In this document: one piece after another, positions 1-64,000 of the stretch
Layout of the letters: each line of letters opens with the position of its first letter
How positions within the stretch are numbered: the first letter of the stretch is position 1
Source: Geothrix oryzae
Lineage (GTDB): Bacteria > Acidobacteriota > Holophagae > Holophagales > Holophagaceae
Direction of reading: 5' to 3'
Assembly: GCF_030295385.1 (NCBI RefSeq)
Contig: NZ_AP027079.1
Location: forward strand, 558,001-622,000
DNA length: 64,000 nucleotides
The notes under the pieces: generated by a model
Database searches by the model: none
Seen by the model: only the letters and a program-made list of their open reading frames with translations
Told to the model about the DNA's origin: nothing
Made by a program: the position numbers and the translations under genes

Positions 1-749
1 GCCACGGTGATCCTCTTTAGCAGAGGGTCATATACCTCGACGATGCCAACAGGAGCAAGGTAGGGCGTATCCTCGCGACTGCCAAATCCGCCAAGCAGAA
101 TGACACTTCCGTCGGAGAGGAGATGGGAGGTCATCAGAGATCGATTCGTTACCGAACTTCTGACTTGCGTGTGGAGCCACCCGACCGTTTCTGTCGTGTT
201 GCTGGATGGGTCGAAGACCTCGCAGGTATAGTTCTGGTCCCCTGATCCCCCTGCCAAGAAAATCTTGCCATCCTGCAGGAGCGTCGCCGTGTGCTCCCAG
301 CGGACCGTAAAGGTGTGGCCAGCCAGAACAAAATCATTGAGGGCCGGGTCAAAGTACTCGACATGTGTGAGTCGGCTGTCGACGGTACCCCCAAACATAT
401 AGACTCGACCGTTGGGAATTCGAGTGGAGGTATGCGTAGACCTAGCGAGATACATGGTTGGCAGAGCCATTGACTGCTTGGTGGAGGGATTGAAGGTCTC
501 GGCAGATCCCAAGTAGTCAAAGGAGGAAACGGAAGTGGTCGAATTCCCACCTGCCATCAATATCCGGCCATCCAAGAGGGTGGTTGCAGTATGGGAATGC
601 CTTGGTGAAAGCATCTGACCCGCAATAATCAGGCTGGAAACCGGAGCCGGCTGGACACCTGGTGGTTGGGTGCCTGAACCACCGCCCCCGCAGGCGAGCT
701 GGGCAGCGAGCATGACACCGCTAAAGAAAACGCATAAAAATGACTTCAT
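1..749 (-). CDS. Kelch-like repeat lipoprotein, partial (C-terminus cut by window edge)
   Basis: The frame is open from an ATG at 749 to the first base of the window, giving at least 249 residues; the C-terminus lies outside. The N-terminus has a hydrophobic signal followed by Ala-Cys-Gly-Gly-Gly-Gly around residue 20, which looks like a lipoprotein signal, although the -3 residue is Gln instead of the usual Leu. At least three kelch/galactose-oxidase-type blades are visible as His-Thr-Ala-Thr-x-Leu-x-Asp-Gly...Gly-Gly repeats, suggesting a surface beta-propeller. Base composition resembles the cassettes and not the GC-rich backbone. No attC separates it clearly from cassette 36, so whether it is an old fused cassette or flanking accessory DNA is open. 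Confidence 0.75.
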   Translation of the reverse strand, partial: MKSFLCVFFSGVMLAAQLACGGGGSGTQPPGVQPAPVSSLIIAGQMLSPRHSHTATTLLDGRILMAGGNSTTSVSSFDYLGSAETFNPSTKQSMALPTMYLARSTHTSTRIPNGRVYMFGGTVDSRLTHVEYFDPALNDFVLAGHTFTVRWEHTATLLQDGKIFLAGGSGDQNYTCEVFDPSSNTTETVGWLHTQVRSSVTNRSLMTSHLLSDGSVILLGGFGSREDTPYLAPVGIVEVYDPLLKRITV

Positions 750-901
750 CTCACCCACCTGCCTTCATGCTTGACCGGAATGGATGATGGCAAACCTGGG
801 TTCGGAACCATTGCTCGCTCCTTCGGGCCAACCTGCTGCGGACTAGACGAAGAGGACTCGGCGGACCAGACGCTGGCGTCTGGATCCGCTGGCGCGAGAG
901 G
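750..901. other. Non-coding junction beyond distal end of array
   Basis: This 150-bp stretch separates the kelch-like gene from cassette 36. Apart from the inverted repeat at 861-889 it shows no convincing gene. A weak resemblance to the interior of an attC (around 818-840) is too degenerate to call a site, because neither 7-bp core is present. Confidence 0.5.
861..889 (-). terminator. Strong inverted repeat after the last cassette
   Basis: CCAGACGC-TG-GCGTCTGG forms a perfect 8-bp stem with a 2-nt loop (866-883). It is extended by GCGGA/TCCGC (861-865 with 885-889) across a one-base bulge. It lies 13 bp beyond the stop of the distal DinB cassette. There is no T tract, so an intrinsic terminator is only one reading; it could be a transcript-end stabiliser. 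Confidence 0.45.
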
Positions 902-1477
902 TCAGGCCTTGCTTGACCCTGCCTGATTGGGAACGGACTCCTGCTGGCGATCCTTCAAGATCGAGAGGTACTGCCCCCAGGGACCGACCGCACGGGTGTG
1001 CGCCTTGGCAAGTGTTCGGGCAATCTGGCCGAGATGGTCGAGATCATGCACGGCCCAGGTCGCCAGCAGTTGGCCCAAGGTGACTTCACCGAGCTCTGGA
1101 TGCTGTCCGACACGGTTGAAGTCCGCCTCCGTAAGGTTCATTCCAGCGAGCGCGGCCAGGTTGTCCCGCCTGAGCAGCTCGAATGTCTTGAGCAGCTCGG
1201 ATAGCTGCTTACCTTGGCTCTGGGTGAATTGAGCCGTTCGGTCAAATGGATCAAAGGGACGGGTCTCACCCGCCAGGATGTGCCGCGCGCGCGGGAGCCA
1301 ATTGACGCGTTCGCCGTTGATGAGGTGACCCATCACATCATAGGGAGACCAGGTATTGTAGCCTTCGGTGGCCGTCACCAGGGCCTGAGGCAATCCTTCA
1401 AGCAAGGCCGACAGGCTCGCGGGGGTGCGCGCCAGAATGGCCACGATGTCATCAAGGAGAGGCTTGTGGGGAGTCAT
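902..1477 (-). CDS. DinB-family protein (cassette 36)
   Basis: The 191-residue protein has the DinB/YfiT four-helix bundle pattern, with metal-site histidines in Met-Gly-His-Leu (near residue 50) and His-Asp-Leu-Asp-His-Leu-Gly-Gln (near 145). Family members are metal-dependent, often thiol-transferase-like or of unknown function; the substrate here cannot be told. This is the most distal recognisable cassette. The attC upstream of it is a truncated half site and no attC follows it, so it is probably no longer excisable. It is a different, longer subfamily from the DinB gene of cassette 29. Confidence 0.8.
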   Translation of the reverse strand: MTPHKPLLDDIVAILARTPASLSALLEGLPQALVTATEGYNTWSPYDVMGHLINGERVNWLPRARHILAGETRPFDPFDRTAQFTQSQGKQLSELLKTFELLRRDNLAALAGMNLTEADFNRVGQHPELGEVTLGQLLATWAVHDLDHLGQIARTLAKAHTRAVGPWGQYLSILKDRQQESVPNQAGSSKA

Positions 1478-1540
1478 GAAGATATTCTACTGCCACCGAA
1501 TTTAGACGAGGCTTTCGGAGAGTGACGCCTTGGATCACGG

Positions 1541-1594
1541 GCCTTGTGAGTGAAGCTAAGCGAATCAGTGCCTTCACCGAGGCGCTGAGCGGAG
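1541..1594 (-). other. Truncated attC of cassette 35
   Basis: Only the half nearest cassette 36 survives: GCCTTGT in place of GCCTAAC, then the conserved TGAAGCTAAGCG and CACCGAGGCGCTGAGCGG blocks. The other half, including the inverse core, is absent. This site should be dead. Confidence 0.7.
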
Positions 1595-1621
1595 GGGTTC
1601 GGCCCCATGGGCTCGTGCGAT

Positions 1622-2206
1622 TTATTTTCTGACTTCGCCGGGACCCAGCCCAATGCGCTTGTTCTCCCTGAGAAGAGAGATGGCTTCTGTGATCCGCTTG
1701 TGGCGAGTTTCTTCCCGCTTGGCAGCCGAGATCCATCCGACATATCGGCGTTGGTGGGACGGTGGCAGGCCGAGAAAGGTGTTCCAAGCCGTGGAATCAG
1801 ATTGTATGGCAGCCTGAAGCCAGTCTGGGATATCGGAACCCTGCTGTTTGAGGGGATGGGCGGGGGTAGGTTCAGAAGAAGGCTTCGAGGCAAGGCCCGC
1901 GGAGGTCATCAGGCCTTTGGCCTCTAGCATCGTCGCCAAACCCATATTTACTTCAGACCAATGAGAGGATTTGATTCTTGGCGAGAATCGTTGAGCATAC
2001 CGATCCTCATCGATCCTTTGCCGGACGCCATCGATCCAGCCGAAGCACAGTGCCTCTTCGAGTGCGTCTTGATATAAAAAGGCAGCTTTCTGGGTGTGTT
2101 TTTTAAGAAAGACCAGCCAAATCTCTTTGGCTTGATGGTGATTGAGCGCGAGCCAATCTCGCCAGTCTTGGCGAGTTCTAGGTTCAAAGGTGGCCGTAAG
2201 TTTCAT
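1622..2206 (-). CDS. YdeI/OmdA-family protein (cassette 35)
   Basis: The protein has 194 residues. The N-terminal half has the Trp-Leu...Glu-Ile-Trp-Leu-Val and Glu-Ala-Leu-Cys-Phe-Gly-Trp-Ile-Asp-Gly signatures of the YdeI/OmpD-associated family. The C-terminal half has the helical OmdA tail (Ala-Lys-Arg-Glu-Glu-Thr-Arg...Arg-Ile). Database names such as 'bacteriocin-protection' rest on thin evidence; the biochemical role is unknown. The start is an ATG with GAGGAAACC before it. It is flanked on both sides by damaged attC sites (2213-2319 and 1541-1594), so the cassette is probably locked in place. Confidence 0.85.
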   Translation of the reverse strand: MKLTATFEPRTRQDWRDWLALNHHQAKEIWLVFLKKHTQKAAFLYQDALEEALCFGWIDGVRQRIDEDRYAQRFSPRIKSSHWSEVNMGLATMLEAKGLMTSAGLASKPSSEPTPAHPLKQQGSDIPDWLQAAIQSDSTAWNTFLGLPPSHQRRYVGWISAAKREETRHKRITEAISLLRENKRIGLGPGEVRK

Positions 2207-2212
2207 GGTTTC

Positions 2213-2319
2213 CTCTGACGAAAGAAGCCAACCAGCCTATGGCTGTGGGGACACGGTCGCCGAATCGTTTGAGGACACCATGGCGCAGCGATCGGTCCGA
2301 ACTGAGTGGAAGGTTAGGC
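2213..2319 (-). other. Degenerate short-type attC of cassette 34
   Basis: This 107-bp site is of the short subtype. Its inverse core is intact (GTTAGGC on the plus strand, 2313-2319), but the core that begins cassette 35 reads CTCTGAC on the plus strand, breaking the invariant AAC/GTT triplet. Confidence 0.75.
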
Positions 2320-2339
2320 CGATAGCCATGAATGCGCCA

Positions 2340-2681
2340 TTAGGACTGCGGGTCAAAACCGAAGACGCGCAGTTCTTGGTCACAGCGGCAGGCCTTTGCG
2401 ATGCGCGCGGCCCAGGCGACAGCCTCCTCGCGCGAGGGCAGGTCGAGGACGGTGAACCCACCATCGAGCCTGGGTGCCCACGGGTAGCCGCCCTTGGCGA
2501 CCGAGCCATTGGCAGAAATGAGCACGGGTGGAACGCTTTCGTCGATGCCGCCACCGAAGATGTAAACACCAGCGGCCTTCGCCTCTTCAATCACCGCGTG
2601 CGCGTCGCGGCCTACCGCCTCCAACTCACCATTGGGAACGACCATCGCCGCACTGGGGAAGGAGATCAGGTATTTGGCCAT
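2340..2681 (-). CDS. YCII-related domain protein (cassette 34, second gene)
   Basis: This 113-residue protein matches the YCII/PhnB-associated dimeric alpha-beta barrel family: N-terminal Met-Ala-Lys-Tyr-Leu strand, a central Asp-Gly-Gly-Phe-Thr-Val-Leu-Asp segment, and a Glu-Glu-Ala...Trp-Ala-Ala helix. These proteins are small ligand-binding or catalytic folds of mostly unknown substrate. It starts 12 bp after the glyoxalase-like gene with GAAGGGCC upstream of the ATG, so the two are one translational unit inside a single cassette with no attC between them. Confidence 0.85.
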   Translation of the reverse strand: MAKYLISFPSAAMVVPNGELEAVGRDAHAVIEEAKAAGVYIFGGGIDESVPPVLISANGSVAKGGYPWAPRLDGGFTVLDLPSREEAVAWAARIAKACRCDQELRVFGFDPQS

Positions 2682-2693
2682 GGCCCTTCGTCC

Positions 2694-3155
2694 TTACGCC
2701 TCATCATAGGCTTTCTCCAATGCCGCCACATCGAGCTTTACCATTGTCATCATGGCTTCCATCACCGCCTGTACCTTTTTGGGATTCTTATCGGCAATGA
2801 GTTCCATGAATCGCCGCGGGACAATCTGCCACGAGAGACCGAACGGATCCTTGATCCAGCCGCACGCGGTAGGCGTCGCCCCGGCCTTGACCAGTTTGTC
2901 CCAATACTCGTCGACTTCGGCCTGGTTCTGGCAGTCAACATAGAGTGAGAAACCTTCGGAGAAGGTAAAGTAATCCCCCCCGTTGTAGCCCATGAAGACT
3001 TGACCGCCCACGACGAATTCGGCGGAGGTGATCGGACCGTCCTTGCCGGTGCGGGCGATATTCCTGATTTCGGAGTCTGGGAAGGTGGCGGTGTAGAACC
3101 CCATGGCCGCCTCGAGCTGATCGTTGAACATCAGGAACGGTGTCACTTTAGTCAT
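2694..3155 (-). CDS. PhnB-like VOC/glyoxalase-fold protein (cassette 34, first gene)
   Basis: The 153-residue protein begins Met-Thr-Lys-Val-Thr-Pro-Phe-Leu-Met-Phe and carries paired beta-alpha-beta-beta-beta modules typical of PhnB/YjdN-like members of the vicinal oxygen chelate superfamily. The terminal Asp-Pro-Phe-Gly-Leu-Ser-Trp-Gln-Ile-Val-Pro block is diagnostic. Seventeen more codons are open upstream, but GGAGAAT precedes the ATG at 3,155, so that start is preferred. The function is unknown; related proteins are often annotated as 3-demethylubiquinone methyltransferase-like without proof. It pairs with a YCII gene in a two-gene cassette. Confidence 0.87.
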   Translation of the reverse strand: MTKVTPFLMFNDQLEAAMGFYTATFPDSEIRNIARTGKDGPITSAEFVVGGQVFMGYNGGDYFTFSEGFSLYVDCQNQAEVDEYWDKLVKAGATPTACGWIKDPFGLSWQIVPRRFMELIADKNPKKVQAVMEAMMTMVKLDVAALEKAYDEA

Positions 3156-3231
3156 CGGAGATTCTCCTTCATCGCGGGCGATGGTAACCGGAGGTCGCAT
3201 ATCCATCCAGAGGCGCGCCTCTGCTCTGTCT

Positions 3232-3355
3232 GCCTAACGAATGTGGCTAACCGACCATGCCTACACCGAGGCGCTGAATGAAGCCGAGTTGGCGGGAAGC
3301 CGAGAGAGAGCGGAAGGCAATGCCGGCGGGGTCCGACTTGGGCGAGAGGTTAGGC
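3232..3355 (-). other. attC of cassette 33 (124 bp)
   Basis: Both 7-mers are canonical (GCCTAAC and GTTAGGC on the plus strand). The outer arms are intact, but the interior has drifted (CCATGCCTACACC and TGCCGGCGGGGTC instead of the usual arms). Confidence 0.88.
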
Positions 3356-3458
3356 GGTGACAGGTCACGAAATGAAAAGGGCTTGACCTGCGTTGCCCGA
3401 CATTTTCAAGAATATAAACGACTCCAATCAACTTCAGGAGGAATGGCAAGGCCCCGAC
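3356..3458 (-). other. 3' untranslated part of cassette 33
   Basis: About 100 bp between the stop of the membrane-protein gene and its attC hold no reading frame that looks real. This is an unusually long spacer for this array. Confidence 0.4.
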
Positions 3459-3875
3459 TTACGCCTGGCGCAGATTTGCATTGGAGATACGGCGCGACAG
3501 CCATAGCAGATACGCACCGATGACAACATCAACCGAGAAACAGAAAATGGGGTACCAACGAGGAACACCAATGTTTGTAAAGAACAGGCTATGCGTCAAA
3601 TCATACAGCCCGTGAAGAATCCAGAATGAACCCACCACTACCGCTGACTGACGAGCACTCACAAATGTGAAAACCAGCCCAACGGCGAGGAACGGAACAC
3701 CGTAGATCATTTCTTTCACGCCCACAGCCTGCTCACAGGCTTGCAGAGCAAAAAATGCGTACAGACTTGGCAACGTGAGCAGACCGATTGAATACAGCCA
3801 GCGTTGCCCACGAATGATCCGCGCCACGACAATCGTGAGAACACCTACCGCGACACCGATGAGAGCTTCAATCAT
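3459..3875 (-). CDS. Small integral membrane protein, DUF6010-like (cassette 33)
   Basis: The 138-residue protein is mostly hydrophobic with four or five probable membrane helices. A His-Gly-Leu-Tyr-Asp-Leu-Thr-His segment lies between helices (near residue 88), followed by Val-Pro-Arg-Trp-Tyr-Pro. This histidine/aspartate pattern resembles the DUF6010 membrane family, but the assignment is weak. The ATG is preceded by AGGAAGAAG. The role is unknown. Confidence 0.75.
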   Translation of the reverse strand: MIEALIGVAVGVLTIVVARIIRGQRWLYSIGLLTLPSLYAFFALQACEQAVGVKEMIYGVPFLAVGLVFTFVSARQSAVVVGSFWILHGLYDLTHSLFFTNIGVPRWYPIFCFSVDVVIGAYLLWLSRRISNANLRQA

Positions 3876-3896
3876 GAGTCTCTTCTTCCTATAGAC

Positions 3897-4020
3897 GCCT
3901 ATCGAATGAAGCTAACCGGACCCGTCTAAGCCGTGACAATGAGCGGTGCCGAGGAAACGAGAAGCTGAGAGAGAGCGAGAGGCAATGCAGGCGAGGTCTG
4001 AGTTGAGCTGAGGGTTAGGC
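3897..4020 (-). other. attC of cassette 32 (124 bp), core mutated
   Basis: The inverse core is GTTAGGC (plus strand, 4014-4020). The other end reads GCCTATC, breaking the conserved triplet at the boundary of cassette 33. Its arm is also altered (CCCGTCTAAGCCGTGAC). Confidence 0.8.
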
Positions 4021-4332
4021 ATCATCGCGTTGAGAAAGGCATTGGAGTACCGGGGCAATGCGGAAATCAACTGTGGCGTGGTCAATGGTGGCATGAACCG
4101 GCGAGTCAGCCATTTTGGTCATGATCCCTTGTGCGCTGCGGCGACCGTCTTTAGCTGATCTCCAGGCAACGATGTCGGTGATGGTGCCGTCGTCGCTTTC
4201 AACAATTCGGCGCCAGCGAAAGCCGGGCTGACGCCGAAGGTAGTCATTTATGTCTTCGTTGGCGTTAACAAAATCGGTTCCGGTGAGGCCGGAGGCAAGA
4301 CGGAAAGTTGTGATTTCGAGTGCTTCGCTCAT
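4015..4332 (-). CDS. ABM-like dimeric alpha-beta barrel protein (cassette 32)
   Basis: The 105-residue protein has the ferredoxin-like pattern of the antibiotic-biosynthesis-monooxygenase fold: Glu-Ile-Thr-Thr-Phe-Arg-Leu strand, helix with Asn-Asp-Tyr-Leu, Gly-Phe-Arg-Trp-Arg-Arg strand, then Asp-Ile-Val-Ala-Trp-Arg-Ser. Substrate and activity are unknown. A strong GAGGAG precedes the ATG. The stop is the TAA inside the attC inverse core GCCTAAC, so the last codon abuts the recombination site. Confidence 0.8.
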   Translation of the reverse strand: MSEALEITTFRLASGLTGTDFVNANEDINDYLRRQPGFRWRRIVESDDGTITDIVAWRSAKDGRRSAQGIMTKMADSPVHATIDHATVDFRIAPVLQCLSQRDDA

Positions 4333-4352
4333 GGTGCGCTCCTCGTTACGAG

Positions 4353-4476
4353 GCCTAACGAATGGACCTAAGCGGCCACGGCTGCACCGAGTCGATGAGC
4401 GGAGCCGAGTAAGCGAGAAGCTGAGAGAGAACGAAAGGCAATGCAGGCGGGGGCCGGGTTGATCGGAAGGTTAGGC
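4353..4476 (-). other. attC of cassette 31 (124 bp)
   Basis: Both 7-mers are canonical. Internal changes are visible in the arms (AATGGACCTAAGC and GGGGCCGGGTTGATC). Confidence 0.9.
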
Positions 4477-4608
4477 CGCATGAGCCCGAGGCTGAGACAT
4501 GACCCCAAAGAACAGCAAAAGAATAGAACGAGGTGGATGGCAAAGAAGACGAGCATGAAATCAGGTAATTTTGAGAGCTAACCTCTCAGGGGGAGATTTC
4601 GAGTCTAG
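4477..4608 (-). other. 3' untranslated part of cassette 31
   Basis: This 130-bp spacer follows the SnoaL-like gene. A minus-strand frame from 4,556 starts with about 25 very hydrophobic residues and then simply translates the attC, ending at 4,368. It could be a micro-ORF, but nothing except hydrophobicity supports it. Confidence 0.35.
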
Positions 4609-5019
4609 CTATGGGATGACACCTTTGGCTTTCCAAGCGGCCATCTCGTCGTCCGCGATGGTTAGCGAGACCCGCCAACGATCTGTGCGGCGCAGGATGT
4701 AGTAATGCTCCCAGCTAGCAACTAGCACGCCCGCACCGCCTCGCATCCGATAGGTCATGCGAGCAAGCACGACATTTGGGAAAAGCTCGGTTGCCGACAG
4801 CAGCTCTCCCTCCGGCTGCACGACACCCTGCTGACGATAGAAATCCATAAGCGCCACGCAATGCTCGCGAAACGCCGGTCGCTCCATAGAGAAGTTGCCT
4901 GTTGGAGAAGGAAACAGTCCCACTGCATCCCAAAGGTTGCTCAGCGCATCTGCGTCGTTTTGAGCAAACGCTTCCATATACTCCTGGAAGAATCTGGAGA
5001 TTTGATCGTGAATATTCAT
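4609..5019 (-). CDS. SnoaL/NTF2-like protein (cassette 31)
   Basis: The 136-residue protein has an N-terminal helix pair (Phe-Phe-Gln-Glu-Tyr-Met-Glu-Ala-Phe) and a curved sheet ending Trp-Arg-Val-Ser-Leu-Thr-Ile-Ala-Asp, the cone-shaped NTF2/SnoaL fold. Such proteins are isomerases, cyclases or ligand binders; no specific substrate can be read. AAGGTCTC lies before the ATG. The next cassette (30) is a different SnoaL-like subfamily, so two NTF2-fold cassettes sit side by side. Confidence 0.75.
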   Translation of the reverse strand: MNIHDQISRFFQEYMEAFAQNDADALSNLWDAVGLFPSPTGNFSMERPAFREHCVALMDFYRQQGVVQPEGELLSATELFPNVVLARMTYRMRGGAGVLVASWEHYYILRRTDRWRVSLTIADDEMAAWKAKGVIP

Positions 5020-5047
5020 TGATGAGACCTTTCAATTAGGTTGGTCG

Positions 5048-5171
5048 GCCCAACGAATGAAGCTAACCAGCCACGCCTGCACTGAGGCGTTGAACGGAGC
5101 CGAGGAAGCGAGAAGTTGAGAGAGAGCGGAAGGCCATGCAGGCGGGGTCTGACTTGAGCTGAGGGTTAGAC
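5048..5171 (-). other. attC of cassette 30 (124 bp), variant cores
   Basis: The plus-strand ends are GCCCAAC (5048-5054) and GTTAGAC (5165-5171). Both differ by one base from the array consensus but keep the invariant AAC and GTT triplets. Confidence 0.9.
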
Positions 5172-5187
5172 GCCATGATAACGACAA

Positions 5188-5595
5188 TCACGGTTTTGAA
5201 ATTTGGGCAATGGCTCCATAAATATCGGCACTTCCCCAATGTTCAATGTATTTACCGTCTTTCACATGCACGATGTCGGTCACTTGAATGAAGATTCGCT
5301 TGCCGGTCTTCGCATGACCAAAGAATGGTCCAGAATGCGTGCCTTCAATGGTTTTTCGAGTAGCAACCTTATCGTTTTCTTCAAGCTGGTCATGGATCAA
5401 AACCTTGATATCTGTGAAAGCCTGGTGGAGGACATTGGTGAAGAAGGCGGCAAATCCATCTGGTCCCTTTGAAACCCCGAGCGGCGCGGAATGGTTAATG
5501 AATTCCGGTGAGACGAGGTCAGAGAAGGCAACCATATCGAGGTTCTCGATGACTTCATGATTGAACCGTCTGACGACTGATTTGTTCTTACTCAT
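5188..5595 (-). CDS. SnoaL-like polyketide cyclase/ester-cyclase family protein (cassette 30)
   Basis: The 135-residue protein has the ester-cyclase pattern: Phe-Asn-His-Glu-Val near residue 11, Phe-Ile-Asn-His-Ser near 32, a Gly-Pro-Asp-Gly-Phe turn, and C-terminal Asp-Gly-Lys-Tyr-Ile-Glu-His-Trp-Gly-Ser-Ala-Asp. In characterised SnoaL homologues these Asn-His and Trp/Asp positions line the active cavity. The real substrate is unknown. GGAGTAGCC precedes the ATG. Confidence 0.85.
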   Translation of the reverse strand: MSKNKSVVRRFNHEVIENLDMVAFSDLVSPEFINHSAPLGVSKGPDGFAAFFTNVLHQAFTDIKVLIHDQLEENDKVATRKTIEGTHSGPFFGHAKTGKRIFIQVTDIVHVKDGKYIEHWGSADIYGAIAQISKP

Positions 5596-5616
5596 GTGGC
5601 TACTCCGATGGTCGGC

Positions 5617-5725
5617 GGCTAATGAAGAAATCTGGCCGACCCTATTGTTGCGGGGACACGGAAGCTGAATGGTTTGAGGGCTCCATCGCGCAGCGATAGG
5701 GTCCGAGTTGAGCGGAAGGTTAGGC
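5617..5725 (-). other. Short-type attC of cassette 29, one end degenerate
   Basis: This 109-bp short-subtype site contains the pair CCCTATTGTTGCGGGG and GCGCAGCGATAGGG. The inverse core is GTTAGGC (5719-5725). The core that starts cassette 30 is damaged (GGCTAAT, followed by a shortened arm). Confidence 0.78.
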
Positions 5726-5735
5726 AGCCCATGGG

Positions 5736-6200
5736 CTAGGAGTTGTTGTGTCTACTGAATAGGATGAAATCGGTGCTCGGGGGCTCGAGCCCAGAATTTC
5801 GGAGAGAGGCTGCAATTTGTCCACGGTGATAAGCCCCATGAAGTGCCACGTGCAGAAGGATATCCCTTAGCGGAGTCTGGAACTCAATACCCTGTAGATT
5901 GCGATAGGTTACCAATTCATTCAGGTGTTGCTCTGAAGTGGATTCAATCAGAGTTCGGTAATCAGAAATAATTTGAGCTGAGAGTGCCTGGCATTCAGGC
6001 AGAGTGAGATTGTCCCAGGCCGTAGTTTGCCCAATGGGTTGAGATTGAATGCGTGTGAGCCAAATGTGCTCAGCTGAGATGATGTGTGCAATGAGTTTGT
6101 GTGCCTTTTCATCATGGCTCTCGGCCTGACCTAAAGCTGCAAGCATCGCCTTGTCAGCCCATTCGAGGTGATCGTAGAGACGGGCTAGATCTGAGTTCAT
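5736..6200 (-). CDS. DinB-family protein (cassette 29)
   Basis: The protein has 154 residues with the classic DinB layout: Tyr-Asp-His-Leu-Glu-Trp-Ala-Asp at residue 10, Ile-Ile-Ser-Ala-Glu-His-Ile-Trp near 42, and His-Gly-Ala-Tyr-His-Arg-Gly-Gln near 120. The three histidines would bind a divalent metal. The four-helix bundle resembles mycothiol/bacillithiol-dependent transferases, but activity is unproven. The ATG has GAGGTTTC upstream. It is shorter than and distinct from the DinB of cassette 36. Confidence 0.88.
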   Translation of the reverse strand: MNSDLARLYDHLEWADKAMLAALGQAESHDEKAHKLIAHIISAEHIWLTRIQSQPIGQTTAWDNLTLPECQALSAQIISDYRTLIESTSEQHLNELVTYRNLQGIEFQTPLRDILLHVALHGAYHRGQIAASLRNSGLEPPSTDFILFSRHNNS

Positions 6201-6229
6201 ATCGAAACCTCGCCTGTGGGTGAGGAAAT

Positions 6230-6338
6230 GTCTAACGAATGAAGCTAACCGGCCCTATTGCTGGGGAGAGCTGGCTGCTGAGTTGTTCGAGGACACTGGC
6301 GCGCAGCGATAGGATCCGTGTTGAGCGGAGGGTTAGGC
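6230..6338 (-). other. Short-type attC of cassette 28 (109 bp)
   Basis: The ends are GTCTAAC (6230-6236) and GTTAGGC (6332-6338) on the plus strand. The interior is the short subtype with CCCTATTGCTGGGG and GCGCAGCGATAGG. Confidence 0.87.
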
Positions 6339-6740
6339 ATCGCTGGGCTTGGCGCCGGGAAACCATTCGGTATGTTGGTCGCCCTGACGACCGAAATAGG
6401 TCACACGCTGCCCTCGGAGGAAGGCGAAGTACCCTTGGACTCCTGCGGCGACAGCTCGCTTACTAAAATCCCGAAACTTCTGGCCGTGCTGCTGACTATC
6501 GACAATGGCCGCTCGTAGCGAAGCCTTGTCGAAGTCTTCTGAGATGGCAGGAAGGTCTTCAAAAGAAAGTGGAGCCTGTACCACAGCACCTTCAGTGCTA
6601 TAGAAGGTAAATAGCCTGGAGGCATAGTCCACATAGTAATACTCCACCCCATTGCCGATAAGACGCGCCACGATCTCAGGGAATGGCATTGAGCCTGTGA
6701 GAGTGGCTTGGGCAGCTTTGAGGACCTTGTTCGCATCCAC
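6333..6740 (-). CDS. DUF1398-family protein (cassette 28)
   Basis: The 135-residue protein starts (GTG) Asp-Ala-Asn-Lys-Val and contains the Pro-Phe-Pro-Glu-Ile-Val and Gly-Val-Glu-Tyr-Tyr-Tyr-Val-Asp motifs of the DUF1398 family, small soluble proteins of unknown function found in many bacteria. A GTG start with GGAGG seven bases upstream is clearly better than the overlapping ATG in another frame. The stop TAA belongs to the attC inverse core. Confidence 0.85.
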   Translation of the reverse strand: MDANKVLKAAQATLTGSMPFPEIVARLIGNGVEYYYVDYASRLFTFYSTEGAVVQAPLSFEDLPAISEDFDKASLRAAIVDSQQHGQKFRDFSKRAVAAGVQGYFAFLRGQRVTYFGRQGDQHTEWFPGAKPSDA

Positions 6741-6775
6741 GACTTGACCTCCATGATGAACAATGTTGGGGCGAC

Positions 6776-6899
6776 GCCTAACGAATGACGCTAACCGGCC
6801 ACGCCTGCACCGAGGCGATGAGCGGAGCCGAGGAAGCGAAATGCTGAGAGAGAGTGGGAGGCAATGCAGGCGGGGTCCGACTTGAGCGGTGGGTTAGGC
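6776..6899 (-). other. attC of cassette 27 (124 bp)
   Basis: Both cores are canonical GCCTAAC/GTTAGGC. Its TAA stops the zinc-ribbon gene of cassette 27. Confidence 0.93.
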
Positions 6900-7397
6900 G
6901 GGCGTCATGGCTGATGGGGCTGCCATGGTGGTGGCAATCTGAAGCTTGGAAGCATGGATCAGCTTGGGCGAGGGTTCGATTGGGTTCGGAGGTGACACAA
7001 GAACGAATAGGGTTCGAATAATCTGAATTGGGGTCATTATCAGGCCCCACGGGAATCCCCACCAACCAAGAACGGCCGAAAACGCAATATTACCCAGCTG
7101 AGATTTTACTCCGCAGGACCGGCAGGAAATCTGCGATCTGCTCTGCCACTGAGTCATGACTAGGGCAGACCAAACCCTGTAAGACATATGAATATCGACT
7201 GGGCCACTCCCGGAACATTTCGGACAGGGACCGGTATGAAGCCGCCGAGCATGACCGAACGCTTCAGAGTCGGATACCTGCGCCGCCCGCGAGAGCATGG
7301 CGCCTTTGGATTGGCAGTTGGTATTGCAAAATCGAAGAGAACCATCTTTGGTTCCACCAAAGAGAATTGTAGTTCCACAAGTAGCACATGAAGCCAT
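6894..7397 (-). CDS. Zinc-ribbon membrane protein (cassette 27)
   Basis: The 167-residue protein has three Cys-x2-Cys or Cys-x3-Cys pairs: Cys-Ala-Thr-Cys at residue 4, Cys-Asn-Thr-Asn-Cys near 24, Cys-Pro-Lys-Cys near 58, plus Cys-Arg-Ser-Cys near 92. They are followed by a hydrophobic Trp-Trp-Gly-Phe-Pro-Trp-Gly segment that may enter the membrane. Most likely it is a membrane-tethered zinc-binding protein; no family name or partner was recognised. Its stop is the attC TAA, so the C-terminus may have been shortened by the recombination site. Confidence 0.78.
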   Translation of the reverse strand: MASCATCGTTILFGGTKDGSLRFCNTNCQSKGAMLSRAAQVSDSEAFGHARRLHTGPCPKCSGSGPVDIHMSYRVWSALVMTQWQSRSQISCRSCGVKSQLGNIAFSAVLGWWGFPWGLIMTPIQIIRTLFVLVSPPNPIEPSPKLIHASKLQIATTMAAPSAMTPA

Positions 7398-7424
7398 TGA
7401 TGATCCTATTGGATGATTATGACG

Positions 7425-7547
7425 CCGAACGAATGGGGCTAACCGGCCCCGCCTACGCCGAGGCGCTGACCGAAGCCGAGGAAGCAGGGAGTTGAGAGAG
7501 AGCAGAAGGCAATGCAGACGGGGTCCGAGTTGAGCGGAGGGTTAGGT
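7425..7547 (-). other. attC of cassette 26 (123 bp)
   Basis: The inverse core is the GTTAGGT variant (7541-7547), matching the variant ACCTAAC that begins the same cassette at 8,238. The other end reads GCCGAAC, a substitution in the six-base cassette end of cassette 27. Confidence 0.9.
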
Positions 7548-7588
7548 GCGTGGACGCAGGACGGAGCGAGACAATATGCAGGTTTGTT

Positions 7589-8197
7589 TCAGAATCGAAT
7601 ACCGGCATAGGCCCCAATTTGAGACTTTGGCGCGAGAGATTTGACTAGTTGAAGCCCATCACTTGTAGAGGAAAGTGCTGCTGCGAGTTCTAGCCCAACG
7701 AAAGGTTTAATAACTGGGGTTGGGAAAGCCATGCCAATGTTGGCCCGGATCCATGGGCGGGCGTAGGAAGCATTGTTCGAGGCCAGGCTCTGTTTCTCGA
7801 AATGCATTTCCATGCCCACGCCCACGGCAGCTACTGCCTTGAAGTTAACCATCACGCCCACAGAAGTGTGAGAGGCCTGATAGTCAAGAGGGCCAGAGTC
7901 AGTAGGGGCTTGACCTGGAACCGAAGTGCCTTGGGTGATGATTCGGGCAGTGGTGGTGACGGATGGCTGGTAGCCGGCAGTTAGCTGGAGCATGGCAGGC
8001 CCAAGATCTATTACCGAATAGCCAAGATGTGCTGCATAGACAGTCTTCTTGGCGCATGACCCATTCGTCGTCAAACCAGGCATTGAATTTGAGAAAGAGT
8101 TGTAGGACTGGCTGCCTGCAAAAACGCCTAATTCCCAGGTCTGTGCCGAGAGGGGAGCGAGAAGGAACAAAGGCAAGACAACGGTGCTGATCTTCAT
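7589..8197 (-). CDS. Predicted outer-membrane beta-barrel protein (cassette 26)
   Basis: The 202-residue protein starts with a clear signal peptide (Lys-Ile-Ser-Thr-Val-Val-Leu-Pro-Leu-Phe...Ala-Gln). Alternating amphipathic strands such as Trp-Glu-Leu-Gly-Val-Phe-Ala-Gly and Pro-Phe-Val-Gly-Leu-Glu-Leu-Ala-Ala follow, with a terminal Gly-Ala-Tyr-Ala-Gly-Ile-Arg-Phe. A C-terminal aromatic residue is the usual signal for outer-membrane barrel insertion. It is probably a small eight-strand porin- or OmpW/OmpA-like barrel. AGGAAATAC precedes the ATG. Confidence 0.75.
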   Translation of the reverse strand: MKISTVVLPLFLLAPLSAQTWELGVFAGSQSYNSFSNSMPGLTTNGSCAKKTVYAAHLGYSVIDLGPAMLQLTAGYQPSVTTTARIITQGTSVPGQAPTDSGPLDYQASHTSVGVMVNFKAVAAVGVGMEMHFEKQSLASNNASYARPWIRANIGMAFPTPVIKPFVGLELAAALSSTSDGLQLVKSLAPKSQIGAYAGIRF

Positions 8198-8237
8198 GAG
8201 TATTTCCTAAATGGGGTGGGTGGGAACGATGGAGAGC

Positions 8238-8361
8238 ACCTAACGAATGTGGCTAACCGGCCCTGCCTGCACCGAGACGCTGGACGAAGCCGAGATAGCG
8301 AGATGTTGAGAGAGAGCGAAAGGCAATGCAGGCGGGGTCCGAGTTGAGCTGAAGGCTAGGC
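8238..8361 (-). other. attC of cassette 25 (124 bp) with broken inverse core
   Basis: The plus-strand ends are ACCTAAC (8238-8244) and GCTAGGC (8355-8361). The second breaks the GTT triplet, so the R'' box of this site is mutated. Confidence 0.88.
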
Positions 8362-8367
8362 AGCCGA

Positions 8368-8784
8368 CTATGGGAGTTTGCGGATGAGATCTGGAAGTAG
8401 TGCGCACAGGGCACCGACTAGTACCCAAAGAACACGAAGGATTGTGTCTCCAATCTTGTAACCGAAGCTTTCTTTCCTGAGAAAATCGGACCACTGTGCA
8501 AGAGCAGACGCGCCTGCCGGAGTTAAAACGATGGCATTAACAATTGCCACCGGCCCACCGAAGGTGATGCGTGCGTCTGATAGAAGCCCTTCGTCCATAA
8601 GTTCTTTTATGATTCTGTGTTCAGTGCCAGTCGTTTCATGTAACGACGGCAGAATTTCTTTCGATGCTCTGTGCAAAATTTGAACATATGCAGCGAGTGT
8701 GATCGGCTGTTTCTCGGAAATCGTTGGAGAAACTTTCGTTGAAGCAGCGTCATCCGAGTGGCTTTGCGGAGTGCTGTTGTTCAT
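8368..8784 (-). CDS. Hypothetical protein with C-terminal membrane anchor (cassette 25)
   Basis: Not recognised. The 138-residue protein has a polar, Ser/Asp-rich first 25 residues, a soluble core with a possible winged-helix look (Glu-Leu-Met-Asp-Glu-Gly-Leu-Leu...Leu-Thr-Pro-Ala-Gly), and one C-terminal membrane helix (Leu-Trp-Val-Leu-Val-Gly-Ala-Leu). A tail-anchored cytoplasmic protein is the simplest reading. AGGAAAAAT lies upstream of the ATG. Confidence 0.7.
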   Translation of the reverse strand: MNNSTPQSHSDDAASTKVSPTISEKQPITLAAYVQILHRASKEILPSLHETTGTEHRIIKELMDEGLLSDARITFGGPVAIVNAIVLTPAGASALAQWSDFLRKESFGYKIGDTILRVLWVLVGALCALLPDLIRKLP

Positions 8785-8806
8785 ATTTTTCCTGGGTGGG
8801 GGAAAT

Positions 8807-8930
8807 GCCTAACGAATGAAGCTAACCGGCCGCGCCTGCACCGAGGCGCTGAGCGGAGCCGAGGAAGCAAGAAGTTGAGAGAGAGCGAAAGGCAATGCAG
8901 GCGGGGTCCGAGTTGAGCTGAGGGTTAGGC
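8807..8930 (-). other. attC of cassette 24 (124 bp)
   Basis: Fully canonical ends and arms; close to the array consensus. Confidence 0.94.
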
Positions 8931-8951
8931 TGTGAAGTGCGTCAAGTTTGA

Positions 8952-9212
8952 TTAATGTTTTTTAATAAAATAAATTACAGTTATAACATTGGTAATGATT
9001 GATAGAAGGAATAAAAGCCTATACATCGCTGCAGCTTTAATTTGCTCATCGGTTGAAGTCTTCAATTGATAGTTTTCATTTTCAAGTTGAGTGACTTTAA
9101 ATTTTAATGACTCAACATCGCTAGCCTTTTTGGTTTTGTACATATCTGCGGCAGTACTGCCACCCGCGACGATCCATGGGAGAAATTTGAGTAGAAGCGC
9201 AGGCCAGGCCAT
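8952..9212 (-). CDS. Small membrane/coiled-coil protein (cassette 24)
   Basis: The 86-residue protein has a hydrophobic N-terminus (Trp-Pro-Ala-Leu-Leu-Leu-Lys-Phe-Leu-Pro-Trp), a central heptad-like helix (Val-Glu-Ser-Leu-Lys-Phe-Lys-Val-Thr-Gln-Leu-Glu) of about 30 residues, and a C-terminal membrane helix ending Lys-Lys-His. AAGGAG sits six bases before the ATG. It is noticeably AT-rich, suggesting a different source from neighbouring cassettes. The coiled coil points to oligomerisation; function unknown. Confidence 0.75.
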   Translation of the reverse strand: MAWPALLLKFLPWIVAGGSTAADMYKTKKASDVESLKFKVTQLENENYQLKTSTDEQIKAAAMYRLLFLLSIITNVITVIYFIKKH

Positions 9213-9316
9213 TAGTTCTCCTTGTGGGTTTAGTGATCAAGGCTATTGATTGAAGGTTAGAGAGAATGCTGAAAATTGTGACAATACAAATTCGGAGCGT
9301 GATTGGTCTTAACAGA

Positions 9317-9440
9317 GCCTAACGAATGAAGCTAACCGGACCCGCCTGCGCCGAGGCGCTGAACGGAGCCGAGAAAGCGTGATGCTGAGAGAGAACTGAA
9401 GGCAATGCAGGCGGGGTCCGAGTTGAGCTAAGGGTTAGGC
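9317..9440 (-). other. attC of cassette 23 (124 bp)
   Basis: Canonical cores at both ends; consensus arms. Confidence 0.94.
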
Positions 9441-9479
9441 CAGCACCGATGCAGACCAGAAATCGAATGAATGGTCTTA

Positions 9480-10181
9480 CTACGCATGTTTGTAGTCGCT
9501 TAACTTGACGTATTGAACACCCTTCATGGCCTTTTCCAGGTAGGCGTTAAGACGTAGCGATAGTGCCACAAATTCATAGAGGGAACTGCCAGGGATGCCG
9601 CAGTTGTTCGGAGATATGTCAGACGTGATGGCATTTTGAACACAAGTAAAGAAGTAACAATTGCGTATATCGGTCAAAATACGCAGGTGATCGGCTTCGA
9701 GGTAAGGAACGTAGCATAAAAGGGCATCTACAGCTTGCACGGATCGCGACCTGTAGTCGTAGATGACTTCCATCCAAGTGCAGGGCGTAATCGGATTGGT
9801 CCTTTTTATAGCCGGGCCAGGGCGCTCGCGATCAATTTTGGACCACGCTTGATCGATCTCTTCTTTGCTTGATTGCATCGATAGCGGTATACCAGTCTCA
9901 TTGCTGATATCTCGTAAAAGGAAGAGGGCTCTCACGCATATTTGTGAGGACTGACTTGCGATGAATGGAGCCAATAGACGCCTATCTCGTTTGATTGGCA
10001 AGTAAGCCACTAAAAGATAGATGAAATACCCAGGAACAAAAGACACTGCAAGCCAGTAGAGCGAATCGAGAAGTCGATACGAGATTGACGTGCTCGCAGG
10101 TAGCCAGACTTTAAGTAATATCAAGAACGATGAGGCAATGAACCCAAGAAGCAGAGCACGCTCTTTATTGATCAAGTGCAT
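9480..10181 (-). CDS. Two-helix membrane protein with cytoplasmic domain (cassette 23)
   Basis: The 233-residue protein has two membrane helices (about residues 9-27 and 40-60) joined by a short loop, then about 170 soluble residues containing several Cys and aromatic residues. No known domain was recognised. The AAGGAG directly abuts the ATG at 10,181, which is too close; a TTG two codons later (10,175) is at ideal distance, so the true start may be there. Confidence 0.68.
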   Translation of the reverse strand: MHLINKERALLLGFIASSFLILLKVWLPASTSISYRLLDSLYWLAVSFVPGYFIYLLVAYLPIKRDRRLLAPFIASQSSQICVRALFLLRDISNETGIPLSMQSSKEEIDQAWSKIDRERPGPAIKRTNPITPCTWMEVIYDYRSRSVQAVDALLCYVPYLEADHLRILTDIRNCYFFTCVQNAITSDISPNNCGIPGSSLYEFVALSLRLNAYLEKAMKGVQYVKLSDYKHA

Positions 10182-10201
10182 CTCCTTGGTGGATTGTGAT
10201 G

Positions 10202-10309
10202 GCCTAACGAATGAAGCTAACCGGACCTATCGCTGCGGGACACGGCTGCTGAGTTGTTTGAGGACACTAGCGCGCAGCGATAGGGTCCGAGTTGAGCGGA
10301 GGGTTAGGC
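10202..10309 (-). other. Short-type attC of cassette 22 (108 bp)
   Basis: Canonical cores, but the interior is the short subtype (ACCTATCGCTGCGGG paired with GCGCAGCGATAGGGT). It is the only short site well away from the distal end and has the most regular arms of its class. Confidence 0.92.
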
Positions 10310-10319
10310 GCGGGCCTGG

Positions 10320-10625
10320 TCATTGGATTTTGACACTTGAGGGGACTTGGCGGCGTTCGATGTAGCCAGAACCCTTTTTGTCAGGGGTTTTGGCGTTGAA
10401 GTGGAACTTGATGTAAGGGCGATCGCCATCGTTGGGGTGAAACTCGGTTGTGAGGTAGACACGCTCTTCTTCAGTGAGCTCACGGACGGACCCATCTTCA
10501 TTCACATAGACGAACTTGAATCCGTCCTCGGTTGGGCGCCGAGACCGAGTGATGAATTTGTATCCAACCCACACCGCCAGAATTGCGGCAATGACTTCGG
10601 TGGTGATTTGAAGGGGTTGGTTCAT
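10320..10625 (-). CDS. Single-pass membrane protein (cassette 22)
   Basis: The 101-residue protein has one N-terminal membrane helix (Ile-Ala-Ala-Ile-Leu-Ala-Val-Trp-Val-Gly), a basic stop-transfer stretch (Arg-Ser-Arg-Arg-Pro), and a charged soluble domain with Glu-Leu-Thr-Glu-Glu-Glu-Arg. Not recognised. The signal anchor implies a cytoplasmic or periplasmic tail of about 75 residues. Confidence 0.7.
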   Translation of the reverse strand: MNQPLQITTEVIAAILAVWVGYKFITRSRRPTEDGFKFVYVNEDGSVRELTEEERVYLTTEFHPNDGDRPYIKFHFNAKTPDKKGSGYIERRQVPSSVKIQ

Positions 10626-10640
10626 GGCGTTTTCACAGGC

Positions 10641-10764
10641 GCCTAACGAATGAAGCTAAGCGGCCCCGCCTGCATCGAGGCGATGGGCGGAGCTGAGATA
10701 GCTAAATGCTGAGAGAGAGCGGAAGACAATGCAGGCGGGGTCCGACTTGAGCGGAGGGTTAGGC
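10641..10764 (-). other. attC of cassette 21 (124 bp)
   Basis: Canonical cores. The inverse core TAA stops the gene of cassette 21. Confidence 0.94.
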
Positions 10765-11145
10765 TGCAGACGGTTCATTGGAATCCCTGCGCCTGGGGAA
10801 GAAACCAACTGCGAAGAGCAAAGTATGACCAAGTGTGACGAGAATGATGGTGCCCCATTGGATTGGTGCTATCACATACTGCAAGCCATACATTTCTAGG
10901 GCGAAGTCTGCCAGGGTTGCGCCTGCAACTAGCCCTAGATATTCGTTCCGAGACGGCGGGCGTTTCTCCCTGCGAAGAAAAAAGGCGTTGATGAGAAGAA
11001 CCGAGCCAACGATGACCAGGATGTTGCTCATTGAAGGTGGTGTGATCTCTAGAGTTTGAATGACAAGCCCAACAATAAACATAAGAACGAAGTACAAAAC
11101 AGCGAAGAGGCCGATGTATCTTAAGGTCAAGAAGCGCTTGTTCAC
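10759..11145 (-). CDS. Four-helix membrane protein (cassette 21)
   Basis: The 128-residue product from a GTG at 11,145 has four likely membrane helices (for example Ile-Gly-Leu-Phe-Ala-Val-Leu-Tyr and Trp-Gly-Thr-Ile-Ile-Leu-Val) and ends just after an Arg-Arg-Arg-Asp stretch. The frame stays open through the upstream attC to 11,223, but those extra residues are only translated recombination site. The GTG has no Shine-Dalgarno; it lies nine bases after the core. The stop is the attC TAA. Function unknown. Confidence 0.65.
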   Translation of the reverse strand: MNKRFLTLRYIGLFAVLYFVLMFIVGLVIQTLEITPPSMSNILVIVGSVLLINAFFLRREKRPPSRNEYLGLVAGATLADFALEMYGLQYVIAPIQWGTIILVTLGHTLLFAVGFFPRRRDSNEPSAA

Positions 11146-11153
11146 GATGAGTG

Positions 11154-11277
11154 GCCTAACGAATGAAGCTAACCGGCCCGACCTGCTGCGGAGCGATGAA
11201 CGGGGCCGAGAAAGCGGAACCATGAGAGAGGAAACCAGCCCGTGCAGGTTGGGTCCGAGTTGAGCGAGAGGTTAGGT
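11154..11277 (-). other. attC of cassette 20 (124 bp)
   Basis: The inverse core is GTTAGGT (11271-11277), matching ACCTAAC at the start of the same cassette (11,715). The arms differ from consensus in a compensating way (GGCCCGACCTGC and GCAGGTTGGGTCC). Confidence 0.92.
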
Positions 11278-11283
11278 TACTCC

Positions 11284-11706
11284 TCACTTGAAGAGCTCCA
11301 TTTCTTGGAAATCAAACAGGTGCTTGAATTCTGGAGTCATTTTCCATCGGCGCTTGGTGATTTCTAAATATAGATAAGAGCGATTGGCTACATAGGTCTC
11401 TCGTTTTCCATTGTCCAGATGAATATCAATGACTAATCGGATATCTGAAGGCACCTCTGTCGTTGCTTCCATTTGTAGAAGTGCCAACCTTTCAAGAACT
11501 CTTGCGACATCCCACGGTTCCCTGACAGAGAGACGATAACTCGGCCGAGACCTAATCTCTTCTGCCGAGAGTGAGTGGCTTGTCATGGTCATCCACGGCA
11601 TTGATGAAATTGTGATTCCTTTTTCCTTCGTGCCGTTGACTTGGCTCTGGCCTACCAGATGAGACGAACATAGGGCCAGCGTAAGGAGGAGGAACCTAAT
11701 ATGCAT
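11284..11706 (-). CDS. Secreted hypothetical protein (cassette 20)
   Basis: From the ATG at 11,706 the protein has 140 residues with a signal peptide (His-Ile-Arg-Phe-Leu-Leu-Leu-Thr-Leu-Ala-Leu-Cys...Gly-Gln) and a mixed alpha/beta mature part without recognised motifs. A TTG three codons earlier is also open. The ATG lies nine bases after the recombination core, so the AGG of the core is the only ribosome-binding candidate. Confidence 0.7.
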   Translation of the reverse strand: MHIRFLLLTLALCSSHLVGQSQVNGTKEKGITISSMPWMTMTSHSLSAEEIRSRPSYRLSVREPWDVARVLERLALLQMEATTEVPSDIRLVIDIHLDNGKRETYVANRSYLYLEITKRRWKMTPEFKHLFDFQEMELFK

Positions 11707-11714
11707 CAGAGGCA

Positions 11715-11839
11715 ACCTAACGAATGAAGCTAACCGGCCCCCGCCTGCATCGAGACGCTGAACGGAGCCGAGAAAGCGAGAAGTTGAGAGAGAACGGAAG
11801 GCAATGCAGGCGGGGTCCGAGTTGAGCTAGGGGTTAGGC
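11715..11839 (-). other. attC of cassette 19 (125 bp)
   Basis: One extra C in the CCCCC run lengthens it to 125 bp. Plus-strand ends are ACCTAAC and GTTAGGC; the latter supplies the stop of cassette 19. Confidence 0.92.
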
Positions 11840-12256
11840 GGGTTCGCTACCTGCGTCGACTGGTTCTTTGAAGTCGACATGGATCTTGATTTCAAACATG
11901 TGTAAGCATGAGCGGTATTTCTTTTTCCCTTTAGGCGAGCCCTCGTAGCCTTCGCAGCGCTTAGTGTCGCTCCAATCTGTAACTCGACCCGCCACCATAT
12001 CGTGAAGAATCCATCCAAGCTCGACGCCGCCGCCGTAACAAATTGAAGCGCTGCAATTCACAGCGTGACGAAAACTTGTCTCTGTATACACGCGATGTGA
12101 AATCGGTTCAGCATGCCCGAAATCTTTTTCAATGATGTCAATTCGCAATTTCGAAATTGATGGGTAGGCTTGATCAAATGATGATGCTTTCTGAGCAAAT
12201 ACATACTCAGTTTTATTGATGATATCGGATAGTTTTTCCCTGGTTTCGCGACTCAC
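11834..12256 (-). CDS. Hypothetical soluble protein (cassette 19)
   Basis: The 140-residue protein has a polar N-terminal helix (Arg-Glu-Thr-Arg-Glu-Lys-Leu), a Cys-Ser-Ala-Ser-Ile-Cys pair near residue 68 and no signal peptide or membrane helix. Not recognised. The start is a GTG with an excellent AAGGAG five bases upstream. The stop is the attC TAA, and the last residues lie in the cassette's 3' end. Confidence 0.72.
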   Translation of the reverse strand: MSRETREKLSDIINKTEYVFAQKASSFDQAYPSISKLRIDIIEKDFGHAEPISHRVYTETSFRHAVNCSASICYGGGVELGWILHDMVAGRVTDWSDTKRCEGYEGSPKGKKKYRSCLHMFEIKIHVDFKEPVDAGSEPA

Positions 12257-12276
12257 TGTGACTCCTTATCAGAAAC

Positions 12277-12400
12277 GCCTAACGAATGAAGCTAACCGGA
12301 CCCGCCTGCGCCGAGGCGACAAGCGGAGCCGAGGAAGCGAGATGAAGAGAAAGAACGGAAGGCAATGCAGGCGGGGTCCGAGTTGAGCGTGGGGTTAGGT
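12277..12400 (-). other. attC of cassette 18 (124 bp)
   Basis: Inverse core GTTAGGT, paired with ACCTAAC at the other end of the cassette (13,355). The VTS region differs slightly (AGATGAAGAGAAAG). Confidence 0.93.
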
Positions 12401-12423
12401 CCCGGTAGGCTTACCCAAATCAT

Positions 12424-13347
12424 TTATGGAGCATGATTATTATCTTCATTTGTTAATTCAATCAATGCCTCGGCCGCTCCTTCGACCCTTTGATCCGCCG
12501 CCTTTTTAAACCACTTCTTTGCCTGACCAAGATCCCTGGGTACACCTTTCCCCTGCTTGTACATCAAGGCAAGGGCGTTTTGCGCGGGGCCCCAACCTAA
12601 ATCAGCAGCCCGTTGCAGCCATTTAACCGCTTCAAAATCGTTCTGTACCACTCCAAGCCCTTGCTCATACATACAACCAATATTGCTATTGGCGATTGGA
12701 TGATTTTTCTTGGCAGCCATTCGGTACCAATAGAGAGCCTTATTATAATCCTGGGCCACTCCTTTGCCGTGTTCGTACATCGTCCCCAGATTGTTCTGGG
12801 CCTTTTCATTCCCCTGTTGGGCCGCCATGTGATACCACTTCACAGCTTCTGAATAATTTTGTTGTGTCCCGAGTCCTAGTTCATACATCCTGGCAAGATT
12901 GAATTGACCTAGTACTGCGCCCTGGGCAGCGGATTTATGATACCAATTTGTTGCTTTAGAATGATCTTTGAGACCTCCGCGGCCACTTTCGTACATCACC
13001 CCGAGATCGTTCGCGGCTTCTGCATGGCCTTGCTCTGCAGCCTTGCTGTACCAGATAACGGCCTCGATATCACTCTGGTTTACGCCTAGCCCATTGAAAT
13101 ACATCGCTCCAAGTTTGTTCTGGGCATCCGCATAGCCTTGCTCCGCTGACTTGCGGAACCAGTAACAGGCTTCAGCATTACTTTCCTCAACGCCTTGGCC
13201 TCTGAAATACATCAAACCGACTACGAATTGAGCTTTCTGATCCCCCTGTTTGGCTCGAATGAGATATGTAGGAAAGGAATTTACAATTTCTGGATTCGAA
13301 AGACATCCAGCGAGAATGACAACCAGGCAAATCCAAAGATGCTTCAT
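12424..13347 (-). CDS. Sel1-repeat lipoprotein (cassette 18)
   Basis: The 307-residue protein is the largest in the array. It begins with a lipoprotein signal (Val-Val-Ile-Leu-Ala-Gly-Cys, Cys15) and then has seven tandem Sel1-like repeats of about 36 residues, each with Ala-x-Tyr/Trp-Tyr/Phe-x-x-Ala-Ala-x-Gln-Gly and Leu-Gly-x-Met-Tyr. Sel1 arrays are superhelical protein-binding scaffolds; secreted ones often act in envelope or host interactions. AGGTAGGCTCC before the ATG uses the core region itself as ribosome-binding site. The cassette is relatively AT-rich. Confidence 0.92.
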   Translation of the reverse strand: MKHLWICLVVILAGCLSNPEIVNSFPTYLIRAKQGDQKAQFVVGLMYFRGQGVEESNAEACYWFRKSAEQGYADAQNKLGAMYFNGLGVNQSDIEAVIWYSKAAEQGHAEAANDLGVMYESGRGGLKDHSKATNWYHKSAAQGAVLGQFNLARMYELGLGTQQNYSEAVKWYHMAAQQGNEKAQNNLGTMYEHGKGVAQDYNKALYWYRMAAKKNHPIANSNIGCMYEQGLGVVQNDFEAVKWLQRAADLGWGPAQNALALMYKQGKGVPRDLGQAKKWFKKAADQRVEGAAEALIELTNEDNNHAP

Positions 13348-13354
13348 GGAGCCT

Positions 13355-13478
13355 ACCTAACGAATGAAGCTAAGCGGCCGCGCCTGCACTGAGGCGCTGA
13401 ACGAAGCCGAGATAGCAAGATGTTGAGAGAGAGGGGAAGGCAATGCAGGCGGGGTCCGACTTGAGCGAGAGGTTAGGC
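13355..13478 (-). other. attC of cassette 17 (124 bp)
   Basis: Plus-strand ends ACCTAAC and GTTAGGC. Arms are close to consensus, with AGAGGGGAAGG in the loop part. Confidence 0.93.
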
Positions 13479-13490
13479 GCTGGGCTGAGT

Positions 13491-13892
13491 TTATAGCCAT
13501 TGCAGTGACGCCGATTCACAGGCGAAGAAGAAAGTAGTGTTGATATCGGTGCTGTAAAGGTAATAAGTAGGATTCTCTGGGTTGGGATCAGGCAGAGGAA
13601 TGCTGCATATGTAATCGTCAGGAAGTCTCCTAACATCGATACTCAAAGATTCCTTGGACAGTGGAAACTCACTTGGGTCGGTTGGCTGCGAAATCCAGAA
13701 CCCGAGATTGATGAGCCGTACCTCGGCGCGTTGGTATTTCTCTCTCTCATCGTGCACATGGGAGCCCAAGTTCCCGGTCCAGATATCCAGTGTCAGCCTC
13801 ACCTCATGATTGATTAGGTCGAACGTCAGTTCTCTTAGCTCGGAATCATGGAGCCCGTTTGGCAGAGTTATTAAGAGTTCAGCGAGAGTCAT
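13491..13892 (-). CDS. Hypothetical soluble protein (cassette 17)
   Basis: The 133-residue protein begins Thr-Leu-Ala-Glu-Leu-Leu-Ile-Thr-Leu-Pro-Asn-Gly-Leu-His-Asp-Ser-Glu and continues with a beta-rich body (Val-Arg-Leu-Thr-Leu-Asp-Ile-Trp). The opening is reminiscent of a widespread small conserved family with no established function. No signal or membrane segment. No Shine-Dalgarno is evident before the ATG. Confidence 0.68.
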   Translation of the reverse strand: MTLAELLITLPNGLHDSELRELTFDLINHEVRLTLDIWTGNLGSHVHDEREKYQRAEVRLINLGFWISQPTDPSEFPLSKESLSIDVRRLPDDYICSIPLPDPNPENPTYYLYSTDINTTFFFACESASLQWL

Positions 13893-13911
13893 GGGGTTCG
13901 TCTTGGTGGGC

Positions 13912-14036
13912 GCCTAACGAATGAAGCTAACCGGGCCCCGCCTGCACCGAGGCGCTGAGTGAAGCCGAGGTAGCAAGAAGTTGAGAGAGAGCGAAAGACA
14001 GTGCAGGCGGGGTCCGAGTTGAGCTAAGGGTTAGGG
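13912..14036 (-). other. attC of cassette 16 (125 bp) with GTTAGGG end
   Basis: The inverse core on the plus strand is GTTAGGG (14030-14036), matching CCCTAAC at the start of the same cassette (14,548). An extra G lies in CCGGGCCCC. Confidence 0.9.
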
Positions 14037-14047
14037 CGACTGGTTGA

Positions 14048-14515
14048 CTAGAAAATGGACTCATCACCCGTATTGCGTTTGAGGCGAAGTAGAAATGAAT
14101 TGAGGAATGGCATATTAGGTGCGGGGATAACCTTCGGAGGCGGATTCACCCCATTCTCGATTACTTCAAGGCTAGAGGAAACGAAGACTGCCGGTGGAAG
14201 GTTAAAAAGGCCATTACCGTCCACTCCGCTCGCCTGCCAGGTTTCGGTGATTACCCACCGTCCCCTTTCGTCTGGACAAATCAGATAGGTGACCAGTGAG
14301 GGTGCGCCTTCCTTTGAAATGCCTCGAACTTGGGCGATACCCCGTTTACGAGTAATCCAGTGCTGCCAGATGAAGCCTCGAAAGTTAGCCATTCCCGATG
14401 CAGTGGCTGATGGAAGTTCCGGGTTGGTTGCGAAGGTGTCGAATGCGGCTTGGGCCAAGCAAGGGGCACAAGTAATCACGATTGAGAGCGGGAGTCGAAG
14501 TCGCGGCCTTGGCAA
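14048..14515 (-). CDS. Secreted hypothetical protein (cassette 16)
   Basis: The 155-residue protein has a basic, hydrophobic signal sequence (Arg-Pro-Arg-Leu-Arg-Leu-Pro-Leu-Ser-Ile-Val...Ala-Gln-Ala). The mature domain contains Trp-Gln-His-Trp-Ile-Thr, Cys-Pro-Asp-Glu-Arg-Gly and Asn-Leu-Pro-Pro-Ala-Val-Phe-Val. Not recognised. TTG is the start: AGGAG lies seven bases upstream and there is no ATG before the signal sequence. Confidence 0.72.
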   Translation of the reverse strand: MPRPRLRLPLSIVITCAPCLAQAAFDTFATNPELPSATASGMANFRGFIWQHWITRKRGIAQVRGISKEGAPSLVTYLICPDERGRWVITETWQASGVDGNGLFNLPPAVFVSSSLEVIENGVNPPPKVIPAPNMPFLNSFLLRLKRNTGDESIF

Positions 14516-14547
14516 GAATTTCTCCTAAGGCAAATCGTGGGTTGGAG

Positions 14548-14671
14548 CCCTAACGAATGGAGCTAACCTGACCCGCCGGCACCGAGGCGCTGAACGAAGT
14601 CGAGATAGTGAGATGCTGAGAGAGAACGAAAGGCAATGGAGGCGGGGTCCGAGTTGAGCTGAGGGTTAGAC
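14548..14671 (-). other. attC of cassette 15 (124 bp)
   Basis: Plus-strand ends are CCCTAAC (start of cassette 16) and GTTAGAC (14665-14671). Arms have CCCGCCGGCACC and TGGAGGCGGGGTCC substitutions. Confidence 0.9.
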
Positions 14672-14690
14672 CGTTTGCATGAAATGACAA

Positions 14691-15053
14691 TCAATTTACT
14701 CTGTTTTTGCGAAAGTATGAAATAAGCCAATTTAAAATAATCCAAAGTCCAATTACTATAGCTATAAGTGCACAAATTTCAAGAAGTAAGAAGTCGAACT
14801 TGCCTGGCCTCGCCTGCCAAAGAAGAGAGATGAATGCTATGGAAAAAAAGGATGTTAAACAACCATCTCCTTTTACATCGGACTTATATGGAGTTGAAAG
14901 GGAATAATTAAATTTCCAGCGGTACCCACTTCCGAAAAACAAATCTATCAATCCAGAGAACAAAAATATTCCAGGAATGACCAAGGAGATAGCACGGACA
15001 ATTGGCACGAACTCAGGTGGGAGTGGGAATCCGCCTTCCAATCCCGAGGTCAT
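14691..15053 (-). CDS. Three-helix membrane protein (cassette 15)
   Basis: From the ATG at 15,053 the protein has 120 residues with a short polar N-terminus, a membrane helix (Ile-Ser-Leu-Val-Ile-Pro-Gly-Ile-Phe-Leu), a loop, and a C-terminal hydrophobic pair before Arg-Lys-Asn-Arg-Val-Asn. AAAGGTGAT seven bases upstream favours this ATG over the GTG at 15,068. Notably AT-rich. Not recognised. Confidence 0.72.
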   Translation of the reverse strand: MTSGLEGGFPLPPEFVPIVRAISLVIPGIFLFSGLIDLFFGSGYRWKFNYSLSTPYKSDVKGDGCLTSFFSIAFISLLWQARPGKFDFLLLEICALIAIVIGLWIILNWLISYFRKNRVN

Positions 15054-15099
15054 GCGATCACCTTTCACAGCTGAAGATGTTTTGGCGCGTATTGAAACG

Positions 15100-15223
15100 G
15101 CCTAACGAATGAAGCTAACCGGCCACGCCTGCACCGAGGCGCTGAACAGAGCCGAGGAAGCGAGATGTTGAGAGAGAGCGAAAGGCAATGCAGGCGGGGT
15201 CCGAGTTGAGCGGAGGGTTAGGC
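15100..15223 (-). other. attC of cassette 14 (124 bp)
   Basis: Canonical cores; supplies the TAA stop of the FRG gene. Confidence 0.94.
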
Positions 15224-15928
15224 ATTCGGGCCAGAAGGTTTGACCATCAGTCGTGTTTCCCAATTAATGTGATTGGAAAGACCATCTAAATCCGGGAAAA
15301 GGCTTACCTGGTTGACTCCATAATCGTTAAGCATTGTTAGGATCTCCGGTTTCTGCTCCTTTCTGATTCCGAGCCTAGCCAGATTTGAATGTTCGGTCCA
15401 AATCATGTGGGGTTTATCCTCAATCTCGGCAGTCGGAGGGCCATGAAGGGTGAATGCACCTTTCTGATTTAGGATCCGCGGAGCAATGGCCCGTGGGATG
15501 TAAGCGACACCAACGACGGTGGCATCTAAAGGAAGCGCATCTTCTTTGACGAACCTATCGGGGTCGTAAAGGTATACAGCGCCATCTACATCGTTGTGCT
15601 CACAACACGCAAAATACAATGCCACCAATGGATTTGATGTCCAATCCAGCAACCTGGTAGCTAAGCCATGATGCTGGGCCATTGCCAGACATTCCCAATC
15701 GTTCTGTGGGAGCGAATCAAAATAGGCAGCAGCAGAAAATCGCCAATGACTAAATCTCCCCAAATCTCGATTATCAGGAAGAAAATTCTCAGGGCGCCCT
15801 GCCTTTGGTAGAAGCGGCCATGAAATATCTGCTTGCCCACGAAACCACCAACCTCCAGGAGGATGGGAACGATACGCCCGGAAGAATTTGTGGATATCGA
15901 CCGTTTCGTTGAGGTAGTGAGTGTCCAT
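15218..15928 (-). CDS. FRG-domain protein (cassette 14)
   Basis: The 236-residue protein is an FRG-domain family member: the naming Phe-Arg-Gly-Gln motif is at residues 29-32, and the second conserved block Gln-His-His-Gly-Leu-Ala-Thr-Arg-Leu-Leu-Asp-Trp spans about 85-96, followed by Val-Ala-Leu-Tyr-Phe-Ala. FRG proteins are widespread, often in variable or defence-rich loci, with no settled biochemical activity. No other domain is attached. The neighbour cassette 13 is an Mrr-like endonuclease, giving two possible defence genes in a row. Stop from attC TAA. Confidence 0.9.
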   Translation of the reverse strand: MDTHYLNETVDIHKFFRAYRSHPPGGWWFRGQADISWPLLPKAGRPENFLPDNRDLGRFSHWRFSAAAYFDSLPQNDWECLAMAQHHGLATRLLDWTSNPLVALYFACCEHNDVDGAVYLYDPDRFVKEDALPLDATVVGVAYIPRAIAPRILNQKGAFTLHGPPTAEIEDKPHMIWTEHSNLARLGIRKEQKPEILTMLNDYGVNQVSLFPDLDGLSNHINWETRLMVKPSGPNA

Positions 15929-15936
15929 ATTGGAAT

Positions 15937-16060
15937 GCCTAACGAATGAAGCTAACCGGCACCGCCTGCGACGAGACGACGAACGGAGCCGAGGAAGCGA
16001 AATGCTGAGAGAGAACGGAGGGCAATGCAGGCGGGGTCCGAGTTGAGCGCAGGGTTAGAG
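15937..16060 (-). other. attC of cassette 13 (124 bp) with GTTAGAG end
   Basis: The inverse core on the plus strand is GTTAGAG (16054-16060), mirrored by CTCTAAC at the cassette's start (16926-16932). Confidence 0.9.
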
Positions 16061-16070
16061 CCGACTCGCC

Positions 16071-16907
16071 TTAAGGCTCAGGGTCGTCATTTCCTAAAGC
16101 GAGGTCCAGTGCATAGGATGGAATCGAAAGTGTTTCGATCTGAACACCAAAACCCTTTTCAAACATCAGGTCGACCATGGAATCACCATCGACTAAAATT
16201 ATTGGAACAGCCCCTCGTTTGATGGATGCGGCAATAGCTCCTTCAGAGAAGGATGCTGTGGTGAAGAATAAGCCTTGTTCGAAATCTCCTTGGGCGGCAC
16301 CCCGAAATTTGTCAATCTCGGGCCTCTGAATATTCCCCTTTGTCCATCTTTTACACTGAAAGGCGACATTTAAATTCGCCAGACCGACTTTCAATTTGCC
16401 GTAGCCATCAATACCACCATCGCCCGATATTTGAGTCACTTTCGTATCATGAAAACCGTAAACATCGAGAAGGCGCTTGGCAAAAAGCTCAAAGGCTGAT
16501 GGCGACATTTTTTTTAGGTCATTCAGAATTTTCTTTTTCAATTCAGAGACATATTTACCGTGTAATACCTGAAGGTCGCGAAGACTTGAAGCGTGCGGAG
16601 GTACATTCTTCGGTGGCATTTTGGTTGGCTTCAATTCGGCTTTGCGAGACTTGGGCTGCAGTCGGACAGCATTTGGCAGAGGCTCATATCGATTCTCGCC
16701 GACAAGCCGGAAGTGTTTTGTTGTAGCTGCGCTTGGGAAATCGATGCCTTCGCAGTGGCGCCGAATCTGACTCCGGACGACATGTTCTGGGTTGTCTGCG
16801 TGAAATTCGTAAAGCTTGGCCTCTAGAATTGCGCGATAGGCCTCTTCGGCGGTCATTGGGGAGGCTTTCGCACGCATGACTTCTACAATCGCTTCAGTAA
16901 TGGTCAT
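16071..16907 (-). CDS. Mrr-like restriction endonuclease with N-terminal HARE-HTH-like domain (cassette 13)
   Basis: The protein has 278 residues. Residues 1-75 look like a HARE/winged-helix module (Ala-Ile-Val-Glu-Val-Met...Met-Thr-Ala-Glu-Glu-Ala-Tyr...Phe-Arg-Leu-Val). Residues 130-250 form an Mrr_cat PD-(D/E)xK nuclease with Gly-Gly-Ile-Asp167-Gly and Phe-Gln184-Cys-Lys186-Arg, plus the Phe-Glu helix before it. Mrr-type enzymes cut modified or foreign DNA, so a defence role is likely. All expected catalytic residues are visible. AGGAG precedes the ATG. No methylase partner is present. Confidence 0.9.
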   Translation of the reverse strand: MTITEAIVEVMRAKASPMTAEEAYRAILEAKLYEFHADNPEHVVRSQIRRHCEGIDFPSAATTKHFRLVGENRYEPLPNAVRLQPKSRKAELKPTKMPPKNVPPHASSLRDLQVLHGKYVSELKKKILNDLKKMSPSAFELFAKRLLDVYGFHDTKVTQISGDGGIDGYGKLKVGLANLNVAFQCKRWTKGNIQRPEIDKFRGAAQGDFEQGLFFTTASFSEGAIAASIKRGAVPIILVDGDSMVDLMFEKGFGVQIETLSIPSYALDLALGNDDPEP

Positions 16908-16925
16908 ATGTGGTGCTCCTGGAGG

Positions 16926-17049
16926 CTCTAACGAATGGGGCTAACCGGCCACGCCTGCACCGAGACGGTGAACGGAGCCGAGGAAGCAGGGAGATGAGAG
17001 GAGACGGAAGACAATGCAGGCGGGGTCCGAGTTGAGCGGAGGGTTAGGC
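16926..17049 (-). other. attC of cassette 12 (124 bp)
   Basis: Plus-strand ends CTCTAAC (start of cassette 13) and GTTAGGC, which supplies the stop of cassette 12. Confidence 0.91.
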
Positions 17050-17403
17050 CGACCGGATTTGTTCGATTGTTGATGCCACCAGTTTATCAATCAGTTCGTC
17101 GGCAGTGCGAAAATCGCCATCTTCGCCTACAAAGTAGTTGTGCTCGCCTACGACTTGAGCCCCGACCGAGTAGATAAGCACATCTACCTCGGTGCCTGGA
17201 ATTGAAGCCTGAAGATAGAGCCCCCTCTTGCCCTTTGGCTGGAAATCTAGGTGCACGCCTGCCTGGTTCAGGCGCTCAACAGCCAGCAATTGAAACCCAG
17301 TAATTCCATCCGAATTGGGCACCTGAAGAGGTTCAAACGAGGCCCGATGATCGATCGTCCACTGGCGATTCTCTCGGAGCCAGTTGAAGAATCGACTGAT
17401 CAT
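17044..17403 (-). CDS. Hypothetical soluble protein (cassette 12)
   Basis: The 119-residue protein has no signal or membrane segment. It shows Trp-Leu-Arg-Glu-Asn near the start, a beta-rich core with Gly-Leu-Tyr-Leu-Gln-Ala-Ser-Ile, and a helical C-terminus. The look (a folded small alpha/beta domain) is immunity-protein-like, but that is only an impression. The ATG lies five bases after the recombination core, so the core AGG is the only ribosome-binding candidate. Stop from attC TAA. Confidence 0.65.
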   Translation of the reverse strand: MISRFFNWLRENRQWTIDHRASFEPLQVPNSDGITGFQLLAVERLNQAGVHLDFQPKGKRGLYLQASIPGTEVDVLIYSVGAQVVGEHNYFVGEDGDFRTADELIDKLVASTIEQIRSA

Positions 17404-17408
17404 TGGAG

Positions 17409-17532
17409 GCCTAACGAATGAAGCTAACCAGCCCCGCCTGAACCGAGGCGACGAGCGAAGCCGAGGAAGCGAAACGATGAGAGAGAGCGGAAAGCAATGC
17501 AGGCGGGGTCCGAGTTGAGCTAAGGGTTAGGC
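17409..17532 (-). other. attC of cassette 11 (124 bp)
   Basis: Canonical cores. Here the gene crosses the inverse core in another frame and stops at TAG inside the site (17520-17522). Confidence 0.93.
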
Positions 17533-17897
17533 CGATCGTGGACTTTGGTTTTTGGCTGTAAATGGATTCTGCGCTCTTTGCCCATAGAGTGCTCTTCAGT
17601 AGTGAGGCGGTATTTTCGGTAAATACCATGCTTGAGGAAATTAGAGATTATTGGCACCAGGGCGGCAAGGGCTTGAATATCTTCCCAAATAGGCATGATT
17701 TCTGGCCTGGCCTGCATGTAATCGACCTGGATCAGAGGACTCCAGCCCTTGCATTGACTAAGTCGCTTCCATAAATCCGAATAGCAGTTTGGAGGAGTAG
17801 AGGTGAAAACGATCTCAATGGCCGTTTGGGCTGAAACGATGGAATCAAGCTCCTGGTAGAAGCTATTCAGCTCGGAGAAGGTAATGGTGTTTGCCAT
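17520..17897 (-). CDS. Hypothetical soluble protein (cassette 11)
   Basis: The 125-residue protein is not recognised. A helical N-terminus (Phe-Ser-Glu-Leu-Asn-Ser-Phe-Tyr-Gln-Glu-Leu) is followed by a strand/helix body and a very basic C-terminal tail. The final Arg-Pro-Asn-Pro is encoded by the attC inverse core, with a TAG five codons into the site. No clear Shine-Dalgarno precedes the ATG. Confidence 0.65.
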   Translation of the reverse strand: MANTITFSELNSFYQELDSIVSAQTAIEIVFTSTPPNCYSDLWKRLSQCKGWSPLIQVDYMQARPEIMPIWEDIQALAALVPIISNFLKHGIYRKYRLTTEEHSMGKERRIHLQPKTKVHDRPNP

Positions 17898-17925
17898 GAT
17901 GCCGAAGGTGGATCCCTTGGTTGAG

Positions 17926-18049
17926 GCCTAACGAATGAAGCTAACCGGCCACGCCTGCACCGAGGCGCTGAACGGAGCCGAGGAAGCGAGAAACTGAGAG
18001 AGAACGGAAGGCAATGCAGGCGGGGTCCGAGTTGAGCGAGAGGTTAGGC
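17926..18049 (-). other. attC of cassette 10 (124 bp)
   Basis: Canonical cores; supplies the TAA stop of the lipoprotein gene. Confidence 0.94.
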
Positions 18050-18406
18050 CGGAACGACCCTTGGATTGTTGGGGCCAATTTCAATGGCAATGTCAGTGCC
18101 CCCACGCGGGGATGAAAGCAACTGCACCTTATAGATGTATGCCTTGCCACAGCCAGTGACAGTCCACTCTTCCTTGACAACTGAGTTCCCTTGCGTGCCC
18201 TTTGCCTCAATCACCCTGGCTGAAGTCGGTTTGGCATCAGTGCAACCAGGGAATTTGATTCGTTGGAACATCATCACATTGGAAACAATGTCCCGTTGGA
18301 GTTTTGTATCGGCCGAGGTTTTGAACGGCCCACTCGGAGTGCTGGTTGGTGAGTTACAGCCGAATGAAATGGCCAGCGCAACAGGAAGAAGAATTCGGAG
18401 GTTCAT
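18044..18406 (-). CDS. Small lipoprotein (cassette 10)
   Basis: The 120-residue protein has a signal sequence ending Ile-Ser-Phe-Gly-Cys17, a plausible lipobox, then Ser/Thr/Pro-rich linker and a compact domain with two further Cys (Pro-Gly-Cys and Thr-Gly-Cys-Gly) that could form a disulfide. AAGGAG lies upstream of the ATG. Stop from attC TAA. Function unknown. Confidence 0.72.
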   Translation of the reverse strand: MNLRILLPVALAISFGCNSPTSTPSGPFKTSADTKLQRDIVSNVMMFQRIKFPGCTDAKPTSARVIEAKGTQGNSVVKEEWTVTGCGKAYIYKVQLLSSPRGGTDIAIEIGPNNPRVVPA

Positions 18407-18422
18407 CTGGACTCCTTGTGGG

Positions 18423-18546
18423 GCCTAACGAATGAAGCTAAGCGGCCCCGCCTGCACCGAGGCGATGGGCGGAGCCGGGATAGCGAAATGATGAGAGAGA
18501 ACGGAAGGCAATGCAGGCGGGGTCCGACTTGAGCAGAGGGTTAGGT
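18423..18546 (-). other. attC of cassette 9 (124 bp)
   Basis: Inverse core GTTAGGT, matched by ACCTAAC at the cassette start (19,236). It supplies the stop of cassette 9. Confidence 0.93.
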
Positions 18547-19206
18547 GGCTCGGTGTGAATGACCGGTAAGCTGAAGCGCATTGAAACCAACACCACGGAG
18601 TTTGTGCTGAATTACGAAATCGCGAAAGCGATCCGAGCATATGGTGAGTCGAAACGCACCTGCACCACTTCCGAACCATTCTGCGGATTGAAACAGGTCT
18701 GGAGCACTAGGAAGGTCAGAGTGATTTAGAACGATCTCCGTGGGGGGATGCGATTTGATTTGTCCGCAGAAGGGTGCTTCTGGGGGATAGCGTTTGACAC
18801 CAGGACAATCGAATTGGGATTCCTCGTTGTTGGGAACACAGGTCACTTTGGGTAATTGCGATACTTCAACTGATGGGCTGATTGTCTGGATACAGAGCTG
18901 GCGGTAATTCGACGATATCGCGTTGGAACGATGTTCAATGACTGGTTGAAATGAAATGGCAGTGAAGCCCTCTTTGAGAAGTAGGATTTCGACTTCAGGG
19001 TGAAGTAGGAAAAGATCAAACACCCAATTGGGCTGAATGAAATGTGAGTGAACAGCCATTGAGGTAGAGCGGAGCCGAATCGGATTCGATTGGTGTCCAT
19101 GGATTCCACAGCGCTGGCAGACAGAGTCGTACATTTCCAGGTCGTACGAATCCTCCGGTTGTGGGTAGCCATGGTGCCCTTTGGCGAACATTTGGTACCA
19201 GGTCAC
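18541..19206 (-). CDS. Hypothetical cysteine-containing protein (cassette 9)
   Basis: From a GTG at 19,206 the protein has 221 residues. A Cys-Gln-Arg-Cys-Gly-Ile-His-Gly-His motif near residue 30 suggests a zinc knuckle, loosely like the double-CxxCG proteins of myxobacteria, but a second intact Cys-x2-Cys-Gly is not seen, so that link is weak. CGGAG lies five bases before the GTG. The frame also runs back through the attC to 19,266; those residues are translated site, not protein. Stop from attC TAA. Confidence 0.65.
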   Translation of the reverse strand: MTWYQMFAKGHHGYPQPEDSYDLEMYDSVCQRCGIHGHQSNPIRLRSTSMAVHSHFIQPNWVFDLFLLHPEVEILLLKEGFTAISFQPVIEHRSNAISSNYRQLCIQTISPSVEVSQLPKVTCVPNNEESQFDCPGVKRYPPEAPFCGQIKSHPPTEIVLNHSDLPSAPDLFQSAEWFGSGAGAFRLTICSDRFRDFVIQHKLRGVGFNALQLTGHSHRAT

Positions 19207-19235
19207 GGGGACTCCGAAATACGGCTGGTAGTGCC

Positions 19236-19359
19236 ACCTAACGAATGAAGCTAACCGGACCCGCATGCACCGAGGCGCTACACGAAGCCGAGGAAGCGAG
19301 AAGCTGAGAGAGAGCGGAAGGCAATGCAGGCGGGGTCCGAGTTGAGCGGAGGGTTAGGC
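19236..19359 (-). other. attC of cassette 8 (124 bp)
   Basis: Plus-strand ends ACCTAAC (cassette 9 start) and GTTAGGC. One arm has GCATGCACC in place of GCCTGCACC. Confidence 0.93.
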
Positions 19360-19385
19360 AGCCTGGGCACAAGGCGCAGATTGAC

Positions 19386-19883
19386 TTACTCAATGTCATT
19401 ATCCCACTGAACAGCGACCAGCCTGTCATTCGTGAATGCAAACGAGACAGTCTGGGAATAGGGATCGCCGCATTCGTACTCAATAATGTCTGGGCCTGAG
19501 GTAGAGGGTTTCCCCAGAATTAGAGCGATTGACTCTCTTGTGGCGCCGATCTTGATCCCAAAGGGCAGGACGTACTTTGAGGAGGTAAGTTCTAGAGTAC
19601 GGAGGATGTTTCGTTTCTCTGGAACTACTCGGTAATACTTCAGCTTGATGTATGGGTATTCAAGAGTATGCCATTCGTCGATCTGGCCTTCGACATGGAG
19701 GTTCTCGACCATCTCAACAACATGCTTGCTTGGCTTGCCTTTGAGCCCTCGGAATAGCCGCTCACCATATGCCACTACCTTTGTTGCTTTAGCTAAATCC
19801 ATTTCTTTGGGTTGTGCCCCATAAGCTATCGAAGCGATGGTGGTCATCACTGTGAGAAGAACGCCGTGTAAACGGGTGTTCAT
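19386..19883 (-). CDS. Secreted hypothetical protein, possibly SmpA/OmlA-like (cassette 8)
   Basis: The 165-residue protein has a signal peptide (Leu-His-Gly-Val-Leu-Leu-Thr-Val-Met...Tyr-Gly-Ala-Gln). The mature part contains Leu-Pro-Phe-Gly-Ile-Lys-Ile-Gly-Ala-Thr-Arg-Glu and Ile-Leu-Gly-Lys-Pro-Ser, which resemble the 'G-x-T-x-x-x-V...L-G-x-P' pattern of BamE/SmpA-like domains, ending with strands that include Ala-Val-Gln-Trp-Asp. Secreted envelope domain is likely; the fold call is tentative. The ATG is nine bases from the recombination core's AGG. Confidence 0.7.
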   Translation of the reverse strand: MNTRLHGVLLTVMTTIASIAYGAQPKEMDLAKATKVVAYGERLFRGLKGKPSKHVVEMVENLHVEGQIDEWHTLEYPYIKLKYYRVVPEKRNILRTLELTSSKYVLPFGIKIGATRESIALILGKPSTSGPDIIEYECGDPYSQTVSFAFTNDRLVAVQWDNDIE

Positions 19884-19888
19884 GGGCA

Positions 19889-20012
19889 GCCTAACGAAAT
19901 GAGCTAACCGGACCCACCTGCGCCGAGGCGCTGAACGGAGCCGAGGAAGCGAGAAGCTGAGAGAGAGCGGGAGGCCGTGCAGGTGGGGTCCGAGTTGAGC
20001 GCCGGGTTAGGC
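19889..20012 (-). other. attC of cassette 7 (124 bp)
   Basis: Canonical cores. The arms carry matching changes (CCCACCTGCGCC with GTGCAGGTGGGG), consistent with selection on pairing. Confidence 0.93.
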
Positions 20013-20015
20013 CGC

Positions 20016-20243
20016 TCATTGTTGGGCATTGAGAATGATGAGCCCGCACTTGGTACATCGCCAGCCTTGGAGGTACGACATTGAGGGCATTGAAATATCT
20101 ACGAGGATTTCCCCCGTCTGGAGCATTCTCGCCAAAACACTTGGCTCCTTTAAAGACCATTGGACTGGGCCGGTTGGCGAAGAAAGAAAGCCGTGGTCCA
20201 TGTGAGCCGAGCAGGCAGGACAGGATTCGAATAATTGATTCAT
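20016..20243 (-). CDS. DUF6487-like zinc-ribbon protein, copy A (cassette 7)
   Basis: The 75-residue protein has Cys8-Pro-Ala-Cys11 and Cys63-Thr-Lys-Cys66, four ligands for one zinc, around a Gly-Phe-Leu...Val-Gln-Trp core typical of small DUF6487-type proteins. It is about 80% identical in protein to cassette 3. Function unknown; likely a small zinc-binding cytoplasmic protein. The ATG follows the core closely without its own Shine-Dalgarno. Confidence 0.82.
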   Translation of the reverse strand: MNQLFESCPACSAHMDHGFLSSPTGPVQWSLKEPSVLARMLQTGEILVDISMPSMSYLQGWRCTKCGLIILNAQQ

Positions 20244-20250
20244 GCATGAG

Positions 20251-20374
20251 GCCTAACGAATTAAGCTAAGCGGCCACGCCTGCACCGAGGCGATGAGCGG
20301 AGCCGCGATAGCGAATTGCTGAGAGAGAGCGGAAGGCAATGCAGGCGGGGTCCGACTTGAGCGAGAGGTTAGGC
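20251..20374 (-). other. attC of cassette 6 (124 bp)
   Basis: Canonical cores. The L-box side reads GAATTAAGCTAAGC instead of GAATGAAGCTAACC. Confidence 0.93.
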
Positions 20375-20377
20375 GTT

Positions 20378-20797
20378 TCATCGAAGGTTGATCTTGAATG
20401 GCCCATTCAAATGATACTTTTCGTAGTGATCTATTGAACTATCTTGTCGATAGTTTGGAACCTCAAGCGAAATATCCATTGCACGCCCTCTGATTGAAAT
20501 ACTGCCTTTCAGACCAGATTGCGGGAAGTCTGTTTTGCCGCGCTCATAGGTAAGAATGATCTGTTCAGCTGAGAATTCCCCCTCAATGGCTGACAGGTAG
20601 ATCCAGTCGCTATCCACAAACTTTCTTGGCTTCATTGTCGGTTCGCACGGCCCGCCGTAGTCTTGTCCAGAGTAGCGAAGCTCAATCTCATATTTGTTCA
20701 CACCGATTTTCCGAACCTGAGCCACTCGTTTAGGAGCAGCCGCAAGAGCTGGAGCGAAGAGGACCGAGATAGCCAGTAGGATCGCTGATGGTTTCAC
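20378..20797 (-). CDS. Secreted hypothetical protein (cassette 6)
   Basis: The 139-residue protein has a clean signal peptide (Ala-Ile-Leu-Leu-Ala-Ile-Ser-Val-Leu...Ala-Leu-Ala-Ala-Ala) and a beta-rich mature domain (Tyr-Glu-Ile-Glu-Leu-Arg-Tyr, Ile-Ile-Leu-Thr-Tyr-Glu-Arg). Not recognised. The start is GTG, six bases after the recombination core, so the core's AGG lies at ribosome-binding distance. Confidence 0.7.
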   Translation of the reverse strand: MKPSAILLAISVLFAPALAAAPKRVAQVRKIGVNKYEIELRYSGQDYGGPCEPTMKPRKFVDSDWIYLSAIEGEFSAEQIILTYERGKTDFPQSGLKGSISIRGRAMDISLEVPNYRQDSSIDHYEKYHLNGPFKINLR

Positions 20798-20803
20798 GCA
20801 AAC

Positions 20804-20927
20804 GCCTAACGAATGAAGCTAACCGGACCCGCCTGCACCGAAGCGCTGAGCGGAGCCGAGGAAGCGAGAAGCTGAGAGAGAACGAAAGGCAATGCAGGCG
20901 GGGTCCAGGTTGAGCGGAGGGTTAGGC
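20804..20927 (-). other. attC of cassette 5 (124 bp)
   Basis: Canonical cores with GGGTCCAGGTTGAGC on one arm. Supplies the stop of cassette 5. Confidence 0.93.
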
Positions 20928-21401
20928 GGGCTGGCCAGCACGATACCTACGCGCTAACCAAAGCCAAGCTAGGGCCAGAAGTGGTGCTGTAAGAATGGCA
21001 GAGCTCAAGGCTGAACCCCATGAATTGAGCGCATGAGATCTCATGGAGTCGCTGTGCACCAGTTCGGCAAGAGCAACACCAAGGATGCTGGTTAAAAAAG
21101 AGACAACAATTACGATTGGCAATGCCAGAAGGATAGGCCATGCCTTGAAGGATGACCTGTTGATGCGTATTCGGAGCAGGTTGACCAGTAGGAAGGAGAG
21201 AGGTAGCCAAACGGCAGCGAATGGAATTGTGCCGACGAAAAACCGGAGCAGTTTGATTGAAGAGTGGGAATCTCGTAGTGAATACAGGACTAGAACCTGT
21301 GTAACCAGGAGGGCGCCCAGCCAGGCCCAAAGTAGCCGCTGAGAGACCCGATCAGGAGCATCCTCGGGTGAGCCTTCATTTGGTGAGCGCTGTTCACTCA
21401 T
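20922..21401 (-). CDS. Four-helix membrane protein (cassette 5)
   Basis: The 159-residue protein has a polar, acidic N-terminus (about 20 residues) and four hydrophobic stretches (for example Leu-Trp-Ala-Trp-Leu-Gly-Ala-Leu-Leu and Ile-Leu-Leu-Ala-Leu-Pro-Ile-Val-Ile-Val). It ends Arg-Arg-Tyr-Arg-Ala-Gly-Gln-Pro-Ala at the attC TAA. No family was recognised. The ATG is six bases after the core. Confidence 0.7.
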   Translation of the reverse strand: MSEQRSPNEGSPEDAPDRVSQRLLWAWLGALLVTQVLVLYSLRDSHSSIKLLRFFVGTIPFAAVWLPLSFLLVNLLRIRINRSSFKAWPILLALPIVIVVSFLTSILGVALAELVHSDSMRSHALNSWGSALSSAILTAPLLALAWLWLARRYRAGQPA

Positions 21402-21407
21402 ACAGAC

Positions 21408-21531
21408 GCCTAACGAATGAAGCTAAGCGGCGCCGCCTGCGCCTTGGCGCTGAGCAGAGCCGAGATAGCGAAATGATGAGAGAGAACGGAAGGCAATGCA
21501 GGCGGGGTCCGACTTGAGCGAGAGGTTAGGC
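21408..21531 (-). other. attC of cassette 4 (124 bp)
   Basis: Canonical cores; interior reads GCGCCGCCTGCGCCTTGG in the arm. Confidence 0.93.
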
Positions 21532-21548
21532 CGACCAAGCTCGGCAGA

Positions 21549-21803
21549 TTAGAGAAGAATCATTAATGCCAAGCATGCCAGAACAACCAAGGATGTAAGG
21601 CCAAATAGAAGCCAGAACGATAGGCTCATCCAAAAACCAAAGGGTTGAGCAGCCCTGCTGAATTTGAGAGTGCCCAGGCGGACCTTGCCACTTGAGATTG
21701 CTCGCTTTAGGACCACTGGTGTCAATACGACAAACACTAGGAAACAAAGGGAGAAGCCCGCGATCTCAATCATTTTGCTCACGGTCTGATCTACTAGATG
21801 CAT
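21549..21803 (-). CDS. Two-helix small membrane protein (cassette 4)
   Basis: The 84-residue protein has two strong membrane helices (Phe-Ser-Leu-Cys-Phe-Leu-Val-Phe-Val-Val-Leu near residues 17-31 and Leu-Leu-Phe-Gly-Leu-Thr-Ser-Leu-Val-Val near 64-82) linked by a basic loop. Function unknown. The ATG lies only four bases after the core, so only the core AGG can act as Shine-Dalgarno. Confidence 0.68.
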   Translation of the reverse strand: MHLVDQTVSKMIEIAGFSLCFLVFVVLTPVVLKRAISSGKVRLGTLKFSRAAQPFGFWMSLSFWLLFGLTSLVVLACLALMILL

Positions 21804-21807
21804 GGCG

Positions 21808-21931
21808 GCCTAACGAATGAAGCTAACCGGACCCGCCTGCGCCGAGGCGCTGAGCGAAGTCGAGGAAGCGGGAAGCTGAGAGAGAACGGAAGGCAATGCA
21901 GGCGGGGTCCGAGTTGAGCTAAGGGTTAGGC
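21808..21931 (-). other. attC of cassette 3 (124 bp)
   Basis: Canonical cores. The zinc-ribbon gene reads across the inverse core and stops at TAG (21919-21921). Confidence 0.94.
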
Positions 21932-22161
21932 CGATCATTGTTGGGATTGAGAATAATCAGGCCGCATTTGGTGCAACGCCAACCATGGAGGTATGACACT
22001 GAGGGCATTGACACATCTACGAGGACTTCGCCCGTCTGAAGTAATCTCGCGAGAATGCCAGGCTCCTTTGAGGACCATTGAATAGGGCCAGTTGGCGAAG
22101 AAAGAAACCCGGCATCCACATGAGCAGAGCAGGCAGGACAAGATTCGAATGATTGGTTCAT
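21919..22161 (-). CDS. DUF6487-like zinc-ribbon protein, copy B (cassette 3)
   Basis: The 80-residue protein keeps both Cys pairs of copy A (Cys-Pro-Ala-Cys and Cys-Thr-Lys-Cys) and differs at roughly 15 mostly conservative positions. Its last five residues (Asp-Arg-Pro-Asn-Pro) come from the cassette end and attC, because the original stop region differs from copy A. The pair shows a cassette-level duplication or two independent captures of related cassettes. Confidence 0.82.
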   Translation of the reverse strand: MNQSFESCPACSAHVDAGFLSSPTGPIQWSSKEPGILARLLQTGEVLVDVSMPSVSYLHGWRCTKCGLIILNPNNDRPNP

Positions 22162-22168
22162 GAACGAG

Positions 22169-22292
22169 GCCTAACGAATGAAGCTAACCGGCCCCGCCTG
22201 CGCCGAGGCGATGAGCGGAGCCGAGGAAGCGGGACGAAGAGAAGGAGCGGAGGACAATGCAGGCGGGGTCCGAGTTGAGCTGGGGGTTAGGC
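22169..22292 (-). other. attC of cassette 2 (124 bp)
   Basis: Canonical cores; the apical segment reads GACGAAGAGAAGGAGC in place of GAGAAGTTGAGAGAG. Confidence 0.93.
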
Positions 22293-22304
22293 AGCCTAGG
22301 AAGA

Positions 22305-22487
22305 TCATTCTTCGGGTAGTTCTCGTATCGCCCGCTGAATATCTTGTTCAGCGTCGTCGAGTTCTCGCATTGCCCGGCGGATCTGGTATTCACCATTTGC
22401 CCCGGAATCGCTGCGGGCTTGCTGTAGCGCGCGCTTAGCATCGTCTATTGCGTTCAGGGCGTTGCGGAGCTTTGACTTTGATGACAT
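22305..22487 (-). CDS. Small charged helical protein (cassette 2)
   Basis: The 60-residue protein starts Met-Ser-Ser-Lys-Ser-Lys-Leu-Arg and is almost entirely amphipathic helix (Ala-Ile-Asp-Asp-Ala-Lys-Arg-Ala-Leu-Gln-Gln-Ala and Arg-Glu-Leu-Asp-Asp-Ala-Glu), with heptad spacing suggesting a helical hairpin or coiled coil. GAGGTATCT precedes the ATG at 22,487; the longer open frame to 22,568 translates the attC and is rejected. Function unknown. Confidence 0.75.
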   Translation of the reverse strand: MSSKSKLRNALNAIDDAKRALQQARSDSGANGEYQIRRAMRELDDAEQDIQRAIRELPEE

Positions 22488-22504
22488 AGATACCTCGGTG
22501 GGCG

Positions 22505-22628
22505 GCCTAACGAATGGGGCTAACCGGCACCGCCTGCACCGAGGCACTGAGCGAAGTCGGGGTAGCAAAATGTTGAGAGAGAGCGGAAGGCAATGCAGGC
22601 GGGGTCCGAGTTGAGCCGAGGGTTAGGT
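22505..22628 (-). other. attC of cassette 1 (124 bp)
   Basis: On the minus strand the site runs from inverse core ACCTAAC to core GTTAGGC. The inner arms GCCTGCACC and ATGCAGGCGGGG would pair in a folded bottom strand. The L-box arms are unequal, leaving unpaired bases as required for strand choice by IntI. It is the attC nearest attI and supplies the TAA stop of cassette 1. Confidence 0.94.
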
Positions 22629-23270
22629 GTGATTCGATTTGCGAATACAATTTAGCCTTCCGCTAAGAGCTTGCAAAAGAAAATCATAGGAATGGATTTC
22701 AATATTGAGATTCTGGGCAAGCTGCCTTCTTCTCTGATTGGTTTCTGGATCTATGTTTGAGCGGCGGCCGATGAGAATGAGGCCTTTGATATTTGAGTCA
22801 ATATCAGTTAGTGACAGGCCACTTTCAGTGCGTGGACGTGATGCATAGGCCTGATTGGATTTAAGCCAGGCCCGCCAATCAGTGATTTGGCGAATCGCGT
22901 GATTTAGAAATTGAGACGGATCGCCGTTCTTATTGAACATAGGTTTAATCGGGCTCTCCAGTTCAACGGCTTGCCATTCATACCCAATAGAGCTGCACTG
23001 ACCAATAACAAAGTCAGTCACATGTTCTGCTCCGAGTTTCTGTTTCGGGATGACCCAGCGACCATGGCCACCACCGAGATGCTGGATTAAATGTAGGGGA
23101 TTCGACTGGAGGAATTGCTGAATATCCTCCTCTCGCTTTGCTTCATCGAGTGCCTGCTGTAATGCTTCATGATCTTCTTGCGAGATGTCATCCCACCAGA
23201 CGAAATGTTCGTTAAGTGGGTCTGATTTTTGAAGTTCCTCGAGTGACTCTTGACCGGACAGGAATCGCAT
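22623..23270 (-). CDS. Shedu-like DUF4263 nuclease-fold protein (cassette 1)
   Basis: The 215-residue protein shows the DUF4263/Shedu (SduA C-terminal) pattern: Thr-Asp86-Phe-Val-Ile-Gly, then Ala-Val-Glu103-Leu-Glu-Ser-Pro, then Ala-Ile-Arg-Gln-Ile-Thr-Asp-Trp near 125-132, the PD-(D/E)xK nuclease core. Glu-Leu-Glu replaces the classical Glu-x-Lys, a variant common in one Shedu subgroup by my recollection. Shedu proteins are anti-phage nucleases. The ATG at 23,270 has GGAG six bases upstream; a longer start at 23,282 lies three bases from attI. As the first cassette it should be the best expressed. Confidence 0.85.
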   Translation of the reverse strand: MRFLSGQESLEELQKSDPLNEHFVWWDDISQEDHEALQQALDEAKREEDIQQFLQSNPLHLIQHLGGGHGRWVIPKQKLGAEHVTDFVIGQCSSIGYEWQAVELESPIKPMFNKNGDPSQFLNHAIRQITDWRAWLKSNQAYASRPRTESGLSLTDIDSNIKGLILIGRRSNIDPETNQRRRQLAQNLNIEIHSYDFLLQALSGRLNCIRKSNHT

Positions 23271-23285
23271 CGGTGGCTCCATGGC

Positions 23286-23292
23286 GCCTAAC
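23286..23292 (-). other. attI recombination core
   Basis: GTTAGGC on the minus strand is the insertion point, where new cassettes would enter between G and TTAGGC. The flanking sequence toward intI shows no attC-like palindrome, as expected for attI, and I could not identify direct repeats for extra integrase binding. Confidence 0.88.
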
Positions 23293-23507
23293 TTTGAATT
23301 GGACGGTGGGGTTGGGGGGTGGGTGAGTACGCTTCGGGCCGGAGGCTTGGGGAGGGGGGAGGCTGTGCTTGGGGGAATGGGCGTACGGATGGGTGGACTT
23401 GACGGGCGAAAAAAAAGCGATAAATTGGGTCCAGTTCAGCAAATTGAAGGCGAGATTCGGGGGTCAGGTTAGCGCAATGGGCGGCCTGGGACGATCGGAG
23501 CGGGGCC
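23293..23507. promoter_or_regulatory. intI-attI leader region
   Basis: About 215 bp between attI and intI must carry both the cassette promoter Pc (minus strand) and the intI promoter. It is G-rich on the plus strand near attI and has an A8 run at 23,409-23,416. No convincing Pc hexamers or LexA operator of a known type were found. Confidence 0.6.
23399..23426 (+). promoter_or_regulatory. Candidate intI promoter
   Basis: TTGACG (23,399-23,404) and TAAATT (23,421-23,426) are spaced 16 bp, with an A-tract between them. They lie about 80 bp before the intI ATG. A sigma-70-type promoter is plausible but untested. Confidence 0.4.
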
Positions 23508-24518
23508 ATGGTTGAGGGGAATAGGCAGACCGGCGAAGGGCGGACCGTGGGGGTTGGGACCGCGCCCCGGTTCCTGGATCGGTTGCGGGAAAGCCTGCGC
23601 GTCCGGCACTACAGCCTGCGGACCGAGGACGCGTACCTGGACTGGGTGCGGCGGTTCATCCTCTTCCATGGCAAGCGGCATCCGAAGGACATGGGGGCCC
23701 CGGAGGTCCAGGCTTTCCTGAGCCACCTGGCGGTGGACCGGCGGGTATCGCCGTCGACGCAGAACCAGGCCAAGGCGGCCCTGCTCTTCCTCTACCGCCA
23801 CCTGCTGGAGGTGGACTTGCCGTGGCTGGGCGAGGTGGTCCAGGCCCGGCGGCAGCCGCGCCTGCCGGTGGTACTCACGCCGGGGGAGGTGCGGGCGGTG
23901 CTCGATCAGATGGAAGGCGGCATGGCCCTGGTGGCGCAGGTGCTGTACGGCACGGGCATGCGGCTGATGGAGGGGCTGCGCCTCCGGGTGAAGGATGTGG
24001 AGTTCGAACGCCGGGAAATCGTGGTGAGGGACGGAAAGGGGGGCAAGGACCGGGTCACCATGCTGCCGGATCGCCTGACGGCGCCCCTCCGCGCGCATCT
24101 GGAGCGGGTACGCGCCCTCCATGACCGGGATCTGGCGGAGGGCTTCGGCGAGGTCGGGCTGCCGGACGCGCTGGCGGAAAAGGTCAGGACCGCCCCCCGG
24201 GCCTGGGGCTGGCAGTGGGTCTTCCCCTCGGCGCAGCGTTCGGTGGATCCCCGCTCCGGCCTGGTCCGCCGCCATCACCTCCATCCCGAGAGCGTGCAGA
24301 AGGCCGTGCGGCTGGCGGCCCGGGCCGCGGAGCTGGTCAAGCCCGTCACGCCCCATGTGTTGCGCCACAGCTTCGCCACCCACCTGCTCGCCGCGGGCCA
24401 TGACATCCGCACCGTGCAGGAGCTGCTGGGCCACAAGGATGTGGCCACCACGATGATCTACACCCATGTGCTGAACCGCGGCGGGCGCGGCGTGGCAAGC
24501 CCGCTGGATGGGTTGTAA
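23508..24518 (+). CDS. intI: Integron integrase IntI
   Basis: The 336-residue tyrosine recombinase catalyses attI x attC and attC x attC recombination. The SAM-like DNA-binding N-domain spans about 20-105. The catalytic domain has Arg152 in Gly-Thr-Gly-Met-Arg, His283-x-x-Arg286 in His-Val-Leu-Arg-His, His309 and Tyr318. The insert near 226-262 (Trp-Gly-Trp-Gln-Trp-Val-Phe-Pro...His-His-Leu-His-Pro) is the IntI-specific patch that separates it from XerC/D. GGAG precedes the ATG. All catalytic residues are intact, so the integron should be active. It diverges from the cassettes. Confidence 0.97.
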
Positions 24519-24651
24519 AAGATTTTTCTCAGTATTGGCGAGCCTCGGCCTGATCCACAGGTTTGAAAGCCGCCGCGATGGGCGCCATCGTTCGCTTCGT
24601 GGCGGTCTTTTCCGGCTGAAGCTTGCCGATCGGAAGGAGTAGCCTCGTCCC

Positions 24652-25023
24652 ATGCACATGTCCGACCTGAGGTTCCGCAGGCTGGTGGACGAGGCGCTGG
24701 CGCTCGTGCCGGCGGAGTTCCGCCCCTACCTGGCGGGCGTCCCGGTGGTCATCGAGGACTGGGCGCCGGACGCCCTGCTGGATGACCTGGGTGTGCCGGA
24801 GGACGAGACGCTCTATGGCCTCTATTCGGGTCGGGCGCTGACGGAGGGGCGGGCGGAATCCGGCGAGCTGCCGCCCCGCATCACCATCTACCGCGGGCCG
24901 CTGCTGGAGGATTGCCGGGACGAGGACGAGCTGCGGGATGAGATCGCCACCACGGTCATCCATGAGATCGCCCACCACTTCGGCATCAGCGAGGAACGGC
25001 TGGAGGAGCTGGGCTGGGGGTGA
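24652..25023 (+). CDS. Minimal metallopeptidase-family protein (zincin, DUF1025-type)
   Basis: The 123-residue protein matches the small 'metallopeptidase family' zincins: N-terminal Phe-Arg-Arg-Leu-Val-Asp-Glu-Ala-Leu, central Gly-Leu-Tyr-Ser-Gly, Ile-Thr-Ile-Tyr-Arg-Gly-Pro-Leu, and a C-terminal His-Glu-Ile-Ala-His-His-Phe-Gly zinc motif with a trailing Glu-Glu-Leu-Gly-Trp-Gly. Cytoplasmic; substrate unknown. AAGGAG lies upstream of the first ATG. First backbone gene after intI. Confidence 0.9.
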   Translation: MHMSDLRFRRLVDEALALVPAEFRPYLAGVPVVIEDWAPDALLDDLGVPEDETLYGLYSGRALTEGRAESGELPPRITIYRGPLLEDCRDEDELRDEIATTVIHEIAHHFGISEERLEELGWG

Positions 25024-25127
25024 GGCGGGCCAGGCTGGAGGCCGGCTAGGCCGATTTTTCCCGACCGCCGCCCTTCGGGTCCTCCGATATTCTGATCCAC
25101 CGGTCGGCCGGGAAGATCAGGAGCCGC

Positions 25128-26015
25128 ATGTTCAACCGCCTGTGGTCCACCCTCAAAGGCGCCTGGGCCAGCGTGGTGCTGGCGGTCAACGCGATGGGCA
25201 TCTTCTCGGGGATGATCCCCGTGGCCCTGGTGAAGCTGGCGCTGCCCTTTGGCGCCGTACGGCGCGGGGCGGACCGCCTGCTCAACGGCCTGGCCGAGGG
25301 CTGGATCGCCGTGAACGGCTGGTGGATGGCCCTGGTGCAGCGCACCCGCTGGGAGGTGACGGGCCTGGAGGGCCTGCGCCGGAAGGGCTGGTATCTGGTG
25401 AGCAGCAACCATCAGAGCTGGGTGGACATCCTGGTGCTGCAGAAGGTCTTCCACCGGAAGGTGCCGTTCCTGAAGTTCTTCCTCAAGCGGCAGCTGCTCT
25501 TCGTGCCGGTGATGGGCCTGGCCTGGTGGGCCCTGGATTTCCCCTTCATGCGGCGGCGCAGCGGCAGCCGGTCCCAGGATCTGGCCACGGCCCGCAAGGC
25601 CTGCGAGAAGTTCCGCCAGATCCCCACCTCGGTGATGAACTTCCTGGAAGGCAGCCGCTTCAGCCGGGCCAAGCACGACCAGCAGCAATCGCCCTACCGG
25701 CATCTGCTGAAGCCCAAGGTGGGCGGGCTCGCCACGGCCCTCAGCGCCATGGGCGAGCGCTTCGACGCCCTGCTCGATGTCACCATCGTCTATCCCGAGG
25801 GCGTGCCCAGCTTCTGGGACCTGCTGTCGGGCCAGGTGAAGCGGGTGGTGGTGCGGGTGCGGGAGCTGAAGATCCCGACGGATCTGCTGACCGGCGACTA
25901 CGAGGGCGATCCCGTCTTCCGCGCGCGCCTGCAGGCCTGGGTGCAGGAGCTGTGGGCGGAGAAGGACGCGCGCATCGAGGAGATCGTGCTGCAGGGGCAG
26001 TCGGCCCAGGCCTGA
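25128..26015 (+). CDS. PlsC-like lysophospholipid acyltransferase
   Basis: The 295-residue protein resembles YihG/AGPAT-type 1-acylglycerol-3-phosphate acyltransferases. An N-terminal membrane segment is followed by Ser-Asn-His-Gln-Ser-Trp-Val-Asp-Ile, the HX4D catalytic motif, near residue 97, and Phe-Leu-Glu-Gly-Ser-Arg-Phe, the second conserved block, near 175. It transfers acyl chains at the membrane in phospholipid synthesis. CAGGAG precedes the ATG. The gene ends in a short triple repeat. Confidence 0.88.
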   Translation: MFNRLWSTLKGAWASVVLAVNAMGIFSGMIPVALVKLALPFGAVRRGADRLLNGLAEGWIAVNGWWMALVQRTRWEVTGLEGLRRKGWYLVSSNHQSWVDILVLQKVFHRKVPFLKFFLKRQLLFVPVMGLAWWALDFPFMRRRSGSRSQDLATARKACEKFRQIPTSVMNFLEGSRFSRAKHDQQQSPYRHLLKPKVGGLATALSAMGERFDALLDVTIVYPEGVPSFWDLLSGQVKRVVVRVRELKIPTDLLTGDYEGDPVFRARLQAWVQELWAEKDARIEEIVLQGQSAQA

Positions 26016-26045
26016 CGATGGGCCTGACGATGGGCCTGACGACGG
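26011..26045 (+). repeat. Triplicated 12-bp tandem repeat
   Basis: CCTGACGATGGG occurs twice in tandem and a third time imperfectly. The first unit contains the TGA stop of the acyltransferase. Confidence 0.85.
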
Positions 26046-26061
26046 TAGATCCGGCGGCCGG

Positions 26062-27756
26062 TCAGATCAACATCAAGGTCCCGAAGGGGGATCCCAGCAG
26101 GGGCGGCCTGCCGGGCAGGCGCTCCTCGTAGAGGCCCGCCAGGCCCACATCGGCGTGGTACAGACTCTTCGGGGGCAGGGAGAGGCCGCGGAAGCAGACC
26201 AGGGCGGACAGGTTGGCGGCGAGGGCGGCCTCGTCGCCGGCCTTGATCTGGGCCGTGCTGAAGGCGCGGGAGGCGGCCTTGTGGTGCCGGAGCCGCTTGC
26301 GGATCCGCTCGAAGAGCACGGCGTAGTCCTCCAGGGGCATGGGCGCCCCCAGGCGCTCCAGGCGATCGAGGGTGGCGAAGGCGTGTAGCAGCACCTGGAC
26401 CGAGACGCGGGTGGGGGAATCGTCGCCGCGGAACCGGGCGTGGATGGCGGCAAAGGCCTGCAGGGGGCCCTGGAGCCGCGCCTTGGTGAAGCCCGCGGCA
26501 TGGGCCAGGTGGGTGCCGAAGATCAGGGAGGTGCCCCGGTCGCCCAGGTCGTAGGGGGCGGTCGTCGCGGCCTCCATCACGGCTTCGAGGCCCTGGCGGA
26601 CGAAGCGGTCCATGAGGATGCCCGGCGCGAAGTTGCGGACGCGGGCCCCGTGGGCGAGGACCAGGGCCAGGCGGAAGAACTGGCCGTCCCGGATGCGGAT
26701 GTCCTGCAGCAGCTCCGTCTGGATGCGGTGGACGGCCTCGAAGAGGCGGATCCGCTGCTCGGCCTGTTCCTCATCGTCGGATCGGCCGCCGTCGACCAGG
26801 AAGAGGTCCGCCGCATAGGGCAGGCGCCAGCCGGAGGCGGCCACGGTGGGGGGCAGCACGGCGCGCATGCGATGCGTCGCGGCGTTCAGGCGCTCGCGGT
26901 TGCACCAGAGGTAGGCCCGCTTGGGTTCGTCCCGCGAGGCCCGCAGGAGGCGCACGAGGAAGGCGATCTTGGCGCGGAGGGGCTGCAGGTCGGCCAGGGT
27001 GGGCACCCGGTCGAAGGCTTCCAGCAGGTCCTCGTACTCGCTGACGACGGCGGAGGGCCGGTCGCCGGCGGCCATGCGGTCCACGAGAAAGGAGAGGAGC
27101 CCCGAGGGATCCTCCTTGAAGTGGGCGTAGCTTCCGCCCCGGAGGCTGGAGCCGAAGGCGGTCTGGAGGGAGGCGTCGAGCAGCTCCATCACGGGGGCCT
27201 CGGGCAGGGCGGCCTCGCCGGCGGCCGTGAGCCGGAAATACCCCTCGCCCTCCACCTGGGTGCCCGGAGCAGCCTGCTTCTGGGCCTGGTCGATCTCCCG
27301 GTCCGTGGTGGCCAGGCGATCCAGGCACTCGCGCCCTTCCACCTGCAGGTAGTCCAGGATGCGCTCCAGGTTCGGCAGCACATCCTGGGAACCCTTCACG
27401 CCCCGCACCTGGAGCTTCAGGAGCTCCAGCAGGTCGACGAGCTGGACGGCATCGGGGTCGTCCGGTCTCGGCCCGGCCGGGGCGCCCATGGGGAACAGGC
27501 CCGCCAGGCGGGACTTGGGTGCCAGGCGCCGCTGGAGGCGATCCGCGCAGCCCTTGGCCTCGACGATCTGCCGGTGGGTCTCCTGCAGGGCCTCGTACCG
27601 GCCCTCCAGGCTGGCCTGCAGGGGACGCTGGTCCTTCTGGATGAGCCCCTGGGCGAGGAGGTCGGCCAATCCCTCGCGGCCGATGGCGTCCAGGCGCAGC
27701 GTTTCGGCGGCGACCAGCAGCTTGAGGCGATCGAGCGTGAGAGGGGGCGTTTCCAT
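26062..27756 (-). CDS. Large hypothetical protein, mostly helical
   Basis: Not recognised. From the ATG at 27,756 it has 564 residues, without signal peptide or membrane helix. The N-terminal 150 residues look helical and winged-helix or coiled-coil-like (Glu-Ala-Lys-Gly-Cys-Ala-Asp-Arg-Leu-Gln). The middle holds Asp-Ala-Ser-Leu-Gln-Thr-Ala-Phe-Gly, and the rest is helical repeats. Two earlier ATGs are open (27,777 and 27,807) but no start has a Shine-Dalgarno. Codon use matches the backbone, so this is a resident gene, perhaps lineage-specific. Confidence 0.75.
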   Translation of the reverse strand: METPPLTLDRLKLLVAAETLRLDAIGREGLADLLAQGLIQKDQRPLQASLEGRYEALQETHRQIVEAKGCADRLQRRLAPKSRLAGLFPMGAPAGPRPDDPDAVQLVDLLELLKLQVRGVKGSQDVLPNLERILDYLQVEGRECLDRLATTDREIDQAQKQAAPGTQVEGEGYFRLTAAGEAALPEAPVMELLDASLQTAFGSSLRGGSYAHFKEDPSGLLSFLVDRMAAGDRPSAVVSEYEDLLEAFDRVPTLADLQPLRAKIAFLVRLLRASRDEPKRAYLWCNRERLNAATHRMRAVLPPTVAASGWRLPYAADLFLVDGGRSDDEEQAEQRIRLFEAVHRIQTELLQDIRIRDGQFFRLALVLAHGARVRNFAPGILMDRFVRQGLEAVMEAATTAPYDLGDRGTSLIFGTHLAHAAGFTKARLQGPLQAFAAIHARFRGDDSPTRVSVQVLLHAFATLDRLERLGAPMPLEDYAVLFERIRKRLRHHKAASRAFSTAQIKAGDEAALAANLSALVCFRGLSLPPKSLYHADVGLAGLYEERLPGRPPLLGSPFGTLMLI

Positions 27757-27868
27757 GGGCGGTCGGGCAACTTCCATGCAGGCGGGCAGGTGGGTGGGTA
27801 CCCACAAGTCATCGGTTCTGAGGCGGGGTCACCCAAGAATAGGATGGCTTGGCTTTCCCGACACCAAA

Positions 27869-27891
27869 AGGGGCACCGTTTCCGGTGCCCC
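27869..27891 (-). terminator. Intrinsic terminator of the DUF1015-serA-serC operon
   Basis: A perfect 9-bp stem GGGGCACCG/CGGTGCCCC with a 4-nt loop is followed on the minus strand by TTTT. It lies about 40 bp beyond the serC stop. Confidence 0.8.
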
Positions 27892-27931
27892 TTCGGCTGG
27901 ATGGGAGATCGGCCTGGCGGGAGGCCTGACC

Positions 27932-29032
27932 CTACCCGTTCGTCTTGACGAACTGTTCCATGAAGTCCACGAGGGTCTTCACATGATCCACGGTGACGGC
28001 GTTGTAGGTGCTGACGCGGATGCCGCCGATGTCGCGGTAGCCCTTGAGGCCCACCATGCCGGCCTTCTTGGCCTCCTTCACGAACTGGTCGTCCAGCTCG
28101 GGGGTGGGCAGGAAGAAGTCCACATTCATGACGCTACGGTGGGCCTTCTCGGTGACGAAGCCCTTGTAGAAGCCGCTGTGCTTGTCGACACAGCCGTAGA
28201 GCAGCTCGGCCTTCTTCTTGTTGCTGGCCTCGATGGCCTTCAGGCCGCCGATGCTCTTGTTGTAGGCCAGGACATTCCGCAGGATGTAGATGCCGAAAGT
28301 CGGCGGGGTGTTGTAGAGCGAGTTCTTCTCGGCGTGGATCTTGTAGCGCAGGTAGCTGGGCAGGTCCTGGGCCTCGCACATCTCGAGGAAGTCCTCGCGG
28401 ATGATGGTGAGGGTCACGCCGCTGGGGCCGAGGTTCTTCTGGGCGCCGCCGTAGATGAGGCCGAAGGGGCTCACATCAAAGGGACGCCACATGAAATCCG
28501 AGCTCATGTCGCAGATGTAGGGCACATGGCCGACCTTGGGGAACTCGTGCCACTGGGTGCCTTCCACCGTGTTGTTGGAGGTGAAGTGCACGAAGGCGCT
28601 GTCCGGGCCCACCTTGATCTCGTCGGCGTGGGGCAGGCGGCTGAACTTCTGCTCCTTGGTGCTGGCGGCCACGCGCACGCGGTCGCCGGCCACGAGCTTG
28701 GCCTCCTTGGTGGCCTTCTCCGCCCAGTTGCCGGTGACGATGTAGTCGGCCTTCTTGTCGTTGCGGAGCAGGTTCAGCGGGATCATGCCGAAGCTGAGGT
28801 GGGCGCCGCCCTGGAGCAGCAGCACCTTGTAGTTGGAGGGCAGGCCCATCAGCTCCTTGGTGAGGGCGATGGCCTCCTCGTGCACCGCATCGTACTCCTT
28901 CGAGCGGTGGCTGACCTCCATGACGGACATGCCCGTGCCGGCGAAGTCCAGCAGCTCTTCCTGGGCACGCTCGAGGGCGGGCAGCGGCAGGCCCGCCGGG
29001 CCAGCGTAGAAGTTGATCACGCGATGGGTCAT
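27932..29032 (-). CDS. serC: Phosphoserine aminotransferase SerC
   Basis: The 366-residue PLP enzyme converts 3-phosphohydroxypyruvate and glutamate to phosphoserine and 2-oxoglutarate in serine synthesis. It starts Thr-His-Arg-Val-Ile-Asn-Phe-Tyr-Ala-Gly-Pro-Ala, the family hallmark. The Schiff-base Lys lies in Tyr-Gly-Gly-Ala-Gln-Lys-Asn-Leu-Gly-Pro near residue 198. AGGAG precedes the ATG at 29,032; the frame is open further upstream but overlaps serA. It follows serA by 11 bp and is the last gene of the operon. Confidence 0.95.
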   Translation of the reverse strand: MTHRVINFYAGPAGLPLPALERAQEELLDFAGTGMSVMEVSHRSKEYDAVHEEAIALTKELMGLPSNYKVLLLQGGAHLSFGMIPLNLLRNDKKADYIVTGNWAEKATKEAKLVAGDRVRVAASTKEQKFSRLPHADEIKVGPDSAFVHFTSNNTVEGTQWHEFPKVGHVPYICDMSSDFMWRPFDVSPFGLIYGGAQKNLGPSGVTLTIIREDFLEMCEAQDLPSYLRYKIHAEKNSLYNTPPTFGIYILRNVLAYNKSIGGLKAIEASNKKKAELLYGCVDKHSGFYKGFVTEKAHRSVMNVDFFLPTPELDDQFVKEAKKAGMVGLKGYRDIGGIRVSTYNAVTVDHVKTLVDFMEQFVKTNG

Positions 29033-29043
29033 GAAAGCTCCTT

Positions 29044-29916
29044 TTACGCTTTGAAATCCTGAAGAATCTGAACCACCTCGTCGCCGATGCGGCCGAGGTT
29101 CTCCTTGGAGCTGGCGCCCAGGTGCGGGGCCATGAAGACATTGGGGGCGGTGAGCAGGGGGCAGTCCGCGGGCGGCGGGTCGCTGGGCCACACATCGGTG
29201 CCGTAGGCGCGGAGCTTCCCGCTCTGCAGGGCGGCGGCGAGGTCGGCCTCGACCACGCACTTGCCGCGGCCGGTGTTGATGAGGATGGCGCCATCCTTCA
29301 TCTTGGCGAGGAAGGCGGCGTTGATCATGCCCTTGGTGTCATCGGTCAGGGGCGTGTGCAGGCTGACGACATCGGCCTTGGCGGCCAGCTCGTCCAGGCT
29401 CACCATGCGGGCGAGGGGGTGCTCCTTGAGGAAGGGATCAAAGGCGATCACCTCCATGCCGAAGGCCTGGGCGCGCTTGGCGACCTCGGTGGCGATGTTT
29501 CCGGCGCCGATGAGGCCCAGCGTCTTCTTGAAGAGCTCGGTGCGCTTCAGCTCGCTCTTGAGGAACTTGCCCTCCTTCATGGAGGTGTGGGCCTCGATCA
29601 GGCGGGCAGGGATGGCCACCATGAAGGCCATGGCCATCTCTGCCACGGCCACGCTGCTGGCCCTCGGGGTGTTGACGGCCCGGATGCCCTTCTCGGCGCA
29701 GAGTTTCTTGTCCACATTGTCCATGCCCACGCCGCCGCGGATGACGAGCTTGAGGCTGGGGGCCTGGGCGAGAAGGTCGGCGTTCACCTTGGTCTTGGAA
29801 CGGACGAGCAGGACATGGGCCTGCCCCAGGGCGGCCATGTCGGAACTGACCTGCCCGAAGGGGGACAGGCGCTCGGGGAGCTTGGCGTCAAAGGCGTCGG
29901 CGATGAGGATCTGCAT
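29044..29916 (-). CDS. serA: D-3-phosphoglycerate dehydrogenase SerA, short form
   Basis: The 290-residue enzyme oxidises 3-phosphoglycerate with NAD in the first step of serine synthesis. It has Gly-Leu-Ile-Gly-Ala-Gly-Asn-Ile-Ala (NAD loop), Asn-Thr-Gly-Arg-Gly-Lys (catalytic Arg) and Ala-Pro-His-Leu-Gly-Ala-Ser (catalytic His). No C-terminal ACT regulatory domain is present, so classic serine feedback through ACT is unlikely. GGGAGA precedes the ATG. It lies between the DUF1015 gene and serC with 11-bp gaps. Confidence 0.93.
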   Translation of the reverse strand: MQILIADAFDAKLPERLSPFGQVSSDMAALGQAHVLLVRSKTKVNADLLAQAPSLKLVIRGGVGMDNVDKKLCAEKGIRAVNTPRASSVAVAEMAMAFMVAIPARLIEAHTSMKEGKFLKSELKRTELFKKTLGLIGAGNIATEVAKRAQAFGMEVIAFDPFLKEHPLARMVSLDELAAKADVVSLHTPLTDDTKGMINAAFLAKMKDGAILINTGRGKCVVEADLAAALQSGKLRAYGTDVWPSDPPPADCPLLTAPNVFMAPHLGASSKENLGRIGDEVVQILQDFKA

Positions 29917-29927
29917 GGGGTCTCCCT

Positions 29928-31169
29928 TTAACCTTCGTACATCCGGACCAGCAGTCCGGAGCGCAGCTTGGGTTCGAACCAGGTGGACTTGGGGGGCATG
30001 ACTTCGCCGGCATCGGCGACGCTCATGAGCTGGGTGAGCGAGGTCGGATACACGGAGAAAGCCACGGCGCAGCCTTCCTTCACGCGGCGCTCCAGCTCGT
30101 CCATGCCGCGGATGCCGCCCACGAAGTCGATGCGGGTGTTGGTGCGGGGATCGTCGATGCCGAGGATCGGGTTGAGCAGGTTCTCCTGGAGGATGCTCAC
30201 ATCGAGGCCGCGGACGGGGTCGGCGGCGGGGAAGCTGCCGGGCTTGGCCTTCAGCTCGTACCAGGTGCCGCCCAGGTACATCCCGAAGGTGGTGGGGGCC
30301 TGGGGGGCGCGGTGGGCGGAGACGGCCACCTCGAACTTGTCCTTCACCTGGGCGAGGAAGGCGTCCTGGCTCAGGCCGTTCAGATCCTTCACCACGCGGT
30401 TGTAGTCCATGATCTTGAGCTGGTCGTGGGGGAAGACCACGGCCATGAAGCTCTCGAAGGGCTCGTCCCCGGTGGCGCTGGCGCCCGCGGCGGCCCGGCG
30501 GGCCTGGGCGTAGCGGATGGCCGCGGCGGTGCGGTGGTGGCCGTCGGCGATGTAGAGGGCGGGCACGCCGTTGAAGAGGTTCACCAGCTCGTAGACCACG
30601 GTCTCGCCGGAGACGACCCACACGGTGTGGCCGATGCCGTCGGGCGTGACCACATCGTAGACCGGCGGCTGCTTCCGGATGTCGTTGACGATGTGATCAA
30701 TGTAGGGCACAGCCTTGTAGGTGAGGAACACGGGCTCGGCGTTGGCGCCCTGCTCGGTGACATGGCGGGTGCGGTCATCCTCCTTGTCCTTGCGCGTGAA
30801 CTCGTGACGCTTGATGGTGCCGTTCTCGTACTCCGCCACGGAGCAGAGGCCCACCAGGCCCGCCTGGACATGGTCGCCCATGCGCTGCTGATAGACATAG
30901 AGGCAGGGCGTGTTCTCCTGGAACAGGGTGCCGTTCTCGATCAGGCCGCGGAGGTTGGCCACGCCCTTGGCGTAGACCTCGTCGGCATGGATGTCGATGC
31001 CCGCGGGCAGGTCGATCTCGGGGCGGCCCACATGGAGGAAGGAGTGGGGGTTGCCCTTGGCCAGCTCGGCGGCCTCCTGCGTGTTCACCACATCGTAGGG
31101 TACGGCGGCCACCTGGGCGGCGAGTTCAGGCCGGGGGCGGTGGGCGCGGAACGGCTTCAGCTGGGACAT
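29928..31169 (-). CDS. DUF1015-family protein, serine operon
   Basis: The 413-residue protein has Val-Pro-Tyr-Asp-Val-Val near residue 24, His-Glu-Phe-Thr-Arg-Lys-Asp-Lys-Glu-Asp-Asp-Arg near 122, and Tyr-Ile-Ala-Asp-Gly-His-His-Arg-Thr-Ala near 205, all DUF1015 signatures. The Asp-Gly-His-His-Arg motif is reminiscent of the catalytic loop in the ParB/SerK-like superfamily. It is the first gene of an operon with serA and serC. The biochemical role is not established; a link to phosphoserine is inferred from context. Start at 31,169 with CAGGTG upstream. Confidence 0.88.
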   Translation of the reverse strand: MSQLKPFRAHRPRPELAAQVAAVPYDVVNTQEAAELAKGNPHSFLHVGRPEIDLPAGIDIHADEVYAKGVANLRGLIENGTLFQENTPCLYVYQQRMGDHVQAGLVGLCSVAEYENGTIKRHEFTRKDKEDDRTRHVTEQGANAEPVFLTYKAVPYIDHIVNDIRKQPPVYDVVTPDGIGHTVWVVSGETVVYELVNLFNGVPALYIADGHHRTAAAIRYAQARRAAAGASATGDEPFESFMAVVFPHDQLKIMDYNRVVKDLNGLSQDAFLAQVKDKFEVAVSAHRAPQAPTTFGMYLGGTWYELKAKPGSFPAADPVRGLDVSILQENLLNPILGIDDPRTNTRIDFVGGIRGMDELERRVKEGCAVAFSVYPTSLTQLMSVADAGEVMPPKSTWFEPKLRSGLLVRMYEG

Positions 31170-31332
31170 GGGCACCTGCCTGGGAAGGGGGCCCCCGTGG
31201 GGCCGCACACGCGCCATTATTCCCCGGCAGGTGCCCTTTGGGTGGCCCAGTTCACCCCTCTTTTGACGAAAGTCCCATCCTTGCCCCCGGGCGGGCCCAA
31301 ACCGTCAAACTCATGGGCCTTCCGCAGACGGG

Positions 31333-32073
31333 TCAGACCTCGTCGGACGCGGGTCTCCGCTGGTCGGTGATCAGGGCGGCGTTCATCAGGAGCTCGGTCA
31401 GGGGGAGGTCGATGGTCCGCTCCACCCGGCAGGTCTCCACGAATTCGATGTCCGGGCGGTCCCAGCACAGGATCTCGTAGGCGGCGGGGAGGCTCTCCTG
31501 GTCCTGGAAGGCGGCGTGGATGAGCTCGCCCCGCTTGAGGTAGAGCAGCCCCATGCCTGCCCCGGACTTCACGGTGAGGGTGCAGGACTTCTGCTCCCAG
31601 TTGAGGAGCTGGAGGATGCTGTTGAGGCTGATGCCCCGGATCATGCCCGCGGGCTCGAACTGGGCCGCGGCGCGGATGGCGTCCATGAGGATGGTGAGGC
31701 GCGGGGGCTTGGTGAGGATGCGGACGGCTCCGAGCTGCAGGGGGGTGTTCAGGTGCTGGGTCGCATCCAGGCCGGTCATGACGATGACGGGCACCTGGGG
31801 GTAGAAGCGGCTCACCTTGGCGATGAGGTTGAAGCCGTCCATCACCGGCATGTTCAGATCCGTGACCAGCACATTCACCGCTTCCTGGCGCAGCACATCC
31901 AGGGCCTGGGCCCCGTTCTGGGCCATGAGGATCCGGAAGCCCTGGAGGCCCTTCAGGCCGGCGCGGTAGAGGCTCAGGGTGGCGCGGTCATCCTCCACCA
32001 CCAGCAGCGTCTTGGCGGGGAGCTCGGGCTGGGGCAGGGGGCGGGGGCGGGCAGGCAGGTTCATGGGGTCCAT
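31333..32073 (-). CDS. Response regulator with C-terminal DUF4388 domain
   Basis: The 246-residue protein has a REC domain (about 20-140) with Val-Val-Glu-Asp-Asp and phospho-acceptor Asp in Val-Thr-Asp-Leu-Asn-Met-Pro, switch Thr in Val-Met-Thr-Gly, and Lys in Leu-Thr-Lys-Pro-Pro. The remainder matches DUF4388/PATAN-like domains (Gly-Ile-Ser-Leu-Asn-Ser-Ile-Leu-Gln-Leu-Leu). Such proteins act in motility or signalling without DNA binding. No partner kinase is in the window. It closes a run of minus-strand genes. Confidence 0.9.
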   Translation of the reverse strand: MDPMNLPARPRPLPQPELPAKTLLVVEDDRATLSLYRAGLKGLQGFRILMAQNGAQALDVLRQEAVNVLVTDLNMPVMDGFNLIAKVSRFYPQVPVIVMTGLDATQHLNTPLQLGAVRILTKPPRLTILMDAIRAAAQFEPAGMIRGISLNSILQLLNWEQKSCTLTVKSGAGMGLLYLKRGELIHAAFQDQESLPAAYEILCWDRPDIEFVETCRVERTIDLPLTELLMNAALITDQRRPASDEV

Positions 32074-32085
32074 GGTCGATTATCG

Positions 32086-33345
32086 TCAGCGGGCTTCGCC
32101 CTTGGGAATTTTGCGCGCCGGGGCGGGCTCCTTCGCCAGGGCGGCCTGGGCCTCGGCGGCGTCCCGGGGGTGCCGGGCCTCCCAGTCCACCACCCAGGGG
32201 GGCAGCTCGGCGTCCTCGTAGTCGCGGAGCTTCCGGTGCCAGCTCACGAGGGTCTGCACCACGGCCTCGTGGATGTTCTCGGCCTTGGGGGGGATGTGCC
32301 CCTCCCAGATGGGCTCGTGGAAGTACTTCCGCAGGGTGGCCTCCGCGGGCTTGCCCCACACGGCGTAAGTGCGGTCTTCCGGGCCGCCGATGGGCTTCTG
32401 GTTCAGGTTTTCGCCGTAGAGGTAGTAGAACACCGCGTCCCCGTCGCTCCAGTGGCGCAGCACGCCGAAGGCGCCCTTCAGGAGGTGGTCCTGGAGGGCC
32501 AGGTCCAGGGGCTTGTCCGTGCGGAAGTCCCAGGGCCCCACATGGGCGTGGGCCACGCTGGGGTAGCCCACTTCGGTGATCATGACGGGGCGCTGGAACC
32601 GCGCCGTGAGGGTGCGGGCCTTGTAGACGACCCACCACCAGGCGTCGCGGATCTGGTCGGCGCTGGGGTAGTCGTCGTACTTGGCGATGGGGTCGTAGGT
32701 GTTGATGCCGATGACATCGAGGCAGTCGCCGAAGGTGAAGCTGTCATGGCTGTCGAAGTTCACGCTGTAGACCAGCTTGCCCTTGAAGACCGTGCGCACC
32801 TCGGCGGCCAGGCGCCGCCACTGGTCGGGGAAGGGGTGGGTGGAGGCCATCTCCGTGCCCAGCGAATACCACTCCACGCCGCCTTCCTGGGCGAGGGCGG
32901 CCAGACGCAGGTTGAAGTCCGCGTAGTTCCGCCACCACAGGTCCCAGTCCGAGGGCTGGATGTTGCCCCGCCACCAGTCGGCGTTGTCGGCCTCGTCCCG
33001 CAGGTTGATGGTGGGGAAGAACATCATGCGCAGGCCGCGGACCTTGGCCTGCCGGAAGGTGCGGCGCAGGCTCTCTTCCGTGGGGCTGGAGGTGGGGTGG
33101 CGGCGGATCTCGGTGCTGTGGCCCGTGTCCATGCGGTAGATGGCCTGAAGGCTCACGCAGGTGGCGCCGGTGGCGGCGATGCGGTCGAGTTCCTCGGCGT
33201 AGTCGTAGTCCGGCACGCCGGCGTAGAGCCCCAGCACCATGCCCCGCGGCTGGGGTACCAGGGCCTTCCGCTGCGTGCGGTGCACGAGCAGCAGGGTAAG
33301 GGGGAGGCCCAGGAGGGCCAGGAGGACGAGGATGCGGCGGGTCAT
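32086..33345 (-). CDS. GH113-like glycoside hydrolase, membrane-anchored
   Basis: The 419-residue protein has an N-terminal signal anchor (Ile-Leu-Val-Leu-Leu-Ala-Leu-Leu-Gly) and a TIM-barrel of the GH113 type. The likely acid/base Glu is in Tyr-Ser-Leu-Gly-Thr-Glu-Met and the nucleophile in Met-Ile-Thr-Glu-Val-Gly-Tyr-Pro-Ser. Characterised GH113 enzymes are beta-mannanases; substrate here is inferred only. It probably faces the periplasm. The 12-bp gap to the response regulator and 46-bp gap from the CorC-like gene suggest one operon. Confidence 0.85.
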   Translation of the reverse strand: MTRRILVLLALLGLPLTLLLVHRTQRKALVPQPRGMVLGLYAGVPDYDYAEELDRIAATGATCVSLQAIYRMDTGHSTEIRRHPTSSPTEESLRRTFRQAKVRGLRMMFFPTINLRDEADNADWWRGNIQPSDWDLWWRNYADFNLRLAALAQEGGVEWYSLGTEMASTHPFPDQWRRLAAEVRTVFKGKLVYSVNFDSHDSFTFGDCLDVIGINTYDPIAKYDDYPSADQIRDAWWWVVYKARTLTARFQRPVMITEVGYPSVAHAHVGPWDFRTDKPLDLALQDHLLKGAFGVLRHWSDGDAVFYYLYGENLNQKPIGGPEDRTYAVWGKPAEATLRKYFHEPIWEGHIPPKAENIHEAVVQTLVSWHRKLRDYEDAELPPWVVDWEARHPRDAAEAQAALAKEPAPARKIPKGEAR

Positions 33346-33391
33346 GCGGACGGGCTCCAGGGTTCAGCCTAGCGGCTGAATCCCGCGGAAC

Positions 33392-34636
33392 CTAGATCCG
33401 TTCGACCCGGACCTGCACGATGCGGGTGCCGTCCATGCGGAGAACGGTGAGGCGGGCGCCCTCGACCTCCACGGACTCCTGGGGCCGGGGCACGCGGCCC
33501 AGGCGGGCCAGGACGAGACCGGCCAGGGTGTCGAAGCCGTCCCGCTCCCAGGTCATGTCGAGGCGCTGGGCCACATCGTCCACATGGGCGTGGCCGGAGA
33601 CGAGATAAACGCCGGGGGCCTGCTCCACCAGACCCACCGGGGCCTCGTGCTCGTCCTGGATCTCGCCGAAGACCTCTTCCAGCAGGTCCTCCATGGTGAC
33701 GAGCCCCGACACGCCGCCGAACTCGTCCACGACCAGGGCCAGCTGGGTGCGGGCGCGCTGGAGGTCGCGGAGGAGGTCCGCCACGGGCTTGCTCTCCGGC
33801 ACGAAGTGGGGCGGTTTCATCAGCGTGGCCAGGGCGGGCTTGGCGCCATCCGGCAGCTGCATGAGGTCCTTGAGGAGCAGCACGCCGCGGATGTGGTCGA
33901 TGCCGCCTTCATAGAGCGGCAGGCGGGAGTGGCGGCTGCTGGTGAAGGCCTTCCAGGCCTCCTCGACGCTGGCCTCCAGGGGCAGGGCGACGATGCGGGT
34001 GCGGGGCATCATGACCTCGCGCACCAGCGTGTCCCCGAAGGTGACGACATTGCGGATGAGCTCGCGGTCCTCGGCCTCCAGGATGCCCTCGGCCTCGCCT
34101 TCCTCCAGCAGGGCCGTGACGGCCTCTTCGGTGGCTTCTTCGGGTTCGGATTCCTTCACCCGTTCCTGGGTGCGCCGCTCGATGAGCCGGACCACGGGAT
34201 CCACGAGGACCGCCAGCAGCGGCTGCACCGGGGCATACAGGGGGAAGAGGCGGGTCAGCCAGTCGGCCGCGTCGCGGGAGGTGAGGAGGACCGGCAGGGC
34301 CAGATCGAGCGTCCAGAGGGCCGCCAGCACCAGGACGCCCAGGGTCCAGGCCCCGCCGGGCAGGGCGAGGTGGAAGGGCCAGAGCAGGCCCAGGAGGATC
34401 AGCAGCAGCACCTGGTTCCAGAACTCGAGGCCCATGCCCAGGGTGCGGGGCCGCTCCAGGAGCGTGGCGAGGCGCGGATCTTCGACGCTGCCCTCCTCCA
34501 GCAGGCGCCGCCGTTGGACGGAGGGCATGGTATGGAAGGCCGAGAGCAGGGCCATCGTCGCGCCGCGGTAGGTCAGGACCACCAGTGCGGCGAGCAGGAG
34601 CCAGGATGGGGGGGCATTGCTGCCTAAATCAGCCAT
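33392..34636 (-). CDS. HlyC/CorC-family (CNNM-CBS) transporter-like protein
   Basis: The 414-residue protein has an N-terminal DUF21/CNNM membrane domain with three or four helices (about 10-140), an acidic linker, two CBS domains (about 200-320, with Met-Met-Pro-Arg-Thr-Arg-Ile and Leu-Val-Val-Asp-Glu-Phe-Gly-Gly) and a C-terminal CorC_HlyC domain (Asp-Gly-Thr-Arg-Ile-Val-Gln). Family members act in magnesium or cobalt efflux and heavy-metal tolerance. Inner membrane. Confidence 0.92.
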   Translation of the reverse strand: MADLGSNAPPSWLLLAALVVLTYRGATMALLSAFHTMPSVQRRRLLEEGSVEDPRLATLLERPRTLGMGLEFWNQVLLLILLGLLWPFHLALPGGAWTLGVLVLAALWTLDLALPVLLTSRDAADWLTRLFPLYAPVQPLLAVLVDPVVRLIERRTQERVKESEPEEATEEAVTALLEEGEAEGILEAEDRELIRNVVTFGDTLVREVMMPRTRIVALPLEASVEEAWKAFTSSRHSRLPLYEGGIDHIRGVLLLKDLMQLPDGAKPALATLMKPPHFVPESKPVADLLRDLQRARTQLALVVDEFGGVSGLVTMEDLLEEVFGEIQDEHEAPVGLVEQAPGVYLVSGHAHVDDVAQRLDMTWERDGFDTLAGLVLARLGRVPRPQESVEVEGARLTVLRMDGTRIVQVRVERI

Positions 34637-34649
34637 TGTCAGGAACAGT

Positions 34650-36110
34650 CTAGCGGCTTTCCCGGGCGCGGATCTGCCGGGCCAGGTCGGCGCGGGCCTC
34701 GGGGCCGAGCTTCAGCCGGAGGCGGTCGGCCTCGCGGAAGTATTCCTCGGGGTCGCGGCAGAGGCCATCCGGCGTGGGGGGCAGGCCCTTGCGGGCCCGG
34801 GCGGCGTTCAGGAACGCGTAGGGCTCCTTGGCCAGCTCCGGGCTCTGCAGGAAGTGGCGGAAGGTCCACCAGCCGCCCAGCACGAACCAGAGGCCCAGTG
34901 CGGCTACGGCCCGGTGCTGGAGCAGGCGCATGCGGTCCGGCGTCCGGCGCACCTTCTGCCAGGCCACGCCGGCCCAGAGGTTCAGGCCGATGATGGCCGC
35001 GGTCATCAGGAGGGTGCCCGTCCAGCCGAGGCTGCCCCAGCCCCAGCCCGTGAGGGCGATGACGGCGGGTGCCAGCAGCACGCTGAAGATCAGGTTGAGG
35101 TGCAGCATGTAGAGCAGCAGCGATTCCCGGCTGGCGGCATCGATGGGGTTGGAGCCCTTCCAGCGGGGCCGGAGGAGATCCACGGCCCCCATGAGCGTGC
35201 CGCCCAGGAGGATCCAGCCGAGGCGGGCGGCCACGCTGGGTAGGGTCGTGTTCGAGAGGGCGCCCAGTTCGCTGTAGGTGAAGGCGCCGGAAGGGCTGTG
35301 GAGCAGCCACACGCCGTTCTGCTGGAGCCAGCGGCCGCCCCAGAGCCAGGCGTGCTGGGCGGAGGCCCCCCAGGCCAGCAGGAGGGCGCCGAGGATTCCG
35401 AGCCCCACGAGGTAGCGGGCTTCGCTCCAGCGGGCCTTTCCTTCGACGGGTTCGACCCGCAGGTGCCGGTAGAGGCCGCCGAGGAAGGCGCCGAAGGCCG
35501 GGAAGGCAAGCCAGGGGAAGAGCGGGAAGAGGGCCTGGACGCCGCGGTCGGGATTGCCGTTGAAGAGGCCGCGGATGGGGAGCCACAGGCCGTCGGCCAC
35601 GCCGGTGGCCCAGAGGTGCGGCGAGATCACCGGCACGAAGACCGCGATGGCCAGGGCCAGTCCCGTGAACAGGCGGGGATTCCGGACCAGCCGCGCCAGG
35701 CCCTGGAGGATGAGCAGGGAGTAGACGATGCACTGGAGCACATCAATCTTGAACAGCTCCCGGGCCTTCTGCGCGGTGTTGAGCACCGTCCAGTCCGCCG
35801 CTGTGATGCCGGGGGCGTGCAGGGCGTAGGCGCAGAGGAGGATGAAGCCCAGGCGCCGCGCGGTGTCGGGCCAGAAGGGGCGCAGGGTGCCGTCGGTGCG
35901 GAAGGTGGAGATCGCCAGGCTGTAGCCCGCCGCCATGGTGAAGCTCGGAGCCACCAGGCCGTTCAGGTAGTTGAGCCAGTCCGGGCGGAGGCCGGACTGC
36001 AGCCAGACATTCACCACATGCACTTCGATCATCACGATCACCGCCCAGCCCCGCAGCTGGTCGATCCAGTCGCAGCGCTTGGAAGGGGTCAGGTCAGTCC
36101 AGATCGACAT
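34650..36110 (-). CDS. HGSNAT/DUF1624-like membrane acyltransferase
   Basis: The 486-residue protein has about ten membrane helices. It opens with Arg-Cys-Asp-Trp-Ile-Asp-Gln-Leu-Arg-Gly-Trp-Ala and Met-Ile-Glu-Val-His-Val, the 'R-x-D-x-x-R-G...H' signature of the heparan-alpha-glucosaminide N-acetyltransferase catalytic family and related membrane acyltransferases. The substrate is unknown. It starts the minus-strand run that continues with the CorC-like gene 13 bp downstream. Confidence 0.8.
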   Translation of the reverse strand: MSIWTDLTPSKRCDWIDQLRGWAVIVMIEVHVVNVWLQSGLRPDWLNYLNGLVAPSFTMAAGYSLAISTFRTDGTLRPFWPDTARRLGFILLCAYALHAPGITAADWTVLNTAQKARELFKIDVLQCIVYSLLILQGLARLVRNPRLFTGLALAIAVFVPVISPHLWATGVADGLWLPIRGLFNGNPDRGVQALFPLFPWLAFPAFGAFLGGLYRHLRVEPVEGKARWSEARYLVGLGILGALLLAWGASAQHAWLWGGRWLQQNGVWLLHSPSGAFTYSELGALSNTTLPSVAARLGWILLGGTLMGAVDLLRPRWKGSNPIDAASRESLLLYMLHLNLIFSVLLAPAVIALTGWGWGSLGWTGTLLMTAAIIGLNLWAGVAWQKVRRTPDRMRLLQHRAVAALGLWFVLGGWWTFRHFLQSPELAKEPYAFLNAARARKGLPPTPDGLCRDPEEYFREADRLRLKLGPEARADLARQIRARESR

Positions 36111-36243
36111 CGAAAAATCTCAAGGGAATGATCACCACGAAGACGCGAAGGCACGAAGAAAGGAAGCAGGCCTTCTCGCAAGCGGTTTCCGTGTCTTCGG
36201 GTCTTCGGAGTGAATCAGTTGCTTTTCCAGTAAAGGAGCCGGA

Positions 36244-37752
36244 TCAGGCGTTCTGCTTCCGCATGACGCTGTGTTTCTTGCCGTAGAAGAAGTAGATGAC
36301 GAAGCCCAGGGCGAGCCAGGCGATGAGGCGCCACCAGTTGGCCACGGGCAGGGAGAACATGAGCATGAGGCAGCTGAGCACGCCCATGACGGGGACGAAG
36401 GGCACCCAGGGGCAGCGGAAGGGCCGCTCGGCTTCAGGGTGCTTCTTGCGCATGATCAGGACGGCGGCGCAGACGATGACGAAGGCCAGCAGGGTGCCGA
36501 TGTTGGCCAGGTGCAGCAGGGCGTCGATGGGCAGGAAGCCGGCCAGGATGCCCACGAAGCAGCCGACCAGCATGGTGGACTTCCAGGGCGTGCGGAACTT
36601 GGGGTGCACATCGCCGAAGGTGGCCTTGGGGAGCAGGCCGTCCCGGGCCATGGCCAGGAACACGCGGGGACCGCTCAGCATCATGACCAGCAGCACGGAG
36701 GTGATGCCGGCCACGCCCGCCGTGGCGATGAGCCCCTCGGCCCAGGGCATGCCGTTCTGGCGGAAGGCGATGGAGACCGGCGCGTTGATGTCCAGGTGGT
36801 CGAACTTGACCATGCCCGTGAGGACGGCCACCACGGCGATGTACAGGAAGGTGCAGACCACCAGGGACACGATGATGCCGATGGGCACATCGCGCTGAGG
36901 GTTCTTGGCCTCTTCCGCGTGGGTGGAGACCGAATCGAAGCCGATGTAGGCGAAGAAGATGATGGCCGCGCCGGCCATGGTGCCGATGGGCGCGCCGCCG
37001 CCGTCCACCTGGCCCGCCACATGGTGGCCGAAGAAGCTGATGCCGGTCCAGCCGAAGGGCGCGAAGGGGTGCCAGTTGGTGGTGTTGATGAAGAAGGCGC
37101 CCACCCCGATGACGAAGAGCACGGCGGCCACCTTGATGGCCACCATGACGCCGTTGAAGGTGGCGCTCTCCTGGATGCCCTTCACGAGGATCGCGGTGAT
37201 GATGGCCACGATGATGAGGGCGGGCAGGTTCATCACGGCGCCCGTGGAGGCGAAGTGGCCCGTGGCGGGGTCGTATTTCCAGGGCGATTCGCTCACCAGC
37301 TTGGGGATGTGGATCCCGATGTTGCTGACGGCGCTCTGGAAGTAGGCGCTCCATCCGGTGGCGACCGCGGCGCTGGACACGCCGTATTCGAGGATGAGGT
37401 CCCAGCCGATGATCCAGGCGAACAGTTCGCCGAGCGTGGCGTAGGCATAGGTGTAGGCCGATCCCGCCACGGGCACCATGGCGGCGAATTCCGCGTAGCA
37501 GAGCGCCGCGAAGATGCAGGTGATGCCGGCGATGACATAGGAGACCATCAGCGAAGGGCCGGCGATGTTGTGGGCCGCGGCGCCCGTGGCCACGAAGATG
37601 CCCGCGCCGATGATGGCGCCCACGCCCAGCGCCGTGAGTTGCACGGGACCGAGGACGCGGCGGAGCCGGTTCTCGCCCTTGGCTTCCTCGAGGAGGAGGG
37701 CCAGGGGTTTGCGCGCGAAAAGCGGGGAATCGGGACGCGGGTCGTTCGACAT
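36244..37752 (-). CDS. APC-family amino-acid permease
   Basis: The 502-residue protein has about 12 membrane helices. The first has Gly-Val-Gly-Ala-Ile-Ile-Gly-Ala-Gly-Ile-Phe-Val, the substrate-binding signature of cationic-amino-acid and general APC transporters. Later Gly-Phe-Asp-Ser-Val-Ser-Thr is also typical. The closest familiar group is the YhdG/CAT type; the amino acid carried cannot be told. GGAG precedes the ATG at 37,752; six more codons are open upstream. Confidence 0.93.
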   Translation of the reverse strand: MSNDPRPDSPLFARKPLALLLEEAKGENRLRRVLGPVQLTALGVGAIIGAGIFVATGAAAHNIAGPSLMVSYVIAGITCIFAALCYAEFAAMVPVAGSAYTYAYATLGELFAWIIGWDLILEYGVSSAAVATGWSAYFQSAVSNIGIHIPKLVSESPWKYDPATGHFASTGAVMNLPALIIVAIITAILVKGIQESATFNGVMVAIKVAAVLFVIGVGAFFINTTNWHPFAPFGWTGISFFGHHVAGQVDGGGAPIGTMAGAAIIFFAYIGFDSVSTHAEEAKNPQRDVPIGIIVSLVVCTFLYIAVVAVLTGMVKFDHLDINAPVSIAFRQNGMPWAEGLIATAGVAGITSVLLVMMLSGPRVFLAMARDGLLPKATFGDVHPKFRTPWKSTMLVGCFVGILAGFLPIDALLHLANIGTLLAFVIVCAAVLIMRKKHPEAERPFRCPWVPFVPVMGVLSCLMLMFSLPVANWWRLIAWLALGFVIYFFYGKKHSVMRKQNA

Positions 37753-37878
37753 GAACACAACTCCATGCAATCCGGGATCGGGGGCCCGGAAGGGGATTCC
37801 AGGAGGATGGGCCAGGGGGCTTCCGGCGATCCTAGCAGATCGAGCCTGGGAGCCAACGGATGCTGGCTATGATGCCCC

Positions 37879-38610
37879 ATGCTCCCGGTCGGATTCCTCA
37901 CCCGCCTCGTCCAGGCGCGGCGTTCCCTGCTCCTCTGCCGGGGGTGCCTCGGCCCGGTGGGAGCGGGCGCCGAGGCGGGCCTCTGCGCCCGCTGCTGGGG
38001 CGGCCTGGTCCCCCTGCCCGAAGGGCGCTGTCCGCGCTGCGCGCTGGTCCATGGAGCGGAGGCTTCTCACGGCGAGGATGCAGGGGCGGGCTGCCCCGAG
38101 GCGGTGGCCTGGGCCTTGGGGGACGCCCTCTGGGACTATCACGGCGGTCGCCCACCCCTGGGGGCCCTGCTCCTGCCGGGCATCAAGCAGGGCGAAGCCG
38201 GCTGGCGGAAGGCTCTGTTGAACCGCCTGCCGGGGGTGCCGCTACCGGCCTGGGCGGTGGAGGTGGATCGGGTGACCTCGGCGCCCAGCGCCCTTCCCCG
38301 CCGCCTGCTCCGCGGGTTCGATTTCGGGGCGGAGGCCGCTCAGGCCGTCGCGGCCCGCCTCGAACGGCCCTTCGAGCCCCTGCTCGCCAAAGGCTGGCGC
38401 AGCGGCCGCCAGGCCTCCCGGACGGAGAGCGAGCGGCGGCGGCTGCCGAAGCGGGCCATCACCCTGCGCCGGGGGGCCGCGCCGAGGGGGCGGGTGCTGC
38501 TGGTGGACGATGTCTGGACCACCGGCACCACCCTGCTGCGCTGCGCCCAGGCCCTGCTGGAAGGCGGGGCCGACGAGGTGCGCGTGCTGACGCTGTTCCG
38601 GGCGCTGTAG
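37879..38610 (+). CDS. ComF-family phosphoribosyltransferase-like protein
   Basis: The 243-residue protein has zinc ligands Cys20-x2-Cys23, Cys36-x2-Cys39 and Cys51-x2-Cys54 in an N-terminal double zinc ribbon. A PRTase domain follows, with Val-Leu-Leu-Val-Asp-Asp-Val-Trp-Thr-Thr-Gly-Thr-Thr near residue 210. ComF proteins act in natural transformation; many homologues are of unknown role. Arg-x-Arg-Gly-Phe-Asp (near 155) is also conserved. Relevant to the integron because transformation could supply cassettes, but that is speculation. Confidence 0.9.
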   Translation: MLPVGFLTRLVQARRSLLLCRGCLGPVGAGAEAGLCARCWGGLVPLPEGRCPRCALVHGAEASHGEDAGAGCPEAVAWALGDALWDYHGGRPPLGALLLPGIKQGEAGWRKALLNRLPGVPLPAWAVEVDRVTSAPSALPRRLLRGFDFGAEAAQAVAARLERPFEPLLAKGWRSGRQASRTESERRRLPKRAITLRRGAAPRGRVLLVDDVWTTGTTLLRCAQALLEGGADEVRVLTLFRAL

Positions 38611-38627
38611 AGGGGCCGCCCATCCGC

Positions 38628-39722
38628 CTAATGGAGCGGCTGCCTCGCGGGTACGGGGCCCCTCGCCGCGCGCAGGTAGGAGGCCGGCCAGGGCACCTCC
38701 ACGCCCAGCCTCTTGGCGGCGTGCAGGGGCCAGCGCGGGTCGCGGAGGAGCTCACGGCCCAGCAGCACGAGGTCGGCGGATTCCTGGGCGAGGATGGCCT
38801 CGGCCTGCTCGGGGTCGGTGATGAGGCCCACGGCGCCGGTGGGAAGGCCCGCCTCGGCGCGGATCCGGGCGGCGAAGGGCACCTGGTAGCCGGGGCCCAG
38901 GGGGATCTCGGCGCGGGGTACGAGGCCGCCGGAGGAGCAGTCCACCAGGTCCACCTCCAGGTCCCTGAGCTCCTTGGCAAGGGCCACGGACTGGTCGAGG
39001 TTCCAGCCGCCCTCCGCCCAATCCGTGGCGGAGATCCGCACGAAGAGGGGCAGCTCCTCGGGCAGGATGTTCCGCAAGGCACCCACCACCTCGCGGACCA
39101 GGCGCGTGCGGTTCTCGAAGGAGCCGCCGTAGGCATCGGTGCGGTGGTTCGACAGGGGCGACAGGAACTGGTGCAGCAGGTACCCATGGGCGGCGTGGAC
39201 CTCGATCACCCGGAAGCCCGCGGCCACGGCGCGGCGCGCCGCGTCCATGAAGGCTTCGATGACGGCCAGGATCCCGGGCTCATCCAGGGCCGTGGGCACG
39301 GTCCAGCCCTCGTCGAAGGCCAGGGCGCTGGGGGCCACCGGCGTCCAGCCGCCGGCCGCGGCGGGGAGGCTGCCGCTACCCTTCCAGGGGGCCGGATTCG
39401 AGGCCTTGCGGCCGGCATGGGCGAGCTGGATGCCCGGCACGGCGCCCTGGGATTTGAGGAAGTGCGCGATGCGCGCGAGGACTTTGGCCTGCCCCTCGTT
39501 CCAGAGGCCGAGGTCGTCGGGGCTGATGCGGCCCTCGGGCACCACGGCGGCGGCCTCCGTCAGGACGAGCCCCGCGCCGCCCTGGGCCAATCCGCCCAGA
39601 TGGACCAGGTGCCAGTCGTTGGCGAGGCCGTCCTGGGCCTGGTACTGGCACATGGGCGACACCGCGATGCGGTTGGGCAGCGTGACGCCGCGGAGGGTGA
39701 GGGGCTGGAATAGGCGTGGCAT
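38628..39722 (-). CDS. NADH:flavin oxidoreductase, old yellow enzyme family (YqjM-like)
   Basis: The 364-residue FMN enzyme starts Leu-Phe-Gln-Pro-Leu-Thr-Leu-Arg-Gly-Val-Thr-Leu-Pro-Asn-Arg. It has Ser-Pro-Met-Cys-Gln-Tyr (active-site Cys of YqjM type), Gln-Leu-Ala-His-Ala-Gly-Arg-Lys and Gly-Tyr-Leu-Leu-His-Gln-Phe-Leu-Ser-Pro. It would reduce activated alkenes with NADPH or NADH. It is convergent with comF-like (17-bp gap). Confidence 0.93.
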   Translation of the reverse strand: MPRLFQPLTLRGVTLPNRIAVSPMCQYQAQDGLANDWHLVHLGGLAQGGAGLVLTEAAAVVPEGRISPDDLGLWNEGQAKVLARIAHFLKSQGAVPGIQLAHAGRKASNPAPWKGSGSLPAAAGGWTPVAPSALAFDEGWTVPTALDEPGILAVIEAFMDAARRAVAAGFRVIEVHAAHGYLLHQFLSPLSNHRTDAYGGSFENRTRLVREVVGALRNILPEELPLFVRISATDWAEGGWNLDQSVALAKELRDLEVDLVDCSSGGLVPRAEIPLGPGYQVPFAARIRAEAGLPTGAVGLITDPEQAEAILAQESADLVLLGRELLRDPRWPLHAAKRLGVEVPWPASYLRAARGPVPARQPLH

Positions 39723-39796
39723 GGGGACTCCGACGAGAATGAGCGTACATGGAACGGGAGGGATCCGTGGACCCCTCCCGTTTGCGAAGGCTGGGA

Positions 39797-41116
39797 CTAC
39801 ATGCGGAGGGCCTTCTTGACCTCGGCTTCCAGCACCCCCTCGCGGATCTCCGCCAGGTCGTAGCGGACCCGGGTCATGGGCTTGGTGACCTTCAGGACGC
39901 GGGTGAGGTCGATGGGCGTGCCGCTGAGGACCACATCGCAGGGGGTGGCCTCGATGGTGGCTTCGAGGTCCTTCACCTGCTGGTCGCCGTAGCCCATGGC
40001 GGGCAGGATGCCCTTGGCGTTGGGGTACTTCCGGTAGGTGGCCGCAAGGCTGGCCACGGCGTAGGGCGTGGGATCCACGATCTCGTGGGCGCCCGCGGCC
40101 TTGGCCGCCACCACGCCGGCGCCGTAGGACATGGAGCCGTGGGTGAGGGTGGGGCCATCTTCAATGACCAGGGCGCGCTTGCCCTTCACCATGTCGGGGC
40201 GGTCGCAGGTGACCGGGCTGTTGGCCCGGATGACGCGGGCCTTGGGATTCACGGCGGCGGCGTTCTGCTCGATGGCGGCGATATCCGCCTCCTTCGCGCT
40301 GTCGCACTTGTTGATGACGATGATGTGGGCCATGCGGAAGTTGGCTTCTCCGGGGTGGTAGGCCATCTCATGGCCCGACCGCAGGGGATCGGCGATGCAG
40401 ATGTGGAGGTCGCTCTTGTAGAAGGGCAGGTCGTTGTTGCCGCCGTCCCAGAGGATCACATCCGCCTCCTTCTCGGCGCTGCGGATGATCTGTTCGTAGT
40501 CCACGCCCGCGTAGACCACGAAGCCGTTGTCGATGTGCGGCTCGTACTCCTCCCGCTCCTCGATGGTGCATTCGTGCTTGTCGAGATCGCCGTAGTCGGC
40601 GAAGCGCTGGCAGGCCTGCTTGGCCAGATCGCCGTAGGGCATGGGGTGGCGGATGGCGACGACCTTCTTGCCGAGCTTCTTGAGGATGTTGCTGATGTAG
40701 CGTGTGGTCTGGCTCTTGCCCGCTCCCGTGCGCACGGCCGTGATGCCGATGACGGGCTTGGTGGAGGTGATCATGGTCTTGTCGGCGCCGAGCAGCTCGA
40801 AGTCGACGCCGTGGGCGATGCAGAGGCTGGCCAGGTGCATGACCGTGGCGTGGGTGACATCGGAGTAGGAGAACACCGCCGCATCCGGCTTCTCGCGCTG
40901 GATCAGGGCCACCAGCTCGGATTCGTCGAAGATGGGGATGCCCTGGGGGTACAGCTTGCCGGCCAGCACGGCGGGGTAGCGGCGACCCGCGATGTCGGGG
41001 ATCTGGGTAGCGGTGAAGGCCACCACCTGGTAGTCCGGATTGTCCCGGTAGACGGTATTGAAGTTGTGGAAGTCGCGTCCAGCGGCTCCCAGGATCACCA
41101 CGCGTCGTGTCGCCAT
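39797..41116 (-). CDS. Cyclic 2,3-diphosphoglycerate synthetase-like P-loop protein
   Basis: The 439-residue protein (start at 41,116) has Val-Val-Ile-Leu-Gly-Ala-Ala-Gly-Arg-Asp-Phe-His-Asn-Phe, then a P-loop-like Thr-Gly-Ala-Gly-Lys-Ser-Gln-Thr-Thr near residue 140, and Asn-Lys-Cys-Asp-Ser-Ala (a GTPase-type NKxD) near 265. This pattern is the 'cyclic 2,3-diphosphoglycerate synthase' family, characterised in methanogens and spread in bacteria. Bacterial function is unsettled. Not in an operon with glycolysis genes. Confidence 0.85.
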   Translation of the reverse strand: MATRRVVILGAAGRDFHNFNTVYRDNPDYQVVAFTATQIPDIAGRRYPAVLAGKLYPQGIPIFDESELVALIQREKPDAAVFSYSDVTHATVMHLASLCIAHGVDFELLGADKTMITSTKPVIGITAVRTGAGKSQTTRYISNILKKLGKKVVAIRHPMPYGDLAKQACQRFADYGDLDKHECTIEEREEYEPHIDNGFVVYAGVDYEQIIRSAEKEADVILWDGGNNDLPFYKSDLHICIADPLRSGHEMAYHPGEANFRMAHIIVINKCDSAKEADIAAIEQNAAAVNPKARVIRANSPVTCDRPDMVKGKRALVIEDGPTLTHGSMSYGAGVVAAKAAGAHEIVDPTPYAVASLAATYRKYPNAKGILPAMGYGDQQVKDLEATIEATPCDVVLSGTPIDLTRVLKVTKPMTRVRYDLAEIREGVLEAEVKKALRM

Positions 41117-41270
41117 GACACCATGCCTCTCGGTCCAGCGGAGGGCCGACACGCTCGGGGGTGGCAGTCCTGGCCGTTCCGCGACTCAGGGAGGATAGCC
41201 ACCTCGGGCGTGGCATGAGAACAGGGTTGTGGCTTGAATCACAGGTGTGGGAAGGGTCTATGCTTTTCCC

Positions 41271-44138
41271 ATGCCCATTCCAGCCCCTCTCTCGGCCTTT
41301 TTCCGCCGCTGGCGACGCCTGATGGGGGTTCTGACAGGCATGTACGGGGCCTGGCTGCTGGTGGGCTTCCTCCTGGTGCCGGCCCTGGTGCGGCCCCGCA
41401 TCGAACGGGAGGCGACCAGGGTCCTGAAGCGGCCCGTCACGGTGGCGAAGCTCCGCTTCAACCCCTTCACCTTCGGTGTCACGGTCGAAGGCGCGCGCGT
41501 CGCCGAACGGGGGGGCGGCGACTGGATCACCCTCCGGCGCCTCTTCGTGGACTACGATGTCTGGCGCCTGTTGAGCCACACCGTGGGGCTTTCCACGGTG
41601 GAGGTCGAAGGCCTGACCTTCAGGACCGCGCTGGACGCCCAGGGGCGCCTGAACTTCCAGGACCTGCTGGAAGATGACGGCAAGGCCGAGGAGGCCGCGC
41701 CTTCCAGCCCTTCCAAGTGGGTGCTGGAGGTCCGCCGCTTCCGGCTGCGGGAGGGCCGCGTCGAATTCAGCGACGGCTCCGCGTCGGCGCCCTTCCGGAC
41801 CGTGGTGGGACCCATCGCGTTCACCCTGGAGGGGCTGCGGACCGAGGTGGGCAACCGCAGCGGCGTGGCGCTGGAGGCCTGGACCGAGGCCAAGGAGCAT
41901 GTGGCCTGGAAGGGGGATCTGGGCTTCCAGCCTTTCACCTCCAGGGGCAGCCTCCTGCTGGAGAATCTCTCCCTCCCGAAGTACCGGCCCTATGAGCAGG
42001 AGCAGGTCTCCAGCGAGATCCGCAGCGGCACGGCGGCCGTGCGGGCGCAGTACCGCGTCGAGTGGGGCGGGGGCCACCGGGTGGTGGAGCTGTCGGAGCT
42101 GGGGCTCACCCTGAAGGATGTGAAGGTCGCCGAGCGGGGCGTCGCCCAGCCCGCCGTGGAGCTGCCCCTCCTGGACATCCGTGGCGGGAAGGCGGACCTG
42201 CTGGCGCCCTCGCTGGAGCTGGGGTCCATCACTGCGGAGGGGGGCGTGGTGCGGGTGCAGGTGGCGAAGGACGGGGGCCTCAACCTGGCCCGCCTGGTGG
42301 CGCCGCCCAAGCCCCGGACCAAGGATCCCGACGAGAAGCCCCTTCAATGGCGGGTCCACGACCTGGCCCTCAAGGGCTTCCGCGTGGGCTGGGAGGATCT
42401 GAGCCCCGCCCGCCCGGTCCAGGCGGAGGCCACGGACCTGAACCTGCACGGGCAGGATCTCTCGGCGGAACCCGCCGCCGCGAGCCCGATGTCGCTGGAC
42501 CTGAAGCTCGGAGCCGGCTCCCTGAAGGCCGAGGGGCGCGTGACGCCCCTGAAGGGCACCGGGGACCTCCAGCTGAAGGCGGAGGGCCTGGATCTGGCAC
42601 CCTGGGATCCCTACCTGGATTCGGCGCTGGACCTGCGCATCGCTTCGGGAAAGCTGGGGGCCGAGGGGCGCGTGCGCTTCGCCTTCGAAGGGCGCAAGAC
42701 CGATGGCGTCACCTACCGGGGCGCCGCCTCGGTGCAGGGTTTCGAGGTTCGGGACGCGGCCCTGAATGAGCCCTTCCTGCGCTGGAAGCAGCTGCGCCTG
42801 GTGGGGGCGGACCTCCGCTCGGCGCCCCTGTCCGTGGCCATCCAGACCGTGGACTGGACGGATCCCGAAGGCCGCGTCGTGGTGCAGCCCGACGGCAGCA
42901 CCAATGTGGCCCGGGCCCTGCGGCTGGCCCCGGAAGGCAAGCCTGCCGCCCCCACGGCCGCCGTCCTGCCCGCCACGCCCGCCGGTTCGCCGGACCTGAC
43001 CATCGTGACCTTCGGCATCACGGGCGGCCGCCTCAGCTACATCGACCGCTCCGTGCAACCCAATGCGGCGCTGGTGCTCAGTGATCTGGAGGGGAGCTAC
43101 CTGGGCCTCTCCAGCCGCCCCGATGTCTCGTCGAAGGTCGATTTCAAGGGCCGTGCCGGCGGGCTCGCGCCCATCACCATCACGGGCCACGCGATGCCCC
43201 TCCGCAGCGACCTGGACACCGATGTGACGCTGAAGATCCAGGGTGCCGACCTCACGGACTTCACTCCCTACACCGGCAAGTACCTGGGCTACACCGTGCA
43301 GAAGGGCAAGCTGGATGTGGACGCCCGGCTGCGCATCGACCACCGGAACCTGAAGGCCGACAACGCCGTGAAGCTGGATCAGTTCTACCTGGGCGAGAAG
43401 GTGCAGAGCCCCGATGCCACGGGCCTGCCCGTGAAGCTGGGCCTGGCCATCCTGCGGGACCGCAAGGGCGTCATCGCCTTCGACCTGCCCATCGAGGGCA
43501 ACCTGGACGATCCCGATGTGAAGTACGGCAAGCTCGTGTGGAAGGCCGTCTTCAATCTGCTGGGGAAGATCGCCACCTCACCCTTCACCTTGATCGGCAA
43601 GCTCTTCGGCAGCGATGCGGGGGACCTCAGCAGCCTGGCCTTCGCGCCGGGCTCCAGCGCCCTGGAGGCGGCCGCGACGCCCAAGCTGCAGGCCCTGGCC
43701 AAGGCGCTGCACGAGCGGCCGGAGCTGCGCCTGGAGGCCGAGGGCGCGGCGGACCCCGACCAGGACGGGGCGGCCCTGCGCAAGGCCAGTCTGGAGGCGC
43801 TCCTGCAGCGGACGCGGGCCAGGGCGCTGAAGCAGGTCGAGCCGGGGCCCATGCCCGCGGCCGAGCGCGAGCGCTGGCTCAAGGCCGCCTACGAGGGGGC
43901 CTTCCCGCCGGCCAAGGATGTCAAGCCGACCCCGCCACCTCCGCCCCCCGCGGAGATGGAACAGCGCCTGCTCTCGGCCCAGGGGGTGGATCCTTCGGAC
44001 CTCATCCACTTGGCCGACGCCCGCGGGAAGGCGGTCATCGCCTGGCTCCAGGACACGGCGAAGGCCGATCCCGCCCGGATCTTCCCCGTGCGGACCGGCC
44101 AGGCCAAAGGCGCGGCCGTGGTCTTCACCCTCAAATAG
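41271..44138 (+). CDS. DUF748/AsmA-like envelope protein
   Basis: The 955-residue protein has one N-terminal membrane anchor (Gly-Ala-Trp-Leu-Leu-Val-Gly-Phe-Leu-Leu-Val) followed by long repetitive beta structure with Thr-Val-Ala-Lys-Leu-Arg-Phe-Asn-Pro-Phe, the AsmA/DUF748 hallmark. The C-terminal 200 residues resemble an OmpA-like region with Lys-Leu-Gln-Ala-Leu-Ala-Lys-Ala-Leu. AsmA-type proteins carry lipids across the periplasm as bridges. The ATG at 41,271 is chosen; the frame is open from 41,247. Its end overlaps the convergent HemY-like gene by 8 bp. Confidence 0.9.
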   Translation: MPIPAPLSAFFRRWRRLMGVLTGMYGAWLLVGFLLVPALVRPRIEREATRVLKRPVTVAKLRFNPFTFGVTVEGARVAERGGGDWITLRRLFVDYDVWRLLSHTVGLSTVEVEGLTFRTALDAQGRLNFQDLLEDDGKAEEAAPSSPSKWVLEVRRFRLREGRVEFSDGSASAPFRTVVGPIAFTLEGLRTEVGNRSGVALEAWTEAKEHVAWKGDLGFQPFTSRGSLLLENLSLPKYRPYEQEQVSSEIRSGTAAVRAQYRVEWGGGHRVVELSELGLTLKDVKVAERGVAQPAVELPLLDIRGGKADLLAPSLELGSITAEGGVVRVQVAKDGGLNLARLVAPPKPRTKDPDEKPLQWRVHDLALKGFRVGWEDLSPARPVQAEATDLNLHGQDLSAEPAAASPMSLDLKLGAGSLKAEGRVTPLKGTGDLQLKAEGLDLAPWDPYLDSALDLRIASGKLGAEGRVRFAFEGRKTDGVTYRGAASVQGFEVRDAALNEPFLRWKQLRLVGADLRSAPLSVAIQTVDWTDPEGRVVVQPDGSTNVARALRLAPEGKPAAPTAAVLPATPAGSPDLTIVTFGITGGRLSYIDRSVQPNAALVLSDLEGSYLGLSSRPDVSSKVDFKGRAGGLAPITITGHAMPLRSDLDTDVTLKIQGADLTDFTPYTGKYLGYTVQKGKLDVDARLRIDHRNLKADNAVKLDQFYLGEKVQSPDATGLPVKLGLAILRDRKGVIAFDLPIEGNLDDPDVKYGKLVWKAVFNLLGKIATSPFTLIGKLFGSDAGDLSSLAFAPGSSALEAAATPKLQALAKALHERPELRLEAEGAADPDQDGAALRKASLEALLQRTRARALKQVEPGPMPAAERERWLKAAYEGAFPPAKDVKPTPPPPPPAEMEQRLLSAQGVDPSDLIHLADARGKAVIAWLQDTAKADPARIFPVRTGQAKGAAVVFTLK

Positions 44139-45444
44139 CCGCGCCCGCCGCCCAGGCTTCGGTGCCCTCGACCAGATCGGGGACGCCCGGGCCGAACCGC
44201 GCGGCGCCGAGCCAGTGGAGCCCCGGCGGAAGATCCCTGGCCAGGCGGGCCGCCCGGGTCCGGTGGCCGGGTTCCAGCAGGGGGAAGGCCCCGGGGCAGG
44301 CCTCCTCCCGCACCTGGAGGGGCTCGGTCAGTTCCGGCAGCCAGCGGCGCAGCTCCTGGAACACGCCAGGCCAGGCCTCCAGCCTGGGGGACACCGGATG
44401 GGCGCCGCCGACATAGGTGCGGACCTGGAGCAGCCCCGGCACGCCGCGCGGATCGTCCGCCGCGAAGGAGACGGACCCCAGGAGACCCTGGCCCTCCGGG
44501 GGGTGCACGAGGAGCCCGAAGCCGCGCGCCCAACCGGCGCTGCTGCCGCCGGGAGGAAGGGCGTGGCGGCTGTGCCAGACGCGGAGGTTCAGGCGGGGGA
44601 TCGCTTCGAGGAGGGCCGCGGACTCGGGCGCCACGGGCCTCAGCAGATCTGCGGCCACCTGGGTGGGAAGGGCCAGGAGGACGGCGTCCGCTTCCCAGCT
44701 CAGGCCATCTCCGTGGACCCGCCAGCGTCCCTCCGGTAGCAGCTCCAGGGCCCGGACGGCGCGGTTCGTCGTCACGCACCCGAGGCGGGCGGCCAGCGCC
44801 TGGGCCAGGGCGCCGGTTCCGCCTGCCGGAAGGTCCGTGCGCTCCGGGCCGGTCCGCAGGCCGCCCAGCAGGAGGCCCCCCTTTTCGTCCAGGCGCCGCA
44901 GCCGTGGGAGCGCATCCACGCTGAGGCGTTCGGGCGGGGCCGCGAGCACGCCGGCCACCAGCGCGGGCAACAGCTCCCGGGCGAAGCCCTCGCCCAGGCG
45001 GCGGGCGAAGAAGGTGTGCAAGCTCTCTTCCGTTCCGTCTCCAGGCGGGATGAGAGGTTCGGCCAGCAACCGCAGCTTCTCCCGGAACCTGAGCCCCGGC
45101 GCCCGCATCAGGCCCGTGAGCGAGGTTGGGCTGGGATGCCTGCGCCCCTCCTTGCCCAGCCAGCGGGGGCCCTTGGGTCCGGGGGGGCGCAGCTCGAGAT
45201 CCAGATCGCGGAGCAGGCGCTCCAGGGCCCCGTTCCGGCCCACCCGGAGCGATTGCGGGCCCCGTTCCAGGAAGCCCGTCTCGCCCTGCGGCCCGGGCCA
45301 GGGCAGCGTCTGCGCCCAGCCGCCCACGGCGGATGAGGCCTCCCACACTTCGATGGCCCGGTCCGGCCGGCGCAGCTGCCAGGCGGCCAGCAGGCCCGAG
45401 AGGCCACCGCCGAGGACGAGGATGCGGGTCCGGGGGGCGTCCAC
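44131..45444 (-). CDS. hemY: Protoporphyrinogen/coproporphyrinogen oxidase-like FAD enzyme
   Basis: The 437-residue protein has the FAD motif Val-Leu-Gly-Gly-Gly-Leu-Ser-Gly-Leu at residue 11 and Gly-Phe-Leu-Glu-Arg-Gly-Pro-Gln-Ser near 57, both HemY signatures, plus Leu-Pro-Ala-Gly-Gly-Thr-Gly-Ala-Leu near 208. It would oxidise protoporphyrinogen or coproporphyrinogen in haem synthesis. The acyltransferase gene ends 5 bp upstream, so the two are cotranscribed. Confidence 0.87.
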   Translation of the reverse strand: MDAPRTRILVLGGGLSGLLAAWQLRRPDRAIEVWEASSAVGGWAQTLPWPGPQGETGFLERGPQSLRVGRNGALERLLRDLDLELRPPGPKGPRWLGKEGRRHPSPTSLTGLMRAPGLRFREKLRLLAEPLIPPGDGTEESLHTFFARRLGEGFARELLPALVAGVLAAPPERLSVDALPRLRRLDEKGGLLLGGLRTGPERTDLPAGGTGALAQALAARLGCVTTNRAVRALELLPEGRWRVHGDGLSWEADAVLLALPTQVAADLLRPVAPESAALLEAIPRLNLRVWHSRHALPPGGSSAGWARGFGLLVHPPEGQGLLGSVSFAADDPRGVPGLLQVRTYVGGAHPVSPRLEAWPGVFQELRRWLPELTEPLQVREEACPGAFPLLEPGHRTRAARLARDLPPGLHWLGAARFGPGVPDLVEGTEAWAAGAAI

Positions 45445-45449
45445 GGGGC

Positions 45450-46100
45450 TCAGCCCTTCGGGCCTTCCGTGGGGCGTTCGCGCAGGCCGTGGACCTGCTC
45501 GAACAGGGCCTGGATCCGGGGGATATCCTGCTCCCGGTCACCGCTGGGCCTGAACAGGGGCATCAAGCGGATCACATGGTCGCGGTAGTCGAAACCCACG
45601 GGCAGGATGGGCACCCCCGCCTCGGAGGCGATCTGATAGAAGCCCGTCTTCCACTGGCTCACGCCCTTGCGGGTGCCCTCCGGCGCCAGGGCCAGCAGAA
45701 GGGCGGGGGCGGCCTCGAACGCCTTCACGCAGGCGCCGACCACGCCATGGCTGGCCCGGCGGTCCACGGGAATGCCGCCCAGCGACCGGAGCATCCGCCT
45801 GAACGGGGCCTTGAACAGCGCGTGCTTGCCGAGCCAGGACACGCGCAGGCCGGCCGCGAACATGAAGGCCACGCCCAGGGTGAAGTCCCAGTTCGAGGTG
45901 TGGGGGGCCACCACGGCCACGCACTTGGGGACCTCCGGGAACGCGCCCTCGATCCGCCAGCCCGCCAGCCGCAGGTAGGCCCGTCCAAGCGTCGGCCAGA
46001 TCCGGCTCCGGGCCTGGCGGAGGACCTCGGGCGGGTGCGGACATTCCAGGGGCTGCTTCAACCGGTTCCTCGCGAGACGGGCCCCCAGATTAACCCGCAT
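45450..46100 (-). CDS. Lysophospholipid acyltransferase (PlsC fold)
   Basis: The 216-residue protein has Ala-Pro-His-Thr-Ser-Asn-Trp-Asp-Phe, the HX4D motif, near residue 66, and Pro-Glu-Gly-Thr-Arg-Lys near 140. This is the compact PlsC-like type seen in some glycerolipid or ornithine-lipid pathways. The first ATG lies 11 bp after a strong hairpin. It precedes the HemY-like gene by 5 bp. Confidence 0.87.
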   Translation of the reverse strand: MRVNLGARLARNRLKQPLECPHPPEVLRQARSRIWPTLGRAYLRLAGWRIEGAFPEVPKCVAVVAPHTSNWDFTLGVAFMFAAGLRVSWLGKHALFKAPFRRMLRSLGGIPVDRRASHGVVGACVKAFEAAPALLLALAPEGTRKGVSQWKTGFYQIASEAGVPILPVGFDYRDHVIRLMPLFRPSGDREQDIPRIQALFEQVHGLRERPTEGPKG

Positions 46101-46106
46101 TCCCGC

Positions 46107-46202
46107 ACAAACCCCGCGGGCGCCTTTCGGCGCCCGCGGGGTGCGATCTCCTCCAATTCACTTGGAGGCCACATAGGCCTTCAATCCATCGGAGGTCGGC
46201 CT
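46107..46202 (-). pseudogene. Duplicated 3' end of the peroxiredoxin gene with its hairpin
   Basis: On the minus strand this repeats the last codons of the peroxiredoxin gene ([13 protein letters not shown]) and the following hairpin, with a few substitutions. The full copy ends at 46,371. A 70-codon frame through this remnant is not considered a gene. Confidence 0.82.
46112..46141 (-). terminator. Hairpin A, strong inverted repeat
   Basis: A 13-bp perfect GC-rich stem with loop TTTC (plus strand) is followed on the minus strand by TTTGTG. It sits just upstream of the acyltransferase start codon at 46,100. Confidence 0.7.
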
Positions 46203-46318
46203 GACTCGGGCCTCCGGCCCTCGCCCTGCGGGCGGCCATCGCCTGCGGCGATTCCGTCCCATCCTCCCTTCGCTGCGCGTCGGTCGGATGGTCATGGCCC
46301 GAAGGTCATTCCGCCTCG
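46203..46318. repeat. String of small GC-rich hairpins
   Basis: Between the two peroxiredoxin 3' ends lie successive short inverted repeats, among them CGCCC-TGC-GGGCG and ATCGCC-TGC-GGCGAT, plus GGCCTCCGGCC. The look is that of a dispersed REP-type element. No gene is seen. Confidence 0.55.
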
Positions 46319-46329
46319 GCGCAAACACC

Positions 46330-46351
46330 GCGGGCGCCTTTCGGCGCCCGC
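46330..46351 (-). terminator. Hairpin B, terminator-like hairpin of the peroxiredoxin gene
   Basis: A 9-bp stem GCGGGCGCC/GGCGCCCGC with a 4-nt loop lies about 20 bp after the stop. The T tract is weak (GTGTTTG), so termination is plausible but not certain. Confidence 0.6.
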
Positions 46352-46370
46352 TGCGTGTGATCTCCTCCAA

Positions 46371-46952
46371 TTACTTGGAGGCTACATAGGCCTTCAATCC
46401 GTCGGAGGTCGGCTTCATGGCCTTCTCGCCCTTGTGCCAGTTGGCGGGGCAGACTTCGCCGTGCTCTTCGGTGAAGTCGATGGCGTCGAGGAGACGGAGG
46501 ACTTCCTCCACGCTGCGGCCCAGGTCGTTGTGGTTCACGGTGATGTGCTTCAGCTCGCCCTTGGCGTTGATGATGAACAGGCCCCGCAGGGCGATGCCGG
46601 CGGGCAGCAGCACGCCGTAGTCCTGGGCGATGGTCTTGTTCAGGTCGGAGACCAGGGGGAAGGACACGCCGTGGATGCCGCCGTCCTTGCGGGGCGTGTT
46701 GGCCCAGGCCCAGTGGCTGAAATGGGAATCCACGCTCACGCCGATGACCTGGGTGTTGCGGGCCTCGAACTCCTTGATGGCGTCGGAGAAGGCCAGGATC
46801 TCGGTGGGGCACACGAAGGTGAAGTCGAGGGGGTAGAAGAAGAGCACGACCTTCTTGCCCTTGTAGTCGGACAGCGAGACTTCCTTGAACTCGCCGTTGA
46901 CCAGGGCCTTGGCCTTGAAGTCGGGTGCGGGCTGGGTGACGAATGCGGCCAT
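46371..46952 (-). CDS. 2-Cys peroxiredoxin (AhpC/Prx1 family)
   Basis: The 193-residue protein has the peroxidatic Cys48 in Phe-Val-Cys-Pro-Thr-Glu, the resolving Cys168 in Glu-Val-Cys-Pro-Ala-Asn-Trp and Gly-Gly-Ile-His-Gly-Val between. It reduces hydrogen peroxide and organic peroxides with thioredoxin or AhpF-type reductants. GGAGG precedes the ATG at 46,952 at ideal distance; the longer open frame is rejected. The 3' end has been duplicated downstream. Confidence 0.95.
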
Positions 46953-47149
46953 GATGCCTCCAAATGGGGACTTGCCCCTGGGTCCGGTGGGAAGAATCAG
47001 GCTACGGCGGGGCTCCGGGGGGTTCAAGGAGAATGTCCGACCAAATTGGTAAAGAATATTGAACCCGCAGGTCAACTGAGATACGCAGATGCAGTCGGGA
47101 TGCGGCTTTCATGCTAACCTGCGGGGTTCCAGACCCGCCCAGGACCCCC

Positions 47150-48451
47150 ATGCAACCCATCCATCTTTCCGTGTTCTCCGAGACCGCCCGCCTCAAGCAG
47201 GTGGTGATCCACAACCCCGGCCCCGAGGTGGACCTGATGGTGCCGGGGATGATGGAAAAGCTGCTTTTCGACGACATCCTCCATGGCGACCTGGCGCGCT
47301 ACGAGCACGAGCAGTTCCGGAAGGTGCTGGCCAAGGTGGCCGATGAGGTGCTGGACATCCAGGACCTCTTCATCGAGTCGCTCCAGGACCAGGGCGTCAA
47401 GCTGGCCTTCATCGAGGATCTGCGGCGCCTGGTGGGCCTGCCGGACGACACCTGCAACCTGCTGCGGGACATGGCCCCGGCCGATGCGGCGCGCAGCGTC
47501 ATCGGCGGCCTCCCCTGGGACGACATGCCCGGGCACACGCGCTGGGAGGAGGAGTTCGACTACCGGGTGCGGCCCATCCCGAACCTGCTGTTCATGCGGG
47601 ATCCCGCCTCGGTCATCGGGGACGGCTACAGCGTGAACTCCATGGCCACCTGGGCCCGGGAGCGCGAGCCCCTGATCCTCAGCTATGTGTTCCGGCACCA
47701 CCCACGGCTGAAGCACCACACGGACCAGGACAAATGGTTCGACCAGGTCACGCCCCTGGTGCGCGGCGAGATCAAGGCCCCGGTGAGCCTGGAAGGCGGG
47801 GACATCCTGGTGCTCAGCCGCAAAGTGCTGGCCGTGGGCTGCAGCGAGCGCACCCAGGCCGACGCCATCCACCTGCTGGCCGAATCCCTGCGGGCGCACC
47901 GGGCCGAGAACGAGGACAGCTTCGACCACCTGCTCATGGTGCTCATGCCGAAGAAGCGCAGCGCCATGCACCTGGACACCATCTTCACGCGCACCAGCGA
48001 GGGCGAGTGTCTGGTCTACCCGCCCTACTTCCTGGAGGGCAGCCGGGAGCTCCTGAATGTCACCAGCGTCGATCTGCGCCACCCGGAGCTGCGCATGAGC
48101 ACCCAGCCGAGCCTGCTCCGGTCGCTGAAGGCCGTGGGCGTGGACCTGCAGCCGATCTTCTGCGGCGGGAAGGATCCCATCCTCCAGCAGCGGGAGCAGT
48201 GGACCGACGGCGCCAACGCCTTCTGCCTGGCCCCGGGGGTCATCGCCAGCTACGCCCGCAACATCGCCACGGGGGAGGCCCTCGACAAGGCCGGCTACCG
48301 GGTGGTGACCGCCCAGCAGGTCCTGACGGAGGCGGGCCTGGACCTGCTGGATGGCCGGAAGTACCTGATCCAGATCGAGGCCGGCGAGCTGAGCCGGGCC
48401 CGGGGCGGCCCCCGCTGCATGACCATGCCGCTGTCGCGGGAAGGCGCATGA
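47150..48451 (+). CDS. arcA: Arginine deiminase
   Basis: The 433-residue enzyme hydrolyses arginine to citrulline and ammonia. It has Phe-Met-Arg-Asp-Pro-Ala (substrate binding), Leu-Glu-Gly-Gly-Asp near 220, and the catalytic Cys423 in Gly-Gly-Pro-Arg-Cys-Met-Thr-Met-Pro. No ornithine carbamoyltransferase or carbamate kinase lies nearby, so a complete ADI pathway is not shown here. Its TGA overlaps the ATG of the GT9 gene. AGGA precedes the ATG at 47,150. Confidence 0.94.
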   Translation: MQPIHLSVFSETARLKQVVIHNPGPEVDLMVPGMMEKLLFDDILHGDLARYEHEQFRKVLAKVADEVLDIQDLFIESLQDQGVKLAFIEDLRRLVGLPDDTCNLLRDMAPADAARSVIGGLPWDDMPGHTRWEEEFDYRVRPIPNLLFMRDPASVIGDGYSVNSMATWAREREPLILSYVFRHHPRLKHHTDQDKWFDQVTPLVRGEIKAPVSLEGGDILVLSRKVLAVGCSERTQADAIHLLAESLRAHRAENEDSFDHLLMVLMPKKRSAMHLDTIFTRTSEGECLVYPPYFLEGSRELLNVTSVDLRHPELRMSTQPSLLRSLKAVGVDLQPIFCGGKDPILQQREQWTDGANAFCLAPGVIASYARNIATGEALDKAGYRVVTAQQVLTEAGLDLLDGRKYLIQIEAGELSRARGGPRCMTMPLSREGA

Positions 48452-49560
48452 GCGCCGGCCCGGGCGAGCGCGTGACCGGCCACCCGGTGCTGGCCGAGCT
48501 GGACCGCGCCCTGGCCCAGGGCGCCGCGCCCGAGGTGTGGATCCGCTTCCCGCGCCAGCTGGGTGATGTCGTGATGACGCTCCCCTTCCTGCGGACCCTC
48601 CAGCACCACTGGAACGCGGTGGCCGCGGCCCGGGGCGTGCAGCTGCGGTGGGTCGCCGTGGGCCATCACATCGGCGCCGCCCTGCTGTCGGAGGCCGATC
48701 CCGCCTTCATCGCCGCGTCCCACATCGAAGGGGGCGGAGCCGCCAAGCCCGATCCCTGGGCCCTGGTGCGGGGCTGGCGGAAGCGGCCCCCCGCCGCCTT
48801 CCTGAACCTCTCGCAGAGCGCCCGGCTGCCCTTCGCCGCCTGGCTGAGCCGGGTGCCCATCCGGGCCGGCATCGCCGACAACCACCTGCGCCTGCTCTAC
48901 CACCACCCCATCAAATACCGTGACCTGCCCCTGCACATCGCCACCCGCATCCAGCCCCTGCTGGCGACGCTCACAGGCGATGACCGGGCCCTGTGGCTGC
49001 CCCTCACGCCGGACCTGCTGGGTGGGCGGAAGGGGCCCGAGAAGCTCCGCGAGGCGGGTTGGGAGGGCGAGCCCTACGCCACCCTGGCCTTCGGCACCCG
49101 GGGCTTCGGCAAGCGCTGGTTCCCCGAGGGCCGCACCTGGCCCGAGCTGATGCGGCTCCTCCAGGCCCGCGGCCTCTGCCCGGTCCTGCTGGGCGGGCCG
49201 GACGAGGCGCCGCTGGGCGCCGAGCTCGCCGCGGCGGTGCCCGGCGCGCTGAACCTGGCGGGGAGGACCACCCTGCCCGAAGCCTGCGCCATCCAGTCCG
49301 CGGCCTGGGGCAATGTGGCCATCGACACGGGCCTGGCGCACACGGCCGCGGCCACGGGGCGGCCCACGGTGACCCTCTTCGGGCCCAGCCCCGAGGTCTG
49401 GGTGAACCCCATCGGGCCCCGGGCCCTGGCCCTGCGGGGGCCGGATGTGGACTGCGATCCGGGAGCGGTGGCGGACTTCCCCACCCATGGCTCCAGCGCC
49501 CATCGGATCTCCCCGGCTCGCGTGATGGAAGTGTTGACACTGCTCACGAAAGAATCCTGA
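48448..49560 (+). CDS. GT9-family heptosyltransferase-like protein
   Basis: The 370-residue protein has an N-terminal Arg-Phe-Pro-Arg-Gln-Leu-Gly-Asp-Val-Val-Met-Thr-Leu-Pro-Phe, C-terminal Ile-Asp-Thr-Gly-Leu-Ala-His-Thr-Ala and Thr-Leu-Phe-Gly-Pro-Ser-Pro, the classic signature of lipopolysaccharide heptosyltransferases. It would add heptose (or another sugar) to lipid A-core. It begins with an ATGA overlap on arcA, so translation is coupled. Confidence 0.9.
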   Translation: MSAGPGERVTGHPVLAELDRALAQGAAPEVWIRFPRQLGDVVMTLPFLRTLQHHWNAVAAARGVQLRWVAVGHHIGAALLSEADPAFIAASHIEGGGAAKPDPWALVRGWRKRPPAAFLNLSQSARLPFAAWLSRVPIRAGIADNHLRLLYHHPIKYRDLPLHIATRIQPLLATLTGDDRALWLPLTPDLLGGRKGPEKLREAGWEGEPYATLAFGTRGFGKRWFPEGRTWPELMRLLQARGLCPVLLGGPDEAPLGAELAAAVPGALNLAGRTTLPEACAIQSAAWGNVAIDTGLAHTAAATGRPTVTLFGPSPEVWVNPIGPRALALRGPDVDCDPGAVADFPTHGSSAHRISPARVMEVLTLLTKES

Positions 49561-49586
49561 AGGGGTTCCTGTTAGACTGGTCCTCC

Positions 49587-49618
49587 GCGCCTCGTCACCC
49601 CGAGGCGCCCCTTTTTTT
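49587..49618 (+). terminator. Intrinsic terminator abutting the next start codon
   Basis: An 8-bp stem GCGCCTCG/CGAGGCGC with a 6-nt loop is followed by CCC and seven T. The ATG of the next gene starts directly after the T run. Confidence 0.85.
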
Positions 49619-50596
49619 ATGGCCGACATGACCCTTCCTCCCGCCCCCACGCTCCGGCACCGCCTGGAGTACGGCGTCTTCCGCCTGCTGGACGGCGTGA
49701 TCGGGCGCCTGCCCTGGGCCACGGTGCAGGCCCTCGGGGAGGCCGCGGGCACCTTGTTCTATCTGGTGGACCCCCGGCACCGCCGCATCGTCCGGGAGAA
49801 CCTGCGCTTCGCGGACCTGGGCCTCTCCGAAGCGGAGACCCGGGCCATGGCCCGCACCTGCTTCCGGCACTTCGGGGCCTTGTTCGTGGGCCTGCTGCGG
49901 TTGCGCCGGGCCACGCCGGAAGAGCTGGACCGCTGGATCAAAGTCGAGGGGCTGGAGCACTTCGATGCCGCCCAGGCCTCCGGCAAGGGCTTCATCCAGC
50001 TCACGGGCCACTACGGCAACTGGGAGGCCATCGCCCTGGCCCAGAGCCGCCACGGCCGTACCCTGGATGCCATCGGGCGGGAGCTGGACAACCCGCTGCT
50101 GGAGCCCATCTCCCTGGGCTTCCGCACCCGGTTCGGCAACCGGGTGATCCTCAAGGACGGCGCCATGCGGGAGACGCTGAAAGCCCTCAAGGCCGGCCGC
50201 GGCGTGGGGTTCCTGCTGGATCAGGACGCCCTCACGATGGGCGTGTGGGTGAAGTTCCTCGGCCAGTGGGCCTCCACCTTCGGCACCGCCGGCAGTCTGG
50301 CTGCGCGCTATGGCCTGCCCGTGCTGCCGGTCTTTAGCTGGCCCAACCCCGATGGCACCACCACCGTCCGCTTCGAGCCCCCCTTCCAGGTGCCCGTCAC
50401 CGGCGATGCGGCGAAGGACGCCTGGGTGGCCACCCAGCTCATGACCGCCCGCATCGAAGATCAGATCCGGAAGGACCCCCGCTGGTGGTTCTGGATGCAC
50501 CGCCGCTTCAAGACCCGCCCCGGCGAGGGGAACCCCCTTCCGGCTCCGCTTCCGCCCCCAGAATGGGTAGAATCGGTTCAACTCTCCCGCGTGTGA
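49619..50596 (+). CDS. LpxL/HtrB-like lysophospholipid acyltransferase
   Basis: The 325-residue protein has Gln-Leu-Thr-Gly-His-Tyr-Gly-Asn-Trp-Glu, the HX4E/D-type motif, near residue 128, a later Asp-Gln-Asp-Ala, and Trp-Trp-Phe-Trp-Met-His-Arg-Arg near the C-terminus. These are hallmarks of lipid A late acyltransferases (LpxL/LpxM family). It acts at the inner membrane. No Shine-Dalgarno; an ATG three codons later is a possible alternative start. Confidence 0.9.
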   Translation: MADMTLPPAPTLRHRLEYGVFRLLDGVIGRLPWATVQALGEAAGTLFYLVDPRHRRIVRENLRFADLGLSEAETRAMARTCFRHFGALFVGLLRLRRATPEELDRWIKVEGLEHFDAAQASGKGFIQLTGHYGNWEAIALAQSRHGRTLDAIGRELDNPLLEPISLGFRTRFGNRVILKDGAMRETLKALKAGRGVGFLLDQDALTMGVWVKFLGQWASTFGTAGSLAARYGLPVLPVFSWPNPDGTTTVRFEPPFQVPVTGDAAKDAWVATQLMTARIEDQIRKDPRWWFWMHRRFKTRPGEGNPLPAPLPPPEWVESVQLSRV

Positions 50597-50597
50597 C

Positions 50598-50622
50598 CGG
50601 GCCCCTCGGCCCGACTTTTTTT
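50598..50622 (+). terminator. Intrinsic terminator between the LpxL-like gene and greA
   Basis: The stem CGGGCC/GGCCCG with a 4-nt loop is followed by AC and seven T. It begins at the acyltransferase stop and ends 16 bp before the greA ATG. Confidence 0.85.
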
Positions 50623-50638
50623 GACCCTTTCCCCGGAC

Positions 50639-51115
50639 ATGACCATGCCCAAGCACGTGCTCGTGAAGCTCGAGAAAGAACTCAAGGACATCAAGCAGGC
50701 CCTCCTGGTGGACATCCCCCAGGAGATCGCCCGGGCGGCCGGGCAGGGCGACCTGTCCGAAAACGCCGAGTACGAGCAGGCCCTCGCCAAGCGCGACATG
50801 TTCCAGAACAAGCTCGTGACCATCGAGAAGCGCATCTCCGAAGTGGCCAGCCTTGACATCAGCCGCCTGCCCAAGTCCCGGGCCGCCTACGGCTCCAAAG
50901 TCACGATCCTGGACCTCGATTCCGAGGAGGAATTCACCTACACGCTGGTGCTTCCGGAGGAACTGGATGGCCACCCGCAGCATCTCAGCATCAGCTCCCC
51001 CATCGGCATGGCGCTGGTGGGCCAGGAGGAGGGCAACGAGGTCCGCGTCCAGATCCCCGCGGGCACCCGGCGCTTCGAGATCCTGGAACTCAAGACCATT
51101 CACGATGTAGCCTAG
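50639..51115 (+). CDS. greA: Transcription elongation factor GreA
   Basis: The 158-residue protein rescues arrested RNA polymerase by stimulating transcript cleavage. It has the N-terminal coiled coil with Asp-Leu-Ser-Glu-Asn-Ala-Glu-Tyr at its tip (acidic tip, near residue 42), and the C-terminal FKBP-like domain with Ile-Ser-Ser-Pro-Ile-Gly-Met-Ala-Leu. The ATG at 50,639 is chosen; one two codons later is equally possible. It sits between an intrinsic terminator and clpX. Confidence 0.93.
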   Translation: MTMPKHVLVKLEKELKDIKQALLVDIPQEIARAAGQGDLSENAEYEQALAKRDMFQNKLVTIEKRISEVASLDISRLPKSRAAYGSKVTILDLDSEEEFTYTLVLPEELDGHPQHLSISSPIGMALVGQEEGNEVRVQIPAGTRRFEILELKTIHDVA

Positions 51116-51157
51116 GCACGGTGCCGTTCAGTTCAGCCCCCAGGAGGGGAGTGACAG

Positions 51158-52402
51158 ATGAATAAATACAAGCGCGAGCAGAAATGCTCCTTCTGCGGCA
51201 AGGAGCCCCACGAGGTGGAACAGCTCCTCGCGGGACCCGAGGCCTTCATCTGCAACGAGTGCCTGGAAGCCGGGCAGCTCCAGCTGCGCATGAGCCGCCA
51301 GGGCAAGCCCCTGGGCAAGCACGAGGCCCGGCTCAGCCGGCCCAAGGAGATCAAGGCCTTCCTGGACGACTATGTCATCGGCCAGGAGGCCGCGAAGAAG
51401 CGCCTGAGCGTGGCGGTCTACAACCACTACAAGCGCATCCTCACCCCCCGCAAGGCCCTCGGCGGCGCCGAGGTCGAGCTGTCCAAGAGCAACATCCTGC
51501 TGCTGGGCCCCACGGGCACCGGCAAGACCCTGCTGGCCCAGACCCTGGCCCGCTTCCTGGATGTGCCCCTGGCCATGGCCGACGCCACCACCCTGACCGA
51601 GGCCGGCTATGTGGGCGAGGATGTCGAGAACATCCTCACGAAGCTGCTGCAGGCCGCCAACTACGATGTGGAGCGGGCCCAGCGGGGCATCGTCTTCATC
51701 GACGAGATCGACAAGGTGGGCCGCAAGAGCGAGAACCCCAGCATCACCCGCGATGTGAGCGGCGAGGGCGTGCAGCAGGCCCTGCTGAAGCTGGTGGAGG
51801 GCACGGTCGCCAATGTCCCGCCCCAGGGCGGCCGCAAGCACCCGCACCAGGAGTTCATCCAGCTGGACACCAGCAACATCCTATTCATCTGCGGCGGCGC
51901 CTTCGTGGGCATCGAGGACATCATCAAGCAGCGCATCCGCGCCAAGGCCGTGGGCTTCGGCTCCACGCCCTCCTCCAAGGAGGACAAGGAGAACTTCCTG
52001 CGCCTGGTGGAGCCCGAGGACATCATCAAGTTCGGGCTCATCCCCGAGCTGGTGGGCCGCCTCCCCGTGGTGGCGGGCCTGTCGCCCCTGGACTGCGAGG
52101 CCCTGGTGGCCATCCTCACCCAGCCGAAGAACGCCATCACCAAGCAGTTCGTGAAGCTCTTCGACATGGACGATGTGGACCTGAGCTTCGAGGAGGGGGC
52201 CATCGCCGCCATCGCGGAGCAGGCGCTCACCCGCAAGCTGGGCGCCCGCGGCCTCCGCAGCCTGGTGGAGCAGATCCTGCTGGAGCCCATGTACGAGCTG
52301 CCCTCGGACAAGCGCACCTCCCGCGAGTCCCTGCGCATCACCCGCCAGAAAGTGGAGGAAGTGCTGGGTCTGCCCTCCCAGCCCATCTCCGCCGCGGGCT
52401 GA
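51158..52402 (+). CDS. clpX: ATP-dependent unfoldase ClpX
   Basis: The 414-residue AAA+ protein unfolds tagged substrates for ClpP. The zinc-binding domain has Cys10-x2-Cys13 and Cys32-x2-Cys35. Walker A Gly-Pro-Thr-Gly-Thr-Gly-Lys-Thr is at 117-124, Walker B Phe-Ile-Asp-Glu-Ile-Asp-Lys follows, the RKH loop is Gly-Arg-Lys-His, and the IGF-type ClpP loop reads Val-Gly-Phe-Gly. AGGAGG lies upstream of the ATG. No clpP is adjacent. Confidence 0.98.
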
Positions 52403-52415
52403 ATCGAGGCGTTCC

Positions 52416-54833
<2,418 letters not shown>

Positions 54834-54867
54834 GGAAGGCGGGGCTCCGGCCTGCTACCCTTTCCCC

Positions 54868-55068
54868 ATGCGCTTTCTCGCCAGTCATGTCCTCCACTTC
54901 GTCGTCATGGGTCTCGGCATCGCCCTGGTGCTGGGCCTGCTGCACCCGACGACGCGACCGGAACGGACGCGGGCCTCGATCCTCAAGCATGCGGCGGGGC
55001 TCATCGGCATCGGGCTAGCCCTGGCCTGGCTGATGTACCTGCTGCCCCGGCATCCCGTCCGCTTCTGA
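54868..55068 (+). CDS. Small two-helix membrane protein
   Basis: The 66-residue protein has two hydrophobic helices (Val-Val-Met-Gly-Leu-Gly-Ile-Ala-Leu-Val and Leu-Ile-Gly-Ile-Gly-Leu-Ala-Leu-Ala-Trp) with Arg-Pro-Glu-Arg-Thr-Arg between. It sits between lon and the YihY gene, 17 bp before the latter. Not recognised; small membrane proteins of this kind can be real but are easily missed. Confidence 0.65.
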   Translation: MRFLASHVLHFVVMGLGIALVLGLLHPTTRPERTRASILKHAAGLIGIGLALAWLMYLLPRHPVRF

Positions 55069-55084
55069 CCCGGAAGGAGGGGCC

Positions 55085-56041
55085 GTGGTCGAGAAGGTCC
55101 TGGGCCTCTGGGCGAACCTGATCGCCATCCTGGAGCGGATCGGCCGGGTGCTGGCCGTCCTGTGGCATGAGATCGCCCGCGCCGTGCCGCCCCTGGGGCG
55201 GGCCGGGGCCTTCACGGTCGAGGTGCTGGGCAAGTACCACAAGGATGACTGCCTGAGCTACGCTGCGGGCCTCAGCTTCTGGCTCATCGTGAGCCTGGTG
55301 CCGCTGTCCACGCTGCTCTTCAAACTGCTGGGGGCCATCCTCGGCAGCCGCGCCTACGGGCCGGCGACCTTGAAGACGCTGGAGGAGATCGTGCCCTACC
55401 TGCCGGACAAGCTCGTCGTGGACGCCCTGGCCAACAGCCAGAAGATCGGCGGCATGGGCCTCTCCTGGTTCGTGCTGCTCTTCGGCAGCTACTGGGGCAT
55501 CAGCCAGCTGGACACCAGCCTCGCCCATGTCTTCGGCCTGCGCATCAAGAAGCACCGGCAGACCCGCAAGAACCACCTGCTGCGCCAGGTGGCCTTCCTG
55601 GTGGGCGGGCTGCTCACGATGGTGATCTTCCTGACGCTGATCATCGGCGGCGCCCTACGGAAAGTCATCCCCATGAAGCAGGCGGACCTGCTGCCCTACA
55701 TGGGGCCCCTGCTGGGCCTGCTGGTGGTCACCATGGTGCTGCAGCACCTCCCACGCCTGCATGTGAAGTTCCGCCATGCCTTCCTCGGCGCGGCCATCTC
55801 CACGGCCCTGTGGTGGCTGGCGAAGTGGGGCTTCGGCGTCTACCTGCGGCACACCCTGACCTGGGGCATCATGTACGGCTCCCTGCTGGGCATCGTCGCG
55901 GCCCTGACCTTCCTCTACTACAGCTGCGCCATCCTGCTGCTGGGCGCCGAGATCACGGCGGCCTTCTACCGCCACGAATCCGGCGCCACCACCGTGCCGC
56001 CCTGGCTCCGGGCGAAGGCCGGGGATCCGGCGAAATCCTAG
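55085..56041 (+). CDS. YihY/BrkB-family membrane protein
   Basis: The 318-residue protein has about six membrane helices. Asp-Asp-Cys-Leu-Ser-Tyr-Ala-Ala-Gly-Leu-Ser-Phe near residue 56 and Tyr-Gly-Ser-Leu-Leu-Gly-Ile near 260 are YihY/BrkB signatures. Once called ribonuclease BN by mistake; transport or envelope roles are proposed. The start is GTG with AAGGAGG upstream. Confidence 0.92.
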   Translation: MVEKVLGLWANLIAILERIGRVLAVLWHEIARAVPPLGRAGAFTVEVLGKYHKDDCLSYAAGLSFWLIVSLVPLSTLLFKLLGAILGSRAYGPATLKTLEEIVPYLPDKLVVDALANSQKIGGMGLSWFVLLFGSYWGISQLDTSLAHVFGLRIKKHRQTRKNHLLRQVAFLVGGLLTMVIFLTLIIGGALRKVIPMKQADLLPYMGPLLGLLVVTMVLQHLPRLHVKFRHAFLGAAISTALWWLAKWGFGVYLRHTLTWGIMYGSLLGIVAALTFLYYSCAILLLGAEITAAFYRHESGATTVPPWLRAKAGDPAKS

Positions 56042-56122
56042 GCGATCTAAACCGCCGGGGCAGGTGGTCGTAGCTCCGTCCATCGCCAGCCCGGCCCCGG
56101 GCCATCTCCGGACGAGGTTCCC

Positions 56123-57412
56123 TTGCGAAGCCTCCGCATGCCACGCCTCCAACGCCTCGTGGCCGCCCTGACCCTCACCCTATGCGCCCTCGCCCAGGAA
56201 CCCCGGGTTCAGGAATCCCAGGTATCCGCGGTGGAGCTCGCCCTGCAGGGCCGCAAGGCCCACCTGGCGAAGGATTACGCCCGGGCCGCCGAGTGCTACC
56301 GGCGCGCGGTCGCCCGGGGGGCAAAGAGCGCCCGGCATCCCTTCGACGGGGCGCGGGCCAGCATCCTGGCGGGGGATCGGGAGGGCGCATTCACCCTGCT
56401 GCGGCAGGCCATCGGGCTCGGATTCCGTGACGCCGGAGAGCTGCGCGGCAGCGCCGACCTGGCTCCGCTCCGGGGAGATCCGCGGTGGACGGACCTGGTG
56501 GCCGGCGCCGTGGCGAATGAAGCCCGCTTCCTGGCCAGGCACGCGGATCCTGAAGGCGCGGCCTTCGTGACCTCCGATGTGGAACTCTTCTGGAAAGTTC
56601 ATTCAAAGCTCCCCGCCGCCGCCGATCCGGTGGGCCTGCTGACCCGCGAATACCTCGATGCCGGCAGCGTGGGGCTGCAGGACTTCATCCCGAACCGGAT
56701 CCTGAGCGCCGCGAACCTCCAGGCCGTCCTCCAGCACCATCCCAGGTACTTCGCGGCCATCCGGACCCACACCCTGAAGGCGGCTGGGGCCGAACCGGCC
56801 GTGCGCCAAGCCTTCCGGCGGTTCAAGGCGCTCTATGCTGAGGCCACCTTCCCCGATGTCACCTTCGTCATGGGCGCCCTGAACTCCGGCGGGACCTCGT
56901 CCTCCAACGGCCTGCTGATCGGCGTCGATCTGTTCGGCGGAGGGCCGGGCGTGCCCCTGGACGAGATGGACGGCTGGCACCGGGCGGCCATCCATGCGCA
57001 CACGGATCTGCCCAGCATCATCGCCCACGAGCTGATCCACTTCCAGCAGAGGCACGACGCGCGGACCCTGCTCGGGAAGGCCTTCCATGAAGGCTCCGCC
57101 GATTTCCTCGCCTCGCTCATCTGCGAGGGGAACTTTAACCAGATCGCCTACGATTACGGCTACGCCCACGAGGCCGAGCTGTGGAAGCAGTTCCGGACGG
57201 AGATGGGGGGGGACGACGCCTCGAGGTGGCTCTACGGCAGCAGCCGGCGCGAGGGACGCCCTGCCGACCTCGGCTACTTCCTGGGTTTCCGCATCGCCCA
57301 GGCCTACTACGACCGGGCGAAGGACAAGCCGCAGGCGATCCGGGACATCCTGACCTCGAACGACTTCGAGGGGATCCTCAAGGCCAGCCGATATGGAGAG
57401 GATCTGAAGTAG
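56123..57412 (+). CDS. Secreted zincin-type metallopeptidase with TPR-like N-domain
   Basis: The 429-residue protein has a signal peptide (Ala-Ala-Leu-Thr-Leu-Thr-Leu-Cys-Ala-Leu-Ala-Gln), a short TPR-like part (about 35-110), and a peptidase domain with His-Glu-Leu-Ile-His near residue 300 and Glu-Gly-Ser-Ala-Asp-Phe about 25 residues on. This HExxH...E pattern resembles DUF2268-type gluzincins. The target is unknown; location is periplasmic or extracellular. TTG start with GAGG upstream, or ATG at 56,138. Confidence 0.8.
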   Translation: MRSLRMPRLQRLVAALTLTLCALAQEPRVQESQVSAVELALQGRKAHLAKDYARAAECYRRAVARGAKSARHPFDGARASILAGDREGAFTLLRQAIGLGFRDAGELRGSADLAPLRGDPRWTDLVAGAVANEARFLARHADPEGAAFVTSDVELFWKVHSKLPAAADPVGLLTREYLDAGSVGLQDFIPNRILSAANLQAVLQHHPRYFAAIRTHTLKAAGAEPAVRQAFRRFKALYAEATFPDVTFVMGALNSGGTSSSNGLLIGVDLFGGGPGVPLDEMDGWHRAAIHAHTDLPSIIAHELIHFQQRHDARTLLGKAFHEGSADFLASLICEGNFNQIAYDYGYAHEAELWKQFRTEMGGDDASRWLYGSSRREGRPADLGYFLGFRIAQAYYDRAKDKPQAIRDILTSNDFEGILKASRYGEDLK

Positions 57413-57421
57413 GTCCGGGGC

Positions 57422-58966
57422 TCAGTCTTCGTCCCGCCCCCGCTGGCTGGCGGGGATGGCGTAGCCGTCGGCCTTGTACTCGTTGATCTTGTTGCGCACG
57501 GTGCGCAGGGCGATGTCGAGCTGCTCGGCGGCGTGGGTGCGGTTGCCCTTCAGGGCGCTGAGGGTGGAGAGCAGCCAGAAGCGCTCGAGTTCAGGCAGGC
57601 TCAGGCCCAAGGGGAGCACCACGGGGGTACCCATGGGCACGCCGACGAGGGGCTTCTGGGGATCGGCGATCACGGCACCGGCGGGCGCGGTACCGGGGGG
57701 GGCGGCCGCCGTTTCGCGCCGGGCGGGTGCCGCCGCGCTGCTGGCGGCGGGGGGCGCCCAGGGCTCGATGGCCAGGCTTTCGGGGGGGTCGTCGGGCAGA
57801 TCCTCGAAAGCTTCGGCCGGCAGCAGCCAGCGGAGGTCCTGCTGGCTGAGGCGGCGGCCCTGGCTCAGCACCACGCAGCGCTGGATGACATTCTCCAGCT
57901 CGCGGATGTTGCCGGCCCAGGGATGGCGCGTGAGGGCGGCGAAGAAGCTGGGGACCAGCTCGGGCACGGGGCGCTCGTTCTCCCGGGCGTACCGCTCGGC
58001 GAAGTGGGAGGCCAACAGGTTCAGGTCACCCGGCCGGTCGCGCAGGGGGGGCAGGTCCAGGGGGATCACATTCAGGCGGTAGTAGAGGTCCTCGCGGAAG
58101 CGCCCGGCCTTCACCTCGGCCTGGAGGTCGCGGTTGGTGAGCGCGATGAGCCGCACATCCACGGGAATGGGACGGGTGCCGCCCAGGCGGTCCACCGTGC
58201 GCTCCTGAAGCACGCGCAGCAGCTTGCCCTGGAGTCCCAGCGGCAGCTCGCCCACTTCGTCCAGCACCAGGGTGCCGCCGTCGGCCTGCTCGAAGCGCCC
58301 GGCCTTGGTGCCCGTGGCGCCGGTGAAGGCGCCCTTCTCGTAACCGAACAGCTCGGATTCCAGCAGGTTCTCGGGGATGGCCGCGCAGTTGATGGCCACG
58401 AAGGGGCCGCTGCGGCGCGGGCTGGAGCCGTGGATGAGCTTGGCCAGCAGCTCCTTGCCGGTGCCGCTTTCGGCCTGGATGAGGATGGTGGCGCGGCTGT
58501 CCGCGGCCCGGCGGGCCAGGGCCAGCGTCTCGCCCAGCACGGGATCCTGGGTGAGGATCACCGGGGCCTGGGCCGGCTCTTCGGCCTTGAGGTGGCCCTC
58601 GGACTTGAGCGCCTTGTTCAGGGCGAGGGTGAGTTCCTCGGGGCTGAAGGGCTTGGAGAGGAAGTCGAAGGCGCCCAGGCGCATGGCCTCCCGTGCGGTC
58701 TCCAGGCTGCCGAACGCAGTGATGAGCAGGACGGGCAGGGCCGGGTCCACCGCCTTGAGGCGGGCCGTGAGCTGCAGGCCGTCCATGCCGGGCATGCGCA
58801 GGTCCGTGACCACGGCATCGTAGGCGCCGGGCCGCACCATGCGCAGGGCCTCCTCGCCGCCCCGGGCCTGTTCCGCGAAGAACCCGGACCGTTTGAGGCT
58901 CATGGCCATGCCATCCCGCATCCCGGGATCGTCGTCCACCACCAGCACCCGAAGGGGAGTCGCCAT
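57422..58966 (-). CDS. NtrC-family sigma-54-dependent response regulator
   Basis: The 514-residue protein has a REC domain (phospho-Asp in Val-Thr-Asp-Leu-Arg-Met-Pro near residue 54), an AAA+ domain with Gly-Glu/Ala-Ser-Gly-Thr-Gly-Lys-Glu, the Gly-Ala-Phe-Thr-Gly-Ala sigma-54 contact loop, and a C-terminal Fis-type helix-turn-helix (Arg-Thr-His-Ala-Ala-Glu-Gln-Leu). It activates sigma-54 promoters when phosphorylated. A Pro/Ala-rich linker precedes the helix-turn-helix. No kinase adjoins. Confidence 0.95.
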   Translation of the reverse strand: MATPLRVLVVDDDPGMRDGMAMSLKRSGFFAEQARGGEEALRMVRPGAYDAVVTDLRMPGMDGLQLTARLKAVDPALPVLLITAFGSLETAREAMRLGAFDFLSKPFSPEELTLALNKALKSEGHLKAEEPAQAPVILTQDPVLGETLALARRAADSRATILIQAESGTGKELLAKLIHGSSPRRSGPFVAINCAAIPENLLESELFGYEKGAFTGATGTKAGRFEQADGGTLVLDEVGELPLGLQGKLLRVLQERTVDRLGGTRPIPVDVRLIALTNRDLQAEVKAGRFREDLYYRLNVIPLDLPPLRDRPGDLNLLASHFAERYARENERPVPELVPSFFAALTRHPWAGNIRELENVIQRCVVLSQGRRLSQQDLRWLLPAEAFEDLPDDPPESLAIEPWAPPAASSAAAPARRETAAAPPGTAPAGAVIADPQKPLVGVPMGTPVVLPLGLSLPELERFWLLSTLSALKGNRTHAAEQLDIALRTVRNKINEYKADGYAIPASQRGRDED

Positions 58967-59005
58967 AGCTCAGCATCCAGACGGCCATGACGGCCGCTCC
59001 ACCTG

Positions 59006-59800
59006 TTATCGGGTGCCGGGGCCGGGACTGGAGTTTTGGGGGGGGCGGCGCTTCCGGAGTCGCTGGGGGAGGTCCCCAGCGCCGGATTCGCCCCGGACGG
59101 GATCGCCGTGGCGGCGGATGAGCAGGTAGAGCTGGCGGCGGCTCACCCCGAGGCGCGCGGCGGCCTCCACCCGGTTCCCGTAGGCCCGGCGCAGGGCGCG
59201 ATGCAGGAGGAAGCGCTCCAGTTCATGCAGGTTGGTGGCCAGGTCCTCGGCTTCGAAGCGCGGCGGCCCCGCGGGACCGGGCTCGGGCAGCTGACCCAGC
59301 AGCTTCCAGCGCAGGATCCGGTTCCGCAGTTCCCGCAGGTTGCCCGGGCAGGGCAGGGTGCCCAGGGCCGGGGGCAGAGGCCCCTCCAGGCCCTCCTCGA
59401 CGGCGAGGGCTGCCAGGAGGGCCGGAATGGCCTCGGGATGCTCCTCCACCTCCGGCAGGGCCAGATCCAGGCAGGCGAGCCCCTCGGGGGCCGGGTGCCG
59501 GGCGGCGATCACGCCCCCTGGATGGGTGGTGAGCCAGGTCCCCGCATCGGGTTCCTCCCCGGCTTCGATCCACGGCGCCCCGCGGCGCCGGGCGAGCTCG
59601 GCCGCCAGCGTGGAGACGCCGGAGCCCGCGGGGCCGTGAACCCACAGCCCTTCGGCGCGGGCCACCAGCGCGTCCAGATGGGCGCCCCAGCGGGCATGGC
59701 CCGGCAACAGCGGGAGGGGGATCAGAAGGGCTCCATGGTTCCGTCCATCTTGGGCGGGTGTGGTGCCAGGGCCAAGGGGCGCGAGGGTCTGTTTTGACAA
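59006..59800 (-). CDS. Degenerate enhancer-binding-protein-like regulator with Fis helix-turn-helix
   Basis: The 264-residue protein retains a Walker A-like Gly-Pro-Ala-Gly-Ser-Gly-Val-Ser-Thr near residue 55, a Cys-Pro-Gly-Asn-Leu-Arg-Glu-Leu-Arg segment like the NtrC 'W-P-G-N-x-R-E-L' block, and a C-terminal Fis helix-turn-helix (Val-Glu-Ala-Ala-Ala-Arg-Leu-Gly-Val-Ser). The receiver domain and the GAFTGA loop are absent. It starts (TTG) inside a hairpin shared with the dnaE stop, 6 bp away, so it is coupled to dnaE. Confidence 0.78.
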   Translation of the reverse strand: MSKQTLAPLGPGTTPAQDGRNHGALLIPLPLLPGHARWGAHLDALVARAEGLWVHGPAGSGVSTLAAELARRRGAPWIEAGEEPDAGTWLTTHPGGVIAARHPAPEGLACLDLALPEVEEHPEAIPALLAALAVEEGLEGPLPPALGTLPCPGNLRELRNRILRWKLLGQLPEPGPAGPPRFEAEDLATNLHELERFLLHRALRRAYGNRVEAAARLGVSRRQLYLLIRRHGDPVRGESGAGDLPQRLRKRRPPQNSSPGPGTR

Positions 59801-59808
59801 CAGACCCT
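59784..59808 (-). promoter_or_regulatory. Hairpin over the dnaE stop and next gene's start
   Basis: On the minus strand AGGGTCTGTT pairs with AACAGACCCT (10 bp, 5-nt loop). The upstream arm overlaps the dnaE TAG and contains AGGG, the likely Shine-Dalgarno; the TTG start straddles the end of this arm and the loop. There is no T tract, so translational coupling is more likely than termination. Confidence 0.65.
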
Positions 59809-62800
59809 AGTAAGTCCAGGTCAGCGAGCAGCCCGTTTCCTTGGCGAGCTTTTCCGCCAGGTCGGGATCGTGCTTCAGGCGCAGATCCCGGCTGGCCCTC
59901 ACGCGAGCCACGAGGCCCTCCTTGGAGCGGTATTCGAAGGTCACAGGGAGGTCGCCCCGGTGGTCACCCAGGAGGGCGGCCAGGCGCGGGGGGCATTCCC
60001 CTGGGGGCAGGCGCACCAGGGCGCCCGTGAAACCCTGGCCCTGGAAGCGTTCCAGGGGCTCGAGCAGGGTGGCGAAGACCTTCACCACGGTCTGCTCCTC
60101 TTCTTCTTCGGAGTCGCCGTTGCCATTGCCGTTGCCGTTGGCCTGGATCGTCTCCACCCGCAGCTCGCCCGTGATGCGCAGCATGGCCTCGGGCAGGGCG
60201 AGGTGGCCGTACTGCTCGAAGGGCCGCCGGCCGGGCTTCTTGGTGACGGGGTCCCACTTACTGGCCATGAGCAGCACTTCCATCTTGCCGGCGGGATCCT
60301 CCACCTGGAGGATGGCCCAGGGCTCGCCCTTCTGGTTGGTCTTGAAGGCCACGGTGGAGACCATGGCACCCAGCGTCACCTCATTCCGGTCGCGCAGGCG
60401 GCCCGAGGCCACATCCTCCAGGATCTTCGACAGGGTGCCGTGGGTGTGCACCTGGATGGCGTCGGCGAACTCCTCGAGGGGGTGCCCGCTGACGAAGAGG
60501 CCCAGCACCTCCCGTTCGGCGGCCAGCCGCGTCTTGCGGTCCCAGGGCTCGACATTCTCGGGCACGCGCCAATCTTCGCTGAGGCTGGCCAGCTCCGCGT
60601 CGTCGAAGAGGCTGGTCATGCCCTCGTCGCCGCCGCTGCGGGAGGCCGCGGACACCGCTCCGGGCAGGCCCTCGATGAGGGCGGCCCGGTTGGGCTCCAG
60701 GCTGTCGAAGGCCCCGGCCTTGATGAGGGATTCCCACACCTTGCGGTTGGCCTTCTGCAGGTCGGTGCTCTTCAGCGCATGGAAGAGGTCCTTGAAGCCG
60801 CCTTCGGCCTCGCGGGCCTCGAGGATGGCCTGGAGCGCCGCCTCCCCGAGTCCTTTGACCGCGGCAAATCCGAAGCGGATCTGCCGTTCGGAGGTGGCGG
60901 TGAAGTCCAGCGCCGACTGGTTGATGTCGGGGCCCAGCACCTCGATGCCCCGCTCCCGGCAGTTCTGCACATACTTCGCCACATCGTCCGTGCGTCCCGA
61001 CTTGGTGGACAGCAGGCCCGCCATGAACTCCACGGGGTAGTTGGCCTTCAGGTAGGCGGTCTCGTAGGCCACCATGGCGTAGGCGGCGCTGTGGCTCTTG
61101 TTGAAGCCGTAGCCGGCGAAGTACTCGATGAGATCGAACATCTCCGCGACCTTGGCCTTGTCGTAGCCGCGGGCGGCGCCCTGTTCGATGAACTTGGTCT
61201 TCTCCTTCGCCATCTTCTCTTTGTCCTTCTTGCCCATGGCGCGGCGCAGCATGTCGGCTTCGCCCAGGGAGTAGCCGGCGACGAGGCTGGCGATCTGCAT
61301 GACCTGTTCCTGGTAGAGGATCACGCCGTAGGTGGGAGCGAGGATGGGCTCCAGATCCGGGAACATGTAGGTCACGGGCTCGCGGCCATGCCGGCGCTCC
61401 ACATAGGTCGTGCCCATGCCCGCGCCCAGGGGGCCGGGACGGAAGAGAGCGTTGAGCGCGATGAGATCGTCGAAGCGGTCGGGGCCCAGCTGGCGCAGCA
61501 GCTGCTTCATGCCCCCGGACTCGAACTGGAAGACCCCGTCCGTGTCCCCGGCGGCGAAGAGCTCGAAGGTCTTCCGGTCGTCGAAGGTGCGGATGGTGGT
61601 CATGTCCTTGGGCTGGCCGTGGCGCCGGGCGATGACCTCCTGCGTCTTCGCGATCTGAGTGAGCGTCTCCAGGCCCAGGAAGTCCATCTTCAGCAGGCCC
61701 GCCCGCTCGGCCTCGATCATGGTGTACTGCACCATCACCTTCTTGTCCTTGTCCATGCTGAGCGGCGCGAACTGCGTCAGCTCATCCGGCGCGATGATCA
61801 CCCCCGCCGCGTGGACGCCGGTGTTGCGGGACAGGCCCTCGAGGCGCGCCGAGATGTCGAGGATGTTCCTCACCTCGGGGTCGCTCTCGTACAGTTCGCG
61901 CAGCTTGTCGCTCTTCTCGAGCGCCTCGCCGACGGTGATGGGCTTGCCGGGCTCCTGCGGCACCAGCTTGGTGAGGTTGTTGGCGAAGGCGAAATCCTTC
62001 TCGAAGACCCGCGCCACATCCTTGATCACGGCCTTGGTCTTGAGCTGGTTGATGGTGACGATGTTGCTCACCTTGTCCTGGCCGTACTTCTCGGTGACAT
62101 AGTCGATGACCTTCTGCCGGCCGTCGCGGCAGAAGTCGATGTCCACATCGGGCATGGACACGCGCTCCGGGTTCAGGAAGCGCTCGAACAGCAGATCGTA
62201 CTGCATAGGATCGATGTCCGTGATCTTCATGGACCAGGCCACGATGCTGCCCGCCGCCGAGCCGCGGCCGGGGCCCACGGGTACGCCCATCTCCCGGGCC
62301 TTGCGGATGAAGTCCCAGACCAGGAGGAAGTAGCCCGGGAAGCCCATCTTCAGGATCATGTCGAGCTCGAAGGCCAGGCGCGCGCGGTATTCATCCTCTG
62401 CGTGCTTCAGCGCACCTGCCTGCCAAAGAGGCCGGCACTCCACCAAACGCTGCTCGAAAGTCTCCTTCGCCACATGCAGGAAGTAGGATTCGAGATCGTA
62501 GCCCTCGGGCACCGGGAAGCGGGGCGTGACGGGCTTCCGCGTGATGGGGAAGAGGTCGATCTTGGCGGCGATCTCGAGGGTGCGTTCCAGGTATTCCGGG
62601 TGGTCCGGGAAGACGGCCCGCATCTCCTCGGGCGTCTTCACGAAGAACTGATCGGTGGAGAAGCGCATGCGCTTCTCCTTGGCCTTGGTGGTCTTGGTGC
62701 CGATGCACAGGAGCGTGTCGTGCAGGTCGGCGTCCTCGTGGTTGAGGTAGTGGGCATCGTTGGTCGCCACCAGGGGAATGCCCAGCTTCTTCGCCAGCTC

Positions 62801-63442
62801 CATCTGATAGGGGATGATCTCCCTCTCCTTGTCGAAGCCCTGGTCCTGGATCTCCAGGTAGAAGTCCTCGCCGAAGATGTCGCGGAAATCACGGGAGACG
62901 CGCTCCGCCTGGTCCAGTCGGTTCTGGAGGATGCGCGCCTGCACCTCGCCGCCCAGGCAGGCCGACAGGGCGATGAGGCCCTCGCTGTGCTCGCGGAGGA
63001 TGTCCTTGTCGATGCGGGGCTTGTAGTAGAACCCTTCGGTGAAGCCCGCCGATACCAGCTTCGAGAGGTTCGCGAAGCCCACGGGATTCTTGGCCAGCAG
63101 CACCAGGTGGTAGCCCGCGTCGCGCGATCCGCTGGGATCCACGCAGTCCTCCAGGCCCTCTTCACCGGTGGTGTTCTTGGCCTCGAGCTTGCGGTCGAAG
63201 CGGGTCTTGGGAGCCACATAGACTTCGCAGCCCAGGATGGGCTTCACCGCCCAGTTGCCCTCGGCATCCCTTGTCTTTTCGCAGGCGTCGTAGAGCTTCA
63301 TCATGCCGAACATGTTCCCGTGGTCGGTGACGGCCACGGCGGGCATGCCGGAGGCCCGGCACTTCTTCACGAGATCGGGAATGCGGGTCAGGCCGTCGAG
63401 GAGCGAATGTTCGGTGTGCAGGTGGAGATGGGCGAAGCTCAT
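59807..63442 (-). CDS. dnaE: DNA polymerase III alpha subunit DnaE
   Basis: The 1,211-residue replicative polymerase has the PHP domain (His-Leu-His-Leu-His-Thr-Glu-His-Ser), the catalytic Pro-Asp-Val-Asp-Ile-Asp-Phe near residue 430, Tyr-Gln-Glu-Gln-Val-Met (near 707), the helix-hairpin-helix and OB regions. It is about 50 residues longer than typical; part of the excess is a low-complexity Gly-Asn/Glu stretch near 1,105-1,120 inside the C-terminal OB/tau-binding region. It makes the leading and lagging strands. Cytoplasmic. Confidence 0.97.
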   Translation of the reverse strand: MSFAHLHLHTEHSLLDGLTRIPDLVKKCRASGMPAVAVTDHGNMFGMMKLYDACEKTRDAEGNWAVKPILGCEVYVAPKTRFDRKLEAKNTTGEEGLEDCVDPSGSRDAGYHLVLLAKNPVGFANLSKLVSAGFTEGFYYKPRIDKDILREHSEGLIALSACLGGEVQARILQNRLDQAERVSRDFRDIFGEDFYLEIQDQGFDKEREIIPYQMELAKKLGIPLVATNDAHYLNHEDADLHDTLLCIGTKTTKAKEKRMRFSTDQFFVKTPEEMRAVFPDHPEYLERTLEIAAKIDLFPITRKPVTPRFPVPEGYDLESYFLHVAKETFEQRLVECRPLWQAGALKHAEDEYRARLAFELDMILKMGFPGYFLLVWDFIRKAREMGVPVGPGRGSAAGSIVAWSMKITDIDPMQYDLLFERFLNPERVSMPDVDIDFCRDGRQKVIDYVTEKYGQDKVSNIVTINQLKTKAVIKDVARVFEKDFAFANNLTKLVPQEPGKPITVGEALEKSDKLRELYESDPEVRNILDISARLEGLSRNTGVHAAGVIIAPDELTQFAPLSMDKDKKVMVQYTMIEAERAGLLKMDFLGLETLTQIAKTQEVIARRHGQPKDMTTIRTFDDRKTFELFAAGDTDGVFQFESGGMKQLLRQLGPDRFDDLIALNALFRPGPLGAGMGTTYVERRHGREPVTYMFPDLEPILAPTYGVILYQEQVMQIASLVAGYSLGEADMLRRAMGKKDKEKMAKEKTKFIEQGAARGYDKAKVAEMFDLIEYFAGYGFNKSHSAAYAMVAYETAYLKANYPVEFMAGLLSTKSGRTDDVAKYVQNCRERGIEVLGPDINQSALDFTATSERQIRFGFAAVKGLGEAALQAILEAREAEGGFKDLFHALKSTDLQKANRKVWESLIKAGAFDSLEPNRAALIEGLPGAVSAASRSGGDEGMTSLFDDAELASLSEDWRVPENVEPWDRKTRLAAEREVLGLFVSGHPLEEFADAIQVHTHGTLSKILEDVASGRLRDRNEVTLGAMVSTVAFKTNQKGEPWAILQVEDPAGKMEVLLMASKWDPVTKKPGRRPFEQYGHLALPEAMLRITGELRVETIQANGNGNGNGDSEEEEEQTVVKVFATLLEPLERFQGQGFTGALVRLPPGECPPRLAALLGDHRGDLPVTFEYRSKEGLVARVRASRDLRLKHDPDLAEKLAKETGCSLTWTY

Positions 63443-63548
63443 GCAGCCATTCTCCGATGGAAGGTCCGCCCCGGGGCAAGTGCCCAGGGCTCAACAGGCT
63501 CCCGGGCCTTCAGCCTGCTTTTCGGCGGTCCGCGGGCTTTCGGGGCGC

Positions 63549-64000
63549 TCAGCGCCGGGACAGCAGATCCTGGAGGAGCTCCCGGAGGGGCCGCTCCTCC
63601 GTGGTCCCCTCCAGGCGGGCATGGGGGCCTTCGGTGGTGGGCCCCCCCACCTGCACCCAGCGGGGACGGCGGCGCTGGATGTCGCCTTCCCGCCAGACCG
63701 CGAGGATGCTGGGCTCCCGGGCCCAGATGAGGACGCTGGGGTAGGGCCCCTCCCGGGGCGGCATGGTGCCCCAGAGCTGAACCTCGGCGCCCCACTCCCG
63801 CAGCCAGGCCTGGACCCGGGCGGTGGAGGCCGGATCGTCCATGCCCAGGGCCACGGTCCAGCCGGAGAGGAAGCCCCGGGCGCCGGGCTGGGTCTCCCCA
63901 TCGCGTTCGTACCATCCCAGCCGCTCGTGGTGGTAGAGGACGCGGGTCTTCAGCCGGTAGGGCACGCCGTCCACCGCCAGCAGCGGCAGGTCGGGGGACT
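63549..64000 (-). CDS. Hypothetical protein, partial (N-terminus beyond window)
   Basis: The frame is open from the right edge to a stop at 63,549 (about 150 residues seen). It has no recognised motif: a beta-rich part (Val-Leu-Tyr-His-His-Glu-Arg-Leu-Gly-Trp-Tyr) precedes two similar-looking Trp-rich segments and a helical Leu-Arg-Glu-Leu-Leu-Gln-Asp-Leu-Leu end. A GTG at 63,974 could be a start, but the frame continues upstream without a stop. Confidence 0.6.
   Translation of the reverse strand, partial: SPDLPLLAVDGVPYRLKTRVLYHHERLGWYERDGETQPGARGFLSGWTVALGMDDPASTARVQAWLREWGAEVQLWGTMPPREGPYPSVLIWAREPSILAVWREGDIQRRRPRWVQVGGPTTEGPHARLEGTTEERPLRELLQDLLSRR

Follow-up and report, generated by a model that had tools for sequence, protein, structure and literature searches.

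A DUF1015 protein encoded with SerA and SerC in Geothrix oryzae: a candidate for the missing step from phosphoserine to serine

The DUF1015-serA-serC operon and its genome

The window, a stretch of 64,000 nucleotides from the genome of Geothrix oryzae, carries DUF1015, serA and serC as a tight minus-strand operon running from 31169 to 27932. The first gene (29928..31169, minus strand) encodes a DUF1015 (PF06245) protein of 413 amino acids (Pfam E 1.5e-109), which scores 366.3 bits against the curated Pfam model (cut-off 25.8), covers the full model (1-325) and has a start that agrees with that of the family. After a gap of 11 nt follows a short form of serA, 3-phosphoglycerate dehydrogenase (29044..29916, minus strand; 290 aa; PF02826 E 4.9e-59); its 277.6 bits against TIGR01327 remain under the 454-bit cut-off because the match spans only positions 35-298 of 525. 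Another 11 nt separate serA from the phosphoserine transaminase gene serC (27932..29032, minus strand), with the initiating Met set at 29032, and the product exceeds the cut-offs of both NF003764 (477.2 bits; cut-off 253) and TIGR01364 (469.1 bits; cut-off 443.6). Ribosome sites of the AAAGG type are found upstream of serA and serC. A sequence-only reading of this locus had proposed a serA-serC operon led by DUF1015, and this held in its coordinates, gaps and profile matches.

The genome is complete (one contig of 3.27 Mb) and contains a single copy of DUF1015. No SerB exceeds the TIGR00338 cut-off anywhere in it, the top match being 35.3 bits, against a cut-off of 144, within a 940-aa frame. 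The DUF1015 protein itself has no NCBIfam match at E 0.001, and so none to TIGR00338. That reading had also noted that no serB is present at the locus, and had named a clear serB elsewhere as a finding that would speak against its proposal; the absence extends genome-wide in the TIGR00338 profile search, and no clear serB came to light.

One rival explanation is that a generic HAD or histidine phosphatase converts phosphoserine to serine, DUF1015 being regulatory or accessory in a serine operon. In its favour, two small HAD proteins exceed the broad PF12710 cut-off and three His_Phos_1 proteins exceed theirs, and in other bacteria members of both superfamilies are established or suggested phosphoserine phosphatases (PMC9026213). 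Against it, the HAD candidates are phosphoglycolate-phosphatase-like or resemble nothing named, all under cut-offs, and none lies inside the operon; nor did the histidine phosphatases reach any named family over its cut-off. The regulatory role, which had been suggested as an alternative at the outset, finds little favour given the invariance of the catalytic residues described below, since a regulator would not need them. We regard this explanation as unlikely.

Fold and conserved residues

The AlphaFold2 model of the DUF1015 protein is confident (pLDDT 92.6). When it was compared with the PDB using Foldseek, the only significant matches were nine SerK/SbnI entries (E 1.9e-8 to 4.4e-6), the next having E 0.04. 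These matches give Z values of 11.8-13.6 across 213-224 residues, the best of them (Foldseek E 1.9e-8, VIA Z 13.6) taking in 220/240 residues; the model thus predicts that DUF1015 has the SerK/SbnI three-dimensional fold. SerK of Thermococcus kodakarensis (TK0378; PDB 5x0b-5x0k), an ADP-dependent free serine kinase, has the fold in common with DUF1015 over 215-224 residues (Z 12.2-13.6). SerK converts serine to phosphoserine and uses neither ATP nor PPi (PMC5120207). SbnI (PDB 5uje, 6nr6), a free serine kinase encoded in staphylococcal siderophore loci, matches with Z 11.8-12.5; its phosphate donor is ATP. To judge by a reference title SbnI supplies siderophore synthesis, whereas DUF1015 adjoins serA and serC.

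The link to SerK emerged through the fold alone, and no sequence search showed it. Searches of PDB sequences with the DUF1015 protein and with a 22-row profile gave no match, and while SerK matches both SerK_C (PF18231) and ParB_N (PF02195) in Pfam, DUF1015 matches neither at E 1 or less. Global alignment to SerK with hhalign failed and a local run returned only short separate pieces; the sequence evidence by itself is therefore weak. The proteins also differ in length, DUF1015 having 413 residues compared to 242 in SerK, with approximately 88 extra residues at the N-terminus and an inserted stretch separating the Glu motif from DGHHR.

Three motifs are conserved among the 96 aligned DUF1015 proteins. 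His122-Glu123 (30801..30806, minus strand) is invariant in 96/96, and Glu123 corresponds to the catalytic Glu30 of SerK, a residue known to us as mutated from the PDB titles (E30Q/E30A). The register supports this pairing, KRHE120-123 in DUF1015 and KPHE27-30 in SerK each starting 25 residues ahead of the next common motif. The loop Asp209-Gly-His-His-Arg213 (30531..30545, minus strand) is likewise invariant (96/96) and is the same loop as D69-R73 of SerK. Near the C-terminus, MPPKSTWFEPK (residues 391-401; 29967..29999, minus strand) is invariant at 10 of 11 positions (n=96), position 395 being S in 85 proteins and T in 8; it corresponds to GEVYSPKTTR (215-224) of SerK by a local hhalign match of 45 columns (E 1.1e-4, probability 57%). 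The K-x-H-E Glu, DGHHR and C-terminal GEV-x2-PK-[ST]-T occur in identical order in SerK and DUF1015. When the motifs were combined into one pattern, 7/96 proteins did not match it as written, and the correspondence with SerK rests on motif order and register, without residue-by-residue structural superposition.

The DGHHR loop had been likened to that of ParB/SerK-like enzymes, a likeness that is real at the level of the fold in the case of SerK. The N-terminal CTPase fold of ParB and sulfiredoxin are only distantly related to DUF1015 (Z 4.4 and 5.2, respectively, both under 8). DGHHR sits at the phosphate-binding position of ParB, and the DNA-binding or clamp parts of ParB were not found in DUF1015. 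We give little weight to a reading of DUF1015 as a ParB-like DNA clamp.

Neighbourhood, T-box leaders and co-occurrence with SerB

Eighty named loci from many phyla were gathered by DUF1015 similarity alone; four of these (L064, L083, L089 and L129), in which no DUF1015 gene was called, were kept in the denominator. Relatives of serA occur in 38/80 loci and relatives of serC in 34/80, compared to only 8/80 for the next neighbour cluster. They are the only strongly recurrent neighbours of DUF1015, and from these counts we conclude that the grouping is not due to chance. One or the other is near DUF1015 in 43/80 loci and both in 29/80; neither is in 37/80, several of which are short contigs. DUF1015 and SerC start less than 6 kb apart in 71 of the 114 genomes of the same phylum in which both places were compared (51/94 outside the genus of the window), a count that took in 149/223 DUF1015 genomes and 125/143 SerC genomes and excluded the weakest SerC rows.

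That DUF1015 acts on another nearby phosphate compound, such as phosphohydroxypyruvate, phosphoglycerate or phosphothreonine, its link to serine being indirect, is conceivable, since the substrate is only inferred and the protein is larger than SerK at its N-terminus and by its insertion. The fold match points to serine kinases specifically, and the recurrent neighbours include serC as well as serA, which makes this rival very improbable.

In three clostridial loci (L070, L076 and L057) a T-box leader lies ahead of serC-serA-DUF1015. The specifier codon, read by eye, is that for serine (UCC), which argues for induction by serine shortage and hence for the biosynthetic direction. A glycine riboswitch has been described upstream of COG4198 genes (PMC2211319), which we take to be DUF1015; none was found at the 30 of 80 DUF1015 loci that were scanned.

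SerB (the HAD-type phosphoserine phosphatase, TIGR00338), which has an unrelated fold and acts at the step proposed here for DUF1015, is rarely found alongside it. DUF1015 is present in 223/247 genomes sampled from the phylum of the window (Acidobacteriota), and only 6/223 have SerB over the cut-off. SerB exceeds its cut-off in 0/40 DUF1015-bearing genomes of diverse phyla and in 0/196 Clostridia, 160 of which have DUF1015. Among the 143 SerC-bearing genomes of the phylum, all 6 without DUF1015 show a SerB-like match of at least 66 bits, compared to 9/137 with it; the 6/6 result stems from two families. At the strict cut-off the anticorrelation in the phylum is not significant (2/24 without versus 6/223 with DUF1015, p 0.18), and at family level it is weak (5/9 versus 12/65, p 0.026). 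Of eight Clostridia with SerC and without DUF1015, seven lack any SerB-like match at E 1e-12, so other phosphatases exist. Genomes without DUF1015 were in part (4/24 in the phylum, 16/36 in Clostridia) identified by exclusion. Among three control genomes that have DUF1015, two (Bacteroides ihuae and Methanosarcina acetivorans) also carry SerB.

A further rival is that DUF1015 is a forward free serine kinase like SerK, making phosphoserine for cysteine or returning serine carbon to 3-phosphoglycerate via reversed SerC and SerA. The sole significant fold matches are indeed serine kinases with the same catalytic residues, serK adjoins serA and an aminotransferase in some Desulfurococcales (PMC5120207), and the two control genomes hold both proteins. 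Against this, the serine-specific T-boxes imply expression in serine starvation, and SerB-less genomes with SerA and SerC would be left without a route to serine by this pathway. A CysE-like serine acetyltransferase is also encoded in the genome of the window (169 bits, under its cut-off of 210.65), such that cysteine need not derive from phosphoserine. We consider a forward kinase unlikely.

Proposed reaction and significance

We lean, with a probability of roughly 0.62, towards DUF1015 being a SerK-fold enzyme that takes the phosphate off phosphoserine, a non-orthologous replacement of SerB; substrate, direction, acceptor and activity are inferred. Points against this reading include that SerK itself runs from serine to phosphoserine, that SerB accompanies DUF1015 in the control genomes named above, and that the anticorrelation with SerB in the phylum is weak. 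In its setting DUF1015 differs from SerK, being found in a biosynthetic, SerB-less context. In this view the cytosolic protein, with its SerK/SbnI (ParB/sulfiredoxin-like) fold, would complete the phosphorylated serine pathway of SerB-less bacteria by converting O-phosphoserine to serine. Phosphoserine would be placed as in SerK, with the DGHHR loop and the PPK-S-T motif near the C-terminus gripping its phosphate. Glu123 would be in contact with the oxygen of serine and, for a reaction in this direction, would protonate serine as it leaves. The phosphate acceptor may be water, which we favour, or a small acceptor such as Pi. Action on phosphoserine, which the sequence-only reading had raised as a possibility, is thus supported by neighbourhood, co-occurrence and T-boxes, with enzymatic activity unproven. 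The assay it had suggested, phosphoserine plus ADP, needs correction, as phosphate transfer in that direction is energetically uphill.

A bolder and unlikely version is that DUF1015 transfers the phosphate without hydrolysis, for instance to Pi, yielding PPi, or to a nucleotide. If this were true, a serine pathway that rests on the ParB/SerK fold working in reverse, and that recovers phosphate energy rather than losing it, would be common among anaerobes, Clostridia and Thermotoga included.

Non-orthologous replacement of SerB has a precedent in the histidine-phosphatase-type phosphoserine phosphatases (Hydrogenobacter type, "SerB2"; PMC9026213), which belong to a different superfamily (PF00300). 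No function has been assigned to DUF1015/COG4198 in the open-access literature searched, and papers outside that scope could exist; a "DU1015" fusion is among proteins picked for nucleotide binding and is not named as a binder in the relevant sections (PMC12704722). That a phosphoserine phosphatase can be missing is itself well documented: SerA and SerC without any of four SerB types occur in 450 gut Firmicutes genomes (PMC9026213), and the enzyme is missing in Caldithrix abyssi (PMC5317091) and Desulfovibrio vulgaris (PMC5764234), the presence of DUF1015 in those particular genomes being unchecked. If DUF1015 fills this gap, a function would be gained for a family present in 223/247 genomes of the phylum and 160/196 Clostridia, many wrong auxotrophy predictions would be corrected, and a ParB-like fold would be found at work in core biosynthesis.

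The serine operon and its neighbourhood

The DUF1015 gene (31169-29928, minus strand; 413 aa) is the first of a closely spaced trio, followed on the same strand by serA (29916-29044; 290 aa) and serC (29032-27932). The ATG at 31169 is preferred over a longer frame from 31217, as it fits the family start M-x-x-x-KPF. On the same strand, a response regulator-DUF4388 fusion (31333-32073) lies upstream of the operon, and a 581-aa open frame without Pfam or NCBIfam match (26062-27807) lies immediately 3′ of serC.

A single DUF1015-profile scan of named genomes gave 80 loci from Acidobacteria (source of the closest named relatives of the window's DUF1015), Clostridia, Bacteroidota, Gemmatimonadota, Planctomycetes, Verrucomicrobia and others. 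When all predicted neighbours were clustered, with no prior choice of gene, two large families appeared besides DUF1015, serA (38/80) and serC (34/80); the third-ranked reached only 8. Either gene is nearby in 43 loci and both in 29; the remaining 37 have neither, several of these being on short contigs. Among control genes from the window, a response regulator recurs in 4 loci and the others in none, and E. coli SerB as query found no match in any of the 80. DUF1015 and SerC starts lie at most 6 kb apart in 71 of 114 compared genomes of the window's phylum (51 of 94 outside the genus).

An Rfam scan of 30 DUF1015 loci revealed a T-box leader immediately 5′ of serC-serA-DUF1015 in three, all Clostridia (L070, 4275-4476; L076, 4553-4758; L057, 4464-4658). 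Read from the alignments by the usual rule for specifier position, the apparent specifier of each is UCC, a serine codon. T-boxes activate expression when their cognate tRNA lacks its amino acid; a serine specifier therefore indicates that this clostridial operon serves serine synthesis. A glycine riboswitch has been described before genes of COG4198, which we take to be DUF1015 and which was termed uncharacterized there (PMC2211319); none was found in the 30 loci. In a Lachnospiraceae MAG (L075), a THF riboswitch lies just 3′ of the DUF1015 gene (1979-2075).

Predicted fold and active-site residues

Pfam recognises the window protein solely as DUF1015, a family of unknown function, and sequence searches of the PDB found no match. 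A structure predicted from an alignment of 22 sequences, all from the window's phylum, has a mean pLDDT of 92.6 and a pTM of 0.88. Foldseek against the PDB gave nine significant matches (E 1.9e-8 to 4.4e-6), Pyrococcus 1vk1 among them, every one an entry for SerK, the ADP-dependent serine kinase known from Thermococcus, or for SbnI; the tenth match is already at E 0.04. VIA-align superimposes 213-224 residues, mostly model residues 88-413, on SerK/SbnI with Z of 11.8-13.6, far above sulfiredoxin (5.2) and ParB (4.4).

The SerK motifs K27-P-H-E30 (the catalytic Glu30 is mutated in several PDB entries), K52-P-M-L-L, D69-G-H-H-R73 and G215-E-V-Y-S-P-K-T-T-R224 correspond, in identical order, to K120-R-H-E123, E145-P-V-F-L, D209-G-H-H-R213 and G388-E-V-M-P-P-K-S-T-W397 of the window protein, and the starts of the first two motifs are 25 residues apart in both. 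H122, E123, D209-R213, M391-K394, T396 and W397-K401 show no variation among the 96 aligned DUF1015 proteins; at position 395, 85 proteins have S and 8 have T, and the combined pattern is found in 89 of the 96. In local hhalign comparison with SerK, the C-terminal piece is supported by a 45-column match (E 1.1e-4, probability 57%); the DGHHR piece is matched separately, at low probability. The sequence-only reading had likened the Asp-Gly-His-His-Arg loop to ParB/SerK-like enzymes; the SerK likeness held, on predicted fold and shared motifs, and that to ParB is weak. Fold and residues thus probably denote a serine or phosphoserine enzyme, a prediction from a model without activity data.

SerB and DUF1015 across genomes

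That reading had also noted no serB and proposed a search elsewhere in the genome. The absence held: in this single contig of 3,265,981 bases (completeness rating 100%), the best TIGR00338 score is 35.3 bits against a cut-off of 144, within a 940-aa frame. The broad HAD model PF12710 finds part of that frame and two small proteins over cut-off; in NCBIfam one of the latter is phosphoglycolate-phosphatase-like, below cut-off, and the other matches almost nothing. Three proteins exceed the His_Phos_1 cut-off; in NCBIfam one of them resembles SixA at a score below cut-off, and no named phosphoserine family is reached by any of the three. No dedicated phosphoserine phosphatase is visible; since these HAD and His_Phos_1 proteins are present, albeit without phosphoserine-specific match, a generic phosphatase remains possible.

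Among 247 genomes of the phylum, DUF1015 is found in 223, and SerC and SerB over cut-off in 143 and 8. SerB-like matches of at least 66 bits occur in 15/24 genomes without DUF1015 versus 21/223 with it (p 8e-9), and at 80 bits in 13/24 versus 15/223; with families as units the figures are 5/9 versus 12/65 (p 0.026). At the strict cut-off there is no significant anticorrelation (2/24 versus 6/223, p 0.18). Among SerC-bearing genomes, 6/6 without DUF1015 have a SerB-like match versus 9/137 with it, the former amounting to about two independent cases because five of the six share one family.

Of 196 Clostridia, 160 have DUF1015, 113 SerC and none SerB over cut-off; SerC accompanies DUF1015 in 105/160 versus 8/36 without it (p 3e-6). 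At E 1e-12, a SerB-like match turns up in one of these eight. The other seven (genomes G289, G292, G313, G345, G351, G401 and G458) have none and may require a further kind of phosphoserine step. Of 40 DUF1015 genomes of diverse phyla, hand-picked from the 80 loci, 0 have SerB over cut-off (best score 103.5 bits). Among 14 control genomes SerB exceeds cut-off in 7 and DUF1015 is found in 3: Thermotoga maritima, where SerB is not over cut-off, and Bacteroides ihuae and Methanosarcina acetivorans, which have both.

A putative phosphoserine phosphatase

With SerB absent and a T-box in the clostridial loci, the operon setting probably places DUF1015 at the last step of serine synthesis, its activity being inferred. 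SerK converts serine to phosphoserine with ADP, rejecting ATP and PPi (PMC5120207). Phosphoserine is a low-energy ester, so the reverse of this reaction, with ADP or AMP as acceptor, would be uphill; hydrolysis to serine would be the simplest solution, and we therefore lean towards a phosphoserine phosphatase on a kinase fold (probability roughly 0.62), with activity, substrate and direction all inferred. The earlier suggestion that DUF1015 may act on phosphoserine is to this extent favoured, on fold, residues, operon, SerB absence and T-box. A bolder alternative, phosphotransfer from phosphoserine, for instance to Pi with removal of PPi, is improbable, though not excluded. The main rival, a forward serine kinase, we also consider unlikely; its cysteine-supply version is weakened by a CysE-like acetyltransferase in the window's genome. 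This 318-aa protein (locus L133, 1072-2028) scores 169 bits, below the 210.65 cut-off.

The missing-phosphoserine-phosphatase gap is well documented (PMC9026213, PMC5317091, PMC5764234), and a 2025 ParB-fold survey (PMC12704722) includes a "DU1015" fusion with no stated function in the sections bearing on it. What is new is that a variant of a known fold family would, if the inferred function is correct, take its place in a known pathway.
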